64,000 nt of DNA. Source: Asticcacaulis machinosus (GTDB lineage Bacteria; Pseudomonadota; Alphaproteobacteria; Caulobacterales; Caulobacteraceae). The notes under the pieces were generated by a model. That model did not search any database. It was not told the origin of the DNA and was given only the letters and a program-made list of their open reading frames with translations. This document shows positions 1-64,000 of this stretch, in pieces. The position numbers were made by a program, and so were the translations under genes. The number at the start of each line of letters is the position of its first letter. Position 1 is the stretch's first letter. Where the stretch lies: contig NZ_JAQQKV010000001.1 of NCBI RefSeq assembly GCF_028550435.1, positions 1,674,001 through 1,738,000 on the forward strand, given 5' to 3'.

Positions 1-723
1 GCTCTGGCGCGCTGGACCCACCGCGAACGTGGTCCGATCTCGCCCGGATACTTCATTCCGCTGGCCGAAGAGTGCAACCTGATGATCGATCTGGGTGCCG
101 TGATCATGCGCCGCGCTATGATGGACAGCCATCGCTGGCCGGGCCTGAAGGTTGCGGTCAACGTCTCGGCCACCCAATTGCGCTCCGGCCAGTTCATCCC
201 GCGTCTGAAGGAAATGATGCAGGAGACCGGTGTATCGGCCACGCGCATCGAGATCGAAATCACCGAAGGTGTCCTGCTGAACGACGACCATCAGACCCAG
301 ATCATCCTTAAGGATCTGCGCAGCATGGGCTTTTCGATTGCGCTTGATGATTTCGGCACCGGCTATTCGAGCTTGAGCTATCTCGGCCGCTATCCGGTCG
401 ATAAGATCAAGATCGACCGCTCGTTCGTGTCAAACCTTGGGGTCGATGCCGAAGCCGATGCCGTTATCCGTGCCATCGTCAAGCTGGCCAAGGCTTTGCA
501 CCTGAACATCGTCGCCGAAGGGGTCGAAACCAAACAGCAGCGCAGCATCCTGAAACAAGCCGGCTGCCCGATCATTCAGGGCTTCCTGTTCTCAAAGCCG
601 GTTAAGGTAGAAGAGATCGATGCCCTGCTGGCCGTGCAAGTACCACCACCCGTCAAGACTCGCATCCAGACTTCGGCACGCGGCACCACCTCGGTGTCAC
701 AATCGATGGCGATGATGAAGTGA
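1..723 (+). CDS. EAL-domain cyclic-di-GMP phosphodiesterase, C-terminal part
   Basis: The reading frame is open from base 1, so the gene starts before the window. The first residues, ALARW, are the tail of the EAL signature, whose E lies just outside. The rest of the domain is present in order: FIPLAEE, the acidic EITEG motif, DDFGTGYSS, KIDRSF, EGVET and the C-terminal QGFLFSKP. All acidic residues expected in an active enzyme appear to be kept, so it probably hydrolyses c-di-GMP to pGpG. About 30 polar residues follow the domain. Whether PAS, GGDEF or sensory domains precede it cannot be seen. It converges on ptsP, with a strong terminator between them. Confidence 0.93.
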   Translation, partial: ALARWTHRERGPISPGYFIPLAEECNLMIDLGAVIMRRAMMDSHRWPGLKVAVNVSATQLRSGQFIPRLKEMMQETGVSATRIEIEITEGVLLNDDHQTQIILKDLRSMGFSIALDDFGTGYSSLSYLGRYPVDKIKIDRSFVSNLGVDAEADAVIRAIVKLAKALHLNIVAEGVETKQQRSILKQAGCPIIQGFLFSKPVKVEEIDALLAVQVPPPVKTRIQTSARGTTSVSQSMAMMK

Positions 724-729
724 TACTCA

Positions 730-768
730 CCGAAAAGTTTTTGGCTTACGCCAAAATACATTTTCTGG
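730..768. repeat. Nested palindrome, GAAAAGT/ACnTTTTC family, copy 1
   Basis: An inner hairpin (TTTTGGC, loop TTAC, GCCAAAA) is enclosed by outer arms CCGAAAAGT and ACATTTTCTGG. The same layout with a different inner hairpin occurs at 18804-18846 and 59054-59096. All three copies lie just after the stop codon of an unrelated gene. This is the least regular copy, with one bulged base in the outer stem. Confidence 0.55.
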
Positions 769-782
769 GGTTCAATATCGAA

Positions 783-817
783 AAGAGTTCCCTCGGGGCG
801 GCCCGACGGGAACTCTT
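783..817. terminator. Bidirectional terminator between the EAL gene and ptsP
   Basis: Arms AAGAGTTCCC-TCGGG and CCCGACGGGAACTCTT pair almost perfectly (one bulged base) around a GCGG loop. The hairpin has A-rich and T-rich edges on both strands and lies 4 bases from the ptsP stop codon, so it can serve both converging genes. Confidence 0.85.
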
Positions 818-821
818 TGCT

Positions 822-3083
822 TTATAAGTCTACATTCAATTTTCTGGCAAGCGACAGAATCTCGCTCCTTAGCGAACTGTAGGAACTCGTCATCATGCGG
901 GTAATAGCCTTGAACGCCGCCTCACGATCACAGCTTAGGATCATGCGCTTGACCTGGCCCAGCCCTGCCGGTGGCATCGACAGGCGGTTGAACCCCAGCG
1001 CCACCAGCACAAAGGCTTCCAGCGGCTTACCCGCCATTTCACCGCATACTGAGACCGGTGTGCCGCTCTCATCCGCCGCCTGACGAATGGACGACAGAGC
1101 CCGCAGCATCGGCGGCGACAGCACGTCATAACGTTCCGACACCCGCGGATTGGTCCGGTCAGCGGCAAACAGATATTGCGTCAGGTCATTGGTGCCGACA
1201 CTGGCGAAATCGACCATCGGCAGCAGGGCATCCAGATGCCACAACAGGGACGGACATTCGATCATCACCCCGACCCGCAATACAGATGGCAAGGCCCGCC
1301 CGCGCCGCTTGGCCCAGGCCATTTCGACATCAACCCATTCGCGCGCCTGACGGAACTCATCAATTGAGGCCACCATCGGGAACATGATGCGCAATTCGCG
1401 CCCACGGGCGGCGATGATCAGAGCACGTATCTGCATCCGCAGCAGGGCCGGACGATCAAGCCCCATGCGCACCGCCCGCCAACCCAGAGCCGGGTTTTCC
1501 TCACGCTCGGTTTCCATATAGGGCAGGATCTTATCCCCGCCCAGATCAAGGGTGCGGAAGGTCACGGGCTTATCGCCCGCCTCATCCATCACCCGCTCAT
1601 AAAGCTCGGTCTGGCGCTTGAGGCGCGGCAGATCCTCAGAAACCATGAACTGAAATTCAGTGCGGAACAAACCGATCCCTTCGGCGCCGGTTTCGTGCAT
1701 GATCTCAAGATCGAACTCCAGCCCCGCGTTCATCAGCATGGCGACGCTGTGGCCATCCTTAGTGACCGCAGGCACGTTCTTGATCTTGATGAACTCGGCC
1801 CGTTGCTGGGCGCGGACATCCATACGGGCGTGGGTGGCACCGATAATATCAGGACGCGGCCTAAGGTAAGCTTCGCCGGTTTCGCCATCGACAATAACGG
1901 CATCATTCTGGCTGACCTTGTCACGCAGACCGCTTAGCCTACCGACACACGGGATTTGCAGCGCCCGCGCCACAATGGCAGCATGGGCGGCCGCCGAGCC
2001 TTCTTCCAGCAAGATGCCTTTCAGCCTCTTGCGGTCATATTCCAGCAAATCGGCCGGCCCCAGATCACGCGCCACCAATATGGAATCCTCAGGGATTTCC
2101 CGCGCGACCGTGCTCTTGCCCGCCAGTACCCGCAACAGACGGTTGGCCAGATCTTCGAGGTCATGCAGGCGTTCACGCATATAGGCGTCACGCGCCGAGT
2201 TCATCCGGGCGCGCTGCTCGTTACGGACGCGCTCAACGGCGGCTTCGGCGGTCAGGCCTGAGCGTACCGCCTCGACCAGATTGCGCGTCCAGCCGCGGTC
2301 ATGGGCGAACATGCGATAGGTTTCAAGCACATCAAAGGTCGGCCCCGCCAGACCGTGCTGGCCTTCAAACATCTCATCGATCTGTTCGCGCAGCGACGTG
2401 ATCGCGGTTAGCAGGCGCACCTCTTCGGCGACCGGATCATCCGACAACAGATGCTCAGGCGTGACCGGCACCTCATGCAGGATAACCACCCCAAGGGCGA
2501 TACCGTCCGCAAAGGCCGCGCCTTTGAGCCGCTCAGGCTTATGGGGTGCCAGCTCGATATCTTTAAGTTCATCAAAGACCTGAAGATCGCCCGCCGCCAC
2601 CATTTCGGCCAGAACCATGGCGATGATCTGAAGATCCTCAACCTCTTCTTCCTGATAGTGGCGCATGGCCCTGTTCTGGACAACCAGAACGCCAATAGTG
2701 CGACCGCCGCGCAGCAACGGCACGCCCAGGAATGAGTTATAGGGATCCTCGCCCGTCTCCGGACGATAGGCAAAGTTCGGGTTTGACGGCGCGTCCGACA
2801 GATTAAGCGGGGCCCCGGCGCGGGCCACTTCACCGACCAGACCTTCGGACAGACGCAGACGGGTATTGTGCACGGCGGCGCGGTTCAGGCCTTCGGTGGC
2901 AAACAATTCCAGTTCTTCGGAGGTGCGGCGCAGATAGATCGAACAAACCTCGGCCACCATCGAATTGGCGATAATACGCACGACAGCATCGAGGCGGGCC
3001 TGTGCGGTGGTACCGTCGGCCATGACCTCACGGATTTGCCGCAGCAGCCCTCTCTGGCCCTTAATGGCGAGACCGGATTTCAT
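822..3083 (-). CDS. ptsP: PEP-protein phosphotransferase PtsP (enzyme I-Ntr)
   Basis: The 753-residue protein transfers phosphate from PEP to NPr at the head of the nitrogen PTS. Order of parts: N-terminal GAF domain (about 15-160, with FLGVPLLR), linker, swivelling phosphohistidine domain with the AAAHAAIVAR motif (active His about 367), then the PEP-binding barrel with GLFRTEFQFM, FRTLDLGGDK and VCGEMAG (catalytic Cys about 680). The length fits GAF-fused EI-Ntr rather than sugar enzyme I. The start is an ATG. It lies downstream of lysC on the same strand, but a terminator at 3152-3185 separates them, so it probably has its own promoter. Confidence 0.96.
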   Translation of the reverse strand: MKSGLAIKGQRGLLRQIREVMADGTTAQARLDAVVRIIANSMVAEVCSIYLRRTSEELELFATEGLNRAAVHNTRLRLSEGLVGEVARAGAPLNLSDAPSNPNFAYRPETGEDPYNSFLGVPLLRGGRTIGVLVVQNRAMRHYQEEEVEDLQIIAMVLAEMVAAGDLQVFDELKDIELAPHKPERLKGAAFADGIALGVVILHEVPVTPEHLLSDDPVAEEVRLLTAITSLREQIDEMFEGQHGLAGPTFDVLETYRMFAHDRGWTRNLVEAVRSGLTAEAAVERVRNEQRARMNSARDAYMRERLHDLEDLANRLLRVLAGKSTVAREIPEDSILVARDLGPADLLEYDRKRLKGILLEEGSAAAHAAIVARALQIPCVGRLSGLRDKVSQNDAVIVDGETGEAYLRPRPDIIGATHARMDVRAQQRAEFIKIKNVPAVTKDGHSVAMLMNAGLEFDLEIMHETGAEGIGLFRTEFQFMVSEDLPRLKRQTELYERVMDEAGDKPVTFRTLDLGGDKILPYMETEREENPALGWRAVRMGLDRPALLRMQIRALIIAARGRELRIMFPMVASIDEFRQAREWVDVEMAWAKRRGRALPSVLRVGVMIECPSLLWHLDALLPMVDFASVGTNDLTQYLFAADRTNPRVSERYDVLSPPMLRALSSIRQAADESGTPVSVCGEMAGKPLEAFVLVALGFNRLSMPPAGLGQVKRMILSCDREAAFKAITRMMTSSYSSLRSEILSLARKLNVDL

Positions 3084-3151
3084 AGTGAACGCATTCCCTC
3101 AAACAACGCCTTAAGCGTCACTATTATATTTTTCGCGTACCCACACCATAG

Positions 3152-3185
3152 AAAAACGCCACAGGTCAAGCCCTGCGGCGTTTTT
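3152..3185 (-). terminator. Terminator downstream of lysC
   Basis: AAAAACGCCACAGG pairs with CCTGCGGCGTTTTT around a 6-base loop with one mismatch. Read on the minus strand it is a GC-rich stem followed by a T run, placed after lysC and before ptsP. It would also work on the plus strand. Confidence 0.8.
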
Positions 3186-3280
3186 ACACTCACATATCCG
3201 TAATGACCGGACATTTAATTCAAAGCAGAAAATTTCGCAGGGCCGCCCCTAGAAAATTTTCTTCGATCCAAAGGGGGCAC

Positions 3281-3338
3281 ATGGGGGAAAGTTATTTCCC
3301 CCATAATTGTTTAAAGAGGCGGGGAAAGTCATTTCCCC
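3281..3338. repeat. Twin G5A3/T3C5 hairpins after lysC
   Basis: Two near-identical hairpins stand side by side: ATGGGGGAAA-GTTA-TTTCCCCCAT (3281-3304, perfect) and GGGGAAA-GTCA-TTTCCCC (3321-3338, perfect). The second ends 8 bases before the lysC stop. Neither has a T run, so they are unlikely to be simple intrinsic terminators. They may protect the 3' end of the message or bind a protein. Confidence 0.6.
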
Positions 3339-3346
3339 CATGAGAG

Positions 3347-4603
3347 TTAGACACCAATCTTATCGAGGCCGTAAGCCGCGTGCAGCGCGCGCACGGCCAG
3401 TTCGGTATAGGCCTCATCAATCAGCACAGAAATCTTGATCTCAGAGGTCGAGATGACCTGGATATTGATCCCCTTGTCCGACAAAGCACGGAACATGGTC
3501 TCAGCCACACCGGTGTGCGAACGCATACCGACACCGACGATCGAGACCTTGGCGACATTTTCATCGACTTTCAGCGTATCAAAGCCAAGTTCACCCTTGG
3601 CTGCGGTCATCAGGTCAGCCGCCGCCTGAGCGTCACGCCTACCGACCGTGAACAACTGGTTGGCATAGTCGCCCGAACGCTTTTCAGACTGGACGATCAT
3701 GTCGACATTGATATTGGCCTGCGCCAGCTTTGAGAACACCGCTGCCGAGACACCAACCTTGTTCGGCAGGCCCAGAAGGGTGATCTTGGCTTCATCACGG
3801 CTGAAGGCCACGCCGGAAATAATATGCTTTTCCACGATTTCGTCCTCGTCGCACACGATGGTGCCCTGATCAATGTTTTCGCCCGGCTCCACAAAGGAAG
3901 ACAGCACGCGCACCGGCATACGCTGCCCCATAGCCAGTTCGACCGAGCGGGTCTGAAGCACCTTGGCCCCAAGGGACGCCATTTCCAGCATCTCTTCAAA
4001 TGAAATCTTTTTGAGGCGGCGGGCCTTGGCTTCCACGCGCGGATCGGTGGTATAGACCCCATCCACGTCGGTATAGATATCGCAGCGAATTGCCTTAACC
4101 GCAGCGGCCACAGCCACGGCTGAGGTATCAGACCCGCCACGGCCCAGCGTCGTGATGCGGCCGGATTCGGTGACACCCTGAAAGCCCGGCACGACCACGA
4201 TCTGACCAGCATCAAGCGCGGTCTCAAGCTTGGCCGGCGGGATATCGAGAATACGGGCCTTACCGTGAATGTCGGAGGTAATAATCGGCACCTGCCAGCC
4301 CATCATCGAAATGGCGTCATAGCCCATATTACGCAGAACCATGCTGAGAAGCCCGGCGGTCACCTGCTCACCCGACGCCACGACGACATCATATTCGTCA
4401 TCACCCTCAATGGCTTTGCCTGTGGGTTTCCCCGCACCATCGGTCCAGGCGACCAGTTCGTTGGTTTTGCCTGACATGGCCGAAACCACGACCGCGACAT
4501 TATGGCCGGCATCGACCTCAGCCGCGACCAGACGCGCCGCTCTGCGGATGCGTTCCAGATCGGCCATCGACGTGCCGCCGAATTTCATGACTAAGCGAGT
4601 CAC
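3347..4603 (-). CDS. lysC: Aspartate kinase
   Basis: LysC phosphorylates aspartate in the first step to lysine, threonine, methionine and diaminopimelate. The N-terminal kinase domain has KFGGTSM and GRGGSDTSA with the TDVDGVYTTDPR segment, followed by two C-terminal ACT domains (about 265-410; VSIVGVGMRSHTG, IQVISTSEIKIS) that usually give feedback control by lysine and/or threonine. At 418 residues it has the usual length. The start is taken as GTG at 4603 (MTRLVMKFGG); an ATG at 4588 is possible. It is transcribed away from ubiG, and lysA lies 35 kb further on, so the lysine genes are scattered. Confidence 0.96.
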   Translation of the reverse strand: MTRLVMKFGGTSMADLERIRRAARLVAAEVDAGHNVAVVVSAMSGKTNELVAWTDGAGKPTGKAIEGDDEYDVVVASGEQVTAGLLSMVLRNMGYDAISMMGWQVPIITSDIHGKARILDIPPAKLETALDAGQIVVVPGFQGVTESGRITTLGRGGSDTSAVAVAAAVKAIRCDIYTDVDGVYTTDPRVEAKARRLKKISFEEMLEMASLGAKVLQTRSVELAMGQRMPVRVLSSFVEPGENIDQGTIVCDEDEIVEKHIISGVAFSRDEAKITLLGLPNKVGVSAAVFSKLAQANINVDMIVQSEKRSGDYANQLFTVGRRDAQAAADLMTAAKGELGFDTLKVDENVAKVSIVGVGMRSHTGVAETMFRALSDKGINIQVISTSEIKISVLIDEAYTELAVRALHAAYGLDKIGV

Positions 4604-4756
4604 TGTGATACAAATCCTGACTGTTTGACGGACAAAAGATGCTATGAAGACCTATTCTTAAAGCTTGCCCGTCGCTCAAGGCGGGCATATCTAGCGACAT
4701 GACGCGTTTGCTGCAAGCGTTTGCAGTGCGTTTACGGCGCAATTTGGATACAAATA

Positions 4757-5680
4757 ATGGCCTTAAACCGACAAGAATTACCCGAAACGGAAGCATTGAC
4801 TACGTCTGGCGGTGAAAATTCCGCCAAAACCGTATCTATTGAGACAAATTCACCCGCATCCGGCTTTTCGATCGACGAAGGCGAAGTGGCGCGTTTTTCG
4901 GCCTTGGCCGCCAAGTGGTGGGACGTGAAGGGTGAGTTTGCGCCGCTCCATAGATTCAACCCGACCCGCGTGCGCTTTATCCGCGACACCTGCCTGATGC
5001 ATTTTTCGCATCTTTCCAGCGCCCGACCGGGCGTCGGCGACCGTTCGCCGCCCCCGCGGAGCCAGGAGCGCAGCGAATTAGGCGTGAGCGATATAGAACT
5101 CGGCGATGATGTGCACCCCTTTGGCCATATGCGCCTGCTCGATGTCGGCTGCGGCGGCGGGTTGTTGTCTGAGCCCATGCGGCGAATGGGGTTTGAGGTC
5201 ACCGGCCTTGACGCGTCGGAAAAAAATATCGGCACCGCCCGCGCCCATGCCGCGCAGGGCAATCTCGATATCCGCTATCTGGCCCAGACAGTTGAGCAAC
5301 TGGCAGCGGCCGGTGAGCCTCAGTTCGATGTTGTCCTGTGCATGGAAGTCATCGAGCACGTCGCAGACCCGCGTGAGTTCCTGAAAACCTGTGCATCCCT
5401 AGTCAAGCCCGGCGGGCTGATGTTTGTCGCCACACTTAACCGCACCACCAAGGCGTTTGCGCTGGGGATCGTCGCCGCCGAATATGTGCTGCGCTGGGTG
5501 CCGCAAGGGACCCATGACTGGAACAAGTTCCTGAAACCATCAGAGATCGAAAGTTTTCTGAGTGAAACCGCCCTCACCACCGATCCGGCGGTAGGGGTTA
5601 GCTATAATCCTCTGCTCGACCAGTGGGCCTTGTCGAACGATACCGCCGTCAACTATATGATGGTCGCCAGAGCTTTTTGA
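4757..5680 (+). CDS. ubiG: Ubiquinone 3-O-methyltransferase UbiG with internal insert
   Basis: UbiG carries out the two O-methylations of ubiquinone synthesis. Family landmarks are clear: [10 protein letters not shown] near the N-terminus, [16 protein letters not shown] (SAM motif I), MEVIEHV and [11 protein letters not shown]. The ATG at 4757 is preferred over an upstream TTG, giving 307 residues, longer than the usual 240-260. Part of the excess is a roughly 30-residue polar stretch (about residues 88-118) between the N-terminal helices and SAM motif I. Its DNA contains two perfect palindromes (5020-5033 and 5035-5050). The insert lies before the core fold, so activity is probably kept. Confidence 0.93.
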
Positions 5681-5731
5681 TGCGCGGGGCTAACGCTTCG
5701 CTCCTTGAGCCCACGCCCATTAATGGGGATA

Positions 5732-5887
5732 GCCCCCACCACCATTCGCTTTGCTCATGGTCCCCCTCCCCAGGCACTTTAGTGCACTACCGCCGTGCTA
5801 CTTGAGCGCTTTGGGGAGGTATATAACCTCTGATACTCCCCCGGCGTGCCGGGGGAGGTGGCAGCCGCAAGGCTGACGGAGGGGGGC
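5732..5887. repeat. Modular palindromic repeat, inverted pair (element R1)
   Basis: The stretch between ubiG and prmC holds two copies of the GGGGAGG element in opposite orientation. The minus-strand copy (5732-5820) reads CCTCCCC..GGGGAGGGGGACCAT..ATGGTGGTGGGGGC. The plus-strand copy (5836-5887) has hairpin CTCCCCCGGC..GCCGGGGGAG, then GCAGCCGCAAGGCTG, then GACGGAGGGGGG. The bases just before (5684-5700) contain GCTAACGCTTCG, a loop sequence also found in elements R3 and R7. Confidence 0.85.
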
Positions 5888-5906
5888 CTCTTAAACGGAA
5901 CCACCA

Positions 5907-6773
5907 ATGACCGAAACTACAACCACCCTCGTCACCGCCTGGAAATCCGCCCAGAGCCGCCTTAAGGAGGCTGGACTCGATTCTCCCGCCATCGATGCCC
6001 GTCTGTTGCTGGAGGCCGCCACCGGCGCCTCCCGTACTGAGATCGTCACCGACCCGTATCGTCCGCTAACCGCGGATCAGGTCGCCACCCTCGAAGACTA
6101 TCTGTCAAAGCGCCTCAAGCGGATGCCGGTATCGCGCATTCTGGGGCGCAAGGGCTTCTGGAAGCTGATGCTCAACATCAACTCCCACGTCCTGTCGCCC
6201 CGTCCTGAGACCGAATGCCTGGTCGATCTGATCCTCAAGCGCACCGAAGAGGGCCAGTCGTTTCAGGTGGCTGATCTGGGGGTTGGCTCCGGCGCGATCC
6301 TATTGTCGATTCTGGCCGAGCGGCCGGCGGCCCGCGGCCTCGGCACCGACATTTCGGAAGAGGCTCTGGCCGTGGCACGCGAAAATGCAGCCAATCTGGG
6401 TCTTGCCGGACGTGCGGCATTTTTACGCACCTCCTGGGCAGTCGGTATGGCCGATGACAGCTTTGATTTTGTCGCCTCAAACCCGCCTTATATCCGCTCA
6501 GACGTGATCCCGACCCTTGATCCGGAAGTGAAAGAGCACGACCCGATTCTGGCGCTGGATGGCGGCCCGGACGGTTTGCAGGCCTATATCGAGCTTATCC
6601 CCGATGTTTTCCGTGTCCTCAAAAAAGACGGCATGGCCTATATCGAAATCGGCTTCGATCAATCCGAAGCGGTTGAAAAGATTATGAAAGACGCTGGCTT
6701 TATCAACGTCCACACCCTGCTCGACCTGTCGACAAACCCACGCATCGTGATCGGCCAAAAATTCGCACTTTAA
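5907..6773 (+). CDS. prmC: Release factor glutamine methyltransferase
   Basis: PrmC (HemK) methylates the glutamine of the GGQ motif in release factors RF1 and RF2. The 288-residue protein has the N-terminal helical domain (about 1-75) and a Rossmann methyltransferase domain with ADLGVGSGAI and the diagnostic SNPPYI motif (about 192-197). The ATG is preceded by a repeat element (R1), not by prfA, which is a common partner of prmC; prfA is not in the window. A weak CAAGGG/CCCTTG hairpin at 6809-6831 follows the gene. Confidence 0.95.
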   Translation: MTETTTTLVTAWKSAQSRLKEAGLDSPAIDARLLLEAATGASRTEIVTDPYRPLTADQVATLEDYLSKRLKRMPVSRILGRKGFWKLMLNINSHVLSPRPETECLVDLILKRTEEGQSFQVADLGVGSGAILLSILAERPAARGLGTDISEEALAVARENAANLGLAGRAAFLRTSWAVGMADDSFDFVASNPPYIRSDVIPTLDPEVKEHDPILALDGGPDGLQAYIELIPDVFRVLKKDGMAYIEIGFDQSEAVEKIMKDAGFINVHTLLDLSTNPRIVIGQKFAL

Positions 6774-7060
6774 AAAAAGACTTGGCGTTTGATCCTTTTG
6801 CCGCTAATCAAGGGGTGTCTTCCATCCCTTGTTAACGCCTATGGTGATACGAATTACTCGCATCACAGAAATCATGGCGAAGCAGGCTGGCCGGGCGCGT
6901 TACGGGTATTTCAATCGGGGCAACCCAGCGCGCACAACCGACCCAAAAGACATCACCAAATACTATGGTCGTATCCATCTGAATAACCATAAGCATTTGC
7001 TGGATTTACGAAAATTTGCCGCCCCAATGCGGGCGAAGCGTATAGAACGGTCGCACACAC

Positions 7061-8056
7061 ATGAAAGATTTCAGGGGTATGAAACGGCAACGTGGCCGGA
7101 ATCGCAATACCACCAAACCCTCTGGTCAGCAGAACAATAATCCCAACCGCGCCTACGAATCGACTGGCCCCGAAGGGGCCAAGGTTCGCGGTAATGCTCA
7201 GACCATCTATGAAAAATATCAGCAGCTTGCCCGTGACGCCAACTCGTCCGGGGATCGGGTTCTAGCCGAAAACTACCTGCAGCACGCGGAACATTACTTC
7301 CGCCTGATCCGCCAGATGCAGCCGACCCGTCCGGTGTCAGAATTTGTCGCCCGCGATCCGTTCTCGAATTTCTACGACATCGACGAAGACGCTGAGACCG
7401 AGACCGAATCCACCGAAGCCGTGACTGAAGGCGCTGAGGCCGAAACCTATGAGACCGGTGACGCCGCCGAAGGTGACCAGCGCCCCCGTCGCGATGACCG
7501 CAATGAGGATCGCAACCGCGACCGTAATAACCGCGATCGCAACGACAGGGATCGTAACGACCGCAATCGTGACCGTAACGACCGGGATCGTAACCGTGAT
7601 CGCGATCGCTCGTTTGAAGCACGTGAGCCGAGAGAGCCGCGTGAACCGCGCCCTGAGCGAGGGCCAGAGCGTGAGCAATTTGATGGCGATGGCAATCGCC
7701 GCGAAACCCGCCGTGAGCGTTATGAGCGCCGCCGCAATCAGCGCCTGAACGAGCAGGAGCAGATCGTTGCCGATCCGTTGGGAGCGGTGCCGGTCACTGC
7801 CTCGACCGAGCCTTTAGCGCCAGTCACTTTGGCACCTGTGCCTCTGGCACCTGCGGCTGAACCCGCCTTTACACCACCGTCTGCCAGTGTCGATGCCGAC
7901 CATCTGCCGGCCTTCCTGCGCGCGCCCCGCACGCCGCGTGAAGTCGAAGCGGTCTCCCCCCCTGAGTCGGATGAAGCTCCTGCTGAGGCGGTCAAAAAGC
8001 CCCGCGCGCCCCGCCGTAAAAAGACAGAGGCCGAGATTACTTCCGAAGAAGCCTGA
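7061..8056 (+). CDS. DUF4167 protein with Arg/Asp/Asn-rich tract
   Basis: This 331-residue basic protein has an N-terminal DUF4167 domain (about 1-95: MKDFRGMKRQRGRNRN, GAKVRGNAQTIYEKYQQLARDA, AENYLQHAEHYFRL). An acidic stretch follows, then a tract of DRNRD-type units (about 145-185) and a Pro/Ala-rich tail ending in a PRAPRRKKTEAE cluster. The domain is found in Alphaproteobacteria; its function is not known to me. The Arg-rich start and repeated charged units suggest RNA or ribosome association, which is inference. The repeats are also visible in the DNA at 7495-7612. A strong terminator follows. Confidence 0.85.
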   Translation: MKDFRGMKRQRGRNRNTTKPSGQQNNNPNRAYESTGPEGAKVRGNAQTIYEKYQQLARDANSSGDRVLAENYLQHAEHYFRLIRQMQPTRPVSEFVARDPFSNFYDIDEDAETETESTEAVTEGAEAETYETGDAAEGDQRPRRDDRNEDRNRDRNNRDRNDRDRNDRNRDRNDRDRNRDRDRSFEAREPREPREPRPERGPEREQFDGDGNRRETRRERYERRRNQRLNEQEQIVADPLGAVPVTASTEPLAPVTLAPVPLAPAAEPAFTPPSASVDADHLPAFLRAPRTPREVEAVSPPESDEAPAEAVKKPRAPRRKKTEAEITSEEA

Positions 8057-8064
8057 TCACAAAC

Positions 8065-8092
8065 AAGCCCCCTGACTTCAGGGGGCTTTTTT
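8065..8092 (+). terminator. Intrinsic terminator of the DUF4167 gene
   Basis: AAGCCCCCTGA-CT-TCAGGGGGCTT followed by a T run is a perfect stem. Its T run overlaps the stop codon of the converging DUF1178 gene, so it may also act weakly on the minus strand. Confidence 0.92.
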
Positions 8093-8567
8093 AATTCAGT
8101 TTTGAATTGCCCGCAGGCTTTGGGGCCGGTGACGGTACAACCGGCGCATCGGCCTTAGGCGCTACCGGCTTCATGACCGGCAAGGGTGCAACCGGAACCC
8201 CGTCCTCGATCAGGGATTTAACATCCTGCGGCGTGGCTTCGCCGTAAATAGGCCGGTCTTTGGAATAGCCCTCATGGATATCGCGGGCCTCTTTGGCAAA
8301 GCCCTCACCGACATAATCGAAATTTTTCTCGACGTGCTGGCGCATCTGATAGGCGGCTTCGGCCATAACCCGGTGGGCTTCCGCGACCGGATCCTTGCCC
8401 TTGGTGGTGCGCACACTGGGGGCCATGATGGCTTTTTCAATATCGGTTGCACCACACATCGGACATTCGATCAGCCCGCGCGTCTTTTGCTCATCAAAGC
8501 TTGATGAGGACGAAAACCACGCCTCAAACTCATGGGCGTGCGGGCACTTTAGAGCATAGCGGATCAT
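8091..8567 (-). CDS. DUF1178 zinc-ribbon-like protein
   Basis: The 158-residue protein starts MIRYALKCPHAHEFEAWF and has a second pair in CPMCG, giving a C-x2-H / C-x2-C arrangement that probably binds zinc. SSFDEQKTRGLIECP and the downstream MRQHVEKNFDYVGEGFAKEAR are typical of DUF1178. The C-terminus is Pro/Ala-rich. Its start overlaps the stop of the nitrilase-family gene by 4 bases (ATGA), so the two are translationally coupled. The function is not known. Confidence 0.85.
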   Translation of the reverse strand: MIRYALKCPHAHEFEAWFSSSSSFDEQKTRGLIECPMCGATDIEKAIMAPSVRTTKGKDPVAEAHRVMAEAAYQMRQHVEKNFDYVGEGFAKEARDIHEGYSKDRPIYGEATPQDVKSLIEDGVPVAPLPVMKPVAPKADAPVVPSPAPKPAGNSKLN

Positions 8568-9442
8568 GACAGGGTAATATCCCGATCGTGCTGAAGCTGC
8601 GGCAGGGCCGCACGCGCCTTGGCCACTTCGGACAGATCAAGTGTGGCGAACAGCACATCCGGACGGTCGTGATCCAGCGACGCGATCACTTCACCCCACG
8701 GCCCAATGACCAAGGAATGACCCCAGGTCTTGCGGCCATCTTCGTGAGCGCCACCTTGGGCCGGGGCCAGCATAAACGCGCCGGTTTCAATCGCCCGCGC
8801 CCGTAGCAGCACTTCCCAGTGCGCCTTACCCGTAGGCTGAGTAAAGGCGGCAGGCGTGGTGATCACCGATGCCCCGGCCTTGGCCAGCAGCCGGAACAGA
8901 TAGGCAAAGCGCACGTCATAACAGATGCTCATGCCGAGTTTGACGCCGGCAACATCCGCGACCACCGCCCGTGTCCCCCCCGTGATGCCATTGCTTTCTT
9001 TATAGGATTCACCATTCGTCAGTTCGACATCGAACAGATGCACCTTATCGTAGGTGTCGATGATGTTACCATCGGGCCCGATCAGCAGGGTGCGGTTGAC
9101 GGCGCGGGCGTCTTTAGTCGCGCTACCGCTATCGCTGCTTGAGCGCAGTTCACCATCCTTATCCAGCACGATGGCCGACCCCATCAGGATCGGCACCGAC
9201 AACCGCCGCGCCAGATCGCGATAGCCCTGAACGCACATGTCGTCATCGGCGGTTGTGACCTTGAGCGCCTTCTGATCCTTACGGATCTCCATCAGATTGG
9301 AACATTCCGGGGTCAGAATAAGTTGCGCCCCTTCCGCCGCCGCCCTCTCAATGAGCGGGGTGGCCTGAGTAAGCGCTGCCGCCTGATCGGCGGGCGTGGT
9401 TAGCTGAATAAGAGCGACTTTCAGAGCATCAGACATGTGCAT
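8564..9442 (-). CDS. Carbon-nitrogen hydrolase (nitrilase family, Nit1/Nit2-like)
   Basis: The nitrilase catalytic triad is visible: Glu in LTPECSN, Lys in YDKVHLFD and Cys about 174 in SICYDVRF. Length (292) and the DVRF/HLFD motifs place it with omega-amidase or deaminated-glutathione amidase enzymes rather than true nitrilases; the exact substrate cannot be told. The gene lies between grxC and DUF1178, and its ATG overlaps the grxC stop by one base (TAATG). A second ATG six bases on (MSDALK) is an alternative start. Glutaredoxin next door is consistent with a glutathione-repair role. Confidence 0.88.
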   Translation of the reverse strand: MHMSDALKVALIQLTTPADQAAALTQATPLIERAAAEGAQLILTPECSNLMEIRKDQKALKVTTADDDMCVQGYRDLARRLSVPILMGSAIVLDKDGELRSSSDSGSATKDARAVNRTLLIGPDGNIIDTYDKVHLFDVELTNGESYKESNGITGGTRAVVADVAGVKLGMSICYDVRFAYLFRLLAKAGASVITTPAAFTQPTGKAHWEVLLRARAIETGAFMLAPAQGGAHEDGRKTWGHSLVIGPWGEVIASLDHDRPDVLFATLDLSEVAKARAALPQLQHDRDITLS

Positions 9443-9696
9443 TAGCCCGCCAGCAGCGGATCAAGCCCTCCGCGCGACTCAAGGGCCAACAGGTCATCAC
9501 AACCGCCGACATGCAGACCGTCGATGAAAATCTGCGGATAGGTGCTGCGGCCGGAGCGCTGGTTCATTTGGGCTCGCAGTTCCGGGTCATGTGAGGCCAC
9601 AATATCTTCATAGGTGACGCCTTTTTTATCAAACAACGCCTTGGCGCGTTCACAATAGGGGCAGTAGGGTTTGGTATAGATTTCGATCTTGGCCAT
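9442..9696 (-). CDS. grxC: Glutaredoxin 3
   Basis: This 84-residue thiol-disulphide oxidoreductase starts MAKIEIYTKPYCPYC; the active-site CPYC is at residues 12-15 and TYPQIFI with the GGCDD loop forms the glutathione site. The ATG at 9696 was chosen because the open frame upstream has no family similarity. It is followed with a one-base overlap by the nitrilase-family gene and preceded by comF, forming an operon-like run comF / grxC / nit / DUF1178. Confidence 0.95.
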   Translation of the reverse strand: MAKIEIYTKPYCPYCERAKALFDKKGVTYEDIVASHDPELRAQMNQRSGRSTYPQIFIDGLHVGGCDDLLALESRGGLDPLLAG

Positions 9697-9754
9697 TAAA
9701 ACGACTTCCACTGACGGGCTATATTGAACTGTATATAATCCAGATGCAGAATAA

Positions 9755-10588
9755 TTAAAGACCTGCATCGGCCTCAGAGGCGGCGCGCGCAATCACCGCC
9801 ACATCGATCTGGCGTACACCGGCGGCGATCAGCACCTTACTACAGGCCCGTACCGTAGCCCCCGTCGTGAACACATCATCGACCAGCACCACATGCCGCC
9901 CGCGTAAGCGGCGCGCGCCAGCAAGAGTGACCATGAAGGCAGCCTTGAGATTGCGTTCTCGCTCAACCTTAGAGCCCTGACGAATGGTCGGTCGAACCCG
10001 GCGCAAGCCATCGGCCAGATAATCCTTATCATATTGCCGCGCCAAAGGCCTTGCGATCTCAGCGGCCTGATTGTAGCGCCGGCTCCACAGGCGCGACCAA
10101 TGCAGCGGCACCGGCACGATGATATCACAGTCCGCAATCAATTCTGCCGCGGCCCGCCCGATCCACTGGGTAAACATCGGCGCCATATCGGTCCGATCTG
10201 CATGTTTGAACGGCAGGATCAGGCTTTTGGACGCCTCGCCATAAAGACAGGCCGCCCGCGTGCGCGTAAATGGAAACGGTTTCAGGGTGCAGCCTTCGCA
10301 TCGCCCTCCGGCCCCCAGATAAATCCCCCCCGCCAGTGGCCTTGCACACATATCGCAGCCCTCATCGCTTAAGAACCGGATCTGCCCCCAGGTGTCCGCC
10401 GACAGGCCCCCCAGCATCATGGCTTCATTGGGCGCAGCATAATTGACCGGATCATGGGGGTCACGATCCAGCATCTGCGCCGGATAGATGGCGTCAATCA
10501 CACCGCGCACGGCATTACGGCCATTATCTGCGATCAGCCCCTTAACCTTGGCTGGCAATTCGCTTAAAGCAACCCATCTGTTATCCAT
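9755..10588 (-). CDS. ComF family phosphoribosyltransferase-like protein
   Basis: The protein (277 residues from the ATG at 10588) has two CxxC pairs (CDMC and CEGC) of a double zinc finger, followed by a phosphoribosyltransferase domain with the PRPP loop LVDDVFTTGAT. NQAAEIARPLA and RERNLKAAF are typical of ComF. In naturally competent bacteria ComF helps DNA uptake; its role in alphaproteobacteria is unclear. The 5' end faces a methyltransferase gene 25 bases away. A GTG at 10612 would lengthen it by 8 residues but would touch the neighbouring start. Confidence 0.9.
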   Translation of the reverse strand: MDNRWVALSELPAKVKGLIADNGRNAVRGVIDAIYPAQMLDRDPHDPVNYAAPNEAMMLGGLSADTWGQIRFLSDEGCDMCARPLAGGIYLGAGGRCEGCTLKPFPFTRTRAACLYGEASKSLILPFKHADRTDMAPMFTQWIGRAAAELIADCDIIVPVPLHWSRLWSRRYNQAAEIARPLARQYDKDYLADGLRRVRPTIRQGSKVERERNLKAAFMVTLAGARRLRGRHVVLVDDVFTTGATVRACSKVLIAAGVRQIDVAVIARAASEADAGL

Positions 10589-10612
10589 TGTGCCCTCGTA
10601 TTGCCCGCCCAC

Positions 10613-11521
10613 ATGACCCAGCTTCCCCCGCGCCTGTTCGACCGCTCACTTCTGGCCCGCCGCCTCGACCGCGTGGCGCATGGCTTTGGTGCGGCCAGTT
10701 TCCTGAAAACCCGCGCCGTAGAAGACAGCCTGGCTACCCTCAGCGCTATCAACCGCACGTTTGACCTGACGCTGGATATTGGGGCCAGAGACGGCACGTT
10801 TGGCAAGTGTTTAAAATCATCCCATGCGGCTACCAAGATCGGCACCCTGATCGAGGCCGACATTTCGCAAGGTATGACGCAGGGACGATCCGGCAATGGT
10901 CATATTCAAATCGTGCTGGACGAAGAAGCCCTGCCGTTCGGGGACGATACACTGGATCTGATCGTGTCGCCGCTCAACCTGCACAGTGTCAATGACCTGC
11001 CGGGGGTGCTTGTGCAAATCCGGCGAGCCCTCAAAGGCGATGGGCTGTTTATCGGCTCGATGCTGGGCGGGGAGACCTTGCGGGAATTGCGCACCGTCCT
11101 GATGGAGGCCGAAATCGAGGTGCGCGGCGGCTATGGCCCGCGTATAGCGCCTTTTGCCGAAAGCTATGATCTGGTGGATTTGCTTAAGCGCACCGGCTTT
11201 GCCATGCCGGTTGTCGATGCCGATAAGGTCAGTGTGACCTATGAACATCCCTTGCGCCTCTTGCAAGATTTGCGGGCTATGGGCGAGACCAACATCCTGC
11301 ATGATCGCCCGCGTAAGGGCCTTAACCGGGCGATATTGGCGAAGGCCTTTGCGCTCTATCAGGAACGGTTTGGGGGGGATGACGGACGGGTGACGGCGAC
11401 GTTTGAGATCATCACCCTGTCCGGCTGGAAACCGCACGAACGTCAGCAAAAACCGCTACGGCCCGGCTCGGCCAAGATGCGTCTGGCCGATGCGCTGGGG
11501 GTCAAGGAAGGCAAGCTCTAA
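10613..11521 (+). CDS. SAM-dependent methyltransferase (NDUFAF5/BioC-like)
   Basis: The 302-residue protein begins LFDRSLLARRLDRVAHGF, close to the N-terminus of NDUFAF5-type proteins. It has a class I SAM site (LDIGARDGTF), LPFGDDTLDLIVS and LNLHSVNDLPGVL. The mitochondrial relatives act on complex I subunit NDUFS7, so a role in complex I assembly is possible; BioC-like activity cannot be excluded. The ATG at 10613 is preferred to a TTG at 10601. It is divergent from comF with almost no intergenic space, so the two promoters must overlap the coding starts. Confidence 0.82.
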   Translation: MTQLPPRLFDRSLLARRLDRVAHGFGAASFLKTRAVEDSLATLSAINRTFDLTLDIGARDGTFGKCLKSSHAATKIGTLIEADISQGMTQGRSGNGHIQIVLDEEALPFGDDTLDLIVSPLNLHSVNDLPGVLVQIRRALKGDGLFIGSMLGGETLRELRTVLMEAEIEVRGGYGPRIAPFAESYDLVDLLKRTGFAMPVVDADKVSVTYEHPLRLLQDLRAMGETNILHDRPRKGLNRAILAKAFALYQERFGGDDGRVTATFEIITLSGWKPHERQQKPLRPGSAKMRLADALGVKEGKL

Positions 11522-11677
11522 TCAGGAATTGGCCACAAACGCAAAGATAAACACGCTCAGGAATACCAGCATGGCCAGATGATAGTCGCGTCGGTTAAGT
11601 AGGCCGAACACGCGCCTGAGCACGATGTGCGGACGCCTTAAGATAGCATGGGTCAAAATAGCACTGGTGCGAGCCAT
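11522..11677 (-). CDS. Small single-span membrane protein (51 aa)
   Basis: A 51-residue frame begins MARTSAILTHAIL at 11677 with a good ribosome-binding site (AGAGGA about 7 bases upstream). It has a basic segment (RRPH, LRRVFGLLNRRD) and ends with one hydrophobic helix, YHLAMLVFLSVFIFAFVA. This positive-inside plus tail-helix layout is typical of small inner-membrane proteins. Its stop lies directly beyond the stop of the converging methyltransferase gene. No known family was recognised. Support comes from the ribosome site and the membrane helix, not from similarity. Confidence 0.6.
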   Translation of the reverse strand: MARTSAILTHAILRRPHIVLRRVFGLLNRRDYHLAMLVFLSVFIFAFVANS

Positions 11678-11734
11678 TTCCGGTCCTCTGGCGGTTGATC
11701 AGAGCACCGGCTGCAAAATCATTGCCGTTAGCAT

Positions 11735-11792
11735 CTCCTGCCCCGTAAACGGGGAAGGTGGATTTTTGCGTAAGCAAAAAGACGGAAGGGGC
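11735..11792 (+). repeat. Palindromic repeat, left flank of the DUF559 gene (element R2)
   Basis: The plus-strand copy has hairpin CCCCGTAAACGGGG, the link AAGGTGG, a second hairpin TTTTTGC-GTAA-GCAAAAA, then GACGGAAGGGGC. It ends 4 bases from the stop codon of the DUF559 gene and is the inverted partner of 12163-12213. Confidence 0.85.
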
Positions 11793-11795
11793 AAA

Positions 11796-12176
11796 CTATA
11801 AATCCATCAACCTCTGCCGCGCCAAGGCTATGACGCCTTGGGCGATCTCGTCAGGAGCTTCCAGCAAATCTCTGGCAATGATCCTGTGAGTTTTAATGCC
11901 CTGTTCCTTAAGCCACTCATCGCGAATTTCATCGTGCACATGCTGTTCAGCATGGGTGTGGATTTCGCCGTCCACCTCGATCGCCAGCCGCACTTTCGCA
12001 CAATAAAAGTCGAGAATATACTGGCCAATGGCGTGCTGACGCCGAAAACGCAAGCCATCCCCCAAATCCCCACGTATCCGCATCCACAACCAAACTTCCG
12101 GCTTGGTCATGTCTTTGCGCAACCGGCGTGCCGTGACGATTTTTGCATCTGCCCGCAAGTTTCCCCCTTCCACCAC
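11796..12176 (-). CDS. DUF559 (Vsr-fold) endonuclease embedded in repeats
   Basis: The product has up to 126 residues with the DUF559 landmarks RRLRKDMTKPE, RFRRQHAIGQYILDFYC, the acidic LAIEVDGEIH and EWLKEQGIKTHRI. The fold is related to very-short-patch repair and restriction endonucleases; D in FYC-upstream LDF and E-x-D in IEVDG are the likely metal ligands. The GTG start at 12176 and its AAGGGGG ribosome site lie inside the right-hand repeat, so residues VEGG are encoded by repeat DNA; a TTG a few codons later is an alternative. Both ends of the gene are bracketed by inverted copies of the dispersed repeat. A role in spreading that repeat is inference. Confidence 0.85.
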   Translation of the reverse strand: MVEGGNLRADAKIVTARRLRKDMTKPEVWLWMRIRGDLGDGLRFRRQHAIGQYILDFYCAKVRLAIEVDGEIHTHAEQHVHDEIRDEWLKEQGIKTHRIIARDLLEAPDEIAQGVIALARQRLMDL

Positions 12177-12213
12177 TTCGTGGTCCCCCTTCCCCGTAAA
12201 CTGGGAAGGAGAT
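12163..12213 (-). repeat. Palindromic repeat, right flank of the DUF559 gene (element R2)
   Basis: Read on the minus strand: hairpin CTTCCC-AGTTTAC-GGGGAAG, link GGGG, hairpin ACCACGAAGTGGT, then GGAAGGGGG. It overlaps the 5' end of the DUF559 gene and supplies its ribosome-binding site and GTG start codon. Confidence 0.85.
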
Positions 12214-12214
12214 T

Positions 12215-12613
12215 CTAGATAAAATCTATAAGGTAAGCCACCAGCGGATCATCAGCAGGGGGCATGGGGTAGGTGCGCATATCCTTGGGCTTGACCCATT
12301 TGATGGCCTGATGCTCAATGGCTGTGGGTTGACCTTCCCAGCGGCGGATCAGGTACAGCGGCATCAGCAGGTGAAACGTCTCATAGGTATGGGACGCGAA
12401 CACAAACGGCGCCAGACATGCCTGTTTGACGGTGATACCCAGTTCTTCCTGCAATTCACGGATCAGCGCGGCTTCGGGGGTTTCCCCGGCTTCGACCTTG
12501 CCGCCCGGAAACTCCCACAGGCCCGCCAGTTGCTTGCCCTCCGGCCGCTGAGCAATCAGCACCCGCCCGTCATCATCCACAAGGGCCGCCGCAACGACGA
12601 GGACGGTTTTCAT
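12215..12613 (-). CDS. mutT: MutT-type Nudix hydrolase
   Basis: This 132-residue protein cleans the nucleotide pool, most likely hydrolysing 8-oxo-dGTP. The complete Nudix box is present (GGKVEAGETPE, then RELQEELGI) and the N-terminus KTVLVVAAALVDDDGRVLIAQRP matches MutT. The ATG at 12613 overlaps the stop of the upstream vapC-like toxin gene by 4 bases. Conserved order in relatives would put argJ directly upstream, so the toxin-antitoxin pair looks inserted between argJ and mutT, and mutT is probably now expressed from the vapBC promoter or by read-through. Confidence 0.93.
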   Translation of the reverse strand: MKTVLVVAAALVDDDGRVLIAQRPEGKQLAGLWEFPGGKVEAGETPEAALIRELQEELGITVKQACLAPFVFASHTYETFHLLMPLYLIRRWEGQPTAIEHQAIKWVKPKDMRTYPMPPADDPLVAYLIDFI

Positions 12614-12993
12614 ATCGCGCTCACAATGTCGGTTTGAGAAAAATCGTTGCCGACGAATAACAGCGGGCAATTATGGGTCTTGGCGGTAGCATAGGAAAAA
12701 CAATCCATTAGATTAAGCGAAGCTTTGTGCCGCCCCTTGCCCCAAACCATATAGGCCGCTGTGACCAGTTCGGCGATTTCTTCATCGACAGGAACAATTT
12801 CAATATCCAGCCGATCCATCAGGGTCTGCAAATCGGAAAGTATCCCGCGATGCCCGGCCACAACAGACACCTCGGCCAGTATAGCGGCTGGCATAAGGAG
12901 TTTTTCGGCTGTATCGAGTACATTCATACATGTGGGCGCCGCTGGCTCTGTCAATACAATCGACATCAAGGCCGAACTGTCGATGACGATCAT
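12610..12993 (-). CDS. vapC: VapC-type PIN-domain toxin
   Basis: The 127-residue PIN domain has the expected acidic residues: D5 in VIDSSAL, E in AILAEVS, D in LNLMDCFSYA and D in VGNDF. VapC toxins are metal-dependent ribonucleases, usually cutting tRNA or rRNA. The Ala-rich SALMSIVLTEP start is typical. It overlaps the antitoxin gene upstream and mutT downstream by 4 bases each, so all three are probably one transcript. Confidence 0.9.
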   Translation of the reverse strand: MIVIDSSALMSIVLTEPAAPTCMNVLDTAEKLLMPAAILAEVSVVAGHRGILSDLQTLMDRLDIEIVPVDEEIAELVTAAYMVWGKGRHKASLNLMDCFSYATAKTHNCPLLFVGNDFSQTDIVSAI

Positions 12994-13247
12994 TCGGGCA
13001 TACCGTCATCACCATAAAGAAAATCAGCTGAATGAGCCGCATCGGGGCCTGGCAGCACCTTGTCTTTCACCGCATTCTGGAAATCCTCCAGAATTTTACG
13101 GCGCTGTTGTGGTGTAAGCTTCGCCTTGACCGGCACCAGACGCACCGCCGCGTGGCCGTGACGGGTCAAAACAACCTCATCGCCCGCCTCGGCACGGCGC
13201 ACGAGATCCGTCAGTTGAGCCTTGGCATCGGTAACAGAAATAAACAT
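12990..13247 (-). CDS. vapB: Phd/YefM-type antitoxin (VapB)
   Basis: The 85-residue protein has the Phd/YefM N-terminal fold (FISVTDAKAQLTDLVRRAEAGDEVVLTRHG), which binds DNA, and a charged C-terminal tail that would wrap the PIN toxin. A strong ribosome site, GGAGG, lies 7 bases before the ATG. The promoter upstream contains a perfect inverted repeat (13265-13289), consistent with autorepression by the toxin-antitoxin complex. Confidence 0.9.
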   Translation of the reverse strand: MFISVTDAKAQLTDLVRRAEAGDEVVLTRHGHAAVRLVPVKAKLTPQQRRKILEDFQNAVKDKVLPGPDAAHSADFLYGDDGMPE

Positions 13248-13263
13248 GGCAGCCTCCGCTTAT

Positions 13264-13292
13264 AATTTAGACCATTAAACGGTCTAAATCAA
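13264..13292 (-). promoter_or_regulatory. vapBC promoter with overlapping operator
   Basis: On the minus strand TTGATT (13292-13287) and TAAATT (13269-13264) form -35 and -10 boxes with exactly 17 bases between them. The perfect inverted repeat ATTTAGACC-N7-GGTCTAAAT (13265-13289) covers the spacer and both boxes, ending 17 bases before the vapB ATG. A bound antitoxin would block RNA polymerase. Confidence 0.75.
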
Positions 13293-13294
13293 TC

Positions 13295-14701
13295 CTAGCT
13301 GCGGTAGTCGCCGTTGATGGAAATATATCCATGCGTCAGATCGCAGGTATAGACGTGGGCGGCACCGCGACCGACGCCGACATCGACGCTGACTTCAAGT
13401 TCGGCGTTTTTCATATAGGCGCTCATGGCGGCTTCGTTATAGGTCAGGGATACCGCACCGTTTTCGGCGGCGACAAGATCCCCGAATTTGATTGAGATAC
13501 GGTCGCGGTCGACCTCTTCCTCGGTCTTGCCCACCGCCATAACGATCCGGCCCCAGTTGGCGTCTTCACCCGCAAAGGCGGTCTTGACCAGCGGGCTTTC
13601 GGCGATGGACTTGGCGATTTTACGGGCGGATGCCGGTGATGACGCACCGGTCACATTGATCTTGACCAGCTTACGGGCGCCTTCGCCGTCGCGCACCAAC
13701 TGGATAGCGAGGCTGTGCATGACCTTTTCCAGCTTGACGCGGAAATCAGCCAGCCGCCGGTCACCGGCACGACTGATCTTGGGTGACCGCGACGCCCCTG
13801 TGGCAAACAACAGCGCCGTGTCGTTGGTCGAGGTGTCGCCGTCAACGGTCACGCAATTGAACGTCGTGCGGGTATAAAGCCCCAGCAGGGATTGCAGCAC
13901 ACCAGCCGACAGATTGGCGTCGGTGACGATAAAGGCCAGCATGGTTGCCATGTCTGGCGCGATCATGCCGGAGCCCTTGGCGATACCGGCAATGCGCACT
14001 TCAACCCCGTCAATTTCGGCAAATTCATAGGCCCCTTTGGGGAAGGTGTCAGTAGTCATGATCGCCTGCGCCGCCTGATGCCAGGCATCGGCTTTGAAAC
14101 CGGCATCAATTTCCGGCAGCTTGGCGGCAATCTTGGCATCGTCCAGCACCTGCCCGATCACGCCGGTTGAGGCCAGCATGATATCGCGCTGACGGCAATC
14201 GAGCCTGCGCGATACGGCGGCGGCGGTCCGGCGGGCGGCATCGGCCCCCAGCCTGCCCGTAAAAGCATTGGCGCACCCGGCATTGACCACCAGCGCGCGG
14301 ATGTCGCTGCCCTCATTAGCGGCCAGTTGTTTCTTGCACCAGTCAACTGGTGCGGAGCCGATGGTGTGGCGCGTGAAGACACCTGCCGCCGTGGTGCCTT
14401 CAGCAAATTTCATAACCATCACATCAGGCCTGACGTGTTTATAGAAACCCGCGCTGGCAATAGCGATTTCGACACCGGCCACCACCGGCATGACCGGCAA
14501 CGGCACCATCAGCGGTGACACCTCAAGGCCGGGCTTCCCAGTTGTAGGCTTTATAGGCTCCACCGCCGCACCACCGCCCAGACCGGCCATTTCCGCCCCT
14601 GTCTGCACGGCGCGTTTCAGCGCATTCGCCAACGGGTCGAGCGCACGCTCCAGACCGCTTGCAGGCGAAGGTGACGCACCGGTGGAAGGGGTTTTAGCCA
14701 T
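13295..14701 (-). CDS. argJ: Bifunctional ArgJ, ornithine/glutamate N-acetyltransferase
   Basis: ArgJ moves the acetyl group from N-acetylornithine to glutamate and may also use acetyl-CoA. The self-cleavage site is visible as MATMLAF with the nucleophile Thr about 253, and KGSGMIAPD precedes it. The ATG at 14701 gives 468 residues. The enzyme core starts only near residue 70 (VSPLMVPLP, VAGVEIAIASAGF), so there is an extra 60-70 residue Pro/Ala/Gly-rich N-terminus. The gene follows the parvulin lipoprotein gene on the same strand and is directly followed by the vapBC operator. Confidence 0.95.
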   Translation of the reverse strand: MAKTPSTGASPSPASGLERALDPLANALKRAVQTGAEMAGLGGGAAVEPIKPTTGKPGLEVSPLMVPLPVMPVVAGVEIAIASAGFYKHVRPDVMVMKFAEGTTAAGVFTRHTIGSAPVDWCKKQLAANEGSDIRALVVNAGCANAFTGRLGADAARRTAAAVSRRLDCRQRDIMLASTGVIGQVLDDAKIAAKLPEIDAGFKADAWHQAAQAIMTTDTFPKGAYEFAEIDGVEVRIAGIAKGSGMIAPDMATMLAFIVTDANLSAGVLQSLLGLYTRTTFNCVTVDGDTSTNDTALLFATGASRSPKISRAGDRRLADFRVKLEKVMHSLAIQLVRDGEGARKLVKINVTGASSPASARKIAKSIAESPLVKTAFAGEDANWGRIVMAVGKTEEEVDRDRISIKFGDLVAAENGAVSLTYNEAAMSAYMKNAELEVSVDVGVGRGAAHVYTCDLTHGYISINGDYRS

Positions 14702-14791
14702 GAGTACAAACTCCGCAAACAAGGCAGGAACAATCTGGATTTAGCCCCTTATCAGAGGCTAAACCGTTCGCCAAATAAAGATTTTACAAAC

Positions 14792-15763
14792 TTAACGCGG
14801 TGCGGCGGCCGCGCTGGCTGAGGCCGCATCAGACGTCGCTTCCGAAGCCATCACGGCCTCTTTGGCCGCCGATGCCGGCTCCTGCTCGGCACCGACACCA
14901 AAGTCGGAGTCCTTGACCAGCATCTTGACATCGGCCTTGTCGCGCAGCTTGGTCAGCAGGATGCGCACCTGATCATAGGTCAGAAAGCGCAGGATCTGCG
15001 GGCGCGCTTCATCCAGCGACAGAGGCTGTTCCTGACGGCGATCTTCGACTTTCAGGATGGCAAAGCCGCCATCAATCTCGATCGGCCCGGCGATCTGGCC
15101 GGGCTTGGCGTTGGCCAATACACCCTTATAGGCCGCGGGCATGACATCAGTAGTGAAATAGCCCATATCGCCGCCATTAAAACGCGTCGCCTGATCGGTC
15201 GATTTTTCCATCGCCAGTGCCTCAAACATCGATCCGGCCTGAAGCTGTTTGATGATCGCTTCCCCCTCTTCACGGGTGCGGGTCATGATCAGGCGGGCGC
15301 GGATTTCTTCCGACTGCTTGGCCAGTTTGAGCTGTTCGTCATAAAGATTTTTAACCGCATTGTCGTCAATGGCGGCATCCACCGTGTTTTCGACCAGCAT
15401 ATCCCCCAAAATTCGCTCACGGGCCGCCGCCAGACGGCGCTGAGCGACAATGGATTTATCGAGACCGTTTTTAACCGCCTCACGGGCCAGAAGCTTCTGG
15501 TCAATGACCTCCTCCAGCATCCGGCGGAACAGATCAGACGTGATATCGAGCGGCTCCCCCTCCCCGATCAGGCCTTGCGCGACCGCTTCGTTGCGCACGT
15601 CCGAGGCCCACACGGTCTGGTCTTCGATCTTGGCCACAGCCGTATCGCCGGGTTCAGGCGCAGGCTCATTAATAGAGGGCTTATCGCAGGCCGAAATGAC
15701 CAGAGCCATCATCAGACCCGTCATCGCCAGAACTATTTTACCCTTACCCATCCCAAACCCCAT
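14792..15763 (-). CDS. Parvulin-type peptidyl-prolyl isomerase lipoprotein
   Basis: A signal sequence ends in a lipobox LVISAC (Cys about 26), so the protein should be a lipoprotein facing the periplasm. A SurA/PrsA-like chaperone region (SDLFRRMLEEVIDQKLLAREA) is followed by a parvulin domain (about 155-250: IRARLIMTRTREEGEAI, GGDMGYFTTDVMP, GPIEIDGGFAILKV) and an Ala-rich tail. It probably helps fold exported proteins, which fits its place opposite secA. ATG at 15763 is chosen for its GGGGAG ribosome site; ATG at 15751 is an alternative. Confidence 0.88.
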   Translation of the reverse strand: MGFGMGKGKIVLAMTGLMMALVISACDKPSINEPAPEPGDTAVAKIEDQTVWASDVRNEAVAQGLIGEGEPLDITSDLFRRMLEEVIDQKLLAREAVKNGLDKSIVAQRRLAAARERILGDMLVENTVDAAIDDNAVKNLYDEQLKLAKQSEEIRARLIMTRTREEGEAIIKQLQAGSMFEALAMEKSTDQATRFNGGDMGYFTTDVMPAAYKGVLANAKPGQIAGPIEIDGGFAILKVEDRRQEQPLSLDEARPQILRFLTYDQVRILLTKLRDKADVKMLVKDSDFGVGAEQEPASAAKEAVMASEATSDAASASAAAAPR

Positions 15764-15931
15764 ATATCCGCTCCCCAAATACGCCCTTAGCTGTGGTGCA
15801 CGTTGACATACACCAGTTGGCCGCTTAAGTCAGTCCCCGCGCTTGAATAAGGCGCAAACCATACTATTTGCAATGATACCCTCCGCACTGTTCACGCGGA
15901 CCTCATATAATTCAAGCATAGAGTTCTTCGA

Positions 15932-18799
15932 ATGCTGGCATTTGCCCAAAAGCTCTTCGGCTCCTCCAATGAGCGCAAAGTCAAGTCCATGTTGCAGCGC
16001 GCGACGCGCATTTCAGGCCTTGAGCCGAAATATAAGGCCATGAGCGACGAAGAGCTGTCCGGGCAAACCGCCCTGTTCAAAGAGCGTATCGCCAAGGGTG
16101 CCTCGCTTGATTCGCTGCTCGAAGAAGCCTTTGCCGTGGTGCGCGAAGCCGCCTGGCGCTCGATCGGGCAGCGTCACTATGACGTTCAGCTTACCGGCGC
16201 CATGATCCTGCATGACGGCGGCATTGCCGAAATGCGTACCGGTGAAGGCAAAACCCTTGTGGGCACGGCGCCGGTCTATCTCAACGCCCTGTCAGGCAAG
16301 GGCGTGCATGTCATCACCGTCAACGATTATCTGGCCCGCCGCGACTGCGAGTTCATGAGCCGGGTCTATAAGTTCCTTGGCATGACCACCGGCGTGATCG
16401 TGCAGGGCCTAAGTCAGCCTGAGCGCAAGGCCGCCTATAATGCCGACATCACCTACGGCACCAATAACGAATTCGGCTTTGATTATCTGCGTGACAATCT
16501 GGTCTACAATTCCCGCGAAAAGGTTCAGCGCGGTCACAATTTCGCGATTGTCGACGAAGTTGACTCGATCCTGATCGACGAAGCCCGTACCCCGCTGATT
16601 ATCTCCGGCCCGACCGAAGACCGTTCCGAACTTTATAAGATCCTCGACGGCATCATGCGCGAGATGATCACCGATCCGGAAACCTTTGAACTGGACGAAA
16701 AACAGCGTCAGGTGCTGCTGTCGGAACTGGGCTCTGAGCGTCTCGAAGAAGTGCTGGAAGCTCGCGGGCTGCTGGCCGAAGATTCGGCAGGGCTCTATGA
16801 TCCGGCCAATATTTCGCTGGTTCACCATGCCAATCAGGCCCTGCGCGCCAATACGCTCTATACGGCCAACAAGGACTATATCGTCAAGGCCAACGATCGC
16901 GGCGAACACGAAGTCGTCCTGATCGACGAATTTACTGGCCGGATGATGACGGGCCGCAGGTTATCCGAAGGTCTGCATCAGGCGATTGAGGCCAAGGAAA
17001 AGGTCGAGATCCAGCCCGAAAATCAGACACTGGCCTCGGTCACCATCCAGAACTATTTCCGCATGTACGCCAAGCTGTCGGGCATGACCGGCACCGCCGC
17101 GACCGAAGCTGCGGAATTTGGTGACATCTATAAGATGGACGTGCTCGAAGTCCCGACCAACCGTCCGATCAAACGTATCGATGACGACGATGAGGTTTAC
17201 CGCACCGAAGCCGAAAAACTGAACGCCATCGCTGCCCAGGTCGCCTATTGCTATAATCGCGGACAGCCGATTCTGGTCGGTACAGCATCGATCGAGAAAT
17301 CCGAACTTTTGTCGGAGTTCCTCAAAAAATATAGCTTCAAATCCGAAGACTCTCGCACGGTTAAGCCTGAGTATGCGGGCAAAGATGCCAAGGAACTGAA
17401 TAAGCTCGGCGATGACGCCTATGACATCACCTATAAGACCGGCAAGGGCATCCCCCACAGCGTTCTGAACGCCCGCCATCACGAAAACGAAGCCTATATC
17501 ATCGCCGATGCGGGTGTCCCTGGCACGGTCACTATCGCCACCAACATGGCCGGTCGCGGTACTGACATTCAGTTGGGCGGCAATGTTGATCTGCGTGTAC
17601 AAAAGTGGCTGGAAGACGAAGCCGAAGCGGGCCGCGACCCCAGCGCCGAGCAGATTCTGGCTAAACGGGGCGAGATCGAAACCAGCGTGGCAGGTCTTAA
17701 GCAAAAGGCGCTTGAAGCGGGCGGCCTGTTCGTGCTGGGGACTGAGCGCCACGAAAGCCGCCGTATCGACAATCAGCTACGCGGACGTACCGGCCGTCAG
17801 GGCGACCCTGGCCGCTCAAAGTTTTTCCTGTCCTGCGAAGACGATCTGATGCGCATTTTTGCCGGTGATCGCCTCAACGCCATGATGAAGACGCTCGGTG
17901 TCGAAGATGGCGAAGCGATCACCCACAAGCTGCTCAATTCGGCCATCGCCACCGCCCAAAAGCGCATTGAGCAGCGCAACTACGAGATCCGTAAGAACCT
18001 GCTGAAATACGACGATGTGGTCAACGACCAGCGCAAGGCCGTGTTTGAGCAGCGTCAGGAATTTATGGATTCTGAGGACCTGTCGGAACTGATCGCCGAA
18101 ATGCGCGTCGACACGATTTCTGATCTGGTTGAGCGCCACCTGCCGCCCAAGGCCTATGCCGAGCAGTGGGATGTTGAGGGCCTTAAAGAGCGCTGTCAGG
18201 CCCTGCTCGGCCTTGACCTGCCGATCGAAGAGTGGGCACGCGAAGAAGGCATTGCCAACGAGGAAATCGAAGAGCGCATCCAGAATCTGGCGGCCGAGAA
18301 GATGGCCAAGCGTCTTGAGATGCTCGGCAATGACCAGATGAAGGCGCTGGAGAAGAACTTCCTGCTGCAAATGATTGACATGCAGTGGCGTGAGCATCTG
18401 ATGCACCTTGACCATTTGCGCGCGGTTATCGGCCTGCGCGGCTATGGCCAGCGCGACCCGCTTAATGAATATAAGACCGAGGCCTTCACTCTGTTTGAAA
18501 CCCTGCTGGTTAACCTGCGCCACAATACAACGCGCTGGCTGATGACCTTGGAAATCCGCTTTGAAGAGCCCGCCCCGCAACCGGCAGCCTTTGATCCGAT
18601 CCAGTTTGAGGAAATCCACCTCGATCCGCTGACCGGTCACAACGAAGCGGGGGCTGATCCGTCGAGCCTGACGCCGGAACAGCGCGCAGCCCTGCCGAAC
18701 TCATCGCTTCCAGCCGGTTGGGAAAACACGTCGCGCAATGGCAATTGCCCGTGCGGATCGGGGAAGAAGTTCAAGCACTGCCACGGGGCATTGGTTTAA
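15932..18799 (+). CDS. secA: Preprotein translocase ATPase SecA
   Basis: SecA drives secretory proteins through SecYEG. The 955-residue protein has Walker [10 protein letters not shown] (about 101-109), [19 protein letters not shown] (DEAD site), the [14 protein letters not shown] motif of the second nucleotide fold, RTGRQGDPG and the C-terminal zinc site [13 protein letters not shown] that binds SecB. All motifs are intact and the start ATG matches the family N-terminus ([18 protein letters not shown]). It is divergent from the parvulin lipoprotein gene. Confidence 0.98.
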
Positions 18800-18803
18800 G
18801 GCT

Positions 18804-18846
18804 CATCGAAAAGTCCTTCGCTATCGCTCAGTGTACTTTTCCGATG
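18804..18846. repeat. Nested palindrome, GAAAAGT/ACTTTTC family, copy 2
   Basis: Outer arms CATCGAAAAGT and ACTTTTCCGATG enclose a 20-base core with little internal pairing. The element begins 5 bases after the secA stop codon. It shares the outer arms with 730-768 and 59054-59096. Confidence 0.6.
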
Positions 18847-18860
18847 GATTGTAAGTGTTG

Positions 18861-18892
18861 ATTTCAGGCGTGGAGCTATCCGCGCCTGAAAT
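18861..18892 (+). terminator. Probable secA terminator hairpin
   Basis: ATTTCAGGCG and CGCCTGAAAT form a perfect 10-bp stem around a 12-base loop, about 60 bases after secA. No long T run follows, so its strength is uncertain. Confidence 0.55.
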
Positions 18893-19000
18893 TATTTGGG
18901 GGGCATCTTGGCCACACTTAGCCACTGAAATCAGAGCCATAAATTCAGCCATTGCCACGGCCACGCCTATTAACTATCATTAACCCTGAATTGGGGGTTG

Positions 19001-19591
19001 ATGATGATGGGTGTGGGACTTCACAGATTAGCCGCGGTATCTGCGGGCGCGATGTTACTGGCTGGTGCCGCACAGGCTCAGGTCGTGGTTGAGGATCGTC
19101 CCGTCCATGCCCCTGCCGTCATCACCGACCTGGCTCAGGACGCTCTGGCTCAGGTCAATGACACCGCCAATGCCACTGCCGAAGCCCGTAAAATCGCGCT
19201 CTATCGCCAACTGATGGAGCTTAACGGCACCTCCCGCAACATCCGCACCATCATGCTCAACACCAAGGCTGCGGTACGTCTGGTCATACTCGACCGCGCC
19301 AAAGCCACCTCTTTGAGTGCGGTGCAGGAGCAAAAACTCGATCAGATATCGGATGATATCCTCAAAGAAACCGAGTTTAGCCTGATCAATGCGGTCGCAT
19401 TGTCTCAGGCCAAGGCATTTTCCGAAGACGAAATTACCCTGCTGATCAAAGCTAACGGCTCTGAGGCCGGGATGCGCTACAATGCCGGCAAGTTCATGGC
19501 GCCAGAAGCCAGTGCTCAGCAAATTCAGACCTACATGGTCGATGCCGTGGTCAAGATCATCAAGACCTTCAAGGAACAGGTTCAGAGCTAA
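19001..19591 (+). CDS. Secreted DUF2059-like protein, paralogue 1
   Basis: The start is one of three consecutive ATG codons at 19001-19009. A signal peptide (LAAVSAGAMLLAGAAQAQ) precedes a helical region of about 165 residues. Landmarks KIALYRQLMELNGTSRNIRTIM and KAFSEDEITLLIKANGSEAGMRYN align by eye with the two genes that follow, which carry the same ELM/DGT-EE and LTxDE patterns. The third paralogue fits DUF2059 best. The role in the envelope is unknown. Confidence 0.7.
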   Translation: MMMGVGLHRLAAVSAGAMLLAGAAQAQVVVEDRPVHAPAVITDLAQDALAQVNDTANATAEARKIALYRQLMELNGTSRNIRTIMLNTKAAVRLVILDRAKATSLSAVQEQKLDQISDDILKETEFSLINAVALSQAKAFSEDEITLLIKANGSEAGMRYNAGKFMAPEASAQQIQTYMVDAVVKIIKTFKEQVQS

Positions 19592-19647
19592 GGCTCTGTC
19601 GCTTACGATACGGGGATGGCCCTTAACTGGGCAATGTGGGGGTATTA

Positions 19648-20355
19648 GTGTTTAAATTCAACTGTTTGATTGCTATTTTCGGTCTAATCACTGCCGCGTC
19701 CAGCGCCGCTGCCGCCGCATCGATTGATGCGCCGAACGCCCTGCCCAAACTCGTCCTCGATCCGATCCGCCAGCAGGCGATGGCGCAAAAGCAGCCCGTC
19801 ATAGACGCTGAGACGCTTAAAGCCATCATTGATAAATCGTCCAAAGCGGCAGAATTAAAAGCCCAGCCCCTGATCCCCCTGCCTGGCAGCGCCCTCGATG
19901 CCAGTCAGCCCGCGGCAGCCCCCGCCGAAGACCCCGCGTTCCTGGAGCGGGTCGAACTGATGCGTAAGCTGTTTGAAGTCGATGGCACCGATGAAATCAC
20001 GCGCCACTTCATCAACAATGTCCACATGCGCCTCATTATTCTTGAGGTTAATAATTACATCGATATCAACAGCTTATCTGAGAATGATAAATACCGCATC
20101 GCGACCATTGCGGCCGTGGCAGCCAGCGAACTGGGTGATAAGGTGCTCAATCTGGGTGCCCGCCAGCACGCGCTATATCTAACCCGCGATGAGATTTTGC
20201 AACTTACCGCCGACCTCAGCAATAGCGCCCAAAAGAAGCTGACCTACATCCGCATGAACGATGACGGCGCCGTCGACAAACGGGCCGAAATCGATATGCA
20301 GATTGCTGCGCTCAAAATCATTCAGGCCTATGAGGCAGCCCCAACGGCGCCCTGA
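19648..20355 (+). CDS. Secreted DUF2059-like protein, paralogue 2
   Basis: GTG at 19648 is preferred because GGGGG lies 7 bases upstream; GTG at 19636 is an alternative. The signal peptide (KFNCLIAIFGLITAASSAAAA) is followed by a 70-residue Pro/Ala-rich spacer, then a helical domain with VELMRKLFEVDGTDEITRHFI and ALYLTRDEILQLTADLSNSAQKK. It is the most divergent of the three tandem paralogues and has an extended N-terminal linker. Function unknown. Confidence 0.68.
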   Translation: MFKFNCLIAIFGLITAASSAAAAASIDAPNALPKLVLDPIRQQAMAQKQPVIDAETLKAIIDKSSKAAELKAQPLIPLPGSALDASQPAAAPAEDPAFLERVELMRKLFEVDGTDEITRHFINNVHMRLIILEVNNYIDINSLSENDKYRIATIAAVAASELGDKVLNLGARQHALYLTRDEILQLTADLSNSAQKKLTYIRMNDDGAVDKRAEIDMQIAALKIIQAYEAAPTAP

Positions 20356-20391
20356 ATAAATCTCAAATCGTTTTAAGGATAACTAAAGCCT

Positions 20392-20895
20392 ATGTTAAAA
20401 TTCGTATCGCGCCTGCTCCTTGCTGCCGTTGTGGTAATAAGCCCAATGACGGCCCATGCCGCTGCCGATCCGGCGCTGGCCAAGCGCACTGAACTGGCGG
20501 TTCAGGTGGTCAAGGCCGAAGGTACCGAAGAACAAACACGCATCGGTCTGCAAAAAATCCTCCCGCTTATGATGTCCATGATCAAATCCCAAGATGCTTT
20601 TAAGGACTACAGCGACAGCGAGATTCAGAAACTGTCGGATCTGATAGGCACAGAACTGAATAACGCCATACCGGAACTGACGCAAAAATATGCGGCGTTT
20701 TATGCCAACAAACTGACCGATGCCCAACTCAACAGCGTGCTCGCTTTTTATGCCACAACGGAGGGGAAAACCTATGCCGCCACGCGCGTCACCGCCGCCT
20801 CTGAATTACAGAGCGAATTTGAAGGGATAGGCCAAAAAGCAGCCCTGAACGCGATGCAGAAATTTTTGGAATGGAAGAGTAAGCAGCCGAAATAA
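20392..20895 (+). CDS. Secreted DUF2059 protein, paralogue 3
   Basis: This 167-residue protein has a clear signal peptide cut near AHAAAD. TELAVQVVKAEGTEEQ and, near the C-terminus, YANKLTDAQLNSVLAFYATTEGKTYAATR match the DUF2059 pattern of a Tyr/Phe-rich helix followed by FYxTxxGK. It is the compact, family-typical member of the tandem trio and probably resembles the ancestral form. A 12-bp perfect hairpin follows. Confidence 0.78.
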   Translation: MLKFVSRLLLAAVVVISPMTAHAAADPALAKRTELAVQVVKAEGTEEQTRIGLQKILPLMMSMIKSQDAFKDYSDSEIQKLSDLIGTELNNAIPELTQKYAAFYANKLTDAQLNSVLAFYATTEGKTYAATRVTAASELQSEFEGIGQKAALNAMQKFLEWKSKQPK

Positions 20896-20923
20896 TTACG
20901 GTAAAATCTGAAGTGCAATAAGT

Positions 20924-20955
20924 AACCCGCTACAGCTATTCGCCTGTAGCGGGTT
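20924..20955 (+). terminator. Perfect hairpin after the DUF2059 cluster
   Basis: AACCCGCTACAG and CTGTAGCGGGTT pair over 12 bp around an 8-base loop, 28 bases after the last DUF2059 gene. An AT-rich but mixed tail (AAATTCTTAA) follows. Confidence 0.7.
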
Positions 20956-21069
20956 AAATTCTTAATAGCGGTTAAATTTTAGTAGTCGAAATCCAAATTT
21001 GCGCTACACTCCTTTACGTTAACGTCCACTAAAAACCAAGGACGGACAGCCTTAAGGGAGGCAAAACCG

Positions 21070-21264
21070 ATGAAGTGCGTGCGTAAGGTCTTGGCGGCCG
21101 TTGCGGTCGTTTCTCTATTGTCGGCAGGGGCGGTTCAGGCTCAGAATGCCATTCAGTGCAAGCGTAATTGCGATAATACTTATAATACTTGCCAGAAAAC
21201 CGATAAAAATTCGGACAAATGTCTGAAAGCCTGGCTCCAATGTAAGAAAACCTGCCCGAAATAG
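21070..21264 (+). CDS. Secreted cysteine-rich mini-protein
   Basis: A 64-residue product has a strong ribosome site (AGGGAGG) and a signal peptide ending AVQAQ. The mature part of about 40 residues has six cysteines spaced C-x3-C-x6-C-x9-C-x6-C-x3-C, a mirror-symmetric pattern. It is otherwise rich in Lys, Asn and Thr. The spacing suits two antiparallel helices joined by three disulphides. No family was recognised. It lies alone between the DUF2059 cluster and the Rieske oxygenase gene. Confidence 0.72.
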   Translation: MKCVRKVLAAVAVVSLLSAGAVQAQNAIQCKRNCDNTYNTCQKTDKNSDKCLKAWLQCKKTCPK

Positions 21265-21390
21265 CTAAGCCCTGCCCCTGATGCGTGGCAACGCGCCGCA
21301 GGGGCGGAAACCTATAAAAGACTTTGGGCGCACGAATGAGGACTGCTATAGTGGGCGGCATATTGCTCACCAATTGAATCTGTAGCCTTC

Positions 21391-22512
21391 ATGCCTGACC
21401 AAGCCGCCCCCTCTGAACTCTCATCGCCCGCGAATGCGCCGCGCGAACGCATGGTCTTTGGTCAGGGTTTTCTCAAGGACTGCTGGTATTTCGCGGCCCT
21501 CTCATCAGAACTGATCAGCGGTAAATTGCAGCGCTATGTGCTGCTGGATGAGCCCGTGTTGCTGGGGCGCGATCTCAATGGCGCTGTTTACGGGATGCGT
21601 GATATCTGTCCGCACCGCGCAGCACCATTATCTGCCGGTCAGATGATAAAGGATGAAAGCGGCGCCTGCATCGTGCAATGCCCCTATCACGGCTGGACAT
21701 TCAATACGGCGGGAACCTGCACTAAAATACCGTCCCTGACCTCGGATCAGGACATGGATGCTTCGAAAATTCGGGTGCGTCAGTATGCGGTCAAGGAGCA
21801 GCAGGGGCTGGTCTGGGTCTATGTGACCTCCGACCCGCGCCGACCGGTCGAACCGGATCATGAGCCGCCTACCCTGCCGGGGGTTGTTGGCGGCAAGCCG
21901 ATTATCGTTGAGCGCATGGATTTCGATAGCCATATTGACCATGCGGTGGTGGGCCTCATGGACCCCGCCCACGGCCCCTATGTTCATCAGCAATGGTGGT
22001 GGCGGTCGTCCAAGAAGCAGTTAGAGAAATCAAAGGCTTTTGCGCCGACCGAATATGGCTTTGCGATGGTGCGCCATGCCCCGTCAAAGAACTCCCGCGC
22101 CTATCGGATTTTGGGCGGCGCGCCGGCGACCGAGATCACCTTTCGCCTGCCCGGTGTGCGTTATGAGCATATTGTGATCGGTGAGCGCCAGATTCTGGGC
22201 CTGACGTGCCTGACGCCGATTGATGGCAAAACCACGCGCATCACCCAGATTTTCTGGTCGGATCACAGCATTTTCCGCGCCATTACACCGTTTTTCCGGC
22301 TGGGGGCGAAGGCCTTCCTCAAGCAGGACGGCGATATGGTCAATTTGCAGAATGAGGGCCTGAAATACGACCCCAGCCTGTTGTGGATCGACGATGCCGA
22401 TACTCAGGCCAAATGGTATCAGCAGCTAAAGCGGGAATGGGTACAATCGCGTGCTGATAAACGGGCATTTGCCAACCCGATCAAACCCGCTACGCTCAAG
22501 TGGACGAGTTAA
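21391..22512 (+). CDS. Rieske non-haem iron oxygenase, alpha-subunit type
   Basis: The N-terminal Rieske domain binds a 2Fe-2S cluster through CPHRA (Cys73, His75) and CPYHGW (Cys97, His100). The catalytic domain has the mononuclear iron site DPAHGPYVH, the D-x2-H-x4-H pattern of ring-hydroxylating and O-demethylating oxygenases. At 373 residues it resembles vanillate demethylase or pheophorbide-type oxygenases. No reductase or ferredoxin gene lies nearby, so the electron donor is elsewhere and the substrate is not known. A GANTC site lies 11 bases before the ATG. Confidence 0.88.
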   Translation: MPDQAAPSELSSPANAPRERMVFGQGFLKDCWYFAALSSELISGKLQRYVLLDEPVLLGRDLNGAVYGMRDICPHRAAPLSAGQMIKDESGACIVQCPYHGWTFNTAGTCTKIPSLTSDQDMDASKIRVRQYAVKEQQGLVWVYVTSDPRRPVEPDHEPPTLPGVVGGKPIIVERMDFDSHIDHAVVGLMDPAHGPYVHQQWWWRSSKKQLEKSKAFAPTEYGFAMVRHAPSKNSRAYRILGGAPATEITFRLPGVRYEHIVIGERQILGLTCLTPIDGKTTRITQIFWSDHSIFRAITPFFRLGAKAFLKQDGDMVNLQNEGLKYDPSLLWIDDADTQAKWYQQLKREWVQSRADKRAFANPIKPATLKWTS

Positions 22513-22521
22513 AGGCACTTT

Positions 22522-22691
22522 CCTCCTCCCCTGCAACGCGGGGGAGGTGTCAGCAAGGCTGACGGAGGGGGCAAAGCGCCTGTCAATTACCTAAAATCAG
22601 GGCAAATATAGATATTCCGAAATGCCCCCTCCGTCATGCCATAAATGGCATGACACCTCCCCCGCAGCGCTAACGCTTGCAAGGGAGGAGG
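22522..22691. repeat. Modular palindromic repeat, inverted pair (element R3)
   Basis: The left copy (22522-22572) reads CCTCCCC..GGGGGAGG-TG, TCAGCAAGGCTGA, CGGAGGGGGC. The right copy (22624-22691, minus strand) has the same frame with inner hairpin TCATGCCATT-TATGGCATGA and a longer first hairpin containing GCTAACGCTT. About 50 bases separate them. The pair fills the space between the Rieske gene and the DUF3126 gene and may terminate both. Confidence 0.9.
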
Positions 22692-22696
22692 AAGAA

Positions 22697-22897
22697 TTAC
22701 AAATCTTCCTTCAATATGGCCATTTCGAAGATGTATGACCCCTCTTCGTCTTCGTCGACATAGACCACGCCGATGAACTCTTCACCGATATAGACTTCCG
22801 ACGAATCCTTTTGCTTACGGGCTTTGACCTCAAGGCCCTTGGTGCCGAAGGTTTTGGTGAGGTAGTCCTGGACCTTGGTGATATCCGAAGCGTTCAT
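22697..22897 (-). CDS. DUF3126 family protein
   Basis: The 66-residue acidic protein starts MNASDITKVQDYLTKTFG, as DUF3126 members do, and has KQKDSSEVYIGEEFIGVVYVDEDEEGS. The ATG at 22897 was chosen for this match; the frame extends 12 codons upstream. It follows cysE on the same strand after about 140 bases. Function unknown. Confidence 0.87.
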   Translation of the reverse strand: MNASDITKVQDYLTKTFGTKGLEVKARKQKDSSEVYIGEEFIGVVYVDEDEEGSYIFEMAILKEDL

Positions 22898-23035
22898 CGT
22901 TTTAAGTCTCTCGTTATTACCGGCTGTCATCAAAGCATGAATCCCGACACGCGGGGATAAACTTTGCGTTAGACGTCTATAGCGACGACTACGTCAGCGC
23001 AAACCGAAACCTGCGCAATGCTCAGATTTTTGGGA

Positions 23036-23863
23036 TTAAATCACGTAGTCGTAAACGACGTCGGAGATCATCTGATCCATGCTTCGGGCCGGATCATTGC
23101 AGGTTTTGCAGTTGATCAGGCGCGCCGGCACACCTGCCGCCGTGCAGTGTTCCGGAACGGGCTTAAGCACCACGGAACCCGCAGCAATTTTGGCATGGTC
23201 GCCGATCTTAATGTTGCCCAGCACCTTGGCTCCGGCCCCCAGAAGGACACCATTGCCGATCTTGGGGTGACGGTCGCCGGTATGGGCACCGGTACCGCCC
23301 AGGGTAACGCCGTGCAGCATGGAAACATCGTCCCCCACCACCGCGGTTTCACCGATCACAATGCCGGTGCCGTGGTCCATGAAAATCCCTTTGCCCATCG
23401 TGGCAGCGGGATGGATATCGATCTGGAACAGTTCCGACACGCGGCTCTGGAAATGGTGAGCCATCGTAAAGCGCCCGTCCCGCCACAGCCGGTTGGCGAT
23501 GCGGTAGATCTGGATCGAGATGAAGCCCTTGAAGAACATGAAGGCCTGCAAATAGCCCTTTGCAGCAGGGTCACGCTCATAAACCGCCTGAAGGTCACGC
23601 TCGGCGGCCTCGATCAGAGCAGTGTCCTTGGAATAATAGTCGTCGATGATCTCACGCAGGGTCATTTCACCAAAGCCTGCATCATTAAGCTTGCGCGCGA
23701 TATGGAACGACAGGGCGCAGTTCAGGCCGTCGTGGGACAATATGGTCGAATGCAGCATCGACGCCAAAGCGGGCTCGGCCTTAGCGGCCTCCAGCGCTTC
23801 GGTGCGCAGCGTATGCCAGATCGGCGTATCATTGCGCGAAATGACATCAAACTTATTGGCCAT
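23036..23863 (-). CDS. cysE: Serine O-acetyltransferase
   Basis: CysE makes O-acetylserine for cysteine synthesis. The N-terminal helical region is followed by a left-handed parallel beta helix with hexapeptide repeats (IHPAATMGKG, GDRHPKIGNG, GAKVLGNIKIGDHAKIAAGS). The catalytic His lies in FMDHGTGIVIGETAVVG and DVSMLHGVTLGGTG. The 275-residue length is normal. It is followed by the DUF3126 gene and preceded by a Nudix gene on the same strand. Confidence 0.95.
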   Translation of the reverse strand: MANKFDVISRNDTPIWHTLRTEALEAAKAEPALASMLHSTILSHDGLNCALSFHIARKLNDAGFGEMTLREIIDDYYSKDTALIEAAERDLQAVYERDPAAKGYLQAFMFFKGFISIQIYRIANRLWRDGRFTMAHHFQSRVSELFQIDIHPAATMGKGIFMDHGTGIVIGETAVVGDDVSMLHGVTLGGTGAHTGDRHPKIGNGVLLGAGAKVLGNIKIGDHAKIAAGSVVLKPVPEHCTAAGVPARLINCKTCNDPARSMDQMISDVVYDYVI

Positions 23864-23896
23864 ATCTTTGCCTCCGGTAGGATAGGGATACTTCCC

Positions 23897-24523
23897 TTAT
23901 CCCAAGATCGCGTTAATCAGGTGCTTTGGCAATTCGCCGCTAACTGCCATATGGTGAACGCGCAGAGCACACACAACCGTCTGAGAGTCCCTCACCTGCC
24001 CGTTTATAACAGCTTTCAGTAAATCTTTGAAGGGGATGCGCCGGATTTCGAGGCTTTCGGTGTCATCGAGCGCGCCTTCGGCAGATGTGAGACCAGTCGC
24101 CAGATAGCCCGTCGCCACTTCATCGGTAATGGAGTTGGACAAATCCATCTGGATGATTTCACGCCAGTATTCGGCCTTCAACCCCGCCTCTTCGGCCAGT
24201 TCGCGCTTAGCCCCCTCAAGTGGATCTTCGCCGTCAGGTACACCCCCTTCTGGCAGCTCCCAACTATAGGTATTGAGCGCAAACCTTTGCTGACCCACGA
24301 TCACGACCGTGCCGTCATCAAACAAAGGCACCACCGCCACCGCTCGATTGCGAAACCGCGTTACGCCATAGTGGGCCGCATTGCCTGTTGGGGCGACAAC
24401 ATCATAACTTTCAACCCGCATCCACGGGTTTTCAAACACGGTTTTCTGCGTCAGGATTTGCCAGTCAGGGCGTGACGCTGCGGCATCAGCACTATCCCAC
24501 GGTGGCAGGTTACTATTTTTCAT
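23897..24523 (-). CDS. Nudix hydrolase (ADP-ribose pyrophosphatase-like)
   Basis: The 208-residue protein has a Nudix box (GGVPDGEDPLEGAKRELAEEAGL) and GQQRFALNTYSWELP upstream of it, typical of ADP-ribose/NudF-like enzymes. TGLTSAEGALDDTESLEI is the usual segment after the box. The ATG at 24523 is used in place of an upstream TTG. It is 33 bases upstream of cysE and divergent from the nitroreductase gene. Confidence 0.88.
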   Translation of the reverse strand: MKNSNLPPWDSADAAASRPDWQILTQKTVFENPWMRVESYDVVAPTGNAAHYGVTRFRNRAVAVVPLFDDGTVVIVGQQRFALNTYSWELPEGGVPDGEDPLEGAKRELAEEAGLKAEYWREIIQMDLSNSITDEVATGYLATGLTSAEGALDDTESLEIRRIPFKDLLKAVINGQVRDSQTVVCALRVHHMAVSGELPKHLINAILG

Positions 24524-24613
24524 GAGAAAGACTCGCAATTTTCCTGTTAATGCCGCAGATGACAGCCTATATCTATATGAACAGTTACAGTTTGATTTTG
24601 AAGAGACAATTCC

Positions 24614-25237
24614 ATGAGTTTACCTGATTTCGACCTGAACCCAATTGAATTTGGCACGGCCCTGCCCGCTATCAAATCAAAAGAAACCTTGGAACTGTTG
24701 CTGCGCCGACGCTCGGCCCCGGCCCCGACGCTGGGCCTGCCTGCTCCGTCAGAAGACGAAATTGAACTGTTGATCAGCATCGGCTTGCGCGTACCCGATC
24801 ACGGCAAGATCGGACCGTGGCGGATTGTGCGCTTTACGCCTGAGACCAAAAGCCATCTGGTCGATAAACTGAAGGCACTGGCCGAAAGCCGCAGTGATAA
24901 ACAAGCGGCGGGTGCGCTTTTGAAACTGGCGACCCCACCGGAAGCTTTGCTGGTCATCTCCTCCCCGGTTCAGCCTCATAAAATTCCCCTGTGGGAGCAG
25001 CAATTGTCGGCCGCCGCCATCTGCCAGAACCTGCTGATCGCGGCCGGTGCCTTGGGCTATGGTGCCAACTGGATCACCGACTGGTATTCCTATGACGCCG
25101 AGGCTAAGGAACTGCTCGGCTTGAAAGACGGCGAAGAGGTCGCTGGCTTTATCTTCCTCGGCACTCCGTCAGAGGCGCCGCTGGAGCGCGACCGCCCGAA
25201 CTATGCTGAGCGCATCAGTTGGTGGGCAGGGTCCTAG
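24614..25237 (+). CDS. Nitroreductase family protein (YdjA-like)
   Basis: This 207-residue FMN-dependent oxidoreductase has the family marks LLLRRRSAPAPTLGLPAPSEDE, RVPDHGKIGPWRIV (FMN phosphate contact) and GYGANWITDW. The RRS-x7-8-P start and PDHG pattern resemble small YdjA-type enzymes. The physiological substrate is unknown. It stands alone between divergent Nudix and converging queF genes. Confidence 0.88.
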   Translation: MSLPDFDLNPIEFGTALPAIKSKETLELLLRRRSAPAPTLGLPAPSEDEIELLISIGLRVPDHGKIGPWRIVRFTPETKSHLVDKLKALAESRSDKQAAGALLKLATPPEALLVISSPVQPHKIPLWEQQLSAAAICQNLLIAAGALGYGANWITDWYSYDAEAKELLGLKDGEEVAGFIFLGTPSEAPLERDRPNYAERISWWAGS

Positions 25238-25286
25238 ACCCTGCACCCATAACTTAAACTAACGGGTCAAGGGCCTGTGGTCCTTG

Positions 25287-25748
25287 TTAGCCTCGCCCGC
25301 GATATGGAGCCACCCCCGTCTCCGGCACCCAGACTCCCTTGGGGGCCTCACCGGTTTGCCAGAAGACATCGATCGGGATGCCGCCGCGCGGATACCAGTA
25401 ACCGGCAATGCGCAGCCAGCGCGGATCGAGCAGCTCTTTGAGGCGCTTGGCGATATAGATGGTGCAGTCCTCATGAAACGCGCCGTGATTACGGAACGAC
25501 GTCAGAAACAGTTTGAGCGACTTTGATTCCACCAGCCACTCACCCGGCACATAGTCGATGACAATATGCGCAAAGTCCGGCTGGCCCGTCACCGGACACA
25601 GGGATGTGAATTCCGGCGCGGTAAAGCGGGCAACATAATCGACATCGGGATGCGGATTGGGCACGCGCTCAAGCACGGCGTCTTTCGGATCATTGACCGG
25701 ACGAGCATCGCCGCCCAATTGGGTAAGGTTATCTGTGTAATGGCTCAT
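25287..25748 (-). CDS. queF: 7-cyano-7-deazaguanine reductase
   Basis: QueF reduces preQ0 to preQ1 with NADPH in queuosine synthesis. The 153-residue protein is the short, unimodular type with the thioimide-forming Cys51 in [11 protein letters not shown], then [15 protein letters not shown] and AFHED. The ATG at 25748 gives the family start. No other queuosine genes are nearby. Confidence 0.95.
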
Positions 25749-25930
25749 GCTTTGCGTCTGTAATACCACAGCCGCCAAAAATGAAGCAAAATCGCCATAA
25801 GGTGACGCAAGGGCGCAAAGACATTTTCTCTCGGCAGACGAATTTAACGCTTGCGAAACCTTAATTTAAACCTATTGAAACCCCTTTAGATTATTGTCCC
25901 TGTACTGAATAAAGCGAAAGCTGTAACCTG

Positions 25931-26875
25931 ATGCCGCTGTCTGCCAGTCTGAAAAAAGGCCTGAGTTTTCCTGCCATAGCGGCGCCGATGTTTCTGGTGT
26001 CAGGCCCGGAACTGGTCATTGCCACCTGCAAATCCGGCATGATCGGCACCTTTCCGGCCCTTAATCAGCGCACGTCCGAAGGCTATGCGCAGTGGCTCAC
26101 TGAGATTAAATCTGCCTTGACGCCTGAGGATGCAGCCTTCGGGGTCAACCTGATCGTCCACAATACCAATACCCGACTGATGGCCGATCTTCAGATCACG
26201 GTCGATCATAAGGTGCCGCTGGTCATCACCTCGCTCGGCGCGGTGAAAGATGTGGTCGATGCTGTCCATGCCTATGGCGGCGTCGTCTTTCACGATGTCA
26301 TCAATGCCCGCCATGCCAAAAAGGCCGCTGAGGCCGGGGTCGATGGCCTGATCCTGGTGGCAGCCGGCGCCGGTGGCCACGCCGGCAATCAGCATCCGTT
26401 CGCCCTGATCAATGAGATCAAGAGCTTTTTTGACGGCACAATTATTCTATCGGGCGCTATCTCTACCGGCCGCGATGTCGCCGCCTCCCTGATGGCCGGT
26501 GCAGACCTCGCCTATATGGGCACGCGCTTTATCGCCACCACCGAGGCCCGCGCCGATGGCGCCTACAAAGACATGCTGGTTGAAACCAGCGCCAAAGACA
26601 TTACCTACACGGATGCCATTTCCGGCATCAATGCCAACTTTCTGACGCCGTCGCTGATCGCCAACGGACTTGATCCGGCCGCGGCCAAAGATCCGCACCA
26701 CACGATCGACATGGCCCATGAACTCAACCCCGAGGCCAAGGCCTGGAAAACCGTATGGTCTGCCGGTCAAGGGGTTGGCTCAATACACGAAATACTGCCC
26801 GTAGCCGAACTGGTTGCGCGCATGAGGGGGGAATTCAACGCCGCGGTTGCGGATTTTAGTCAGCGTACACGTTAA
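25931..26875 (+). CDS. Nitronate monooxygenase / FabK-like flavoprotein
   Basis: A TIM-barrel FMN enzyme of 314 residues. Marks are PAIAAPMFLVSG, GVNLIVHNTNTRL, the AAGAGGHAG segment with the catalytic His, LSGAISTGRDVAASLMAGADLAYMGTRFIAT and the phosphate-binding Gly loop. It belongs to the 2-nitropropane dioxygenase group; whether it detoxifies nitronates or acts as an enoyl reductase is not clear. It is followed 11 bases later by a porin-like gene. Confidence 0.87.
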   Translation: MPLSASLKKGLSFPAIAAPMFLVSGPELVIATCKSGMIGTFPALNQRTSEGYAQWLTEIKSALTPEDAAFGVNLIVHNTNTRLMADLQITVDHKVPLVITSLGAVKDVVDAVHAYGGVVFHDVINARHAKKAAEAGVDGLILVAAGAGGHAGNQHPFALINEIKSFFDGTIILSGAISTGRDVAASLMAGADLAYMGTRFIATTEARADGAYKDMLVETSAKDITYTDAISGINANFLTPSLIANGLDPAAAKDPHHTIDMAHELNPEAKAWKTVWSAGQGVGSIHEILPVAELVARMRGEFNAAVADFSQRTR

Positions 26876-26886
26876 AGGGACAACCC

Positions 26887-27570
26887 ATGCGTACCCCCAT
26901 TCTGCTTAGTTTCGCCGCCCTGTTTGCGGTCTCTTCTGCTCATGCGTCCGAAGCCGGGCAAATTAATATCAGTGGTCAAATCAATATCGGCACAGAAGGC
27001 GTTTCAAAGGGCATTTCCGAAACTGATGGCAATGGTCAGATTGTTGGCGCCCTGACCGCCAGCCACAAAGCCTTCTTCGTTGGTGTACGCGCTAAAAACA
27101 CTACGGGCTCAGACGGAACTGACGGGCAGACCCAGTGGTTTGCCGGTGCCAAAGGCGACATCGCCGGCTTCAAGGCTAGTCTGCAACTGCTTTATAAGAC
27201 CAACAACAACGCCCGCCCGGGTACGGACGATGATTTCTATGAATGGCAAAGCGACATCAGCCGCACATTCGACAAGACAACGGTTAAATATACAGCGGTC
27301 TATTCACCGGATTCTTCTGGATCCACCGAAGAAGCCTGGTGGCATGACGTGAGCGTGGCGCAAAAGCTGACTGATAAATGGACCTTGTCAGGTTGCGTCG
27401 GCATTCGCCGCCTCTCTCCCGAACGTGACTATACCGGCTATAATCTGGGCGCGACCTATGCCGTCACGAAACAGACCGGCCTTGATGTGCGTTACTATGA
27501 CACTGACAAGCATGAATATGGTAAGCGCTTTGGCGACCGTGTCGTGCTGACCCTGACGCAAAAGTTCTAA
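26887..27570 (+). CDS. TorF-like putative outer-membrane porin
   Basis: The signal peptide (LLSFAALFAVSSAHA) is followed by about 205 residues of alternating beta strands ending in a C-terminal Phe, the usual signal for outer-membrane insertion. GVSKGISETDGNGQIVGALTASHKAFFVGVRAKN matches the TorF / TIGR02001 pattern in which a strand with SxGxSxTD is followed by a paired strand. It is likely co-transcribed with the nitronate monooxygenase gene. Function unknown; growth on nitro-compounds is only a guess from context. Confidence 0.78.
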   Translation: MRTPILLSFAALFAVSSAHASEAGQINISGQINIGTEGVSKGISETDGNGQIVGALTASHKAFFVGVRAKNTTGSDGTDGQTQWFAGAKGDIAGFKASLQLLYKTNNNARPGTDDDFYEWQSDISRTFDKTTVKYTAVYSPDSSGSTEEAWWHDVSVAQKLTDKWTLSGCVGIRRLSPERDYTGYNLGATYAVTKQTGLDVRYYDTDKHEYGKRFGDRVVLTLTQKF

Positions 27571-27573
27571 ACT

Positions 27574-27610
27574 AAAAAAGCGGCCCCTCATTTGAGAGGC
27601 CGGCTTTTTT
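27574..27610. terminator. Bidirectional terminator between the porin and tetR genes
   Basis: AAAAAAGC-GGCCCCTC and GAGAGGCCGGCTTTTTT pair with one bulge and one mismatch, with A and T runs at the two edges. It overlaps the stop codon of the converging TetR gene. Confidence 0.85.
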
Positions 27611-28271
27611 AAGCCTGAACAGCCTTAAGACCTGCAATGATCAGGACGATCTGCTGTTTTAGGCGGCTGATTAAATCCTCGACGGACATATCGCCGTGAA
27701 ACCCACGCCGCAGGTTCGAAAAGCACAGGTCTTCCAGAATTTCAGCCGCACTCTCAATCGGGCTGGCAACGGGAATATCGCCTTTGTCACGCGCGAATTG
27801 CAGGCTTTCCAACATGGTCTGGCGCACAAGGTCGCTTAAACGGGCGATCTGGTTGAAGGCGGGATCTTTGCGCGCCCAGTTCATCACAAAGGCCGACATG
27901 ACCAACTGCATATCGGTGTGTGCGGCCTCATAGGTGCAGCGCAGTTGTTTCAACAGACGCTCTGCCAGAGGCAGGGCCGGATCATGGGCGTCGATCATCC
28001 GCTCCAGCACCACGGCGGATTCGGCTTCGACGACCTTGATAAAAATCTCGTTCTTGTCACTGAAATTGGCAAACAAAGCCCCGGTCGACAAACCGGCCTC
28101 TTTGGCTATATCGCGAAGGGTGGCCGCCTCAAAGCCGCGATCCCGGAAAAGCGCCTTGGCCGCGGCCAGAATCTTTTGCCGGTTCAGCTCTTTGGATCTG
28201 GCTCTTGCACCTAAAGGCAAAACTCTCTCCTCGCGCGCTAATTTCTCTTTTAACTCGTACGCCTTGTACAT
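27609..28271 (-). CDS. TetR/AcrR family transcriptional regulator
   Basis: The 220-residue protein has a TetR helix-turn-helix (NRQKILAAAKALFRDRGFEAATLRDIAKEAGLSTGALFANFSDKNEIF, about 30-77) preceded by a basic 25-residue extension. The C-terminal ligand domain has FVMNWARKDPAF and IESAAEILEDLCFSNLRRGF. The target is unknown. A near-perfect inverted repeat lies 35 bases upstream and is a good candidate for autoregulation. Confidence 0.9.
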   Translation of the reverse strand: MYKAYELKEKLAREERVLPLGARARSKELNRQKILAAAKALFRDRGFEAATLRDIAKEAGLSTGALFANFSDKNEIFIKVVEAESAVVLERMIDAHDPALPLAERLLKQLRCTYEAAHTDMQLVMSAFVMNWARKDPAFNQIARLSDLVRQTMLESLQFARDKGDIPVASPIESAAEILEDLCFSNLRRGFHGDMSVEDLISRLKQQIVLIIAGLKAVQA

Positions 28272-28605
28272 ACGCCTACTCTTTACTCAAATTACTAAAA
28301 AATAAGGCAGAGTTTACCTAAGGTAACCCTGCCCCTGAATGTCGCTCCCGAGCCCTATATAAGAACTTGAAGCGTATAATCCAATAGGCAAAATCAGACC
28401 GCATCCCCCGGCTAAATATGATATACGCGCATCTGGCCTATATCTGTCGCTGGCATTTTGCGATTGCGAATGACTTAAACCATGCCTTGTGACGGTAACA
28501 TGGCGTTCACCTGAGACGTGTGCAGTTATGCACACAAATACACACATCCACCACCCTTTGGCTGAAAGCCTGAATCACACAACCTGACTTAACGGATTTT
28601 ATTGA
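28272..28605. other. Intergenic region between tetR and the HIG1 gene
   Basis: This 334-base AT-richer gap holds two symmetric sites: the likely TetR operator at 28306-28333 and GTGTGCA-GTTA-TGCACAC at 28518-28535, about 70 bases before the HIG1-domain gene. No convincing small gene was found; the frame on the minus strand lacks a ribosome site and looks random. Confidence 0.6.
28306..28333. promoter_or_regulatory. Inverted repeat, likely TetR-family operator
   Basis: GGCAGAGTTTACC and GGTAACCCTGCC pair around TAA with one mismatch and one extra base. It sits 35 bases before the tetR start. Operator use is inferred from position and symmetry. Confidence 0.5.
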
Positions 28606-28809
28606 ATGAACGCATTACTGACCAATCTGGCCCTCATCGCCATGCTGGGCGTACTGGTGGTTTTAAGCCTTGGAATTTTCAGCCTGGCTAAGGGCGGCAC
28701 GTTCCGCGAGCGCTGGTCCAATAAGCTGATGCGCCTGCGCGTACTGTTGCAGGCCATCGCGATTATCCTGCTGTGCGTGCTGTTGTGGTGGCGGTCTCAG
28801 AACGGCTGA
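28606..28809 (+). CDS. HIG1-domain twin-helix membrane protein
   Basis: The 67-residue protein has two transmembrane helices around a conserved loop, KGGTFRERWSNKLMRLRVLLQ, matching the HIG1 (hypoxia-induced) domain. Relatives interact with respiratory complexes. Its stop codon overlaps the start of the adenosyltransferase gene (TGATG), so the two are coupled. A ribosome site is weak. Confidence 0.8.
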   Translation: MNALLTNLALIAMLGVLVVLSLGIFSLAKGGTFRERWSNKLMRLRVLLQAIAIILLCVLLWWRSQNG

Positions 28810-29381
28810 TGGTCAAGCTCAATAAAATCTATACCCGCACCGGTGATAGCGGCGACACAGGTTTGGCTGACGGTGCACGCCGCCTGAAAAGTGATGCCCG
28901 CATCCGCGCCTTTGGCAGCATTGATGAAACTAATTCTATGATCGGCGTGGCACGGCTTTATGTCGCAGCCGCTCCCGATTTCGATCCGGTGCTGGCCAGA
29001 GTGCAGAACGACCTGTTCGACTTGGGCGCCGATCTGGCCGTGCCTGAGGATGGTCAGCCTAAGACGTGGACGCCGATCCGCATCAAGGCCGTTCAGGTCA
29101 TTGCCCTTGAGGCCGCTATTGACAGATATAACGCCGAACTGTCGCCGCTGAATTCGTTTATCCTGCCAGCGGGAAATCCTTTAAGTGCGCACCTGCATCT
29201 GGCGCGCACCATCGCCCGCCGTGCCGAAAGCGATCTGGTGGCGCTCATAAACACACCTAATGAGGTCGTCACGCCCGAAGCGCTTAAATACCTCAACCGA
29301 CTGTCGGATCTGCTGTTCGTGCTGGCCCGTTACGCCAATAACAAAGGCGCGGACGATGTACTTTGGGTGCCGTCGACTTAA
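28809..29381 (+). CDS. PduO-type cob(I)alamin adenosyltransferase
   Basis: The 190-residue protein adenosylates cob(I)alamin to make coenzyme B12. Marks are the N-terminal ATP-binding TRTGDSGDTGL, the IDETNSMIG helix, FILPAGNPLSAHLHLARTIARRAE and YLNRLSDLLFVLARYAN. ATG at 28809 overlaps the HIG1 stop. Its place near etfBA and a 3-hydroxyacyl-CoA dehydrogenase is common in alphaproteobacteria and may reflect a link with B12-dependent acyl-CoA metabolism. Confidence 0.93.
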   Translation: MVKLNKIYTRTGDSGDTGLADGARRLKSDARIRAFGSIDETNSMIGVARLYVAAAPDFDPVLARVQNDLFDLGADLAVPEDGQPKTWTPIRIKAVQVIALEAAIDRYNAELSPLNSFILPAGNPLSAHLHLARTIARRAESDLVALINTPNEVVTPEALKYLNRLSDLLFVLARYANNKGADDVLWVPST

Positions 29382-29383
29382 TT

Positions 29384-29423
29384 CCCTCTCCCCGCTCGCG
29401 GGGAGAGGGTTAGGGTGAGGGGC
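29384..29423. repeat. Single palindromic repeat (element R4)
   Basis: CCCTCTCCCC-GCTCGC-GGGGAGAGGG is followed by TTAGGGTGAGGGGC. It starts 3 bases after the adenosyltransferase stop. This short type (no inner hairpin) resembles a motif I know from many proteobacterial genomes. It can act as a 3' hairpin for both converging genes. Confidence 0.75.
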
Positions 29424-29431
29424 AAAAACCG

Positions 29432-29707
29432 CTACCGCTCTTCGTCTTTCCAGCGCTTAAAAGACTCAGTTTGGATATCGCGTTTGTTCAGTAACCGCCG
29501 ATAGCTGAAGTGTCTTAACAAACGCCAGATGCCATCAATCAACCAGATAACCGCGAAACCAGCAAAATAGATGGCCATAAAGGCCTGCCAGTTAATGGTC
29601 AGTCCCTCTAAGTTAAATCCGCTGAAGGCAAATTCGACACTTATCCGCACCAATGCAATGGTCGAATAAGTGATAAGCCACCATTTACTCCACCCCAGCG
29701 CCCCCAC
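29432..29707 (-). CDS. Small membrane protein, unknown function
   Basis: A 91-residue protein starting at GTG (29707) with ribosome site AAGGGGGAA. It has two hydrophobic segments (WWLITYSTIALVRISVEF and FMAIYFAGFAVIWLIDGIW) and a basic, hydrophilic C-terminus. It follows another small membrane-protein gene by 9 bases. No family recognised. Confidence 0.6.
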   Translation of the reverse strand: MGALGWSKWWLITYSTIALVRISVEFAFSGFNLEGLTINWQAFMAIYFAGFAVIWLIDGIWRLLRHFSYRRLLNKRDIQTESFKRWKDEER

Positions 29708-29716
29708 GCTTCCCCC

Positions 29717-30022
29717 TTATTGCGCAGTTTCGGCTTCCGTCACAACCGGGGCCTTGGCGCCGGGGGCGGTATTGTTAGCCGTCGGGGCCTGTTCGGTCGG
29801 CCAGTGGATTTCACGCCCCTCGCCTGCCGGTCGGCCCGTGATCGTCGGCAGATAGACCGGCGCGCGGCAGATGCGGTACTCATTTGACCACCACGCCCCT
29901 TTGGCCTCGCACTTCTTGCGCGGAATTTCATACAGGGCCGTATAGACCCATGCCCCCGCCGACGCGAAAATAAACACGATCAGCGCAATAATCTTGAGGC
30001 GCATGATCAGATTATTTTTCAT
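29717..30022 (-). CDS. Membrane-anchored small protein, unknown function
   Basis: The 101-residue protein has one N-terminal transmembrane helix (LKIIALIVFIFASAGAWVYTAL), two cysteines (KKCEAKGAWWSNEYRIC) that could form a disulphide outside the membrane, and a Pro/Ala-rich tail. The gene is directly upstream of the 91-residue membrane protein and they are probably co-transcribed. Function unknown. Confidence 0.62.
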   Translation of the reverse strand: MKNNLIMRLKIIALIVFIFASAGAWVYTALYEIPRKKCEAKGAWWSNEYRICRAPVYLPTITGRPAGEGREIHWPTEQAPTANNTAPGAKAPVVTEAETAQ

Positions 30023-30318
30023 GGGTTGTCCTCTTAAAGTTACTCACGCTGGCTTAGGGTGAGGCAAAGGTGGTGTTAACGGCGCAAGAGCCGGTGCAAA
30101 TTGACTTTAGGGCACTGCAAATTCTTGTGAAATGCCTGCAATTGACGGCCTTTATGTATCTCTTTGATTGACTTTGGCAAGCAGGCTCGTCACTTATCTC
30201 GGCCAAATCTTGAGGGTTTAGACTCTTAAGATACGTTTGAAACAAAAAGCCTATTGCCTCTGCGGTATGTCAATTTTACGGCCACCGCAAAGGCTTCATG
30301 TCTTAAGGTGAGAGACTG
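30023..30318. other. Promoter region between the small membrane gene and etfB
   Basis: This 296-base gap separates divergent genes and must hold both promoters. TTGACTTT occurs twice (about 30102 and 30168), the second being a possible -35 box for etfB. No RNA gene or convincing small gene was seen. Confidence 0.4.
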
Positions 30319-31065
30319 ATGAAAATTCTGGTCCCCGTGAAGCGGGTCATAGATTACAACGTCAAGGTACGCGTCAAGGCCGATCAGACCGGCGTCGATC
30401 TGGCCAATGTCAAGATGTCGATGAACCCCTTTGATGAGATTGCCGTCGAAGAAGCCGTCCGCCTCAAGGAAGCCGGCATTGCCACTGAAATCGTTGCCGT
30501 CTCCATTGGCGTCGCCCAATCCGAAGCCATCCTGCGCACGGCCCTGGCTATGGGTGCCGATCGCGGCCTGCTGATCCAGACCGATCAGGACATCGAACCG
30601 CTCGGCATCGCCAAGCTACTCAAGGCCGTGATTGCCGAAGAAACCCCCAACATTGTCCTGATGGGCAAGCAAGCCATCGACGGTGACAACAACGCCACCG
30701 GCCAGATGCTGTCGACGCTGCTCGGCTGGCCGCAGGCAACCTTTGCGTCAAAAGTCGTCATCGAAGGCGATGAAGCGAAAGTCACCCGCGAAGTGGACGG
30801 CGGCCTACAAACGCTTGGGGTCAAGTTACCTGCGGTTATCACCACCGACCTGCGCCTGAATGAGCCGCGCTATGCGTCTTTACCCAACATCATGAAGGCC
30901 AAGAAGAAGCCGCTCGACACCAAGTCCGTGGCCGACTACGGCGTCGATGTCGCCCCGCGCCTCAAGGTGCTGAAAGTGACCGAGCCACCAAAGCGTTCGG
31001 CGGGCATCAAGGTGGCCGATGCCAGTGCTCTGGTCGCCAATCTGAAAACTGCGGGAGTGCTGTAA
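30319..31065 (+). CDS. etfB: Electron transfer flavoprotein, beta subunit
   Basis: EtfB binds AMP and works with EtfA to carry electrons from acyl-CoA dehydrogenases to ETF-quinone oxidoreductase. The start [37 protein letters not shown] and the [18 protein letters not shown] signature are family-typical, as is the 248-residue length. The ribosome site AAGGTGAGAG precedes the ATG. etfA follows after one base. Confidence 0.97.
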
Positions 31066-31066
31066 T

Positions 31067-32002
31067 ATGGCTGTTTTAGTTATTGCCGATCATGACGGCG
31101 TCACCTTACGCGACTCGACGCTTAAGGTTCTGACCGCAGCCAAGGCTCTCTCGGCCGATATCGACGTGCTGGTCTATGGTGCGGGTTCCGCAACCGTAGC
31201 CGCGCAGGCCGCCAAGGCTTCCGGTGTGCGCAAAGTCCTGACTTCTGAGAGCGCCGGTCTCAATGCCGACATCGCCGAAGATGTCGCCGCGCTCATCGCC
31301 GGACTGGCGGCAGGTTATGACGCCGTCGCTATTCCCGCCTCCGCGTCGGGTAAGAACTTCGCCCCGCGCGTGGCCGCACTGTTGGATGTTTCTATCATTT
31401 CCGACGTTATCGAAGTGATCGATGCCAAGACCTTTGTGCGTCCGATCTATGCCGGTAATGCGCTGGAAACGGTTCAAACTTCAGACGCCAAGGTCGTCCT
31501 CACCGTGCGCCCGACCACGTTTACGGCGGTGGCTGCGGATGGCGGTTCGGCGGCGGTCGAAGCCGCGTCAGTCCCGGCTGATTTCGCAGGCACCCGCTTT
31601 GTCGGCGAGGAAAAAGTCACCTCCGATCGTCCAGAACTGGGTGCGGCCAAGGTCGTCGTATCCGGCGGACGCGCGCTCGGTTCCGCCGATGAGTTCCATG
31701 CGGTGATTGAGCCTCTGGCCGATAAGCTGGGGGCCGCTGTCGGTGCGTCTCGTGCCGCAGTGGATGCCGGGTATGCGCCGAACGACTATCAGGTCGGTCA
31801 GACGGGTAAGGTCGTGGCCCCGGCCCTTTATATCGCGGTCGGCATATCGGGTGCCATTCAGCACCTGGCCGGGATGAAGGATTCCAAGGTTATCGTCGCC
31901 ATCAACAAAGACCCCGAAGCGCCGATTTTCCAGATCGCTGATTACGGTCTGGTTGAGGATTACAAAACTGCCGTTCCGGCCCTCATGGCTGCCCTTGGCT
32001 AA
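31067..32002 (+). CDS. etfA: Electron transfer flavoprotein, alpha subunit
   Basis: The 311-residue FAD-binding partner of EtfB. The C-terminal FAD domain has VVSGGRALGSADEF, GASRAAVDAGYAPNDYQVGQTGK, and YIAVGISGAIQHLAGMKDSKVIVAINKDPEAPIF. It is the second gene of the etfBA operon and is followed by a strong terminator. Confidence 0.97.
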   Translation: MAVLVIADHDGVTLRDSTLKVLTAAKALSADIDVLVYGAGSATVAAQAAKASGVRKVLTSESAGLNADIAEDVAALIAGLAAGYDAVAIPASASGKNFAPRVAALLDVSIISDVIEVIDAKTFVRPIYAGNALETVQTSDAKVVLTVRPTTFTAVAADGGSAAVEAASVPADFAGTRFVGEEKVTSDRPELGAAKVVVSGGRALGSADEFHAVIEPLADKLGAAVGASRAAVDAGYAPNDYQVGQTGKVVAPALYIAVGISGAIQHLAGMKDSKVIVAINKDPEAPIFQIADYGLVEDYKTAVPALMAALG

Positions 32003-32028
32003 GGGGATCCGCGCCTTGTTGCGTTTAG

Positions 32029-32062
32029 AATCCCCCTGAGCCAACTCAGGGGGATTTCTTTT
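32029..32062 (+). terminator. etfBA terminator
   Basis: AATCCCCCTGAG-CCAA-CTCAGGGGGATT is a perfect 12-bp stem followed by TCTTTT, 26 bases after the etfA stop. Confidence 0.92.
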
Positions 32063-32121
32063 AGGCTTGATTGTCAGAGCAGGCCCTATAGTCTTAGACA
32101 TATAATTCAGTAACAGGTGCA

Positions 32122-33006
32122 GTGGTGATAACGAATATCAAGTCAGTTGGCATTATCGGCGCGGGTCAAATGGGGGCCGGTATCGCTCAGGTCTGCGCTC
32201 AGGCGGGCTACACGGTTTTGCTGCACGATCAGAAGGTTGAGGCCGTCCACGCTGCCTTGGAAAAGATCAATAAGGGCCTGAACCGCCTGATTGAAAAAGA
32301 GGCCATTACGCCAGATGACGCTAAGGCCAGCATGGGCCGCCTGCAACCGGCAGCCTCCGCCCACGACCTGAAAGACTGCGACCTGGTGATCGAAGCCGCC
32401 ACCGAAAATGAAGAGATCAAAAAAGCCATCTTCAAGTCGGTCAGTGAGCACTTAAAACCTGACGCTATTCTGGCCTCAAACACCTCCTCGATCTCGATCA
32501 CGCGTCTGGCGGCGGCGTCCGATCGTCCGGGCAAGTTCATCGGCCTGCATTTCATGAATCCGGTGCCAGTGATGAAACTGGTCGAGATCATCCGCGGTAT
32601 CGCCACCGAGCCTGAGACCTATCAGATAGCCGTTGAGTTTGCCCAAAGCTTAGGCAAGATCACCGCCAATTCCGAGGATTATCCGGCCTTTATCGTCAAC
32701 CGCATCCTGATCCCCATGATTAATGAAGCGATCTACACGCTTTATGAGGGCGTCGGCACGGTTGACGCTATCGACACCGCCCTGAAGCTGGGGGCTAATC
32801 ACCCGATGGGCCCATTGGAGCTGGGCGATTTCATCGGCCTTGATACGGTGCTGGCGATCATGGAAATGCTGCATGATGGTCTGGCGGATTCCAAGTACCG
32901 GCCTTGCCCGCTGCTGGTGAAATATGTCGAAGCCGGCTGGCTGGGGCGCAAAACCGGCCGCGGTTTCTATGACTATCGCGGCGAAAAGCCAGTGCCTACA
33001 CGCTAA
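32122..33006 (+). CDS. 3-hydroxybutyryl-CoA dehydrogenase
   Basis: The 294-residue NAD(P)-dependent enzyme converts 3-hydroxybutyryl-CoA and acetoacetyl-CoA. The Rossmann site GAGQMGAGIAQVCAQAGY is at the N-terminus, with SNTSSISITRLA, the catalytic FIGLHFMNPVPVMKLVE and the C-terminal dimerisation domain (VDAIDTALKLGANHPMGPLELGDFIGLD). It starts at GTG. Closeness to etfBA supports a role in butanoate, fatty acid or polyhydroxybutyrate metabolism. Confidence 0.93.
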   Translation: MVITNIKSVGIIGAGQMGAGIAQVCAQAGYTVLLHDQKVEAVHAALEKINKGLNRLIEKEAITPDDAKASMGRLQPAASAHDLKDCDLVIEAATENEEIKKAIFKSVSEHLKPDAILASNTSSISITRLAAASDRPGKFIGLHFMNPVPVMKLVEIIRGIATEPETYQIAVEFAQSLGKITANSEDYPAFIVNRILIPMINEAIYTLYEGVGTVDAIDTALKLGANHPMGPLELGDFIGLDTVLAIMEMLHDGLADSKYRPCPLLVKYVEAGWLGRKTGRGFYDYRGEKPVPTR

Positions 33007-33036
33007 TCCCCGCCCCTTTAAGACAAGAGCCCTTAA

Positions 33037-33492
33037 GTGCTTCAGCTTCGTCAACCCGCTTTTCCATGGATGGTCACCAGCCTGATCGGGGCGATGGTGC
33101 TGCATGGCGGCGTGTGGTTTTTCGCGCGACTGCTCGCCCCGCAAGGCGCCGATGCCGTGGCCGAAACCCAGAGGCAAATCGGGCTTGGTTTCTTTTGGAT
33201 GGTCGGCACACTGGCCCTGTGGTCGCTTAAGGTGCCCACATCGCGCGTCAAGGCCACACTGTCTGGATTGACCTGCGCGGGCCTGATTGGTTTGTTAGGC
33301 AGTGCTTTGGCGTTCGGACAGTTTCTGGTGCACCATAAAGTCCCCGCTACATCGCAAAACCTCATTCCGTTTGCCGGGTTCAGCCTGCTGATGGTGGTCG
33401 CGCAACTGATTCTAGCCATACCCGCGGCCATCGCTATGCAACAGATTGCCCTGAAACGCACCCCGCCCGATACGGCGGTTCCCCATGCCTGA
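33037..33492 (+). CDS. Four-helix membrane protein, unknown function
   Basis: Up to 151 residues with four hydrophobic helices (about 12-33, 48-62, 72-92, 105-135). GTG at 33037 or ATG at 33070 could start it. Its end overlaps the start of the DUF418 gene by 8 bases, so they are probably translated together. No family recognised. Confidence 0.55.
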   Translation: MLQLRQPAFPWMVTSLIGAMVLHGGVWFFARLLAPQGADAVAETQRQIGLGFFWMVGTLALWSLKVPTSRVKATLSGLTCAGLIGLLGSALAFGQFLVHHKVPATSQNLIPFAGFSLLMVVAQLILAIPAAIAMQQIALKRTPPDTAVPHA

Positions 33493-34687
33493 CACTGCCG
33501 CCCGCCGTATTGTCTATCTCGACATCGTGCGGGGCCTGAGCATTCTGGGCATACTGTTTGTCAATGCCGTGGCCTTTGCCATGCCGATGCACGTCTATAT
33601 TAATCCGGCGATTTCACCGCTTGGGCTGACGGATATCGACACCGCCGTGTGGTGGGTCGATGAGGTCTTTTTTACCGGCAAGTTCATCACCATTTTTTCG
33701 ATGCTGTTTGGCGTCAGCCTCTATCTGATCAGCGCATCAGACCCCGACGATCTGCCGCTGACGCAGCGGGTGATCGGGCGCCGGCTGGGTTGGATGGTGA
33801 TCTTTGGCCTGATCCACGGCGCGCTGATCTGGTACGGGGATATTTTGCTGCTCTATGCCATATGCGGGTTCGTGTTTTTTAGCTGGCGCAATCTGGAGGC
33901 CAAGCCGCTGCTGGTCGTCGGCAGCGTGCTCTATCTAATCGGCAATGGCATCATCCTGTGGCCCGCGATCAATGACGGGATTGGGGTTATACCCGAACCG
34001 TCCGTGCCAATGCCCGATCTGCTCAATCCGACTATCGAGCTTATGCGTTCAGGGTTCACAGGTTCTCTGCGCGGAAATTTCACCATGTGGTCGCAGTCGA
34101 TCATCAATGAAATCCTGTTCTACCTGCCGGTGACGGTCGGGCTGATGATGATCGGACTTGGCCTGTTCAAATCCGGCTTTTTACGGGGTGAGAGCCGTAG
34201 TGTGACCTATGCCGCAATCATCGTCCTTGCCGGGGCAAGCCTTACCCTGATCGGCGGCCAAGCTGCCGTGATCATTGCCGAAGGCTTTCCCGCCGTTCGG
34301 ATCATGGGGCTTTATGCGATCGCCAATGAATATCTGTCGATCATCGTCAGTCTGGGCTATGTGTCGACTTTGATCCTGATCGCCCGGACATCATGGGGTC
34401 TGAAACTGCTGTCGCCCCTGCGCGATGCCGGACGCATGGCCTTCACCAACTATTTGCTGCAATCGCTGATCATGACGGTGATTTTCTACGGTGGTCGTGC
34501 GCCTGAAAGCTGGGGCCTGGGGCTATATGGCACGGTAGGCAATGCGGGCCTTGTCCCCGTAGTCACCGCCATCTGGGCGGGACAGCTTATTGTCAGCAGC
34601 CTGTGGATGCGCGCCTTCCGCTATGGCCCGTTCGAGTGGGGATGGCGGTGCTTAAGTCATCAGCGATGGATGCCGATTTTAAAGTAA
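33485..34687 (+). CDS. DUF418 family membrane protein (YeiB-like)
   Basis: This 400-residue protein has 8 or more hydrophobic helices. RIVYLDIVRGLSILGILFVNAVAFAMP at the N-terminus is the usual DUF418 start, also seen in acyltransferase-like membrane proteins, and GRMAFTNYLLQSLIMTVIFYG is the C-terminal DUF418 mark. YeiB relatives are uncharacterised. The gene is followed by repeat element R5. Confidence 0.83.
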   Translation: MPDTAARRIVYLDIVRGLSILGILFVNAVAFAMPMHVYINPAISPLGLTDIDTAVWWVDEVFFTGKFITIFSMLFGVSLYLISASDPDDLPLTQRVIGRRLGWMVIFGLIHGALIWYGDILLLYAICGFVFFSWRNLEAKPLLVVGSVLYLIGNGIILWPAINDGIGVIPEPSVPMPDLLNPTIELMRSGFTGSLRGNFTMWSQSIINEILFYLPVTVGLMMIGLGLFKSGFLRGESRSVTYAAIIVLAGASLTLIGGQAAVIIAEGFPAVRIMGLYAIANEYLSIIVSLGYVSTLILIARTSWGLKLLSPLRDAGRMAFTNYLLQSLIMTVIFYGGRAPESWGLGLYGTVGNAGLVPVVTAIWAGQLIVSSLWMRAFRYGPFEWGWRCLSHQRWMPILK

Positions 34688-34689
34688 GA

Positions 34690-34747
34690 GCCCCCACCAC
34701 CCTTTTGCTACGCAAAACGGCCCCCCTCCCCAGTAAACTGGGGAGGT
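34690..34747 (-). repeat. Single palindromic repeat (element R5)
   Basis: Read on the minus strand: CCTCCCCAGTTTACTGGGGAGG, GGGG, inner hairpin CGTTTTGCGTAGCAAAAGG, then TGGTGGGGGC. It lies between the ends of two converging genes. Its first hairpin shares AGTTTAC with the right flank of the DUF559 gene. Confidence 0.85.
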
Positions 34748-34767
34748 ATAAGAAGATGGGCTCTTAC

Positions 34768-35430
34768 TTACACTTCGCTCCACATCCGAAGCAGATTCCC
34801 GACCGTCTTATCGACCATCAGTTTCTGCGCGCTTTCGGGCAGGCTGGCCCGCACCTGATCAAGGTCAAACAGCACTTCACGCTGATCGTCCCGCCGTATC
34901 TGGCTCTGGACCCAGCCGACACAGGCGCGTCGTTCGCCCTCAGTCACCGGCGTTACCTGATGCAAAAGCCCCGTGCGGTAGACAATCATATCCCCGGCTT
35001 CCAGGCGCACATCGCGCACACCTTCGACGCTCTCCAGCGACAACGCTCCACCCTCATAAGTATGACGCGGCGACAAAAACAGGGTGAACGACAAATCGGT
35101 GCGCAAATGCCCGCCTGTTTCATCCTTCATCATGGCGTCATCGGTGTGCATCCCGTAGGCATTGCCAACACCGTACCGGCTAAGGATCAGGCGCGACCAC
35201 TTCGCCGGCCGGACATAGGACATAAACAGGGGATGACGCTCCATCGCTTTTCGCAAGAACCCGCGCAGGGCAATCGCCTTCGGGTCGCGCCAATCGGCCT
35301 GCTGGTTCGACTTGACCTTGCGCGCCGCAGCCCCCGCAGTTTGCTTGCCGTCAGTCAACCGCATCTCATCAAACAGGGCCGTCACACGCTTAAGGTCTTC
35401 GTCATCCAGTACGCGATTGATCAGCAGCAT
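34768..35430 (-). CDS. PiuC-like Fe(II)/2-oxoglutarate dioxygenase
   Basis: The 220-residue protein matches PKHD-type hydroxylases (PiuC/YbiX). The iron site is H-x-D in YGMHTDD with the distal His in GLLHQVTPVTEGER, whose Arg contacts 2-oxoglutarate. The start MLLINRVLDDEDL is family-typical and the ATG at 35430 was chosen for it. PiuC genes often accompany TonB-dependent siderophore receptors, but none is in the window. Substrate unknown. Confidence 0.9.
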   Translation of the reverse strand: MLLINRVLDDEDLKRVTALFDEMRLTDGKQTAGAAARKVKSNQQADWRDPKAIALRGFLRKAMERHPLFMSYVRPAKWSRLILSRYGVGNAYGMHTDDAMMKDETGGHLRTDLSFTLFLSPRHTYEGGALSLESVEGVRDVRLEAGDMIVYRTGLLHQVTPVTEGERRACVGWVQSQIRRDDQREVLFDLDQVRASLPESAQKLMVDKTVGNLLRMWSEV

Positions 35431-35555
35431 GTCAGACCTTAATTTACGTCGTAAGCTAAAAACTAATATTGCGAACCACTTGCAAAGTGGCACATGGTGG
35501 GGTACAGACCACACCACATTGATATACGGCGTCAACTTATTTCGGGTGATTTTAG

Positions 35556-36323
35556 ATGATCGAGTTCAAACCTAAACTGTGGACCGGCGCGGCCGGCGGC
35601 CTGATGATGCTTGGGGCGCTTAGCGCCTGCGGTGAAAAGCCAAAAGATGGCGCCGCCACGACCGAAGACGCTGCCTCAAGCGCCGATGCCGCCAATACTG
35701 CTGTTGTCGCCGGTGGTGAAGCCGGTGAAGGTGGCGCAGTTCTGGCCTATTCCTCGATCCCGGAATCCAGCCGCCTGACTCTGCGTTTGCAGCACATCAA
35801 GGGCTTCCTGCTGGTCGGCCAAAAAGTGGCCAAGTCCGCCGATGGCACCGAAGGCGCAGCTATCGTGATCGGTCAGGGCCTGTCCGAAGCGCTCGATCCG
35901 CAGGAGCCTAAGCTGGTTGCCGCAGGTCTTGATGTCGCCGCCGTGCGCAAGGCCGCTGAGACCGGTTCCGAGGCCGATATCAAGGCCGCCCTTGCCGCCA
36001 TCGATGCGACCTATGCCAAAAACCCCGGCGTGCCTAAGGACACCGCCATCGGTATGGCTGAACTGACGCAAGGCCTTTACGCCGAAGTCCTCAAAGAAGG
36101 CATTATCGACCCGACCGAATATCTGCACTCACAGGGTGCCGCTCTGGCGCTTCAGGATCTGGTCGCCAAGGAAAAATCTCTGGCCCCGGTCAAGGCTGAT
36201 GTCGATGGCTTGTCGGCCTTCTGGCCGACCACTCTGGCTCCGGAAGAGGCCGCCAAGATTGTCGACAAGTCCAAGGTGGTCTCTTCGGTCAGCCGCATTC
36301 AGTTGGCCATCAATTCACTATAA
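35556..36323 (+). CDS. Lipoprotein of unknown function
   Basis: A signal peptide ending in the lipobox LGALSAC (Cys25) is followed by a 40-residue Ala/Gly/acidic linker and a helical domain of about 185 residues (RLTLRLQHIKGFLLVGQKVA, ATYAKNPGVPKDTAIGMAELTQGLYAEVLKEG, LHSQGAALALQDLV). It should be anchored in the envelope. The divergent dioxygenase gene shares the upstream region. No family recognised; a distant resemblance to helical metal-binding proteins is not supported by visible ligands. Confidence 0.72.
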   Translation: MIEFKPKLWTGAAGGLMMLGALSACGEKPKDGAATTEDAASSADAANTAVVAGGEAGEGGAVLAYSSIPESSRLTLRLQHIKGFLLVGQKVAKSADGTEGAAIVIGQGLSEALDPQEPKLVAAGLDVAAVRKAAETGSEADIKAALAAIDATYAKNPGVPKDTAIGMAELTQGLYAEVLKEGIIDPTEYLHSQGAALALQDLVAKEKSLAPVKADVDGLSAFWPTTLAPEEAAKIVDKSKVVSSVSRIQLAINSL

Positions 36324-36417
36324 CCCACAGCGTTATTAGTCTGCGTATCGGCCACACCGTGATCCTCAGTCACGATGCGGCCCGGACAACCTGAACCCGG
36401 CAGATGCGCAGACATAT

Positions 36418-36453
36418 AAGGGCGGCGATCCATCCCCGATCGCCGCCCTTTTT
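36418..36453 (+). terminator. Terminator of the lipoprotein gene
   Basis: AAGGGCGGCGATC and GATCGCCGCCCTT form a perfect 13-bp stem followed by a T run. It is about 95 bases after the lipoprotein stop codon. Confidence 0.92.
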
Positions 36454-36474
36454 ATGGCCTGAAATGGCATCCCA

Positions 36475-36592
36475 CCTCCCTATGGAATGGGGAGGTGTCA
36501 GCAAGGCTGACGGAGGGGGCGAAGCTGACAGCAAAATACCCCTCCGTCTTGCCGCTACGCGCCAATCCACCTCCCCACTCCGTAGGGAGGAG
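36475..36592. repeat. Modular palindromic repeat, inverted pair (element R6)
   Basis: The left copy reads CCTCCC..GGGGAGG-TG, TCAGCAAGGCTGA, CGGAGGGGGC, with the inner hairpin identical to that of R3 left. The right copy, in reverse, has inner hairpin TTGGCGC-GTA-GCGGCAA between GGTGGA and GACGGAGGGG. About 18 bases separate the two. It lies between the lipoprotein terminator and the end of the TlpA gene. Confidence 0.9.
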
Positions 36593-36603
36593 AGATCGCG
36601 ATT

Positions 36604-37389
36604 TTACTGGGTAAGAAGGTGGTCCAGCAGCGCCTTCACCTCTGGCTGATCCCAGTGGGCCTCGCCCTCTAAGCGGGCAACCTCGCGGCCCTGCTTATCG
36701 ATAATCAGGGTCGTCGGCATAGCGTTGACGACATATTTCGACGGCGCGGCAAAGTGCGGGTCGTTATAAATACCCAGTGGCTCATGCACCCCGATAAAGC
36801 TTTTGACGTCCGGCAGCTTTTCTTCGGTATCGACACTGAGCGGCAACACTTTCATCTGATCGACCGGATACATGCCTTGTAGTCGGGCCAGAGTCGGCAT
36901 TTCGACCCGGCAGGGCGCGCACCAGGTCGCCCAGACGTTCAGCACCACGACCCTGCCCGCAAAATCGCTGACGTGAACCGGCTTTTTGTCGCCGTCATAA
37001 AATTCGATATCGGTCAAAGGCTTTGGTGCCTCATGCGTGATCAGTTTGGCCAAAGTCCCCGTAGCATAGGCTTTCAACGGCCCCTGCGCTGAAGGTTCCA
37101 CCACCGCCTGAACCGCCTTACCGTCAGGCTTCATGGCGATCACGGCAAACAGGCCCGCCGCGAGCACAACCACCACGCCCAGACCGATCGCCATACCCAG
37201 ACGACGCTTATTCTTTTTGGCCTCGACGATTTTGGCTTTTGACTGATCTTCGGACTTGCCCTGAACCGCCTCAGGGATTTCATCCTGTCGCGCATTTTCA
37301 TCCGAAAACCGCTTCACACTTTTCGGAATGCGCTCTATGGGTGCCTCAGTTTTTTTCTCACCGTTATTTTCGTCCGGAAATTCACCCAT
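36604..37389 (-). CDS. TlpA-family membrane-anchored thioredoxin
   Basis: A 261-residue protein has a charged cytoplasmic N-terminus of about 63 residues, one transmembrane helix (about 64-86) and a periplasmic thioredoxin domain with WCAPC (Cys157, Cys160) and AMPTTLIID (cis-Pro). TlpA/ResA proteins reduce disulphides, often in cytochrome c maturation. Its ATG overlaps the argH ATG on the other strand in the tetramer CATG. An ATG near the membrane helix would be an alternative, shorter start. Confidence 0.9.
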
Positions 37390-38809
37390 GACCGATCAGT
37401 CCGACACCCAAAAGCCAGCGGCCCCTGCTGAGGGCCAGAAAATGTGGGGCGGTCGCTTCAATGCCAAGCCCGATCAGATCATGCAGGCCATCAATGTCTC
37501 CATTGAGGTCGACAAACGCCTGTGGGCCGAGGACATTGCGGGCTCACGCGCCCACGCCGCCATGTTGAGTAAGCAAGGTATCATAAGTTCCGAGGATGCC
37601 CAACAGATTGATACCGGATTGGCGACAATTGCCGAAGAGATTCAATCAGGTGCGTTCCCCTTCCGTGCAGAATATGAAGATATTCACATGAATGTCGAAG
37701 CGCGCCTGCGTGAACTGATCGGCACCACTGCCGGGCGTCTGCATACCGCACGCTCACGCAATGATCAGGTCGCCACTGATTTTCGCCTGTGGGTGCGTAC
37801 TCAGGTCGACCACACGATTGCGCAACTGACCGACCTGCAACACGCCCTTTTGGAAAGGGCCGAAGACTATGCCGATGCCCTGATGCCGGGGTTTACGCAC
37901 CTTCAGCCCGCCCAGCCGGTGACCTTTGGCCATCACCTGATGGCCTATGTCGAAATGTTTAGCCGCGATGCCTCCCGCTTTGCTGACGCCCGCGCCCGTA
38001 TGAATGAAAACCCGCTCGGCTCGGCGGCCCTTGCCGGATCGCCGTTCAATATCGACCGCTTTGCGACGTCCGCCGCGCTGGGTTTCGACCGGCCAATGGG
38101 CAATAGCCTCGACGGCGTGTCCGCCCGTGATTTCGCCCTCGAATCCCTGAGCCATGCCAGTATTTGCGCCGGTCACCTGTCGCGTCTGGCCGAAGAAATC
38201 GTCATCTGGACGACACCGCAGTTCGGATTCGTTAAGCTATCCGATGCGTTCTCGACCGGTTCATCTATCATGCCGCAAAAGCGCAATCCCGATGCGGCTG
38301 AACTGGTGCGTGCCAAGACCGGCCGGATCACGGGCGCTTTGATTGCGCTGACCACCGTCATGAAAGGCCTGCCACTGGCCTATTCCAAGGACATGCAGGA
38401 AGATAAGCCGCCGGTATTCGAAGCCTTCGATAGCCTTGATCTGGCGCTGGCGGCCATGACCGGCATGGTGCGTGACCTTACCGCCAACACAGCGCGCATG
38501 AAGGCCGCCGCCTCTAGCGGGTTCTCGACCGCCACCGACCTGGCCGACTGGCTGGTGCGCAACCTCAACATGCCGTTCCGCGATGCCCACCACGTCACCG
38601 GGGCCGCGGTAAAGCTGGCTGAAAGCCGTGACATTGACCTGGCGCAATTAAGCCTCAATGACCTGCAAAAACTTGAAGCAGGTATTACCGATGATGTGTA
38701 TAAGGTTCTCACTCCCGAAGCGTCGTGTGCCTCACGCCAAAGCTATGGCGGCACGGCGCCGGATCAGGTGCGTTTGCAAATCGAGCGCCACAAACAGCGC
38801 TTAAGCTAA
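37388..38809 (+). CDS. argH: Argininosuccinate lyase
   Basis: ArgH cleaves argininosuccinate to arginine and fumarate. The 473-residue protein has [31 protein letters not shown] and the fumarase-superfamily signature [12 protein letters not shown] (about 291-302). The ATG at 37388 gives an 18-residue tail before MWGGRF; a start at that internal Met (37442) is possible and would remove the overlap with tlpA. lptM and lysA follow on the same strand. Confidence 0.96.
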
Positions 38810-38825
38810 AAGGGATTTAAAGGTG

Positions 38826-39110
38826 ATGGTGAAACTGGGGAAAGCCGCTCTCATTCTCGGCGTGGCGATGGGTTTGGGTTTAAGCGCCTGCGGCAAGCAG
38901 GGCGAGCTTGAGAAAGCACCGCCGTTGTGGGGCAAGGAAGCCAAGGCCGAACGCGAGGCTATTAAAACCGCCGAAGCGCAGGGCAAGAAAACCGAAAAAT
39001 CCCTGCCGCGCGCCAGCGATAAGCCCGCCGCCGCGGATCCTTACTACAGCAATAACGTCAAGGTGCAGGACGCCCCGCTTGAGGGCACGGGCAATTCCCA
39101 GCGCCAGTAA
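38826..39110 (+). CDS. lptM: LptM-like small lipoprotein
   Basis: A signal sequence with lipobox GLSAC (Cys22) is followed at once by GKQGELEKAPP, the LPAM_2 pattern of LptM/YifL, which helps LPS translocon LptD mature in E. coli. The remainder of the 94-residue product is charged and unstructured. It sits between argH and lysA, the usual position in many proteobacteria. ATG at 38826 is preferred to the GTG just before it. Confidence 0.85.
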   Translation: MVKLGKAALILGVAMGLGLSACGKQGELEKAPPLWGKEAKAEREAIKTAEAQGKKTEKSLPRASDKPAAADPYYSNNVKVQDAPLEGTGNSQRQ

Positions 39111-39131
39111 CACTTAAAAGATAAGAGTTCG

Positions 39132-40430
39132 ATGAACCATTTCGACTACAAAGGCGGCGACATGTTTTGTGAGCAGGTTTCGCTCAAAGAACTGGCCGAC
39201 AATATCGGCACGCCGCTCTATGTCTATTCGTCCGCCACGCTGGAGCGGCACTATAAGGTGTTTGCCGGTGAACTGATCGATCAGCCGGAACTTAAAAGCC
39301 CCAAGGGCGAAGATCCGCTGATAGCCTTTGCGATGAAGTCGAACTCTAACCGCGCCGTCCTGCGCACACTCGCACGACTGGGCTGTGGGGCCGATACAGT
39401 GTCGGAAGGTGAAATCAGGCGCGCACTGGATGCCGGTATCGCACCGGAAAAAATCGTCTTTTCCGGCGTGGGTAAGACCGATGCTGAAATGGCGTTTGCG
39501 CTTAAGGCCGGTATCTATCAGCTCAATGTCGAGTCCCGTCCTGAACTTTTGCGCCTGTCGAAGGTCGCGGCGTCGCTGAATATGGTCGCCCCCCTGGTCA
39601 TCCGCATCAATCCGGGTGTCGGTGCGGGTGGGCATGCCAAGATCACCACCGGCGGCGCGAAAGACAAATTCGGGGTTTCCGCGCAAGAGGCTATCGCGCT
39701 CTATGCCGAAGCGGCCCGCGATCCGAATCTGGCGCCGCTGGGTATCGCCTGCCATATCGGTAGCCAGATTTCCGATCTGGCCCCCATGCAGGCGGCGTTT
39801 GCCCGCATGAAGGGCTGGGTGCTGGAACTACGCGCACAAGGCTTAAGTGTCGAGCGCCTTGATCTCGGTGGCGGATTGGGCGTGCCCTATTTCAACCAGC
39901 CGGCCCCGCCCTCACCTGATGTCTTTGCCGAGATGGTGGCACTTACTGTCGGCAATCTGGGGGTGCGCTATACGTTTGAGCCTGGCCGCCTGATCGCCGC
40001 CAATGCAGGCATTATGCTGTCGCGCGTCATCCACGTCCATGAGCGCAAGGATAGCGGTCAGCAATTCTTAGTGGTCGATGCCGCTATGAACGACCTGATG
40101 CGTCCGGCCCTCTATGACGCCTTTCACGATATCCGGCCGGTAGCGCAATCCGGTGATGACAAAACTGCCACCTACGATGTGGTTGGCCCCGTTTGCGAAA
40201 CCGGTGACACCTTCACCCGCGACCGCACATTACCGGAACTCAAAGCCGGTGAGTTGATCGCCTTCATGTCGGCGGGTGCCTACGGTGCGGTGATGGGAGG
40301 CGAATATAATTCGCGTCCACTCGCCCCTGAGGTGTTGGTGCGTGACGATAAATGGGCAATAGTGCGCCCTAGGCCCAGCTATGAAGACATGCTGAAGCGT
40401 GAAACACTGCCGGAATGGCTCTCGGACTAA
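39132..40430 (+). CDS. lysA: Diaminopimelate decarboxylase
   Basis: LysA makes lysine from meso-diaminopimelate. The PLP lysine is K69 in AFAMKSNSN; HIGSQI, DLGGGLGVPY, EPGRLIAANAG and the C-terminal GPVCETGDTF are all present. The 432-residue length is normal. It is 21 bases downstream of lptM and is followed by a cut-down DUF4175 gene. Confidence 0.97.
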   Translation: MNHFDYKGGDMFCEQVSLKELADNIGTPLYVYSSATLERHYKVFAGELIDQPELKSPKGEDPLIAFAMKSNSNRAVLRTLARLGCGADTVSEGEIRRALDAGIAPEKIVFSGVGKTDAEMAFALKAGIYQLNVESRPELLRLSKVAASLNMVAPLVIRINPGVGAGGHAKITTGGAKDKFGVSAQEAIALYAEAARDPNLAPLGIACHIGSQISDLAPMQAAFARMKGWVLELRAQGLSVERLDLGGGLGVPYFNQPAPPSPDVFAEMVALTVGNLGVRYTFEPGRLIAANAGIMLSRVIHVHERKDSGQQFLVVDAAMNDLMRPALYDAFHDIRPVAQSGDDKTATYDVVGPVCETGDTFTRDRTLPELKAGELIAFMSAGAYGAVMGGEYNSRPLAPEVLVRDDKWAIVRPRPSYEDMLKRETLPEWLSD

Positions 40431-40451
40431 AGGCATGATCGGGGGGATCGG

Positions 40452-41021
40452 ATGAAGCTGCAACGACCATCGCGTTTTTCAGATCATGGCCGGGCCATGA
40501 CCGGCACAGAATGGGTCATGATCTGGGAGCGGATACTGCCCGCGTTGGCGCCCATTGTCGTAAGTGCGGCTCTGATTGCTGTTGCCGGTCAGTGGGGCCT
40601 GTTTGCATTGCTGATACCCTTGGCTCATGCCGGGGTTTTAGCCGGAATCATCACCGTGACACTGCTGTTTGTCGTGCGGGGCCTGATGCGCTTTAAACGC
40701 CCAACCTTTCAGGAAATCATCGCCCGTCTGGCGCTGGATAACGGCTATGAGTATCATCAGATTCTGGGGATGCGGCACCTTAAAAGCCACCCGAAACTTA
40801 AACTTGCCAAGCCCAAGGCCGGACTGGCTGAGGGCGACCCTATGGCTTTGCGCTTTGTGGCGGCCCTTGCAGCGGTGTTGGGCTTTCTGATTATCGGGCC
40901 GGTATCCATTAACCAGGTCGGCGCCGCGTTTAACCCTTTCCTTAAGGATCGCCCGCCCGCACCGGCTGCCATTATAATGGTAACCCAAAACCTGATGGGC
41001 CACGCCCCCCAAAAGGGTTAA
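40452..41021 (+). CDS. Truncated DUF4175 / TIGR02302-like membrane protein
   Basis: The 189-residue product corresponds to just the N-terminal membrane part of the large DUF4175 (TIGR02302) proteins usually found after lysA: WERILPALAPIVVSAALIAVAG and two more helices, the RPTFQEIIARLALDNGYEYH linker, then a last helix and AAFNPF. Full-length members have roughly 800 residues. A stop codon at 41019 ends the frame and the next gene starts within 90 bases, so the large C-terminal domain is gone. The frame itself is intact with a fine ribosome site (GGGGGGATCGG), so the short form may still be made. Confidence 0.65.
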   Translation: MKLQRPSRFSDHGRAMTGTEWVMIWERILPALAPIVVSAALIAVAGQWGLFALLIPLAHAGVLAGIITVTLLFVVRGLMRFKRPTFQEIIARLALDNGYEYHQILGMRHLKSHPKLKLAKPKAGLAEGDPMALRFVAALAAVLGFLIIGPVSINQVGAAFNPFLKDRPPAPAAIIMVTQNLMGHAPQKG

Positions 41022-41105
41022 CCTTAGTCTTTAAGATTTAAGCAACACCCCTGTGGATAATTTGATCGCTGGCCGCATCCGGTCTTGTCTGCACTCGTTA
41101 GTTTT

Positions 41106-41657
41106 ATGACCAAATTTGAATTGGCCGCGCGCCGGTCAAACCGTCCGAAAACAAGGCGTCCCCTGCTCAGCACCGCTTTGTTGTGGGTGACCCTGATCGT
41201 GGTCGGTGTTGTCGTTTACGATAAGACCTTTCCGGCCCCCGCGCCTGCCGAAGCCGCCGCTCAATCCACCTTACAAGGCCGCGCCACCGCCATTGATGGC
41301 GATGGCTTGAAAATCAGCGACCACGAGATTCGGCTGCATGGCATTGATGCCTTTGAATATGACCAGACCTGCGGGACTTTCACCTGCGGTCAGGCGTCCA
41401 AAGACCATCTGGCGCAACTGATTGCGGGAAAGTCTGTCACCTGCTGGGCCCGCGATACCGACCACTATGGACGCGTGGTCGCCATCTGCAAGGCGGGCGA
41501 CAAAGACATCGCCGCCGAACAGGTCAGATCAGGTCTGGCGCTGGCCTATACCCGTTATTCCGATATATATGTCCCGCTCGAAAAAGCCGCCCGCGATCAG
41601 CGCCGCGGCGCCTGGGCCTATGATTTCAGCCGCCCGGAAAGCCACCGGCATAATTAG
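41106..41657 (+). CDS. Membrane-anchored thermonuclease-family protein
   Basis: The 183-residue protein has an N-terminal helix (STALLWVTLIVVGVVVYD) followed by an SNase-like OB fold with IDGDGLKI, EIRLHGIDAFE, CGQASKDHL and DHYGRVVAIC. Asp in DGD and Arg in RLHGIDA and HYGR are the usual catalytic or calcium-binding residues. It should act outside the cytoplasm, perhaps as a nuclease. ATG at 41106 is preferred to a TTG at 41085. Confidence 0.88.
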   Translation: MTKFELAARRSNRPKTRRPLLSTALLWVTLIVVGVVVYDKTFPAPAPAEAAAQSTLQGRATAIDGDGLKISDHEIRLHGIDAFEYDQTCGTFTCGQASKDHLAQLIAGKSVTCWARDTDHYGRVVAICKAGDKDIAAEQVRSGLALAYTRYSDIYVPLEKAARDQRRGAWAYDFSRPESHRHN

Positions 41658-42169
41658 TCTAAAGCGCCTATGTAGGGCAGCCCTCGCATTTTCGCGCCGT
41701 CATCAAGGCCATAACCGACCAGATAGCGCAGCGGCGCTTCCCAGCCAACCACATCGGCCTCAATGGCTCGCCCTACCGGCTTCTGCGCCATGACGGCGAT
41801 GATGACCTCAGACGCACCGGCCCTAAGCACATGGTCGCGGGCAAATTTCAGCGACGCGCCGGTATCGAGCACATCATCCATCAAAAGCACCTGCCGCCCT
41901 TGTACCGGGCGCTGTAAGTCAGCCCGCAACAGCAGTTCTCCGCTTTCACGGCCATCGCCATAGGATGACAGCCACAGGGCATCAAAGCTCAGGTCAATCC
42001 CCAGCCGCGCCAGAGCCCGCGTCAGATCGGCGGCAAACCATAACCCGCCCGTCAGCAGGCAAATCCCCACGCAATCGGGCTTTAACCGTGGGGCCAGCGC
42101 CTCAGCCACCCTCGCCACACAGTCGGCGATTTCGGCTTCGCTTAACAGAACAGTTGGCGCAGCGGTCAT
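41654..42169 (-). CDS. hpt: Hypoxanthine phosphoribosyltransferase
   Basis: Purine salvage enzyme of 171 residues. The PRPP-binding loop VLLMDDVLDTGASL and LTGGLWFAADLTRAL, with YGDGRESGEL in the flexible catalytic loop, identify a type I phosphoribosyltransferase of the Hpt group. It converges on the nuclease gene with a 4-base overlap of stop codons. The substrate (hypoxanthine, guanine or both) is not fixed by sequence. Confidence 0.88.
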   Translation of the reverse strand: MTAAPTVLLSEAEIADCVARVAEALAPRLKPDCVGICLLTGGLWFAADLTRALARLGIDLSFDALWLSSYGDGRESGELLLRADLQRPVQGRQVLLMDDVLDTGASLKFARDHVLRAGASEVIIAVMAQKPVGRAIEADVVGWEAPLRYLVGYGLDDGAKMRGLPYIGALD

Positions 42170-42178
42170 GGTCTTTAC

Positions 42179-43147
42179 TCAGTGATGCGGTGTCGTTTTC
42201 AGCGGCGGCGGGGCATGGCCGTCTCCGGCCGATGACAAGGCTGGTTTCAGGGCCGGCTCAGGGTGAGCCTCTGCCGCCGGTTCATGGCTTGCCTCAGATA
42301 CAGCGTGCGGATCAGCCGCTTGCTGAGCATGGTCGCCCGCTGCCGGTGCGTGATGATCACCGGCACTATCTTCGCCGTGACCATCCGCCGGAACCGCATG
42401 GCCTTCGGTTTTATGACCAGCCGAGGCGTGCTGCGTGGCCTTGGGTTTACCGCCCGTCTTCATAGCCACCAGATCGAACATCAGCTCCACCGATGACGCC
42501 ATGTTTTTGGCATCCGGCACATCAAACACCAGAGTACGAGTCTCATTGGGCGCCACCACCAGACCATTGGATGGCACCAGAATGGTCGATACGGTGCGGT
42601 TTTCGCCATCCAGAATCTTGGCCCTGACCGGGGGCACCGGCGTGTCTTCGTCGCGCAGATTCTTCACCTCGGCATGGACGCTGACCACAAAGCGCCCGCC
42701 CTTAAACGACGGCTCGACCTTATAGTTGACGAACTCCAGCCCCGCCGCATTAACCTTAAGCCCAGCCATAGCATAGGCGTTGGCGACACCGGGAAAGGCG
42801 CGCACAATATCCACCCGCAGAAAATAGCTTAAGCCCAGAATGGCGACGAACACGGCGGCCAACCCGCCCCAGATCATGCCTTGCGTCGCCAACGCCTGAG
42901 CGCGCTTTTTATCGACCAGCATGGTGCGGTAAAGCTTGGGCAATTCCTTGGCCTTGACCTCAGCCGGTTTTTTGTCGGCCGGTTTAGGATCTGCCGCTGC
43001 ACTCAAGGGCAACTCAATGGGCTCTTCGGGTTTTTGGGCATGCCACATGGTCTTGCACGCCGCACAGCGCACATTGCGCCCGGCCGGGCCTAAGCTCGTA
43101 TCAGCGATCTCATAGCTGGTCGCGCAATTGGGACAGGTGAGAATCAT
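42179..43147 (-). CDS. MJ0042 zinc-ribbon / DUF3426 membrane protein with His-rich tail
   Basis: The N-terminus is an MJ0042-type zinc ribbon (CPNCATSYEI and VRCAACKTMWHA), followed by a transmembrane helix near residues 93-112 and a DUF3426 beta domain (VEPSFKGGRFVVSVHAEVKN, RTVSTILVPSNGLVVAPNETRTLVFDV). The last 75 residues contain more than a dozen histidines (GDHHAPAAGDHAQQ, EASHEP) and are probably disordered or metal-binding. Position opposite ftsE is conserved in alphaproteobacteria. Function unknown. Confidence 0.85.
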   Translation of the reverse strand: MILTCPNCATSYEIADTSLGPAGRNVRCAACKTMWHAQKPEEPIELPLSAAADPKPADKKPAEVKAKELPKLYRTMLVDKKRAQALATQGMIWGGLAAVFVAILGLSYFLRVDIVRAFPGVANAYAMAGLKVNAAGLEFVNYKVEPSFKGGRFVVSVHAEVKNLRDEDTPVPPVRAKILDGENRTVSTILVPSNGLVVAPNETRTLVFDVPDAKNMASSVELMFDLVAMKTGGKPKATQHASAGHKTEGHAVPADGHGEDSAGDHHAPAAGDHAQQAADPHAVSEASHEPAAEAHPEPALKPALSSAGDGHAPPPLKTTPHH

Positions 43148-43180
43148 TTAAGCAGAATCAATTCTGGCGAATCGCCAGAT
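43141..43180. promoter_or_regulatory. Cluster of three GANTC methylation sites upstream of ftsE
   Basis: GAATC occurs at 43141, 43155 and 43169, each exactly 14 bases apart. The third lies in the loop of a perfect hairpin, TCTGGCG-AAT-CGCCAGA (43164-43180). GANTC is the target of the cell-cycle methylase CcrM in Caulobacter relatives, and the GcrA regulator works at such promoters. Confidence 0.6.
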
Positions 43181-43243
43181 AAAGCCCATATTAATACCTG
43201 TCCGTTTTATGCTTCGGAAACCCTTAACAAGTGATCAAGCCCG

Positions 43244-44065
43244 TTGCGCCAATATGCCCCGTCTGCCCCGCCCGACAGCTCTGATGAACAGGCGATTCTG
43301 TCGTTCATCGACGTCAGTCTGGGCTACGGGCGCGACGCCAAAATCAGCCGCGACCCTAATCAGTTCATTCTGAAATCCCTTAATTTTCAAATCGCTGCGG
43401 GATCATTTCATTTTCTGACCGGCCCATCGGGTGCGGGTAAAACCTCATTGCTCAAGATGATTTATCTGGCCCAGCAACCCAGTGCCGGACAGATTTTATT
43501 GATGGGCGAAAAAATTAACCCTGATGACCGCGATCAGCGCACACGCCTGCGCAGACGGCTGGGCGTGGTCTTTCAGGAGTTCAGGCTGCTGGATCATCTC
43601 AATGTTTTCGACAATGCCGCCCTGCCTTTGGTCGTAACCGGCGCTAAACCCCGCGAATATTCAAACGATGTGACCGAACTGCTGACCTGGGTGGGCTTAA
43701 AAAACCACCTGCACCTGATGCCGCCAGTGCTGTCGGGCGGGGAGAAACAAAGGCTGGCCATTGCGCGCGCGGTGGTGCATCGCCCGACGCTGATTCTGGC
43801 CGATGAGCCGACCGGCAATATCGATTATGCGATGGGCCTGCGTATCATGCGCCTCCTGATCGAGTTAAACCGGTTGGGCGCGACGGTAATCTTTGCGACC
43901 CACGACGAAAGCCTGATACAGGCGTCAGGTATGCCGGTCTTGGAACTGCGCCACGGCAATATCCATAAGCGTGACCTGAGCCGCGACCTGTCGGCGCGTC
44001 TGCAACCGGGCCACGCATCTGAACCTCTGGCACCGGAGCGCAGTATACCGGAGCATGGGGCATGA
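43244..44065 (+). CDS. ftsE: Cell division ATP-binding protein FtsE
   Basis: FtsE is the ATPase of the FtsEX complex, which controls peptidoglycan hydrolases at the septum. Walker A GPSGAGKT (60-67), Q loop [16 protein letters not shown], signature [14 protein letters not shown], Walker [13 protein letters not shown] and the switch His in FATHDE are intact. At 273 residues it is longer than usual, with a 15-20 residue N-terminal and a 30-residue C-terminal extension. The only available start is TTG at 43244, since a stop lies four codons upstream. It overlaps ftsX by 4 bases. Confidence 0.93.
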
Positions 44066-44991
44066 TCCGCGTGTTACGCCGTAAGAAAATCAAACCGCCT
44101 AAGGACGGGTTCCCCGGCATTGTCCGTGCCGACCTTTTGCCGGCCGAAGACACGCGTGAAGTCTCGCTGCATTTCATCATCGCGGTTTTGTGCTTCATCG
44201 CCTGTCTATCGGCGATTCTGGCTATGGCATCTGACCGCGCCGCGCAAGGCTGGGCCCGCGACATCCGATCCGAAGTCACAGTGCAGGTGCGACCATCAGG
44301 CTTAGAGACCGGGGCTATGGCCGCCGCCAAGGCTGCTGAGGTTCTGGGCGGCGTCAAGGGCGTCGAAGAAGCCGCGGCCCTTGAGCCTGAGCGCGCCCGC
44401 GACCTGATCAAGCCGTGGCTGGGCGATGCCGTGCTCGATGACCTGCCGATACCCAATCTGGTTGAGGTCAGACTTGATCCCGAACATCCCGCTACCGCCA
44501 TTGACATCATGAGTGCTCTGACCGCCCGCGACATTGACGCCAGTCTGGATGACCATTCGACATGGCTTAAAGACATCGAACAATCCGCGCTGATTATCCG
44601 GCTGATATCGTTTGCGATTTTCACCATTGTCGCGGTTGCCACAGGGGCCGTTGTCAGCTTTGCCACCCGCGCTGGTCTGGCCACGCGCTCTGATATCATC
44701 GAAATTTTGAGCCTGTGCGGCGCGTCCGATGGCTTTATCGCCCAGCGGTTTCAGTCCCGCTTTATGCGTCTGGCCGTCACCTCCGGTGTTATGGGCGCGG
44801 CGGCGGCGGGTCTGGTCACTATAATTATCAAATTGATCTCCCCGTCACAAAGCTTTGCCTTAGCCCTTCCCTTTTCGTGGTTTGACCTGTTAATATTAAT
44901 ACCGTGTCCGTTGCTGGTGGCGTTGATTTCCGCCACAACCGCACGCATGGTGACGTTGCGACTATTGGGGGGAGCATATGAAAAAGCGTAA
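44062..44991 (+). CDS. ftsX: Cell division protein FtsX
   Basis: The 309-residue membrane partner of FtsE. One N-terminal helix (HFIIAVLCFIACLSAILAMA) is followed by a periplasmic domain with VTVQVRP and LPIPNLVEVRLDPEHP, then three C-terminal helices, including IIRLISFAIFTIVAVATGAVVSFATRAGLATRSDIIEILSLCGASDGFIA. Start overlaps ftsE, and ydcF begins inside its 3' end, so ftsE-ftsX-ydcF-plsC look like one operon. Confidence 0.93.
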   Translation: MIRVLRRKKIKPPKDGFPGIVRADLLPAEDTREVSLHFIIAVLCFIACLSAILAMASDRAAQGWARDIRSEVTVQVRPSGLETGAMAAAKAAEVLGGVKGVEEAAALEPERARDLIKPWLGDAVLDDLPIPNLVEVRLDPEHPATAIDIMSALTARDIDASLDDHSTWLKDIEQSALIIRLISFAIFTIVAVATGAVVSFATRAGLATRSDIIEILSLCGASDGFIAQRFQSRFMRLAVTSGVMGAAAAGLVTIIIKLISPSQSFALALPFSWFDLLILIPCPLLVALISATTARMVTLRLLGGAYEKA

Positions 44992-45631
44992 GATTATGCT
45001 GGCTATCCTCAGCCTGATCCTGTTGTGGGTGGCAGGTCTGTTTTTCTTTGCCGACCGCGTGATCGATTCGACCCCTGCCATCGAGCCCGAAGATAAGGCT
45101 GACGCCATTGTGGCCCTGACCGGTGCCTCCGACATGCGTATCCGCGAAGGCATGCGCCTGCTGGAACGGCGCAAGGGTGACCGGCTGCTGATTTCGGGGG
45201 TCAACAAAGAGGTGCGCCGGCCGGAACTACTGCCCGTAACCGATGGCTCAAAGCGGCTCTATGACTGCTGCGTTGATCTGGGATTTGATGCGGTCGACAC
45301 GGTCGGCAATGCCGCCGAAATCGCCGCCTGGGCCCGCGCCAAGGACTATGATGACCTGATTGTGGTGACCTCTGATTACCATATGCCGCGCAGTCTGCTG
45401 GAGATCAAACAAGCCCTGCCCGAAGCGACCCTGCATGCTTACCCGGTCGCTACACCGTCTCTGGATGCGCGGGCCTGGTGGAAATCGACGTCGGGATCGC
45501 GGGTTCTGGTGATCGAATATTGCAAATATCTCGCCATACTGGGGCGTAATCTGGTAGGGAGTGTCGCTTCGCTGTTCGGCAAGGATAAAGCTGCCGAAAG
45601 CTCTGCTGCAGCCCCGGAGACTTCTTCTTAA
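44978..45631 (+). CDS. YdcF/DUF218 family protein
   Basis: This 217-residue protein has an N-terminal membrane helix and a DUF218 domain with DAIVALTGASDMRIREGMRLL, LLISGVN, VDTVGNAAEIAAWARAK and VVTSDYHMPRSLLE. Relatives such as SanA/ElyC are linked to envelope synthesis, fitting its place between ftsX and plsC. It overlaps the end of ftsX by 14 bases. Confidence 0.88.
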   Translation: MKKRKIMLAILSLILLWVAGLFFFADRVIDSTPAIEPEDKADAIVALTGASDMRIREGMRLLERRKGDRLLISGVNKEVRRPELLPVTDGSKRLYDCCVDLGFDAVDTVGNAAEIAAWARAKDYDDLIVVTSDYHMPRSLLEIKQALPEATLHAYPVATPSLDARAWWKSTSGSRVLVIEYCKYLAILGRNLVGSVASLFGKDKAAESSAAAPETSS

Positions 45632-45634
45632 GTG

Positions 45635-46345
45635 ATGGCTTTGAGAAATATTCTGTTTCAGATCTGGCTTTACGGCATGATCTTTCTGGTCGGTTTCGGC
45701 CTGTCCCCCCTGCTGCTGCTGCCGCGAAAAATGGTGATGGGTATCATCAGGTGGTGGGCGAAGTGTGTAATTTGGGGCCTTAAGGTCATCTCCGGCGTCA
45801 AGGTAGAGTTTCGCGGACTTGAGCACGCTCCCAAAGGCGCGGCTCTGATTGCGGGCAAGCACATGAGTATGCTTGATACCATCGCGCCGTTTCTGGTCCT
45901 GCCGGATACCTGTTTCGTGCTCAAAAAAGAGCTGACGCGCATGCCGTTTTTCGGCTGGTACATGTGGCGCGCCCATATGATCCCGATCAAGCGCGAAGAC
46001 GCGGCCAAGGCGCTTAAAGCCATGCTGGTCATGGCCAAGGAACGCCTGCGCGAACAGCGCCAGATCGTCATCTTCCCCGAAGGTACGCGTACCGAAGTCG
46101 GCGAAGACCCGGTCTATAAGCCGGGCGTGGCCGCTATTTACCGCGATCTGGATGCACCGTGCCACTTGATGGCCACCAATTCAGGTCAGTGCTGGCCCGC
46201 CCACGGCATAAAGCGCTATCCCGGTACTGTGGTTTATGAGTTCCTGCCCCCCCTGCCCGCCGGTATGAAACGCGCCGAATTTATGGGTGCGGTGCGCGAG
46301 CGTATCGAGACCGCCTCAAACGCCCTGATGGCAGAGAATAACTGA
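45635..46345 (+). CDS. plsC: Lysophospholipid acyltransferase (PlsC family)
   Basis: 1-acyl-glycerol-3-phosphate acyltransferase of 236 residues. The family's H-x4-D motif is HMSMLD in GKHMSMLDTIAPFLV, FFGWYMWRAHMIPIKRED is motif II and the FPEGTR motif III is present. An N-terminal helix anchors it to the membrane. ATG at 45635 is preferred over the overlapping GTG. It is the last gene of the ftsEX run and converges on hisC through element R7. Confidence 0.92.
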   Translation: MALRNILFQIWLYGMIFLVGFGLSPLLLLPRKMVMGIIRWWAKCVIWGLKVISGVKVEFRGLEHAPKGAALIAGKHMSMLDTIAPFLVLPDTCFVLKKELTRMPFFGWYMWRAHMIPIKREDAAKALKAMLVMAKERLREQRQIVIFPEGTRTEVGEDPVYKPGVAAIYRDLDAPCHLMATNSGQCWPAHGIKRYPGTVVYEFLPPLPAGMKRAEFMGAVRERIETASNALMAENN

Positions 46346-46346
46346 C

Positions 46347-46485
46347 AGAACCTCCCCTCTTGGAGGGGAGGAGGGAGGTCTGATTTATTAGACCGGAAGG
46401 TGGGGTAATTACGGCCCGAAGATTTACCCCCTCTGATATCAGGCTAACGCATGATATCAGCTCCCGCTGCAACAGGGGGAGTTCT
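46347..46485. repeat. Full-length palindromic MITE-like element (R7)
   Basis: A 139-base unit starts AGAAC and ends GTTCT. It contains hairpin CCTCCCCTCTTGGAGGGGAGG, inner hairpin GGTCTGATTTATTAGACC, the core GGTGGGGTAA..GAAGATTTACCCCC, a second inner hairpin CTGATATCA..TGATATCAG with GCTAACGC in the loop, and hairpin CTCCCGCTGC..AGGGGGAG. It shares ends, core and order with R8 (50307-50452). It abuts the hisC stop codon. Confidence 0.88.
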
Positions 46486-47581
46486 AAGATTTAAACCGTC
46501 CCAACGCCTCAAGGAAGGCGCGGTTTTCATCGTCCTTACCCACCGTGACGCGCAGCGCATTCGGCAGGCCATAGTTCTTGACCCAACGGATGATGATGCC
46601 CTCACGCATCAGATGGTCATTGGCATCGGACGCCGCCTGCTCACTGTCAAAATGGATCAGCAGGAAGTTGCCCGCCGAACGCTCGACCCGGTAGCCCAGC
46701 GCCCTAATTTCCTGGATCAAGCGCGGCCGCCAGTTGAGCACCTGCTGGCGCGAGGCATCAATATGGGCCTGATCCTGCAAGGCCGCTGCCGCCGCATATT
46801 GTGCCGGCAGATTGATATTGAACGGCATGCGCATCCGCTCCATCGCCTCAATCATGCCGATCGGCGCATAGCCGAACCCGACCCGCAAACCGGCCAGACC
46901 GTGAATCTTTGAAAACGTCCGCGTCACCACAATATTGTCATGAGCCCGCGCAATGCCGAACGACGTCTCCCATGTCGGCTCATCAGCAAATTCGGCATAG
47001 GCCTCATCGATCACCAGAATAACCGACGGATCAAGCTCCGCCCGCAGGTACGCGATCTCTTCCGGCGTATTCCAGGTGCCGGTCGGATTAGCCGGGTTGG
47101 AGATATAGACGATCTTGGTGCGCGCATCGACCAGTTCCAGGATACGCGGGATCTCGACCCGCAATTCCGGTTCCGGCGCCAGACGCACCTCCGACTGGCA
47201 GGCCTGTGCGCTGATGCGATAGGCCAGAAAGCCGAACTCACCGGTGACAATATTGTCGCCCGGCGTGAGATAGGTCTGGTTCAGCATGCCAAACACCTCG
47301 TCCGAGCCATTGCCGAAAATCAGACGCTCCGGCTCCAGATCATGGTATTTTGACACAGCGTCCCGCAAGGGTGACGCCAGACCATCGGGATAGCGAAACA
47401 GCTTGGCGCGGGCCTCATCATAGGCGGCAACAGCCAGCGCAGACGTGCCCAGAGCATTTTCATTGGACGACAGCTTGATCGGCTCTTTGACGCCCTCGAT
47501 CTTTGATTTGCCGCCGACATAGGCATGGATATCCATGATGCCGGGTTTCGGTTGCGGCAAACGGGTCAGGATATCGGTCAT
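46484..47581 (-). CDS. hisC: Histidinol-phosphate aminotransferase
   Basis: HisC is a class I/II PLP enzyme acting in histidine synthesis. The PLP lysine is K225 in TFSKIHGLAGLRVGFGYA; SSNENALG, NGSDEVF, ISNPANPTGTWN and VIDEAYAEF are present. The 365-residue length is standard. In many alphaproteobacteria the copy next to chorismate mutase also transaminates aromatic amino acids. It follows the chorismate mutase gene by 12 bases. Confidence 0.94.
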   Translation of the reverse strand: MTDILTRLPQPKPGIMDIHAYVGGKSKIEGVKEPIKLSSNENALGTSALAVAAYDEARAKLFRYPDGLASPLRDAVSKYHDLEPERLIFGNGSDEVFGMLNQTYLTPGDNIVTGEFGFLAYRISAQACQSEVRLAPEPELRVEIPRILELVDARTKIVYISNPANPTGTWNTPEEIAYLRAELDPSVILVIDEAYAEFADEPTWETSFGIARAHDNIVVTRTFSKIHGLAGLRVGFGYAPIGMIEAMERMRMPFNINLPAQYAAAAALQDQAHIDASRQQVLNWRPRLIQEIRALGYRVERSAGNFLLIHFDSEQAASDANDHLMREGIIIRWVKNYGLPNALRVTVGKDDENRAFLEALGRFKS

Positions 47582-47593
47582 GAGCTTACACTT

Positions 47594-48475
47594 TCAATAG
47601 ATTCGGGCGGCGGCACCGATCACGCCGGACAGGCTGCCAAAGCCGCTCAGGCGGTCGTCATCTTCCTGCACATAGCCGGTAAGCGACCATAGCTTCAAGC
47701 CGGAGGCCTGACAAATCGGATCGGCGATCAGGCCCCGCTGAGACAGGATATCACTCAGCTTATGATCCGCACCGGCATAGTCGGTCACCCAAAAGGTGAC
47801 ATCATTTCCGGTCGGTTCCGGCTGAATCGCGGCAACCCCAAGGGCCTGCGGACGGCCACTCGCCTCTTCCGGCAAGGCCGCCATGACGCGCACATGGGGT
47901 TCAGCCAGCAACCGCGCCCACCACGCCCCACCCTTGGGATCAAGGCTGATGACCCCAACATGGCGCGGATCACGCGCCGCGGCAATGGCGGCTACCGGAT
48001 CGGCAACCTGGCTAAGCACCGGTGCCGCGCCAAAACGCTGACGGGCCCATAGCGTCACATCGGCCTTATCTCCCGCCCATAAATTAAGGTGCAGACCGCC
48101 ACGATCTGCACCCTGAATACGCAGGGACTCTGAGATTAACTCACGCCATATGCGGATGATCACGGCATCAGACACCTTACGGCCCGGTGCGGACAACAGC
48201 TTACGGATCAGCAAGGCCTCACGATCCGGACGCAGCAAGGATACCTGCTCTGCCGGCACTCGCGCGCGGTGCACCGTCTCAACCGCCGCCTCATGGGCCT
48301 TGGCGATCGCTATCGCTTCGGCCAGACTGGCACGCGTATCAACCAGACGCAACAAATCCGCATCGATCTGATCAATGCGCCTACGTAAGGACTCCAGCGA
48401 CGGAGCCTCAGCGGGTTGAGGGGTTTGCGCGTTCACGTAAAGGAGGTCACTCTCAAGGTTATGGTCATACTTCAT
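47594..48475 (-). CDS. Chorismate mutase (AroQ) with C-terminal extension
   Basis: The N-terminal AroQ domain (about 28-120: LESLRRRIDQIDADLLRLVDTRASLAEAIAIAK, RPDREALLIRKLL, IRIWRELISESLRIQG) converts chorismate to prephenate. A further 165 residues (FWVTDYAGADHKLSDILSQRGLIADP) resemble a worn prephenate-dehydratase-like or ACT region but lack recognisable catalytic motifs. ATG at 48475 or 48481 may start it. It forms an operon with hisC. Confidence 0.82.
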   Translation of the reverse strand: MKYDHNLESDLLYVNAQTPQPAEAPSLESLRRRIDQIDADLLRLVDTRASLAEAIAIAKAHEAAVETVHRARVPAEQVSLLRPDREALLIRKLLSAPGRKVSDAVIIRIWRELISESLRIQGADRGGLHLNLWAGDKADVTLWARQRFGAAPVLSQVADPVAAIAAARDPRHVGVISLDPKGGAWWARLLAEPHVRVMAALPEEASGRPQALGVAAIQPEPTGNDVTFWVTDYAGADHKLSDILSQRGLIADPICQASGLKLWSLTGYVQEDDDRLSGFGSLSGVIGAAARIY

Positions 48476-48704
48476 AGCCATTTCACAGGCGGCCCGCAAG
48501 CGCGCTTTTGTGACAGATTACCGCCTATCATATTGATGCAATTGAAACTTTTAAAGCTTTCAGTGTGCGCCAAAATCCACAACCGGATAGATTTGCAAGG
48601 CTTAGCCAAGGTAGGTCATAAATCCGGTTTGGCAGACCCAAGATTTCATATTACAAATTTATTTAATCGCCGAAAAAGGCGTACACATAAACAGGGAAGA
48701 CATT

Positions 48705-49217
48705 ATGACCTCAACCTTTACACGCCGCCATCTTGTGGCGGGAACGGCCGCCCTTACGCTGATGCCTCTGCGGGCGCAGGCGCAAACTCCGACAGCGGTA
48801 CTCATCTATGCCGATGGCCTGAAAAATGGCTGGTGGATCGGCGGCTGGTCGAAATTTCAGCCCCAGTTTGCTTTTGACGATGGCTCAAAGCCGGTGGCGG
48901 TGACTATGGCAGCCTGGAACGCACTGACCTTTCAAACCAGCGCCCCGTTTGATCTCACCGGCTATACGACCATCACTTTCATTGTGCACGGCGGCACCAA
49001 GGGTAAGCAGACCTTCAAACTATCAGCCAAACTCGGCGACAAGGTCGTGTCGGGGACTGAATTAGGCGTCACCGCCCCCAAGGGTAAATGGGCGCGTATC
49101 GATGTGCGTCTCAAGGATCTTAAGATGAAGGATACCAAATTCGACACCCTGATGTTCAACAACGCCTCTGCCGAAGAGCTGTCAGAATATTATATCAACT
49201 ATGTTCTAATCCAATAA
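48705..49217 (+). CDS. Tat-type secreted beta-sandwich protein, possible carbohydrate binder
   Basis: The 170-residue protein begins with a twin-arginine-like signal (FTRRHLVAGTAALTLMPLRAQA). The mature part is beta-rich: VLIYADGLKNGWWIGGWSKF, TSAPFDLTGYTTITFIVHGG, WARIDVRLKDLKMKDTKFDTLMFNNASAEELSEYYINYVLI. The pattern of aromatic residues and the final YYINYVLI strand recall galactose-binding-like carbohydrate modules, but without a catalytic domain. A good ribosome site (AGGGAAGA) precedes the ATG. Transferred on its own between divergent and converging housekeeping genes. Confidence 0.65.
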   Translation: MTSTFTRRHLVAGTAALTLMPLRAQAQTPTAVLIYADGLKNGWWIGGWSKFQPQFAFDDGSKPVAVTMAAWNALTFQTSAPFDLTGYTTITFIVHGGTKGKQTFKLSAKLGDKVVSGTELGVTAPKGKWARIDVRLKDLKMKDTKFDTLMFNNASAEELSEYYINYVLIQ

Positions 49218-49225
49218 TTCAGAAT

Positions 49226-50290
49226 TTAAAACACCTTGGGGGCGTCGGAAACCTTGAGCGGGCCGGTATAGGTGCCGCCGTCCCTGAACTCGAAATTCAT
49301 CACCACCGCCTTTTCGGCGACCATGCGCACCCCGACCAGAGGCCGCGCCAGAGGCTCATATTCCGCCCCGATCAGGCCGGTCGACAGCAGAAAGCCGAAC
49401 GGATCACCCGAACCGGAAATCTCAAGCTTTAGCTGGCCGTTCAGACGGCGATTGGTATCGACGCTCATCAGGTCGCTTTCCAGAAACAGGTTCAGTTCCT
49501 CGATCTTCAGCGACGACTTCATGGCGCTCAAAGCCCCGCCGCCCTTTTGCCAGTGCTCGACACTTTGGCCCCAGTCAACGCCCTTAAACTGCGAGACATG
49601 GTTGACGCTGGCTTCCCAGTGCAGATTGAACGGCTTGGTCTGGCCGATCTTACCGGCCAGACTTAACGGATCGCCTTTGGCGCCGGTTATGCGCACCAGA
49701 ATATCAGCCATATCAGCGGTTTTGGCATTGGGGCGCAGATAGGCCTCAAACCGCTCGGCCCCATTCAGCGCAAACGGGCGGGCCGGATCGGAAGACACAA
49801 ACACGGGATTAAGCCCCTCAATCGCCACATCATAGATCGGCTTATTGAGGCCCGACACACTGGCGCGCAGGGCATCGCCGGTTACCGTCACCTGCCCCAG
49901 ATCAAGGCCGTTATGGCGCCCACGCAACAGAGTCAGGCCCTTTTCGGCCACCATCACCCATTTATCGAGCGCATAGGCATTGGCTTCAGCCGCGATCACG
50001 GGTGCGGCAAAGCCCTTACCCGACGGGGCCACCACCTCGACTTTTTTGAATTCCATGAACATGCGGAACGGATAGCCGCGCACACTGACCGGATCATACT
50101 GGACATGATAACCGGCGCGGATCAGGGCTTCGCGGTGCGCAACCAGATTGCTCTCGACCTGACGGGCCATATAGATCCAGTAGGCGCTCCATAGCCCGAG
50201 CGCGATCAGCACGATCAGGAACGGCCAGGCCAGCCCCCATTTGGTCGGTGCTTTTTTGGGTGGTTGTTTGTGCGGCTCAGTTTCAGACAT
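49226..50290 (-). CDS. DUF2125 family membrane-anchored protein
   Basis: A 354-residue protein with one N-terminal transmembrane helix (about 22-44) and a large outer domain. VESNLVAHREALIRAGYHVQYDPVSVRGYPFRM and the closing FEFRDGGTYTGPLKV are typical of DUF2125, an AsmA-like beta-rich family of the alphaproteobacterial envelope. It is preceded by element R8. Function unknown. Confidence 0.85.
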   Translation of the reverse strand: MSETEPHKQPPKKAPTKWGLAWPFLIVLIALGLWSAYWIYMARQVESNLVAHREALIRAGYHVQYDPVSVRGYPFRMFMEFKKVEVVAPSGKGFAAPVIAAEANAYALDKWVMVAEKGLTLLRGRHNGLDLGQVTVTGDALRASVSGLNKPIYDVAIEGLNPVFVSSDPARPFALNGAERFEAYLRPNAKTADMADILVRITGAKGDPLSLAGKIGQTKPFNLHWEASVNHVSQFKGVDWGQSVEHWQKGGGALSAMKSSLKIEELNLFLESDLMSVDTNRRLNGQLKLEISGSGDPFGFLLSTGLIGAEYEPLARPLVGVRMVAEKAVVMNFEFRDGGTYTGPLKVSDAPKVF

Positions 50291-50306
50291 TACAGCCTCT
50301 GTGAAC

Positions 50307-50452
50307 AGAACCTCCCCTGATTTCAGGGGAGGGTGGCAGACGATCCTTTAGGATCGGGTGACGGGTGGGGTTAAATCCCGCTGAAGATTAACCCCCTCTT
50401 CTGTTTCAGCTTTCGCGTAAACAGAAGCTCCCCCTGCATCAGGGGGAGTTCT
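50307..50452. repeat. Full-length palindromic MITE-like element (R8)
   Basis: A 146-base unit with ends AGAAC and GTTCT. It has hairpin CCTCCCCTGATTTCAGGGGAGG, inner hairpin CGATCC-TTTA-GGATCG, the core GGTGGGGTTAA..GAAGATTAACCCCC, inner hairpin CTTCTGTTT..AAACAGAAG and closing hairpin CTCCCCCTGCATCAGGGGGAG. R7 has the same order with different but still paired inner hairpins. Confidence 0.9.
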
Positions 50453-50487
50453 TTTATTAACCAAACCTCCCCCCCTCCGGTAAAGCC

Positions 50488-53448
50488 CTATTGTGTCGGG
50501 GGCGGAAATAAAAACGCCTCAATGGCCGCCAATGCCTCGGCCAAGGTGCAGCGCTGCAACACCACCCCATCGGGCAGGCTCTCAAACAGACGGGTCGGCG
50601 CTGCGGAATCGAGCATGACAAACACACCCTTGTCATCCTTGCGCCGGATCAGCCGCCCGAAGGCCTGAGCCAGCTTTGCCCGCACCAGCGCATCGTCATA
50701 AAGCCGGCCACCGAAATGCTCACGCCGCGCCCGGTGCAAACTGTCCGGCCTCGGCCAGGGCACCCGATCAAAGGCAATCAGGCGCAAGGCTCCGCCCGGC
50801 ACATCGATACCGTCACGCACCGCATCGGTGCCCAGCAGACAGGAATTATGCTCAGACCTGAACACGCTCACCAGATCCGACACATCAAGCGGATCAACAT
50901 GCTGGGCGTAGAGCGAAATCCCGGCCTCGGCCAGCGGACGGTGCAGGTGCTCATAGACGGCCTTAAGACGGCGGATGGCGGTGAACAACCCAAGGCCCCC
51001 GCCGCGAGACGCCAGAAACAGCGCCCGCATGGCCGCCGTCAGCGCTCTCGCATCGTCGCGGGCAACATCGGTGACTACAAACAACCGCGCCTGCTCACCA
51101 TAATCAAACGGCGAGGTGATGCGCACATCCTTGGCGCCCATCACCAGATGGTTGGCCCCCGTCCGCTGCCGTGCCAGCGCAAACCGGTCCTCGGAACTGC
51201 CATCGCTGAGCGTTGCCGAGGCCATCAGTACCCCGTGGGCCGGTTTCAGCACATATTCAGCCAGCGGGATCGACGGATCGACATAGTGACGGTTCAGACT
51301 GACATCGACGACACGGCCACCCACCGCCTCAGCCGCAAACCAGTCGACAAAGGCCGGTTGATTGGATGGCGGCCCCGTTTCACCCTCGTCCTTGGCCATA
51401 TGCTGTAACAACGCGCGCCAGGCCGGCAGCGTAATCCGCGCCCGCCGCTCCAGCCCGCGCAGAGCCCCATCAAGCCTTATGCGTTCCTGCGGTTCCAGTT
51501 CGGTATTTTCAGCGTCAAGAACATCTTCAATCGCCCGCACCAGCGCCAGCAACGGCGCTTCGATCCCGCGCAGGGCCACCGCCGCCGCCTTTGACGCCTC
51601 AGCCACTTCGGGCAGGCACGGATGGGCCTCGCATTCGCCACCCGCCTCCGTATCGGGCCGGAACCGTGAGCGCGAAGTGGTGTCGGCCTGACGAATTTCC
51701 ACCTGCTTCATGACCGTGGCCAGAAGCGCCTCGATCGGCCCCAGCGGCTCCATCATATTCCCGGATTGCGTGCGCGTCGTCAGGCGCTGGGACCAACCTT
51801 CCTGCGGCAGAACATGGGCGGCGCGGATCAGGTCTTTAAGGGCATTTTGCGCTGTCTCACGCGTGGCCAGCAAATCCCCCAGCCGCTGCTCCAGTCCGCG
51901 TGATCTGCGCCGATGACCTTCGTTGCCGCGTATCCAGCGACGCAGCTCCGCCGCTTCGAACCCCGACAAAGCGGTCGAAAAGGCCGAATCCGCCGCCTCA
52001 AACACATGGTGGCCCTCGTCGAAGATCAGGCGCGACAACACCGGCACTTCGGACGGTTCTTCGCTGCGATCATCGGTCGCTTTCAGGTTTGCTTTCTGGG
52101 CGGCGTGCAGCTCATAGGCCGCCTGCGCCATAACCAGCGCATGGTTGGCGATAACGATCTGCGCCGATTTCGCCTTACGGATCGATTTTTCGACAAAGCA
52201 CACCCGGTAGTGGGCGCAGGCCGAATGGATACACTCCCCGCGCCGGTCAACCAAGGCCGCCGGATTGAGCGACTGAAACAGGTGCGCGCCCGACCCGACC
52301 GGCAGCAGCGACGGCAGCCAGGTCGGAAAATCCCCGCCCATGATATCGCCGTCGCGGCTATAGACCACCCAACGCGCCATCAGGCCCGCAATAATCGCCT
52401 CCCCCGGCGTCTGACTGGCCGCCGTCAGCCGTTCCTGATAATTAAGCAGGCACAGATAGTTTTCGCGCCCCTTACGCACCGCCACCTTCATCTGGCGCTC
52501 AGCGTCGGTATCAAACAGGGCGCGGGTATCATTGAAAATCTGTTTTTGCAGCGCGCGGGTGTAGGTCGACACCCACACCTTGCCTTGGGCTTTTTGTGCC
52601 CAGGCCTGAGCGGACGCTAAGTAACCTAACGTCTTGCCGACACCAGTACCCGCCTCGGCCAGCACCATGTGCGGCTGATCCATCACCCATTTCGGCTGAA
52701 AGATGGTGCGCGCCGACTGGGCAAAGGCCAGTTGCTCGGGGCGGCGCTCATCAAGCCCTGCCCGCACCAGATGGCGCGACAGGGCGTCGGCGATTTCATC
52801 CTCAGTCACCGATACCGATTTGGGCGGCACGTCCGGGGCCTGATCCTCCCATTCATCGAGCAGCGACCAGACCTCAAGTGCGGGCGGGATCACAAAATCG
52901 GCCGGCAACGGATTGCGCGACAGGGCCGCCTCAACCGCCGTCGCCCACACCCAGCCGTTTTTTGCCATAAAGTTCAGGCTGGCACGCGCCATCAGCCGGA
53001 AAGCCACCGACGCTGCGGCCAGTTCAGCCAGCAAATCCTCGGCCACCCGGAACAGCAACCACGCGCCGTCTTCGGGCCCATCCGGCTCGCCGTAGCCCAT
53101 AATCTGCGCCACACCCGCGACTGACGGGGCGCAAAACTGCGCCGGACGCACAAAGGCAAACAGTTCCAGCACATCGAAATGCTGCACTTCTCGGTAGCCA
53201 CGCCCCGCAAACAGACGCTGGCGGATAAACGGCGCATTAGCCAGCAGCAGCCCCTCACGCCCCCACAGTTCGCGCAAATGCACGACCTCGATCCGGCGGG
53301 TCTGGCGGCCATTACTGAGGCCCGCCTTTGACGGCAGGAAGGCCAGAGACTGCTCCGGCAGAACCTCACGAAAGCTTAAGGCCTGTGCATCTGTCGTAGC
53401 CGCAGCAAGCATATCCGGATCGGTTACGGGGGGATCATCACGAGTCAC
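50488..53448 (-). CDS. DinG-like (XPD/Rad3 family) ATP-dependent DNA helicase
   Basis: A 986-residue superfamily 2 helicase. Walker A lies in AEAGTGVGKTLGYL, the iron-sulphur cysteines in YLCLLNYQER, CIHSACAHYRVCF, the DEAH-like box in IFDEGHHVFEAAD and motif VI in QAFGRLIRRKDDKGVFVMLDSA. About 230 residues precede the helicase core, more than in E. coli DinG. It probably unwinds DNA, R-loops or G-quadruplexes. It starts at GTG; an ATG 12 codons later is an alternative. Confidence 0.9.
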   Translation of the reverse strand: MTRDDPPVTDPDMLAAATTDAQALSFREVLPEQSLAFLPSKAGLSNGRQTRRIEVVHLRELWGREGLLLANAPFIRQRLFAGRGYREVQHFDVLELFAFVRPAQFCAPSVAGVAQIMGYGEPDGPEDGAWLLFRVAEDLLAELAAASVAFRLMARASLNFMAKNGWVWATAVEAALSRNPLPADFVIPPALEVWSLLDEWEDQAPDVPPKSVSVTEDEIADALSRHLVRAGLDERRPEQLAFAQSARTIFQPKWVMDQPHMVLAEAGTGVGKTLGYLASAQAWAQKAQGKVWVSTYTRALQKQIFNDTRALFDTDAERQMKVAVRKGRENYLCLLNYQERLTAASQTPGEAIIAGLMARWVVYSRDGDIMGGDFPTWLPSLLPVGSGAHLFQSLNPAALVDRRGECIHSACAHYRVCFVEKSIRKAKSAQIVIANHALVMAQAAYELHAAQKANLKATDDRSEEPSEVPVLSRLIFDEGHHVFEAADSAFSTALSGFEAAELRRWIRGNEGHRRRSRGLEQRLGDLLATRETAQNALKDLIRAAHVLPQEGWSQRLTTRTQSGNMMEPLGPIEALLATVMKQVEIRQADTTSRSRFRPDTEAGGECEAHPCLPEVAEASKAAAVALRGIEAPLLALVRAIEDVLDAENTELEPQERIRLDGALRGLERRARITLPAWRALLQHMAKDEGETGPPSNQPAFVDWFAAEAVGGRVVDVSLNRHYVDPSIPLAEYVLKPAHGVLMASATLSDGSSEDRFALARQRTGANHLVMGAKDVRITSPFDYGEQARLFVVTDVARDDARALTAAMRALFLASRGGGLGLFTAIRRLKAVYEHLHRPLAEAGISLYAQHVDPLDVSDLVSVFRSEHNSCLLGTDAVRDGIDVPGGALRLIAFDRVPWPRPDSLHRARREHFGGRLYDDALVRAKLAQAFGRLIRRKDDKGVFVMLDSAAPTRLFESLPDGVVLQRCTLAEALAAIEAFLFPPPTQ

Positions 53449-53493
53449 CCCAACAACTTAAACACTGACACGCATAAAACCAACCGATGAAAG

Positions 53494-54297
53494 CTATCCT
53501 CGGCGGAAAATCCGCGATGCCCCAAGGCCCAGCCCGATGCAGATCAGGGCGCTGACGATACCATAAAGCCACGGCCTGCGGTGGGCAGTGTCATAGATGA
53601 AGCGCTCAAACCCGACCTTTTCGACCCGCAGCAGCTTGGCGCTGTAGCTGACCGGCTCCCCATCACGAAACAGCCAGACCTCGGCCTTATAGGTGCCGAT
53701 CGGCGCATCCGACGGCAGGTCGATCTCAGCGCGGAACAGGTTGCGGTCGACAAAGCGTACCCCGAACGGATTATCGCTGTAGAGGCTGGATTTCTGTTTC
53801 AGGCGCGTCACCGCCTGACGCCACTCCAGATAATCGTCCTCAAGGCTGTTGACCACCACATCGCGCACGCCGTAACGCGTCACGATTTTAGTGTCGCGCG
53901 GCGTATCCATGGCGATATAATCGACCCCCAGACCCAGACGGCGGCGGTTGGAAAAGCCGGTTATCTTATCCAATGGCTGGGATGAGGCGGCCATGTAAAA
54001 GCCCGGCGCGCCTTCGAAAACCACCGGGCGGCTGTTGAGCCACAGGCCCGCCACCTGCACCTTGCGGATCAGGCGCATCGAAGCCCTGGGGCCGGAGACC
54101 ACGACCACGATATCCGAGGGCTGATCGCGGCTTTCGACGACCGCGCCATAGACCACAACCTTGGCCCCCTGAAACGAAGATGATACCTCGATCCGGTTCT
54201 GGGTCAGGTCGGTCGACAACAGGTTAGACGACGGCGCCGGCGTCGGCAGGGTCTGAATAATCGCCGGAGGTATAACGGGAGGCAGGACGGCGACCAT
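53494..54297 (-). CDS. TIGR02186 family membrane protein
   Basis: The 267-residue protein has family marks LLSTDLTQNRIEVSSSFQGAKVVVYGAV, DIVVVVSGPRASMRLIRKVQVAGLWLN and a C-terminal helix (PWLYGIVSALICIGLGLGASRIF). It is normally encoded with a TauE/SafE permease, as here; its start overlaps the permease stop region by one codon step. The N-terminus (MVAVLPPVIPPAI) is Pro-rich and not a clear signal peptide, which is unusual because the main domain should be outside the cytoplasm. Confidence 0.83.
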   Translation of the reverse strand: MVAVLPPVIPPAIIQTLPTPAPSSNLLSTDLTQNRIEVSSSFQGAKVVVYGAVVESRDQPSDIVVVVSGPRASMRLIRKVQVAGLWLNSRPVVFEGAPGFYMAASSQPLDKITGFSNRRRLGLGVDYIAMDTPRDTKIVTRYGVRDVVVNSLEDDYLEWRQAVTRLKQKSSLYSDNPFGVRFVDRNLFRAEIDLPSDAPIGTYKAEVWLFRDGEPVSYSAKLLRVEKVGFERFIYDTAHRRPWLYGIVSALICIGLGLGASRIFRRG

Positions 54298-54298
54298 C

Positions 54299-55270
54299 TT
54301 ACGGCTGTCCTGTGGGTACAAGGACAAACGGGTTCTGCGGCGGCACAAACAGCGACAGCCCCATCTGCAATCCGGCCATCAGAATGATCACCGCCATGAT
54401 GGCGCGCAGTTCATCGGCGCGGAAACGGTTGGCCATGCGGATGCCCGCCTGCCCGCCGATAACCCCACCGGCCAGCAGGATCAGCGCCAGGATCATATCG
54501 ACGCTGTGGTTGCGCACGGCCTGAAGGATCATGGTGACAAAGGTGGTTATAACGATCTGAAACAGGCTGGTGCCAACCACGACCGAAGCCTTCATGCGCA
54601 GGATATAGATCATGGCGGGGACAATCAAAAACCCGCCGCCCACGCCCATCATGGCCGATAATATGCCGACCAGAAGCCCGATCGCCGCCGGAGGAATAAA
54701 GCTGATATATAGCCCTGAGCGCGGAAAGCGCATCTTGAACGGCAGGCCGTAAATCCAGACCGGGCGCTTGACCTTTGGCCGGGGCGGGGCCTCACCCTTG
54801 CGGCGCAGCAACATGGCGGTCAAGGACTCTTTCAGCATCATGCCGCCGATGGAGCCCAATACCAAAAGATAGGCAAGAGAGACCACCAGATCGATCTGCC
54901 CCAGTAACCGCAAAATCCGGAAAATTTCGACGCCTATAACGGCACCGACCACACCACCAGCAGCCATGACCGCGCCCATACGGTAATCGACACTATCGCT
55001 CTGGCTATAGCTCATGACCGAAGAGGTCGAGGTCGCCAGCACATGGCCCGCCTGAGAAGCCACCGCAACCGAAGGCGGAATACCCAGCGAGACCAGAACC
55101 GGCGCCATCAGAAACCCGCCGCCGACACCAAACAGGCCAGACACAAATCCCACCAGCACCCCAAGCCCGATCATAGTCAGGACATTGACCGACATTTCGG
55201 CAATGGGCAGGTAGATATCCACGTTCACAGGCTCAGGTTCTAAAGCGGCCAGAATGGCAAAGGCCTGCAC
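54299..55270 (-). CDS. TauE/SafE family anion (sulphite) exporter
   Basis: A membrane permease of up to 323 residues with about eight helices and two repeats of the family motif, GFVSGLFGVGGGFLMAP and GILSAMMGVGGGFLIVP. It probably exports sulphite or an organosulphonate. The start is uncertain: GTG at 55270 is the longest, but similarity to relatives begins near DIYLPIAEMSVN, so a downstream GTG (near 55228) may be the true start. It pairs with the TIGR02186 gene. Confidence 0.87.
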   Translation of the reverse strand: MQAFAILAALEPEPVNVDIYLPIAEMSVNVLTMIGLGVLVGFVSGLFGVGGGFLMAPVLVSLGIPPSVAVASQAGHVLATSTSSVMSYSQSDSVDYRMGAVMAAGGVVGAVIGVEIFRILRLLGQIDLVVSLAYLLVLGSIGGMMLKESLTAMLLRRKGEAPPRPKVKRPVWIYGLPFKMRFPRSGLYISFIPPAAIGLLVGILSAMMGVGGGFLIVPAMIYILRMKASVVVGTSLFQIVITTFVTMILQAVRNHSVDMILALILLAGGVIGGQAGIRMANRFRADELRAIMAVIILMAGLQMGLSLFVPPQNPFVLVPTGQP

Positions 55271-55327
55271 AAATGCACGCCGTTAACCAAGCTTAGCCTG
55301 ATTAACTGAACAGAGTCTGAACAGGTC

Positions 55328-58300
55328 TTAGGGTTGCGGCGCAGATGGTGCCGAAGCCAGATTACCAGGCTCATCCTTTACGGCCTGAAATCCATTGGCC
55401 TGAGCTTCCGCGATCCGGCGCTGGGGGGCCGATAGTTCAGCCTTAAGTTCCGTTACCGCCTGCGCGGCTTCTTTATCACCACCGGCAGATGCTATCAGCA
55501 ACCACTTATAGGCCTCGGTCGGATTGAGCGTAACCCCAATGCCTTCACGGTTCATAACCCCCAGATTATACTGGCTGTCGACCACACCCCGCTCGGCGGC
55601 ACGCTTAAACCAGATAGCGGCTTGTCCGCGATCCTGCTGGCCGCCATCACCGGCATAATACATCAAACCCAGATTGTGCATGGCGCGCGAAACACCGCCT
55701 TCCGCGGCACGCTGCGTCCACAAACGGGCCTGTGCCTTGTCCGGCGCAATACCCGCTATGCCCTCTTCGCCATCATAAATCCGCCCCAAGCGAAATTGTG
55801 CTGGCGCATAGCCCTGATTGGCCACGGCCTTAAGTTTATCAATGGCCACAGGATCGTTCGCGCTTAAAGCCTGCACCGCGTCCTGAAACTGACGATCCAG
55901 AGCGTCACGATCCTGAACCGGTGAGGTCACTGCAGCAGCGGCAATCGGTGCCGCCGGTACCTCCGCGCCAGCATTACGCTTGACCGGCGGTGCGCCGGCG
56001 CTGTCTTCTTTTAATACGACGTAGCCCCCGGCCCCCACTGCCGTCAGGGCCACCGCCACCGATGAGGCCTTAAACGCCTTTTTCAGGGTTTCCGCTATTC
56101 CGGTTTTTGGTCCTGATTTCTGAGCTGCCTTCGGGGCCTGTTTTTGCACCTTTGGCGCCTGCTCCACCGTTGCCGCCCGCGTGCGGGACGCACCGAGCTT
56201 CAGGCTGCCAAGACCGGGACGCCGATCGTCTGTGCCTTCAAGACTGGCCCGAACCGCCGCCCGTGCCGCCGCCAAAGCATCACGCGTGGAAACGGAAGCC
56301 CCCTCCTCAATCGGCGCGTCTTCATCATCACGGCGCGCCCCAAAGCTTTTCAGAGGTTCAGTCTCAAAAATATCGTCACGGCCTTCTTGGGTGTCACTCA
56401 AAGCAAAAGGATCGCCTTCAACAGACAATGACGCATTCGGCTGGGTTTTACGCGACAGGGCGACATCAGCGAACGGATCACCGTCATCATCCCCGAAATC
56501 AGCGCGGGCAAATGGATCCTGAGGCGCGGTCGCAGATGTGTGGACATCCACATCTGTATCTTCGTCTTCAAACGGGTCAAAGTCAGGTTTGAATCTTGAC
56601 TGCCCTAGGCCATCGTCAGAGCGCTCATCATCAGAATGCCCATCACTCAGCGGTGCCTCGCCAAAGCCTGTAACCGATTTCAGCAATTGCCCGGTCAGAT
56701 CAAGCTTATCTGCGTCCGCGTCTTTGTCATTTAATTCGTCAAAGTCCAGACGGGTGCTGACGGCATGATCAAGATCAAGTTCATCATCGGCTGCCGTCAC
56801 CCCCTGGGCATTGGCAATTGCCGCAGGGGCATGGACTTCCACTTCCGGCACATATGTGGTGCGCGGTGTCGCGAAGGCACTTGGCAACACGTCATCCGCA
56901 GGGACGGGGCGGGTCATCCGCTCGGCCAGTTGCTGGCTCTCGGCCTTGCTCAGGCGCTGCTCAATACGGGTGCGGGCGTCCTCAAGGATTTTAGCGGTGC
57001 GTTCTTCGCTTTGGCGGATACGGTCGCCCAGATCGGCATGGGTGTGTTCATGGCTCTGGCGCAGATGCTCTTGCACCCCGTCCAGAACCTGAGCTGTGCG
57101 GCGCTCGCTCTCGGAAATACGGCTCGACAGGCGCTCGGAAATGCGGGCAATTTCACCGCTTAAGTGTTCCAGTGCCTGGGAATGATGCCCATCCAGACGC
57201 GCAAAGCGGGCATCCACCGAATCCGCCACGCGGCGAATCTCAGCGTTCAAACGATCTGCCGCGTCATGGCCCTGGCGCTCCACGCCCGTCATTCTCCGGT
57301 TAAGGTTATCAGCCACCTTTAGGACATTATGGCCCATCTGTTCAATGGCCTTGGCTGAACGCTGGTCAACCTGCGCCAATTGTTCGTGTACGCCGCTTAA
57401 TGCCTGCTCGATATTCTGGTGCGTGACCTGTTCGAGTGAACGGGCAATTTCAACGCGCGCCTCGTCGATACGACGGGTCAGATCATCGGCCAGACGGCGC
57501 AGCGACTGCACCGATTCCGGGTCCGACACATCACCGCGCTCTTCGGTCCGCAGCAGACGCGAATCCAGCGCTGCAAAACTTTGCTCAAGGGTTTTCAGCG
57601 CCGTCGACGTCTGGGCTTCGGCACTGTCCAGACGCTGGGACACCTGGGCCACGACCTTATCGATCAGGCTCTGCGCTGCAGCATCAGGGTCACGCAATTC
57701 CATCTGGGTCAGACGGTGCGACAACCCCAGCATATCTGAGCGCACATCCTTGAAATTTTCACGGTTGCGGACATCGGTTTCATAGAGTTGATTGGAAATC
57801 TTACCCAAAGCCCCTTCGAGGGCGTTGATGGTTTCGCGCTGCTGCGGGGCGCGCAACTCGGCCTCAAGCCGGGCCACCCGCTCGCGTTCTTCGCGTAAGT
57901 GCCCGGACAGGCCCTCAAGCCGTTCCGCCTGCGCATCGACCAGACGTTCCGCCGCCTCAAGACGCTCCGCCAGCACCGCCTGGTCTTCTTCGGTACGCAT
58001 CAGGCGCTCACGCGAGGTAAATACGTCGTCGGCATGGCTTTCCAGCTTTTCCGCCAGATGTTCCGTGCGCGCTGCAACCCCGGCTTCGGTTCGCTCCAGA
58101 CGGGTCAGCAAGCCCTCAACCGCCTGAGACACCCCGCGCACCGCCGAGGCCGAACGCGTCTCAGAGGTTTCAATGCGCGAACCCAGAGATTCCAGAGCGC
58201 GCGCGACCCGCGACAGGTCTTCTGACCCCGCAGACGGGCGCTCATAACGGTCATAGCCGTCATCAAAACGGGCCGCACGTTCGCGCGCGGCCTCAGATGA

Positions 58301-58633
58301 GAAGGCTGGCGCCGACCGGCGCGGACGGTTTAAAAACTCTTCATCATGACGTGATGACGTGTAGGTGCGCTTCATACGCCCGCCCCCCGAAGGATAGTAT
58401 TCGCCGGTTTCCGTTTCGGTTTCCGGCTGATAATCGTTTTGTGGCACATAGGGGCGGCGGCCACGGCTTTCGTCACGCGCTTGCGGGCGAGCCGGCTCGG
58501 GCTCATCGCCTTCCAGAATCACCTGATTAAGCCACTCCCCAAGGGTCATGCCGGAACGGCGCGCCAGATCCTTGGCGACTTCACGCGCCTTCGAATCTAT
58601 ACCCTTAACACTCCAAGGTGTGCCCGCAGACAT
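55328..58633 (-). CDS. podJ: PodJ-like polar localisation factor with Sel1 repeats
   Basis: The 1101-residue protein starts PWSVKGIDSKAREVAKDLARRSGMTLGEWLNQVI, the PodJ N-terminal region. A long coiled coil follows (about 150-590), then an acidic linker, a transmembrane helix (about 855-873) and periplasmic Sel1-type repeats (APAQFRLGRIYDGEEG, RAMHNLGLMYYAGDGG, VDSQYNLGVMNREGIG). In Caulobacter PodJ organises the flagellar/pilus pole. The C-terminal peptidoglycan-binding domain of the Caulobacter protein is absent; the chain ends about 55 residues after the last Sel1 unit. Confidence 0.87.
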   Translation of the reverse strand: MSAGTPWSVKGIDSKAREVAKDLARRSGMTLGEWLNQVILEGDEPEPARPQARDESRGRRPYVPQNDYQPETETETGEYYPSGGGRMKRTYTSSRHDEEFLNRPRRSAPAFSSEAARERAARFDDGYDRYERPSAGSEDLSRVARALESLGSRIETSETRSASAVRGVSQAVEGLLTRLERTEAGVAARTEHLAEKLESHADDVFTSRERLMRTEEDQAVLAERLEAAERLVDAQAERLEGLSGHLREERERVARLEAELRAPQQRETINALEGALGKISNQLYETDVRNRENFKDVRSDMLGLSHRLTQMELRDPDAAAQSLIDKVVAQVSQRLDSAEAQTSTALKTLEQSFAALDSRLLRTEERGDVSDPESVQSLRRLADDLTRRIDEARVEIARSLEQVTHQNIEQALSGVHEQLAQVDQRSAKAIEQMGHNVLKVADNLNRRMTGVERQGHDAADRLNAEIRRVADSVDARFARLDGHHSQALEHLSGEIARISERLSSRISESERRTAQVLDGVQEHLRQSHEHTHADLGDRIRQSEERTAKILEDARTRIEQRLSKAESQQLAERMTRPVPADDVLPSAFATPRTTYVPEVEVHAPAAIANAQGVTAADDELDLDHAVSTRLDFDELNDKDADADKLDLTGQLLKSVTGFGEAPLSDGHSDDERSDDGLGQSRFKPDFDPFEDEDTDVDVHTSATAPQDPFARADFGDDDGDPFADVALSRKTQPNASLSVEGDPFALSDTQEGRDDIFETEPLKSFGARRDDEDAPIEEGASVSTRDALAAARAAVRASLEGTDDRRPGLGSLKLGASRTRAATVEQAPKVQKQAPKAAQKSGPKTGIAETLKKAFKASSVAVALTAVGAGGYVVLKEDSAGAPPVKRNAGAEVPAAPIAAAAVTSPVQDRDALDRQFQDAVQALSANDPVAIDKLKAVANQGYAPAQFRLGRIYDGEEGIAGIAPDKAQARLWTQRAAEGGVSRAMHNLGLMYYAGDGGQQDRGQAAIWFKRAAERGVVDSQYNLGVMNREGIGVTLNPTEAYKWLLIASAGGDKEAAQAVTELKAELSAPQRRIAEAQANGFQAVKDEPGNLASAPSAPQP

Positions 58634-58635
58634 GC

Positions 58636-58708
58636 GAATCCCCTACTTATCCAACTTATGAGGCTAACCACCATCATCTTGCGTGTAAACCTTTTGTTAA
58701 CCACCATC
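58636..58708 (-). promoter_or_regulatory. podJ upstream region: TAACCACCATC repeat and GANTC site
   Basis: TAACCACCATC occurs at 58665-58675 and 58698-58708, 33 bases (about three helical turns) apart, and a GAATC site lies 2 bases before the podJ start codon. This suits binding of a cell-cycle regulator at spaced sites and control by CcrM methylation. The binding protein is not known from sequence alone. Confidence 0.5.
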
Positions 58709-58821
58709 TATTGGGATAACGCCATTCTCCTGTGGAGAAACAGGGCATTATATAAACACCTGATAAGGGAAAATAGCGCCAAAGCCTTGCGCCACGCCAC
58801 ATTCCTACCATATTCGCAGAC

Positions 58822-59049
58822 ATGGAATTTGATCTTGGCACCACACTCATTATGTTTTTTGGCGCTGTTATAGCGTGCATCCTCAGCGGCTATCTGGGGG
58901 CGCGGCCACCCAATCTCAAAACCGATGCCGTCCGGCTTGTGCCTTACCGGTTGATCATGCTGCTGTCCGGCACCGCGTCGATCATCCTGCTGGTGCACAT
59001 CTTAGCCCTCGTCGGCGGCAATCCCCAGCCCGCATTTCAGCCCTATTAG
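58822..59049 (+). CDS. Small two-helix membrane protein, unknown function
   Basis: A 75-residue protein with two hydrophobic helices (LIMFFGAVIACILSGYLGA and LIMLLSGTASIILLVHILALV) joined by a loop (RPPNLKTDAVRLVPYR). ATG at 58822 is preceded by a weak ribosome site. No family recognised. It is divergent from podJ. Confidence 0.65.
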   Translation: MEFDLGTTLIMFFGAVIACILSGYLGARPPNLKTDAVRLVPYRLIMLLSGTASIILLVHILALVGGNPQPAFQPY

Positions 59050-59053
59050 ACCT

Positions 59054-59096
59054 CATGGATAAAGTTTCTGGCCATAGGCCAGAATACTTTTCCATG
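59054..59096. repeat. Nested palindrome, GAAAAGT/ACTTTTC family, copy 3
   Basis: Outer arms CATGGATAAAGT and ACTTTTCCATG enclose a perfect inner hairpin, TTCTGGCC-ATA-GGCCAGAA. It starts 5 bases after the stop codon of the small membrane gene, the same spacing as copy 2 after secA. Confidence 0.65.
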
Positions 59097-59105
59097 TTTG
59101 CAGTA

Positions 59106-59223
59106 TCGAGAAAATTTTCTCGAAGCGGTTCTTCGAAAATTTTCGCTTTTTCCTTAAATTTTAAATCTTAAGATTTGAGGCCAGTACTAGGCGTCAAGCG
59201 CCGCAGGTACACTAAGTACCTGC
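59106..59223. repeat. Run of AT-rich and mixed perfect palindromes before argF end
   Basis: Four perfect palindromes follow one another: TCGAGAAAATTTTCTCGA (59106-59123), CGAAAATTTTCG (59134-59145), AAATCTTAAGATTT (59163-59176) and GCAGGTAC-ACTAA-GTACCTGC (59203-59223). The last could terminate argF on the minus strand. The rest have no clear role. GAAAATTTTC also occurs near 3252. Confidence 0.55.
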
Positions 59224-59266
59224 CAGCGACGACCCAAAATCCTGCCTTGGCGTAATGACCCAAAGA

Positions 59267-60184
59267 TTACGATTTAAAACACCAGGCCAGGATGGATTTC
59301 TGCGCATGTATCCGGTTTTCGGCCTCGTCCCAGATAACGGACTGCGGGCCATCAATGACGCCTTCGGTGACTTCCTCGCCGCGGTGAGCGGGCAGGCAGT
59401 GCAGGAACAGGGCGTCGGGCCCCGCCAGCGCCATCAGAGCTTCATTGACCTGATAGGGGCCAAGGGCGGCCATACGCTCATCGTAATCCGTATCGCCCAT
59501 GCTGACCCAGGTGTCGGCCATGACGGCATCGGCGCCCGCGACGGCGGCTTTCGGGTCGTGGGTGACGGTGATTTTGGCCCCCGCCCCGTGCGCCAGATCG
59601 GCGTCTGAGGGGCTATATTGCGGCGGGCAGGCGATGGTGAGCGAAAAGCCCAGTTTCGGTGCCGCATGGATGAACGACGCGCAGACATTGTTGCCATCGC
59701 CGATCCAGGCCAGGGTCTTACCTTTAACCGGCCCGCGATGTTCTTCGATCGTCTGAAGATCAGCGATAATCTGGCACGGGTGGCTCTTGTCGGTCAGGCC
59801 GTTGATCACCGGAATGGTGGCGTGGGCGGCCAGTTGCTCAACATCCTCATGGCGGTTGGCGCGGATCATAATGGCATCGACCATGCGCGACAAAACCTTG
59901 GCGGTGTCCTCAATGGTCTCCCCGCGCCCAAGCTGCATATCGCTGGCGGTCGAGATAATGCCGTCACCGCCAAGCTGACGGATAGCCGCATCGAACGAAA
60001 AGCGCGTGCGGGTCGAGTTCTTCTGGAAAATCATGGCCAGGACGCGGTCTTTGGCCGGGGCATCGGCATCGACGCGCCCTTTCGGCCAGCCAAGGCGGGC
60101 AGATTTGCGCGCATGGGCGTCATCAAGAATAGAGCGGAGATCCTCCGGGCTTAACGCCCAGAGGTCGAGAAAGTGACGGGTCAT
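59267..60184 (-). CDS. argF: Ornithine carbamoyltransferase
   Basis: ArgF makes citrulline from ornithine and carbamoyl phosphate. The 305-residue protein has the carbamoyl-phosphate site STRTR (about 54-58), [15 protein letters not shown] and [11 protein letters not shown] with the catalytic Cys. ATG at 60184 matches the family start MTRHFLDL; the frame upstream is unrelated. It is 34 bases downstream of argD on the same strand, forming an argDF operon. Confidence 0.97.
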
Positions 60185-60218
60185 CTGTACCCCCTTTATT
60201 TTGGATGTCCGGCCCCTG

Positions 60219-61418
60219 TTATGCCGTCTCTTTGGCCTTTTCGCGGGCGGCGATGAAGGTTTTTTCCAGCAGGCCAATGGCCTCGCGGGCTTCATCAAGC
60301 GTGACGTTAAGCGGCGGCAACAGACGCACGCAGTTGTCCGAACCACCAGCAATCAGTATCCCGACATCACGCGCCAAAGCCATAACCTCGCGGTTGACCG
60401 GCTTGACCTTGATCCCGACCAGAAGCCCTTTGCCGCGCACCTCAAGGGCGACATCGCCATAAGACGCGATCAGGCCCTGAAGCTGCTGGCGCAGATAGTT
60501 TGAAACCTCATTGACGTGCTCAAGAGTTTCCGGCTTCGACAGTTCATTATAGGCCGCAAGACCTACCGCCATAGCCAGCGGATTGCCGCCGAAGGTCGAA
60601 CCGTGCGCCCCAACGACCATACCGGATGCTGCCTCAGAGGTTGCCAGGCACGCCCCGATCGGGAAACCGCCACCCAGCGCCTTGGCCGTGGTTAGGACAT
60701 CAGGCTCAACCGACGACCACTGATAGGCCCACAGCTTGCCCGTCCGGCCCATGCCGCACTGGATTTCGTCAAACATCAACAGCAGGCCATTGTCGTCGCA
60801 CAACTGACGCAGATTTTTCAGTTCAGTTTCGGTCAGGGCGCGCGCGCCACCTTCGCCCTGCACCGGCTCGACCAGAATAGCCGCTGCGGTCGGCGCCTCA
60901 GCCGCCGCCTTGATCGCCTCATGATCATCCACCGACAGATGCACATAGCCCGGCAGCTTCGGACCAAATCCGGTCAGATAGGCGTCATTGCCGCCGGCAT
61001 TGACCGCCGCGTAGGTACGGCCATGAAAGGCCCCGTGAAATGTAATCACGTCAATACGCTCAGGGTTGCCCTTGGCGGCATGATATTTACGCGCCAGCTT
61101 CAGCGCGCACTCGATCGCTTCGGTGCCGGAATTGGTGAAGAACACCTGATCGGCAAAGCTGTCGGCGCATAGGCGCTCGGCCAGAACTTCCTGATCCGGA
61201 ATCCGGAAAATGTTGGACACATGCCACAGCTTTTGCGCCTGTTTCGTCACGGCATCAATCAGGATCGGATTGGCATGGCCCAGACCGTTGGTGGCGATAC
61301 CCTGCACAAAGTCCAGAAAACGTCGGCCATCTTTCGTGTAAAGGCTGACGCCTTCGCCGCGCTCAACCTCAATGGGGGCGCGGTTGTAAACACTGAAAAG
61401 ATGATCTGTCTGGCTCAT
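60219..61418 (-). CDS. argD: Acetylornithine aminotransferase
   Basis: ArgD is a class III PLP aminotransferase in arginine synthesis and often also acts on succinyl-diaminopimelate. The PLP lysine is K246 in [44 protein letters not shown] and [13 protein letters not shown] are present. It is the first gene of argDF. A run of three hairpins lies in its leader. Confidence 0.96.
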
Positions 61419-61439
61419 GGTAACATCCCAAAAGATAAA

Positions 61440-61515
61440 ATCCTCTTCGCGTGTACGAAGAGGATAGAAATCTAAGTAGAACTTAGAGCCGCCTTTTGGG
61501 GAAATTTATCCCCAA
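61440..61515 (-). promoter_or_regulatory. argD leader with three hairpins, possible attenuator
   Basis: In minus-strand order: TTGGGGA/TCCCCAA (61515-61496), TCTAAG/CTTAGA (61487-61471) and ATCCTCTTCG-N6-CGAAGAGGAT (61465-61440), the last followed by TTTATCTTTT. That last hairpin has terminator form and ends 22 bases before the argD ATG, too close for a promoter to fit between. It could terminate the upstream TraB transcript or act as an attenuator. Confidence 0.5.
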
Positions 61516-61559
61516 TGTCAATAAAAAGCGCGCTCAAAGTCCTGATTAAAGATCACACC

Positions 61560-62456
61560 TTACTTAAGGGCATCGACCTTAATACCCTTTGCTTTCAAAA
61601 GGGTCGGCACCCCGTCCGGCCCGACCAGATGGCCGGTACCCACCACGACCAGTGACGTACCGGAACCGGCCAGAATCTGCTCGATCTGCGGCACCCAGTT
61701 CTGATTGCGGCCTTTGAGCAGCACATCATAAAGCTTAGGCGTCTTGACCATCATTTCTTCAGTAAAGATTTTTTCCAGCGTGGCTTCATCGCCGGTGTGC
61801 CAGGCGGTGAGCATGGTCTCAAGCAATGCCTTGCCTTCCTCTTCCTGATTAAGCACGTCGATCAGGAACTGGCGTGAGGTCTCATCGTCAAAGCTACCGA
61901 AAAAGCCCATCTGCTGTTCAATCGTTTCAAAGCCCTTAACCGGCTTGCCTGCCGCCTTGGCCTGATCGAGCAGGGTTTTATCGACACCTGAATTGGGATC
62001 AAAACCTGACGCCATCATGGATTTAACGGTAATCAGCAGACCGACGGCCCACGGCTTGAGGTTACGCGCCTGCGTCATCGGCAGGCCATGACGATCCAGC
62101 GCGGCATTAAGCTTGGCAATATCGGCCTCACTCATCCCCTCGGTCAGATTGCCCTTGGGGTTGATGGCGTGTTTCAGAAATGCCGAACCGGCGGCCGCCT
62201 GATCATCCAGATTGGCAATTTCCAGCCACATCTCCCTGGAGTTCGCCATCGCGGTTTTGATGCGAGCATCCTGCCACTGCATATCGGGCTTTAGAAGATG
62301 GATCGACCCCAGCAGATAGACGGTCGAATCCGCATCCTTGACCACCCACATCAGCGGGGCGCCGGCTTTGGCGGTTTGAGCCTGAGCGGTCAGCGGCAAA
62401 AGCGCCACCCCGGCCACAACCAGCACTTTGAACATGGCTTTAAAAGATTTCAGCAT
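61560..62456 (-). CDS. TraB/GumN family secreted protein
   Basis: The 298-residue product has a signal peptide (MFKVLVVAGVALLPLTAQAQ) and a TraB/GumN domain: PLMWVVKDADSTVYLLGSIHLLKPDMQWQDARI near the N-terminus with two HxxG-type sites (GSIHLL and GTGHLVGPDG) that resemble the metal site of this protease-like family. KPWAVGLLITVKSM is typical. ATG at 62456 is chosen; the frame upstream runs into the XRE gene. Function unknown. Confidence 0.88.
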   Translation of the reverse strand: MLKSFKAMFKVLVVAGVALLPLTAQAQTAKAGAPLMWVVKDADSTVYLLGSIHLLKPDMQWQDARIKTAMANSREMWLEIANLDDQAAAGSAFLKHAINPKGNLTEGMSEADIAKLNAALDRHGLPMTQARNLKPWAVGLLITVKSMMASGFDPNSGVDKTLLDQAKAAGKPVKGFETIEQQMGFFGSFDDETSRQFLIDVLNQEEEGKALLETMLTAWHTGDEATLEKIFTEEMMVKTPKLYDVLLKGRNQNWVPQIEQILAGSGTSLVVVGTGHLVGPDGVPTLLKAKGIKVDALK

Positions 62457-62481
62457 GATGTTTCCTTGTAATTTTCGTAAA

Positions 62482-62682
62482 CTAAGCGTTTTGATCCGGC
62501 ATAAATATGTCTTCGATCCGTTGCTGAAATATGTCAGCAATTTTGAACGCCAGTGGTAATGACGGATCATACTTTTCCGTCTCAATGGCATTGATCGTCT
62601 GGCGCGAGACACCCAGCCGATCAGCCAGATCAGCCTGAGACCAGTCGCGCTCGGCCCTCAGAACTTTTATACGGTTTTTCAT
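62482..62682 (-). CDS. XRE-family helix-turn-helix regulator
   Basis: A 66-residue protein that is almost entirely a Cro/CI-type helix-turn-helix (RAERDWSQADLADRLGVSRQTINAIETEKYDPSLPLAFKIADIF). This minimal type is usually encoded with a small membrane protein; here its ATG overlaps the stop of that gene by one base. It probably represses its own operon through the symmetric site near 63181. Confidence 0.92.
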   Translation of the reverse strand: MKNRIKVLRAERDWSQADLADRLGVSRQTINAIETEKYDPSLPLAFKIADIFQQRIEDIFMPDQNA

Positions 62683-63113
62683 TATCTATGTCTCAGCCAC
62701 CAGATACCCCAGGCAATGACATAACCAACAATCGGCGGGATCAACCCGGTCATGATACCAAATTCAAATGCCGATCCGTGCGCATTGAAGTAGGCCATAA
62801 GACTCTCGCCAAATTCCCCCCCGGTCGCAACTGACAGGAAGTAAACCGGCATAACCACCATCAGGCCGCATGACCCGCCCCAGAACCAGGCCCACTTATG
62901 CGCCTCCCGCACCGCCTCATCAGAGGCGCGCCACCATAAAATGCTGACCGCCATGGCCAGCACAATCAGCAGGGCGATCATGCCCCACAGCAGAGGCGTC
63001 CCAAGCGATGGAAGTTGATGTCCGGAGGCTTTCAGGAAACCAATAACCCCGCCCAATAGCATCGCAATGACGATATAAATCGTACCCGTAATGTGAAATG
63101 CCCGCTTATCCAT
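62682..63113 (-). CDS. Four-helix membrane protein paired with XRE regulator
   Basis: The 143-residue protein has four hydrophobic helices (about 8-27, 37-60, 75-95, 117-139), with WWRASDEAVREAHKWAWFWGG between helices two and three. It resembles membrane partners (DUF2178-like) of small XRE regulators. ATG at 63113 is preferred. Whether the pair forms a sensing unit is not known. Confidence 0.78.
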   Translation of the reverse strand: MDKRAFHITGTIYIVIAMLLGGVIGFLKASGHQLPSLGTPLLWGMIALLIVLAMAVSILWWRASDEAVREAHKWAWFWGGSCGLMVVMPVYFLSVATGGEFGESLMAYFNAHGSAFEFGIMTGLIPPIVGYVIAWGIWWLRHR

Positions 63114-63143
63114 ATCAACACCCCTTAACATTTAGACAAGCAA

Positions 63144-63193
63144 GCTTTACACTCACCATTTGCCACATGTCAAGCATGCCTGTCATAATGACA
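63144..63193 (-). promoter_or_regulatory. Promoter and operator of the membrane/XRE operon
   Basis: On the minus strand a perfect -35 box TTGACA (63173-63168) is followed 17-18 bases later by a weak -10 (GTAAAG/TAAAGC). Just upstream, TGTCAT-A-ATGACA (63181-63193) is a perfect palindrome, with more TGACA half-sites around it, a good candidate for XRE binding. Confidence 0.55.
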
Positions 63194-63323
63194 TGCAGAT
63201 TTTACAGATCACAAATTAAACGGCTTTCAAAATAATATTTCTGAACCAACCGAATATTTACAGGTCTGTGTGAGTGTGGCCGGGCTTAAGGGTCTGCGCC
63301 CTGTATGTGAGTTACCCGGCCCT

Positions 63324-64000
63324 ATGATGATCTGTGATCTTGTCCGTCCCCATGACCTGAGGCCTTCTGACCTAGGCCTTTGGCGCGATATGATCCGCGC
63401 CACTCCTGATTTTCGTTCGCCTCTTTTGTCACCGGAATTCACTCAGATTGTAGCCAACATAAGGCATGACGTTCGGGTCGCCGTCTATCGCCGTAAGGGT
63501 CAGACGATAGGTTTTCTGCCCCACCATCGCCGCGCCGGCGGCATGGCCCGTCCTGTCGGTGCCCCGTTTTCAGACTATACCGCCTTCATCAGCTTTCCCG
63601 ATCCAGATATAGCCATAGCTGAGGCGCTCAGATTGGCCCACATCGACCGGTTTCAGGTCATCGGCCTGATTGATCCCTACGGCGTGTTTGGCGATATTGG
63701 CGGGCAGACCGACCATGCCTGCGGGATCGACCTGACCCAGCCGCTCGATCACATTCCGCACAAACATGTCAAAAATATCAACCGCCTGCGCCGCCGGCTT
63801 GAGGAACAGCACGGAGAGGTGGCCTTCATTACCCCTGACCGGAATCCTGACCATTTCGAGTTGATGCTACGCCTGAAGCGCGAGCAGGCCCGCACCACCG
63901 GTTTGCATGATTTTCTGGCACCCAAATGGGTCGACACCCTGATGCGGCAACTGTTTGCCGCGACTGTTGAGGGCTTACACGGCCAGATGCTGACCCTGAG
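63324..64000 (+). CDS. CelD/FemAB-like GNAT acetyltransferase, N-terminal part
   Basis: The frame is open to the end of the window, giving at least 225 residues. It begins MICDLVRPHDLRPSDLGLWRDM, then FRSPLLSPEFTQIVANIRHDVRVAVYRRKGQTIGFLPHH and VKNINRLRRRLEEQHG, and FELMLRLKREQARTTG, the pattern of Acetyltransf_6 (CelD-like) proteins, which are often in polysaccharide loci. ATG at 63324 or 63327 matches the family start; the frame is open upstream, with GTGs at 63270 and 63276 as alternatives. The active-site half lies beyond the window. Confidence 0.83.
   Translation, partial: MMICDLVRPHDLRPSDLGLWRDMIRATPDFRSPLLSPEFTQIVANIRHDVRVAVYRRKGQTIGFLPHHRRAGGMARPVGAPFSDYTAFISFPDPDIAIAEALRLAHIDRFQVIGLIDPYGVFGDIGGQTDHACGIDLTQPLDHIPHKHVKNINRLRRRLEEQHGEVAFITPDRNPDHFELMLRLKREQARTTGLHDFLAPKWVDTLMRQLFAATVEGLHGQMLTL

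What the first reader, a model, noticed from the sequence alone, without database searches (positions are those of the whole stretch)
11735..12213. DUF559 nuclease gene enclosed by inverted copies of the dispersed palindromic repeat
The gene for a Vsr-fold endonuclease lies exactly between a plus-strand and a minus-strand copy of a repeat found at seven other places here. The right copy provides the ribosome site and GTG start, and the left copy begins 4 bases past the stop. Other inverted pairs (R1, R3, R6) have the same layout but carry only a short spacer instead of a gene. This is the relationship expected of an autonomous element and its MITE-like derivatives, comparable to RAYT transposases and REP sequences but with an unrelated nuclease fold. 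That the nuclease moves or copies the repeat is inference.
Basis: partly seen in the sequence, partly recalled or inferred. Interest (0 to 1): 0.8.

Follow-up and report, generated by a model that had tools for sequence, protein, structure and literature searches.

The report
Nuclease gene framed by mirror-armed repeats
A small nuclease gene found in many kinds of bacteria sits between two inverted copies of a dispersed DNA repeat, and the repeat has a third arm that mirrors its hairpin as if built to fold into a triple helix; this looks like a previously undescribed family of self-spreading DNA, although movement has not been demonstrated.

Summary
The DUF559 gene (11796-12176, minus strand) lies between inverted repeat units (11737-11791, 12164-12209). 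Inverted flank similarity was found for 106 of 121 DUF559 genes tested in the genus and order, 62 of 80 in named genomes of many phyla, and 20 of 30 in other families of the class; controls: 1 of 72 ordinary ORFs, 2 of 605 shuffles.
Repeat excess follows DUF559: 23 of 46 genomes with the gene against 2 of 131 without (class); 44 of 62 against 6 of 119 (phylum, another flavour).
New finding: a unit is pyrimidine arm1, loop, purine arm2, variable stem-loop, purine arm3. Arm3 follows arm1 by C to G, T to A or T, the third-strand code of a purine-motif DNA triplex (213 of 298; shuffled mean 77, maximum 93).
Gene-less inverted pairs share these arms only, and differ in presence between relatives. 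The fold is closest to a Neisseria DUF559 protein and the homing endonuclease I-Bth0305I.
Best reading: a REPIN/RAYT-like system with an unrelated nuclease. Association shown; mobilisation and triplex inferred. Exceptions exist: repeat-rich genomes without the gene, and a pair enclosing another gene.

The parts
11737..11758 (+). outer hairpin (arm1, loop, arm2) of the left repeat unit
   Evidence: CCTGCCCCGTAAACGGGGAAGG
11760..11783 (+). variable stem-loop 2 of the left unit
   Evidence: across 162 units this segment forms a stem of at least 5 bp in 119, shuffled 134 of 810
11784..11791 (+). arm3 of the left unit (GGAAGGGG, mirror of arm2 GGGGAAGG), pointing to the gene
   Evidence: code test (this left unit itself fails the strict hairpin by one mismatch)
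11796..12176 (-). DUF559 nuclease gene, 126 aa from GTG; alternative start TTG at 12158
12164..12171 (-). arm3 of the right unit (GGAAGGGG on the minus strand), a possible ribosome site for the TTG start
12172..12184 (-). stem-loop 2 of the right unit; the listed GTG start lies in it
12188..12209 (-). outer hairpin of the right unit
   Evidence: CCTTCCCAGTTTACGGGGAAGG on the minus strand; the only site of pattern CCTTCCCN{3,12}GGGAAGG in the genome
22525..22688 (.). gene-less inverted pair (units 22525-22570 plus, 22627-22688 minus)
36475..36590 (.). gene-less inverted pair (units 36475-36517 plus, 36540-36590 minus)
50311..50448 (.). gene-less inverted pair made of two different flavours
5836..5885 (+). 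single repeat unit
29384..29422 (+). single repeat unit, CCCTCTCCCC flavour with GGGTGAGGGG arm3 and no stem-loop 2
34692..34746 (-). single repeat unit, CCTCCCC flavour with GGTGGGG arm3

Best explanation
This is one member of a widespread class of miniature mobile DNA with its own nuclease. The transmissible unit is an inverted pair of three-armed repeats. With the DUF559 gene between the arms it is the full form; with a short spacer it is the dependent form. The chromosomal nuclease acts in trans: it recognises the folded unit (hairpin, side stem-loop, and arm3 laid back on the hairpin) when the strand is exposed, for instance in replication, and cuts there or at a site without the pair; break repair then copies the pair into intergenic DNA. 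Each nuclease lineage drifts together with its own repeat flavour. Shown: the framing of the gene, the co-occurrence, the three-arm code, the conserved side stem-loop, the presence or absence of pairs between relatives, and a nuclease fold like a homing endonuclease. Inferred: that this nuclease cuts the repeat, that cutting spreads it, and that arm3 forms a triplex.
For: Inverted flanks: 106/121, 62/80 and 20/30 DUF559 genes, against 1/72 control ORFs and 2/605 shuffles. Hairpin excess follows DUF559: class 23/46 against 2/131, without the own family 21/44; phylum 44/62 against 6/119, and outside the own class 14/20 against 5/91. One flavour (AACTCCCCCT..) occurs in 5 of 25 genus genomes and in none of the other 20; 4 of the 5 hold the cognate gene and the fifth holds decayed copies of it. 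Similar DUF559 proteins have similar repeats (Mantel rho 0.26, permuted maximum 0.09; same-genome pairs 0.17, 7 of 500 permutations reach it). Gene-less pairs share arms, not spacers, and in two places are present in only one of G002 and G012. One gene is flipped between conserved flanks. Fold: 3hrl and I-Bth0305I. [quoted passage not shown]
Against: Repeat-rich genomes without a DUF559 match: G005, G010, G042, G056, G348, G245, G272, G277, G371, G408; of these only G005, G010, G042 and G056 were searched again with a second profile, with no match. G003 and G017 hold 41 and 38 sites of the window's flavour although none of the flanks that I read around their genes bears it. No recent dispersed gene copies: the best non-tandem pair among 171 same-genome pairs is about 76% identical. 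No clean target-site duplication at about 91% identity. The CTCCCCC flavour also encloses a short-chain dehydrogenase gene (L317), and in L012 the gene lies beside a pair, not in it. The flavour found in 5 of 25 genomes belongs to close relatives, hence perhaps one origin. The L009 element is missing in G012 but present at the same place in G002 and four other genomes of the genus, so that case is probably a loss.
Confidence: 0.6

Rival explanations
1. Homing or retention enzyme: the nuclease does not create new sites but cuts alleles that lack the unit, so that repair from a sister or incoming copy restores the gene and its pair. New sites arise rarely by repair accidents.
For: The closest functionally known fold is the catalytic domain of a homing endonuclease, I-Bth0305I (sequence profile E 3e-4; structure E 4.6e-4). 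Several gene loci are syntenic between relatives. Genes are few per genome while repeats are many.
Against: The gene is free-standing between genes, not in an intron or intein. The number of gene-less units (243 hairpin sites in the own genome for 10 genes) needs a spreading process that homing does not give.
Confidence: 0.2
2. The repeats spread by some other enzyme (for example an IS200-like transposase), and DUF559 is a cellular nuclease that processes or repairs hairpins; its gene is kept near its substrate.
For: Repeat-rich genomes without a DUF559 match exist. A non-DUF559 gene can be enclosed in the same way. CGTC REPs, also common in Alphaproteobacteria, were said to lack a dedicated transposase (PMC3733652, abstract and passages).
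Against: It does not explain why DUF559 genes in particular are framed (106/121 against 1/72 control ORFs), nor the co-variation of flavour and protein. I noticed no other enzyme gene of mobile DNA framed by the repeats in the loci that I read, but I did not search for RAYT genes genome-wide.
Confidence: 0.15
3. The repeats are regulatory devices (terminators, ribosome-site providers) that insert at gene ends, and the framing of DUF559 is selected for its expression control.
For: Arm3 is G-rich and lies just before the start codon in several members (seen by eye). The SDR gene in L317 has the same tight layout.
Against: Regulation does not need an inverted pair with similar units on both sides, or many gene-less pairs whose abundance follows the presence of DUF559.
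Confidence: 0.05

Closest known systems
REPIN and RAYT (REP-associated tyrosine transposase) systems
   Same: Inverted palindromic doublets with a spacer; dedicated chromosomal genes, each distinct and in one or few copies; enzyme gene next to its repeat; co-variation of enzyme and repeat (REPIN paper PMC3116915, passages read).
   Different: The enzyme is a PD-(D/E)XK-type nuclease, not an HUH tyrosine transposase. The repeats have no GTAG tag but a third mirror arm and, in many flavours, a side stem-loop.
CGTC-tagged REPs of Alphaproteobacteria
   Same: Dispersed palindromes, mostly as head-to-head dimers, in the same class (PMC3733652, abstract and passages).
   Different: As described there they have 8-9 bp stems with A and T first and a CCA-like tail, and no associated transposase. 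The repeats here are pyrimidine and purine arms with a third arm.
EDxHD homing endonucleases (I-Bth0305I)
   Same: Nearest functionally known relative by fold (TM 0.73 on the target) and, with PvuRts1I, by sequence profile. That it is called EDxHD is recalled.
   Different: Intron-borne there ('mobile intron protein'); free-standing between repeats here.
Vsr mismatch endonuclease
   Same: Broad fold (1vsr, Foldseek E 0.042).
   Different: Below the Vsr family cut-off (14.2 against 27 bits). No methyltransferase neighbour was noticed; this was not tested systematically.
Caulobacter VsrA (CCNA_02930)
   Same: A DUF559 protein; the nearest functional study found (PMC12907096, passages).
   Different: Read there as mismatch repair; the passages that I read do not mention flanking palindromic repeats, and I did not obtain its locus.

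Membership tests
DUF559 (PF04480) | profile match over the curated cut-off | tested here: met
   92.5 bits against 20.6
Vsr (PF03852) | profile match over the curated cut-off | tested here: not met
   14.2 bits against 27
REP/REPIN with RAYT | enzyme is an HUH tyrosine transposase | tested here: not met
   Fold matches 3hrl and I-Bth0305I; the five Pfam hits at E up to 1 are DUF559, a restriction-enzyme family, DUF2726, Vsr and PvuRts1I-like
REP/REPIN with RAYT | inverted doublets with a variable spacer | tested here: met
   17 gene-less facing pairs and one back-to-back pair read in 5 genomes
REP/REPIN with RAYT | GTAG or CGTC tag on a simple stem | tested here: not met
   Units are arm1-loop-arm2, often a stem-loop, arm3, compared by eye with the description in PMC3733652. 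Some flavours hold GACG before arm3, but not as an unpaired end of an 8-9 bp stem with CCA tail
REP/REPIN with RAYT | enzyme genes chromosomal, distinct, few copies | tested here: met
   With the window's protein as query (tblastn, 1e-5): 27 of 72,556 plasmid records, 0 of 50,697 phage records; best non-tandem identity about 76% among 171 same-genome pairs
Homing endonuclease (EDxHD) | catalytic fold | tested here: met
   3r3p Foldseek E 4.6e-4; profile E 3e-4
Homing endonuclease (EDxHD) | gene inside an intron or intein | tested here: not met
   Gene lies between genes, framed by repeats; no Rfam match in the window at gathering scores
MITE / DNA transposon | target-site duplication at insertion | tested here: inconclusive
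   Junctions between relatives too diverged
Purine-motif DNA triplex former | third arm obeys C>G, T>A or T, parallel to the pyrimidine arm | tested here: met
   213/298 against shuffled mean 76.5, maximum 93; by flavour 34/58 against mean 3.8, maximum 12; 32 of 391 T positions face C or G instead
Purine-motif DNA triplex former | forms the triplex in solution or in cells | not testable with these tools
   Needs melting, footprinting or chemical probing

The most novel reading that the evidence does not exclude
A class of bacterial mobile DNA found across many phyla whose recognition signal is a natural intramolecular triple helix: each repeat strand folds into a hairpin whose mirror-image third arm lies back on it (a natural counterpart of synthetic polypurine reverse-Hoogsteen hairpins), and a dedicated homing-type nuclease of the DUF559 family reads that structure and spreads the inverted pair.
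Probability: 0.3. Interest if true: 0.95.

Novelty: categorically new. Interest (0 to 1): 0.85.

Why it matters
DUF559 is a family that Pfam still calls 'protein of unknown function', with matches in 62 of 193 genomes sampled from the class and 80 of 199 from the phylum. If its job is to spread its own repeats, then many G-rich intergenic palindromes, seen here from Alphaproteobacteria to Bacteroidota and candidate phyla, gain one explanation and one enzyme, and a second, unrelated solution to the REP/RAYT way of life exists. The mirror code makes a direct physical prediction, a DNA triple helix as a genetic signal, that can be tested with short oligonucleotides. It also bears on the Caulobacter VsrA work, where a DUF559 protein is behind the SOS response of a methyltransferase mutant.

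Tried and rejected
Chance: rejected by shuffles and control ORFs. Known RNA family: none in the window at gathering scores. Defence system: PADLOC gave only partial hits to DpdF (E 5.6e-7) and a methyl-directed REase (E 1.6e-5). Arm3 as a Watson-Crick partner of arm1: below the shuffled mean (19 of 298 against 23.4). Arm3 as a direct copy of arm2: 50 of 298 against a shuffled mean of 33.9 (maximum 41), so somewhat above it; the excess comes from the own order (37 of 173 against 17.3) and is absent in the multi-phylum set (13 of 125 against 15.5). Simple duplication or inversion cannot make a mirror sequence (reasoning). Dispersed near-identical gene copies: not found. Clean insertion sites: the best cases are too diverged, and L009 is probably a loss. 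E. coli ycjD (a DUF559 gene) as a within-species test: the sapF-ycjD-fabI stretch is covered at 80% or more in 3359 of 5426 genomes, but the three strains lacking it that I read have other genes there, so it is no clean empty site. Among the plasmid records listed as neighbours of two elements (15 of 297 and 20 of 84 matching records) I saw no close empty copy. Literature: nothing on DUF559 framed by repeats in the listings, abstracts and passages that I saw; subscription papers and preprints are largely not held, so prior description is not excluded.

Sampling: of 140 DUF559 matches counted I tested 121; the 19 left out are 18 from the low-scoring tail, partial or broken genes among them, and G023:C261. 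The 30 class loci are the best matches of 30 of the 62 matching genomes. In the code test 104 of 402 flanks were set aside for want of a strict hairpin, as duplicates, or as too short. At class and phylum level, 16 and 18 genomes with only weak matches are counted apart (excess in 1 of 16 and 0 of 18).

Full report
What is in the window. The gene at 11796-12176 (minus strand) encodes a DUF559 protein. It is closed in by two repeat units in inverted orientation, 11737-11791 and 12164-12209. Each unit reads, towards the gene: arm1 (pyrimidines, CCTTCCCC with a change in each copy), loop, arm2 (its complement, GGGGAAGG), a stem-loop of variable sequence, and arm3 (GGAAGGGG). The right unit overlaps the listed start of the gene. 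A strict search for such units finds 11 in the window, 3 in the window read backwards, and none in ten shuffles.

Not a local accident. The own genome has ten DUF559 genes. Eight of the ten pass the flank test below; L018 just misses it (12.5) with units visible by eye, and in L012 the gene lies beside an inverted pair, not in it. The flavour of the repeat differs from gene to gene. I compared 400 bases upstream with the reverse complement of 400 bases downstream of each gene. A score of 13 or more was reached by 106 of 121 DUF559 genes from this and related genomes, by 1 of 72 ORFs of 90-250 aa from the own genome's loci and the window, and by 2 of 605 shuffled flanks. In 80 named loci from many phyla (records named as Alphaproteobacteria, Bacteroidota groups, Patescibacteria such as Uhrbacteria, Nitrospirae, Acidobacteria, Planctomycetes, Myxococcota and others) the count is 62 of 80. 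In 30 loci from other families of the class it is 20 of 30. The architecture is recognisably the same in, for example, Pontibacter, Prevotella and Uhrbacteria.

Gene and repeat go together. Among 193 genomes of the class, an excess of at least 15 hairpins CTCCCCN{2,20}GGGGAG over the reversed control pattern occurs in 23 of 46 genomes with a strong DUF559 match, 1 of 16 with a weak match and 2 of 131 without (Fisher p about 4e-14; 21 of 44 without the own family). Among 199 genomes of the phylum, with another flavour (CCTCTCCN{2,16}GGAGAGG), an excess of at least 10 occurs in 44 of 62, 0 of 18 and 6 of 119 (p about 5e-21), and outside the own class in 14 of 20 against 5 of 91. The two samples overlap in part and genomes are related to each other, so these p values overstate the independence.

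Flavour and gene lineage go together, though not strictly. The flavour AACTCCCCCTN5AGGGGGAG has 17 to 50 matches, both strands counted, in G000, G002, G004, G012 and G013, and none in the other 20 genomes of the genus. Among the 121 tested genes the matching type is found in G000 (twice), G002, G004 and G012. In G013 two copies remain: one lacks 37 codons in the middle, the other gave only a partial profile match and looks broken. These five are close relatives, so this may be one event. Over 172 genes, protein similarity and repeat similarity correlate (rho 0.26, permuted maximum 0.09); among 171 gene pairs of the same genome rho is 0.17, reached by 7 of 500 permutations. Against strictness: the window's own flavour has 41 and 38 sites in G003 and G017, yet none of the flanks that I read around their DUF559 genes bears it.

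The third arm. Taking 298 distinct flanks with a strict pyrimidine hairpin (of 402 flanks), I asked whether a stretch after arm2 follows arm1 position by position in the same direction, with C replaced by G and T by A or T. It does so perfectly in 213; if the stretches are dealt out anew among the units, the mean is 76.5 and the maximum 93. In the multi-phylum subset the figures are 82 of 125 against 25.7 (maximum 32). Collapsed to distinct flavours: 34 of 58 against a mean of 3.8 (maximum 12); one unit per named locus: 46 of 73 against 17.0 (maximum 27). A Watson-Crick partner of arm1 stays within the shuffled range in every set tried. A direct copy of arm2 does too in the multi-phylum set, but is above it in the own order (37 of 173 against 17.3). 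Where all C positions match (237 units), the base facing a T of arm1 is A 194, T 165, C 20, G 12. This is the third-strand code of the antiparallel purine-motif triplex (G on GC, A or T on AT; general knowledge). Synthetic polypurine reverse-Hoogsteen hairpins, two mirror purine stretches joined by a loop, form such structures with their pyrimidine target (PMC5220335, start of abstract seen in the listing). No copying process of DNA makes a mirror image, so selection on a physical structure is the simplest reading. The C cases, such as the GGGCGGGG arm3 of L095 and L105, do not fit the code. That the triplex forms is inference.

The side stem-loop between arm2 and arm3, where present, keeps its pairing, not its sequence: a stem of at least 5 bp in 119 of 162 segments of 12 bases or more, against 134 of 810 shuffled, with 146 distinct sequences. 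In the 17 gene-less facing pairs that I read, hairpins and arm3 are nearly constant within a flavour while stem-loop and central spacer differ in nearly every copy. REPINs are likewise inverted doublets whose ends are the conserved part (PMC3116915, passages).

Signs of movement. Over about 180 kb of G002 and G012 (about 91% identical) a gene-less pair is present in one and absent in the other at two places, and at a third place the two genomes hold pairs of different flavour. At the window's own site next to mutT, none of 24 genus genomes has a DUF559 match within 5 kb of its mutT. In the 23 whose site I read, two (G002, G004) hold a gene-less remnant and three (G010, G019, G020) gene-less pairs of other flavours; the G012 site was not read. 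The L013 gene is inverted in G004 between conserved flanks. The 493-bp L009 element is absent from G012, with 15 bases in its place; since G002, G011, G015, G017 and G018 have it at the same place, this is probably a loss. In Sphingomonas parapaucimobilis an element lies between two genes of the transhydrogenase operon. No clean target duplication was seen. With the window's protein as query, relatives are rare on plasmids (27 of 72,556 records) and not found in phages (0 of 50,697).

The enzyme. Invariant residues in 37 sequences include D56, E67, H73 and R85, and E27 and D69 are nearly so. The AlphaFold model is confident (pLDDT 92.9). Best structure matches: 3hrl, a Neisseria DUF559-type protein, then the homing endonuclease I-Bth0305I (E 4.6e-4, TM 0.73 on the target), with mitochondrial ribosome proteins and PvuRts1I next, and Vsr only at E 0.042. 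A profile search agrees. A Caulobacter DUF559 protein is behind the SOS response in cells that lack the methyltransferase ScmA (PMC12907096, passages).

Interpretation. The facts match what an autonomous and non-autonomous repeat system should show, with organisation like REPIN and RAYT but neither its enzyme nor its repeat. Since the tested defining features of REP/RAYT (HUH enzyme, tag) are not met, I do not file it there; it works like one. I put 0.6 on the nuclease driving the spread of the repeats and 0.3 on the triplex being the recognised signal. Main doubts: repeat-rich genomes without the gene, the SDR gene framed in the same way, and the absence of any observed movement. The rating 'categorically new' rests on the failed membership tests and on literature searches in an open-access library only.

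Noticed in passing
L317, 479-1349: A short-chain dehydrogenase gene lies between facing units of the AACTCCCCCT flavour with the same tight layout as DUF559 genes: either another cargo or two separate insertions.
   Followed up: partly
L244 (E. coli ycjD), 3' flank: The E. coli DUF559 gene ycjD has units of the CCCTCTCCC / GGGTGAGGG type at its 3' side (seen by eye), and pieces of the queried stretch recur, median 4 places per genome; perhaps a fossil of the same system.
   Followed up: partly
window 12610-13247: Two adjoining minus-strand ORFs look by eye like a PIN-domain toxin and its antitoxin (VapBC-like), one gene (mutT) away from the DUF559 gene; not tested.
   Followed up: no
window 50311-50448: An inverted pair made of two different repeat flavours, which suggests that pairs can be mixed or reshuffled.
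   Followed up: no
L047/L108, L048, L039/L057, L038/L075: Neighbouring DUF559 genes, two or three in a row, in G024, G031, G023 and G009.
   Followed up: no
L242 (Sphingomonas parapaucimobilis plasmid): A DUF559 gene framed by inverted units lies inside the NAD(P) transhydrogenase operon.
   Followed up: partly
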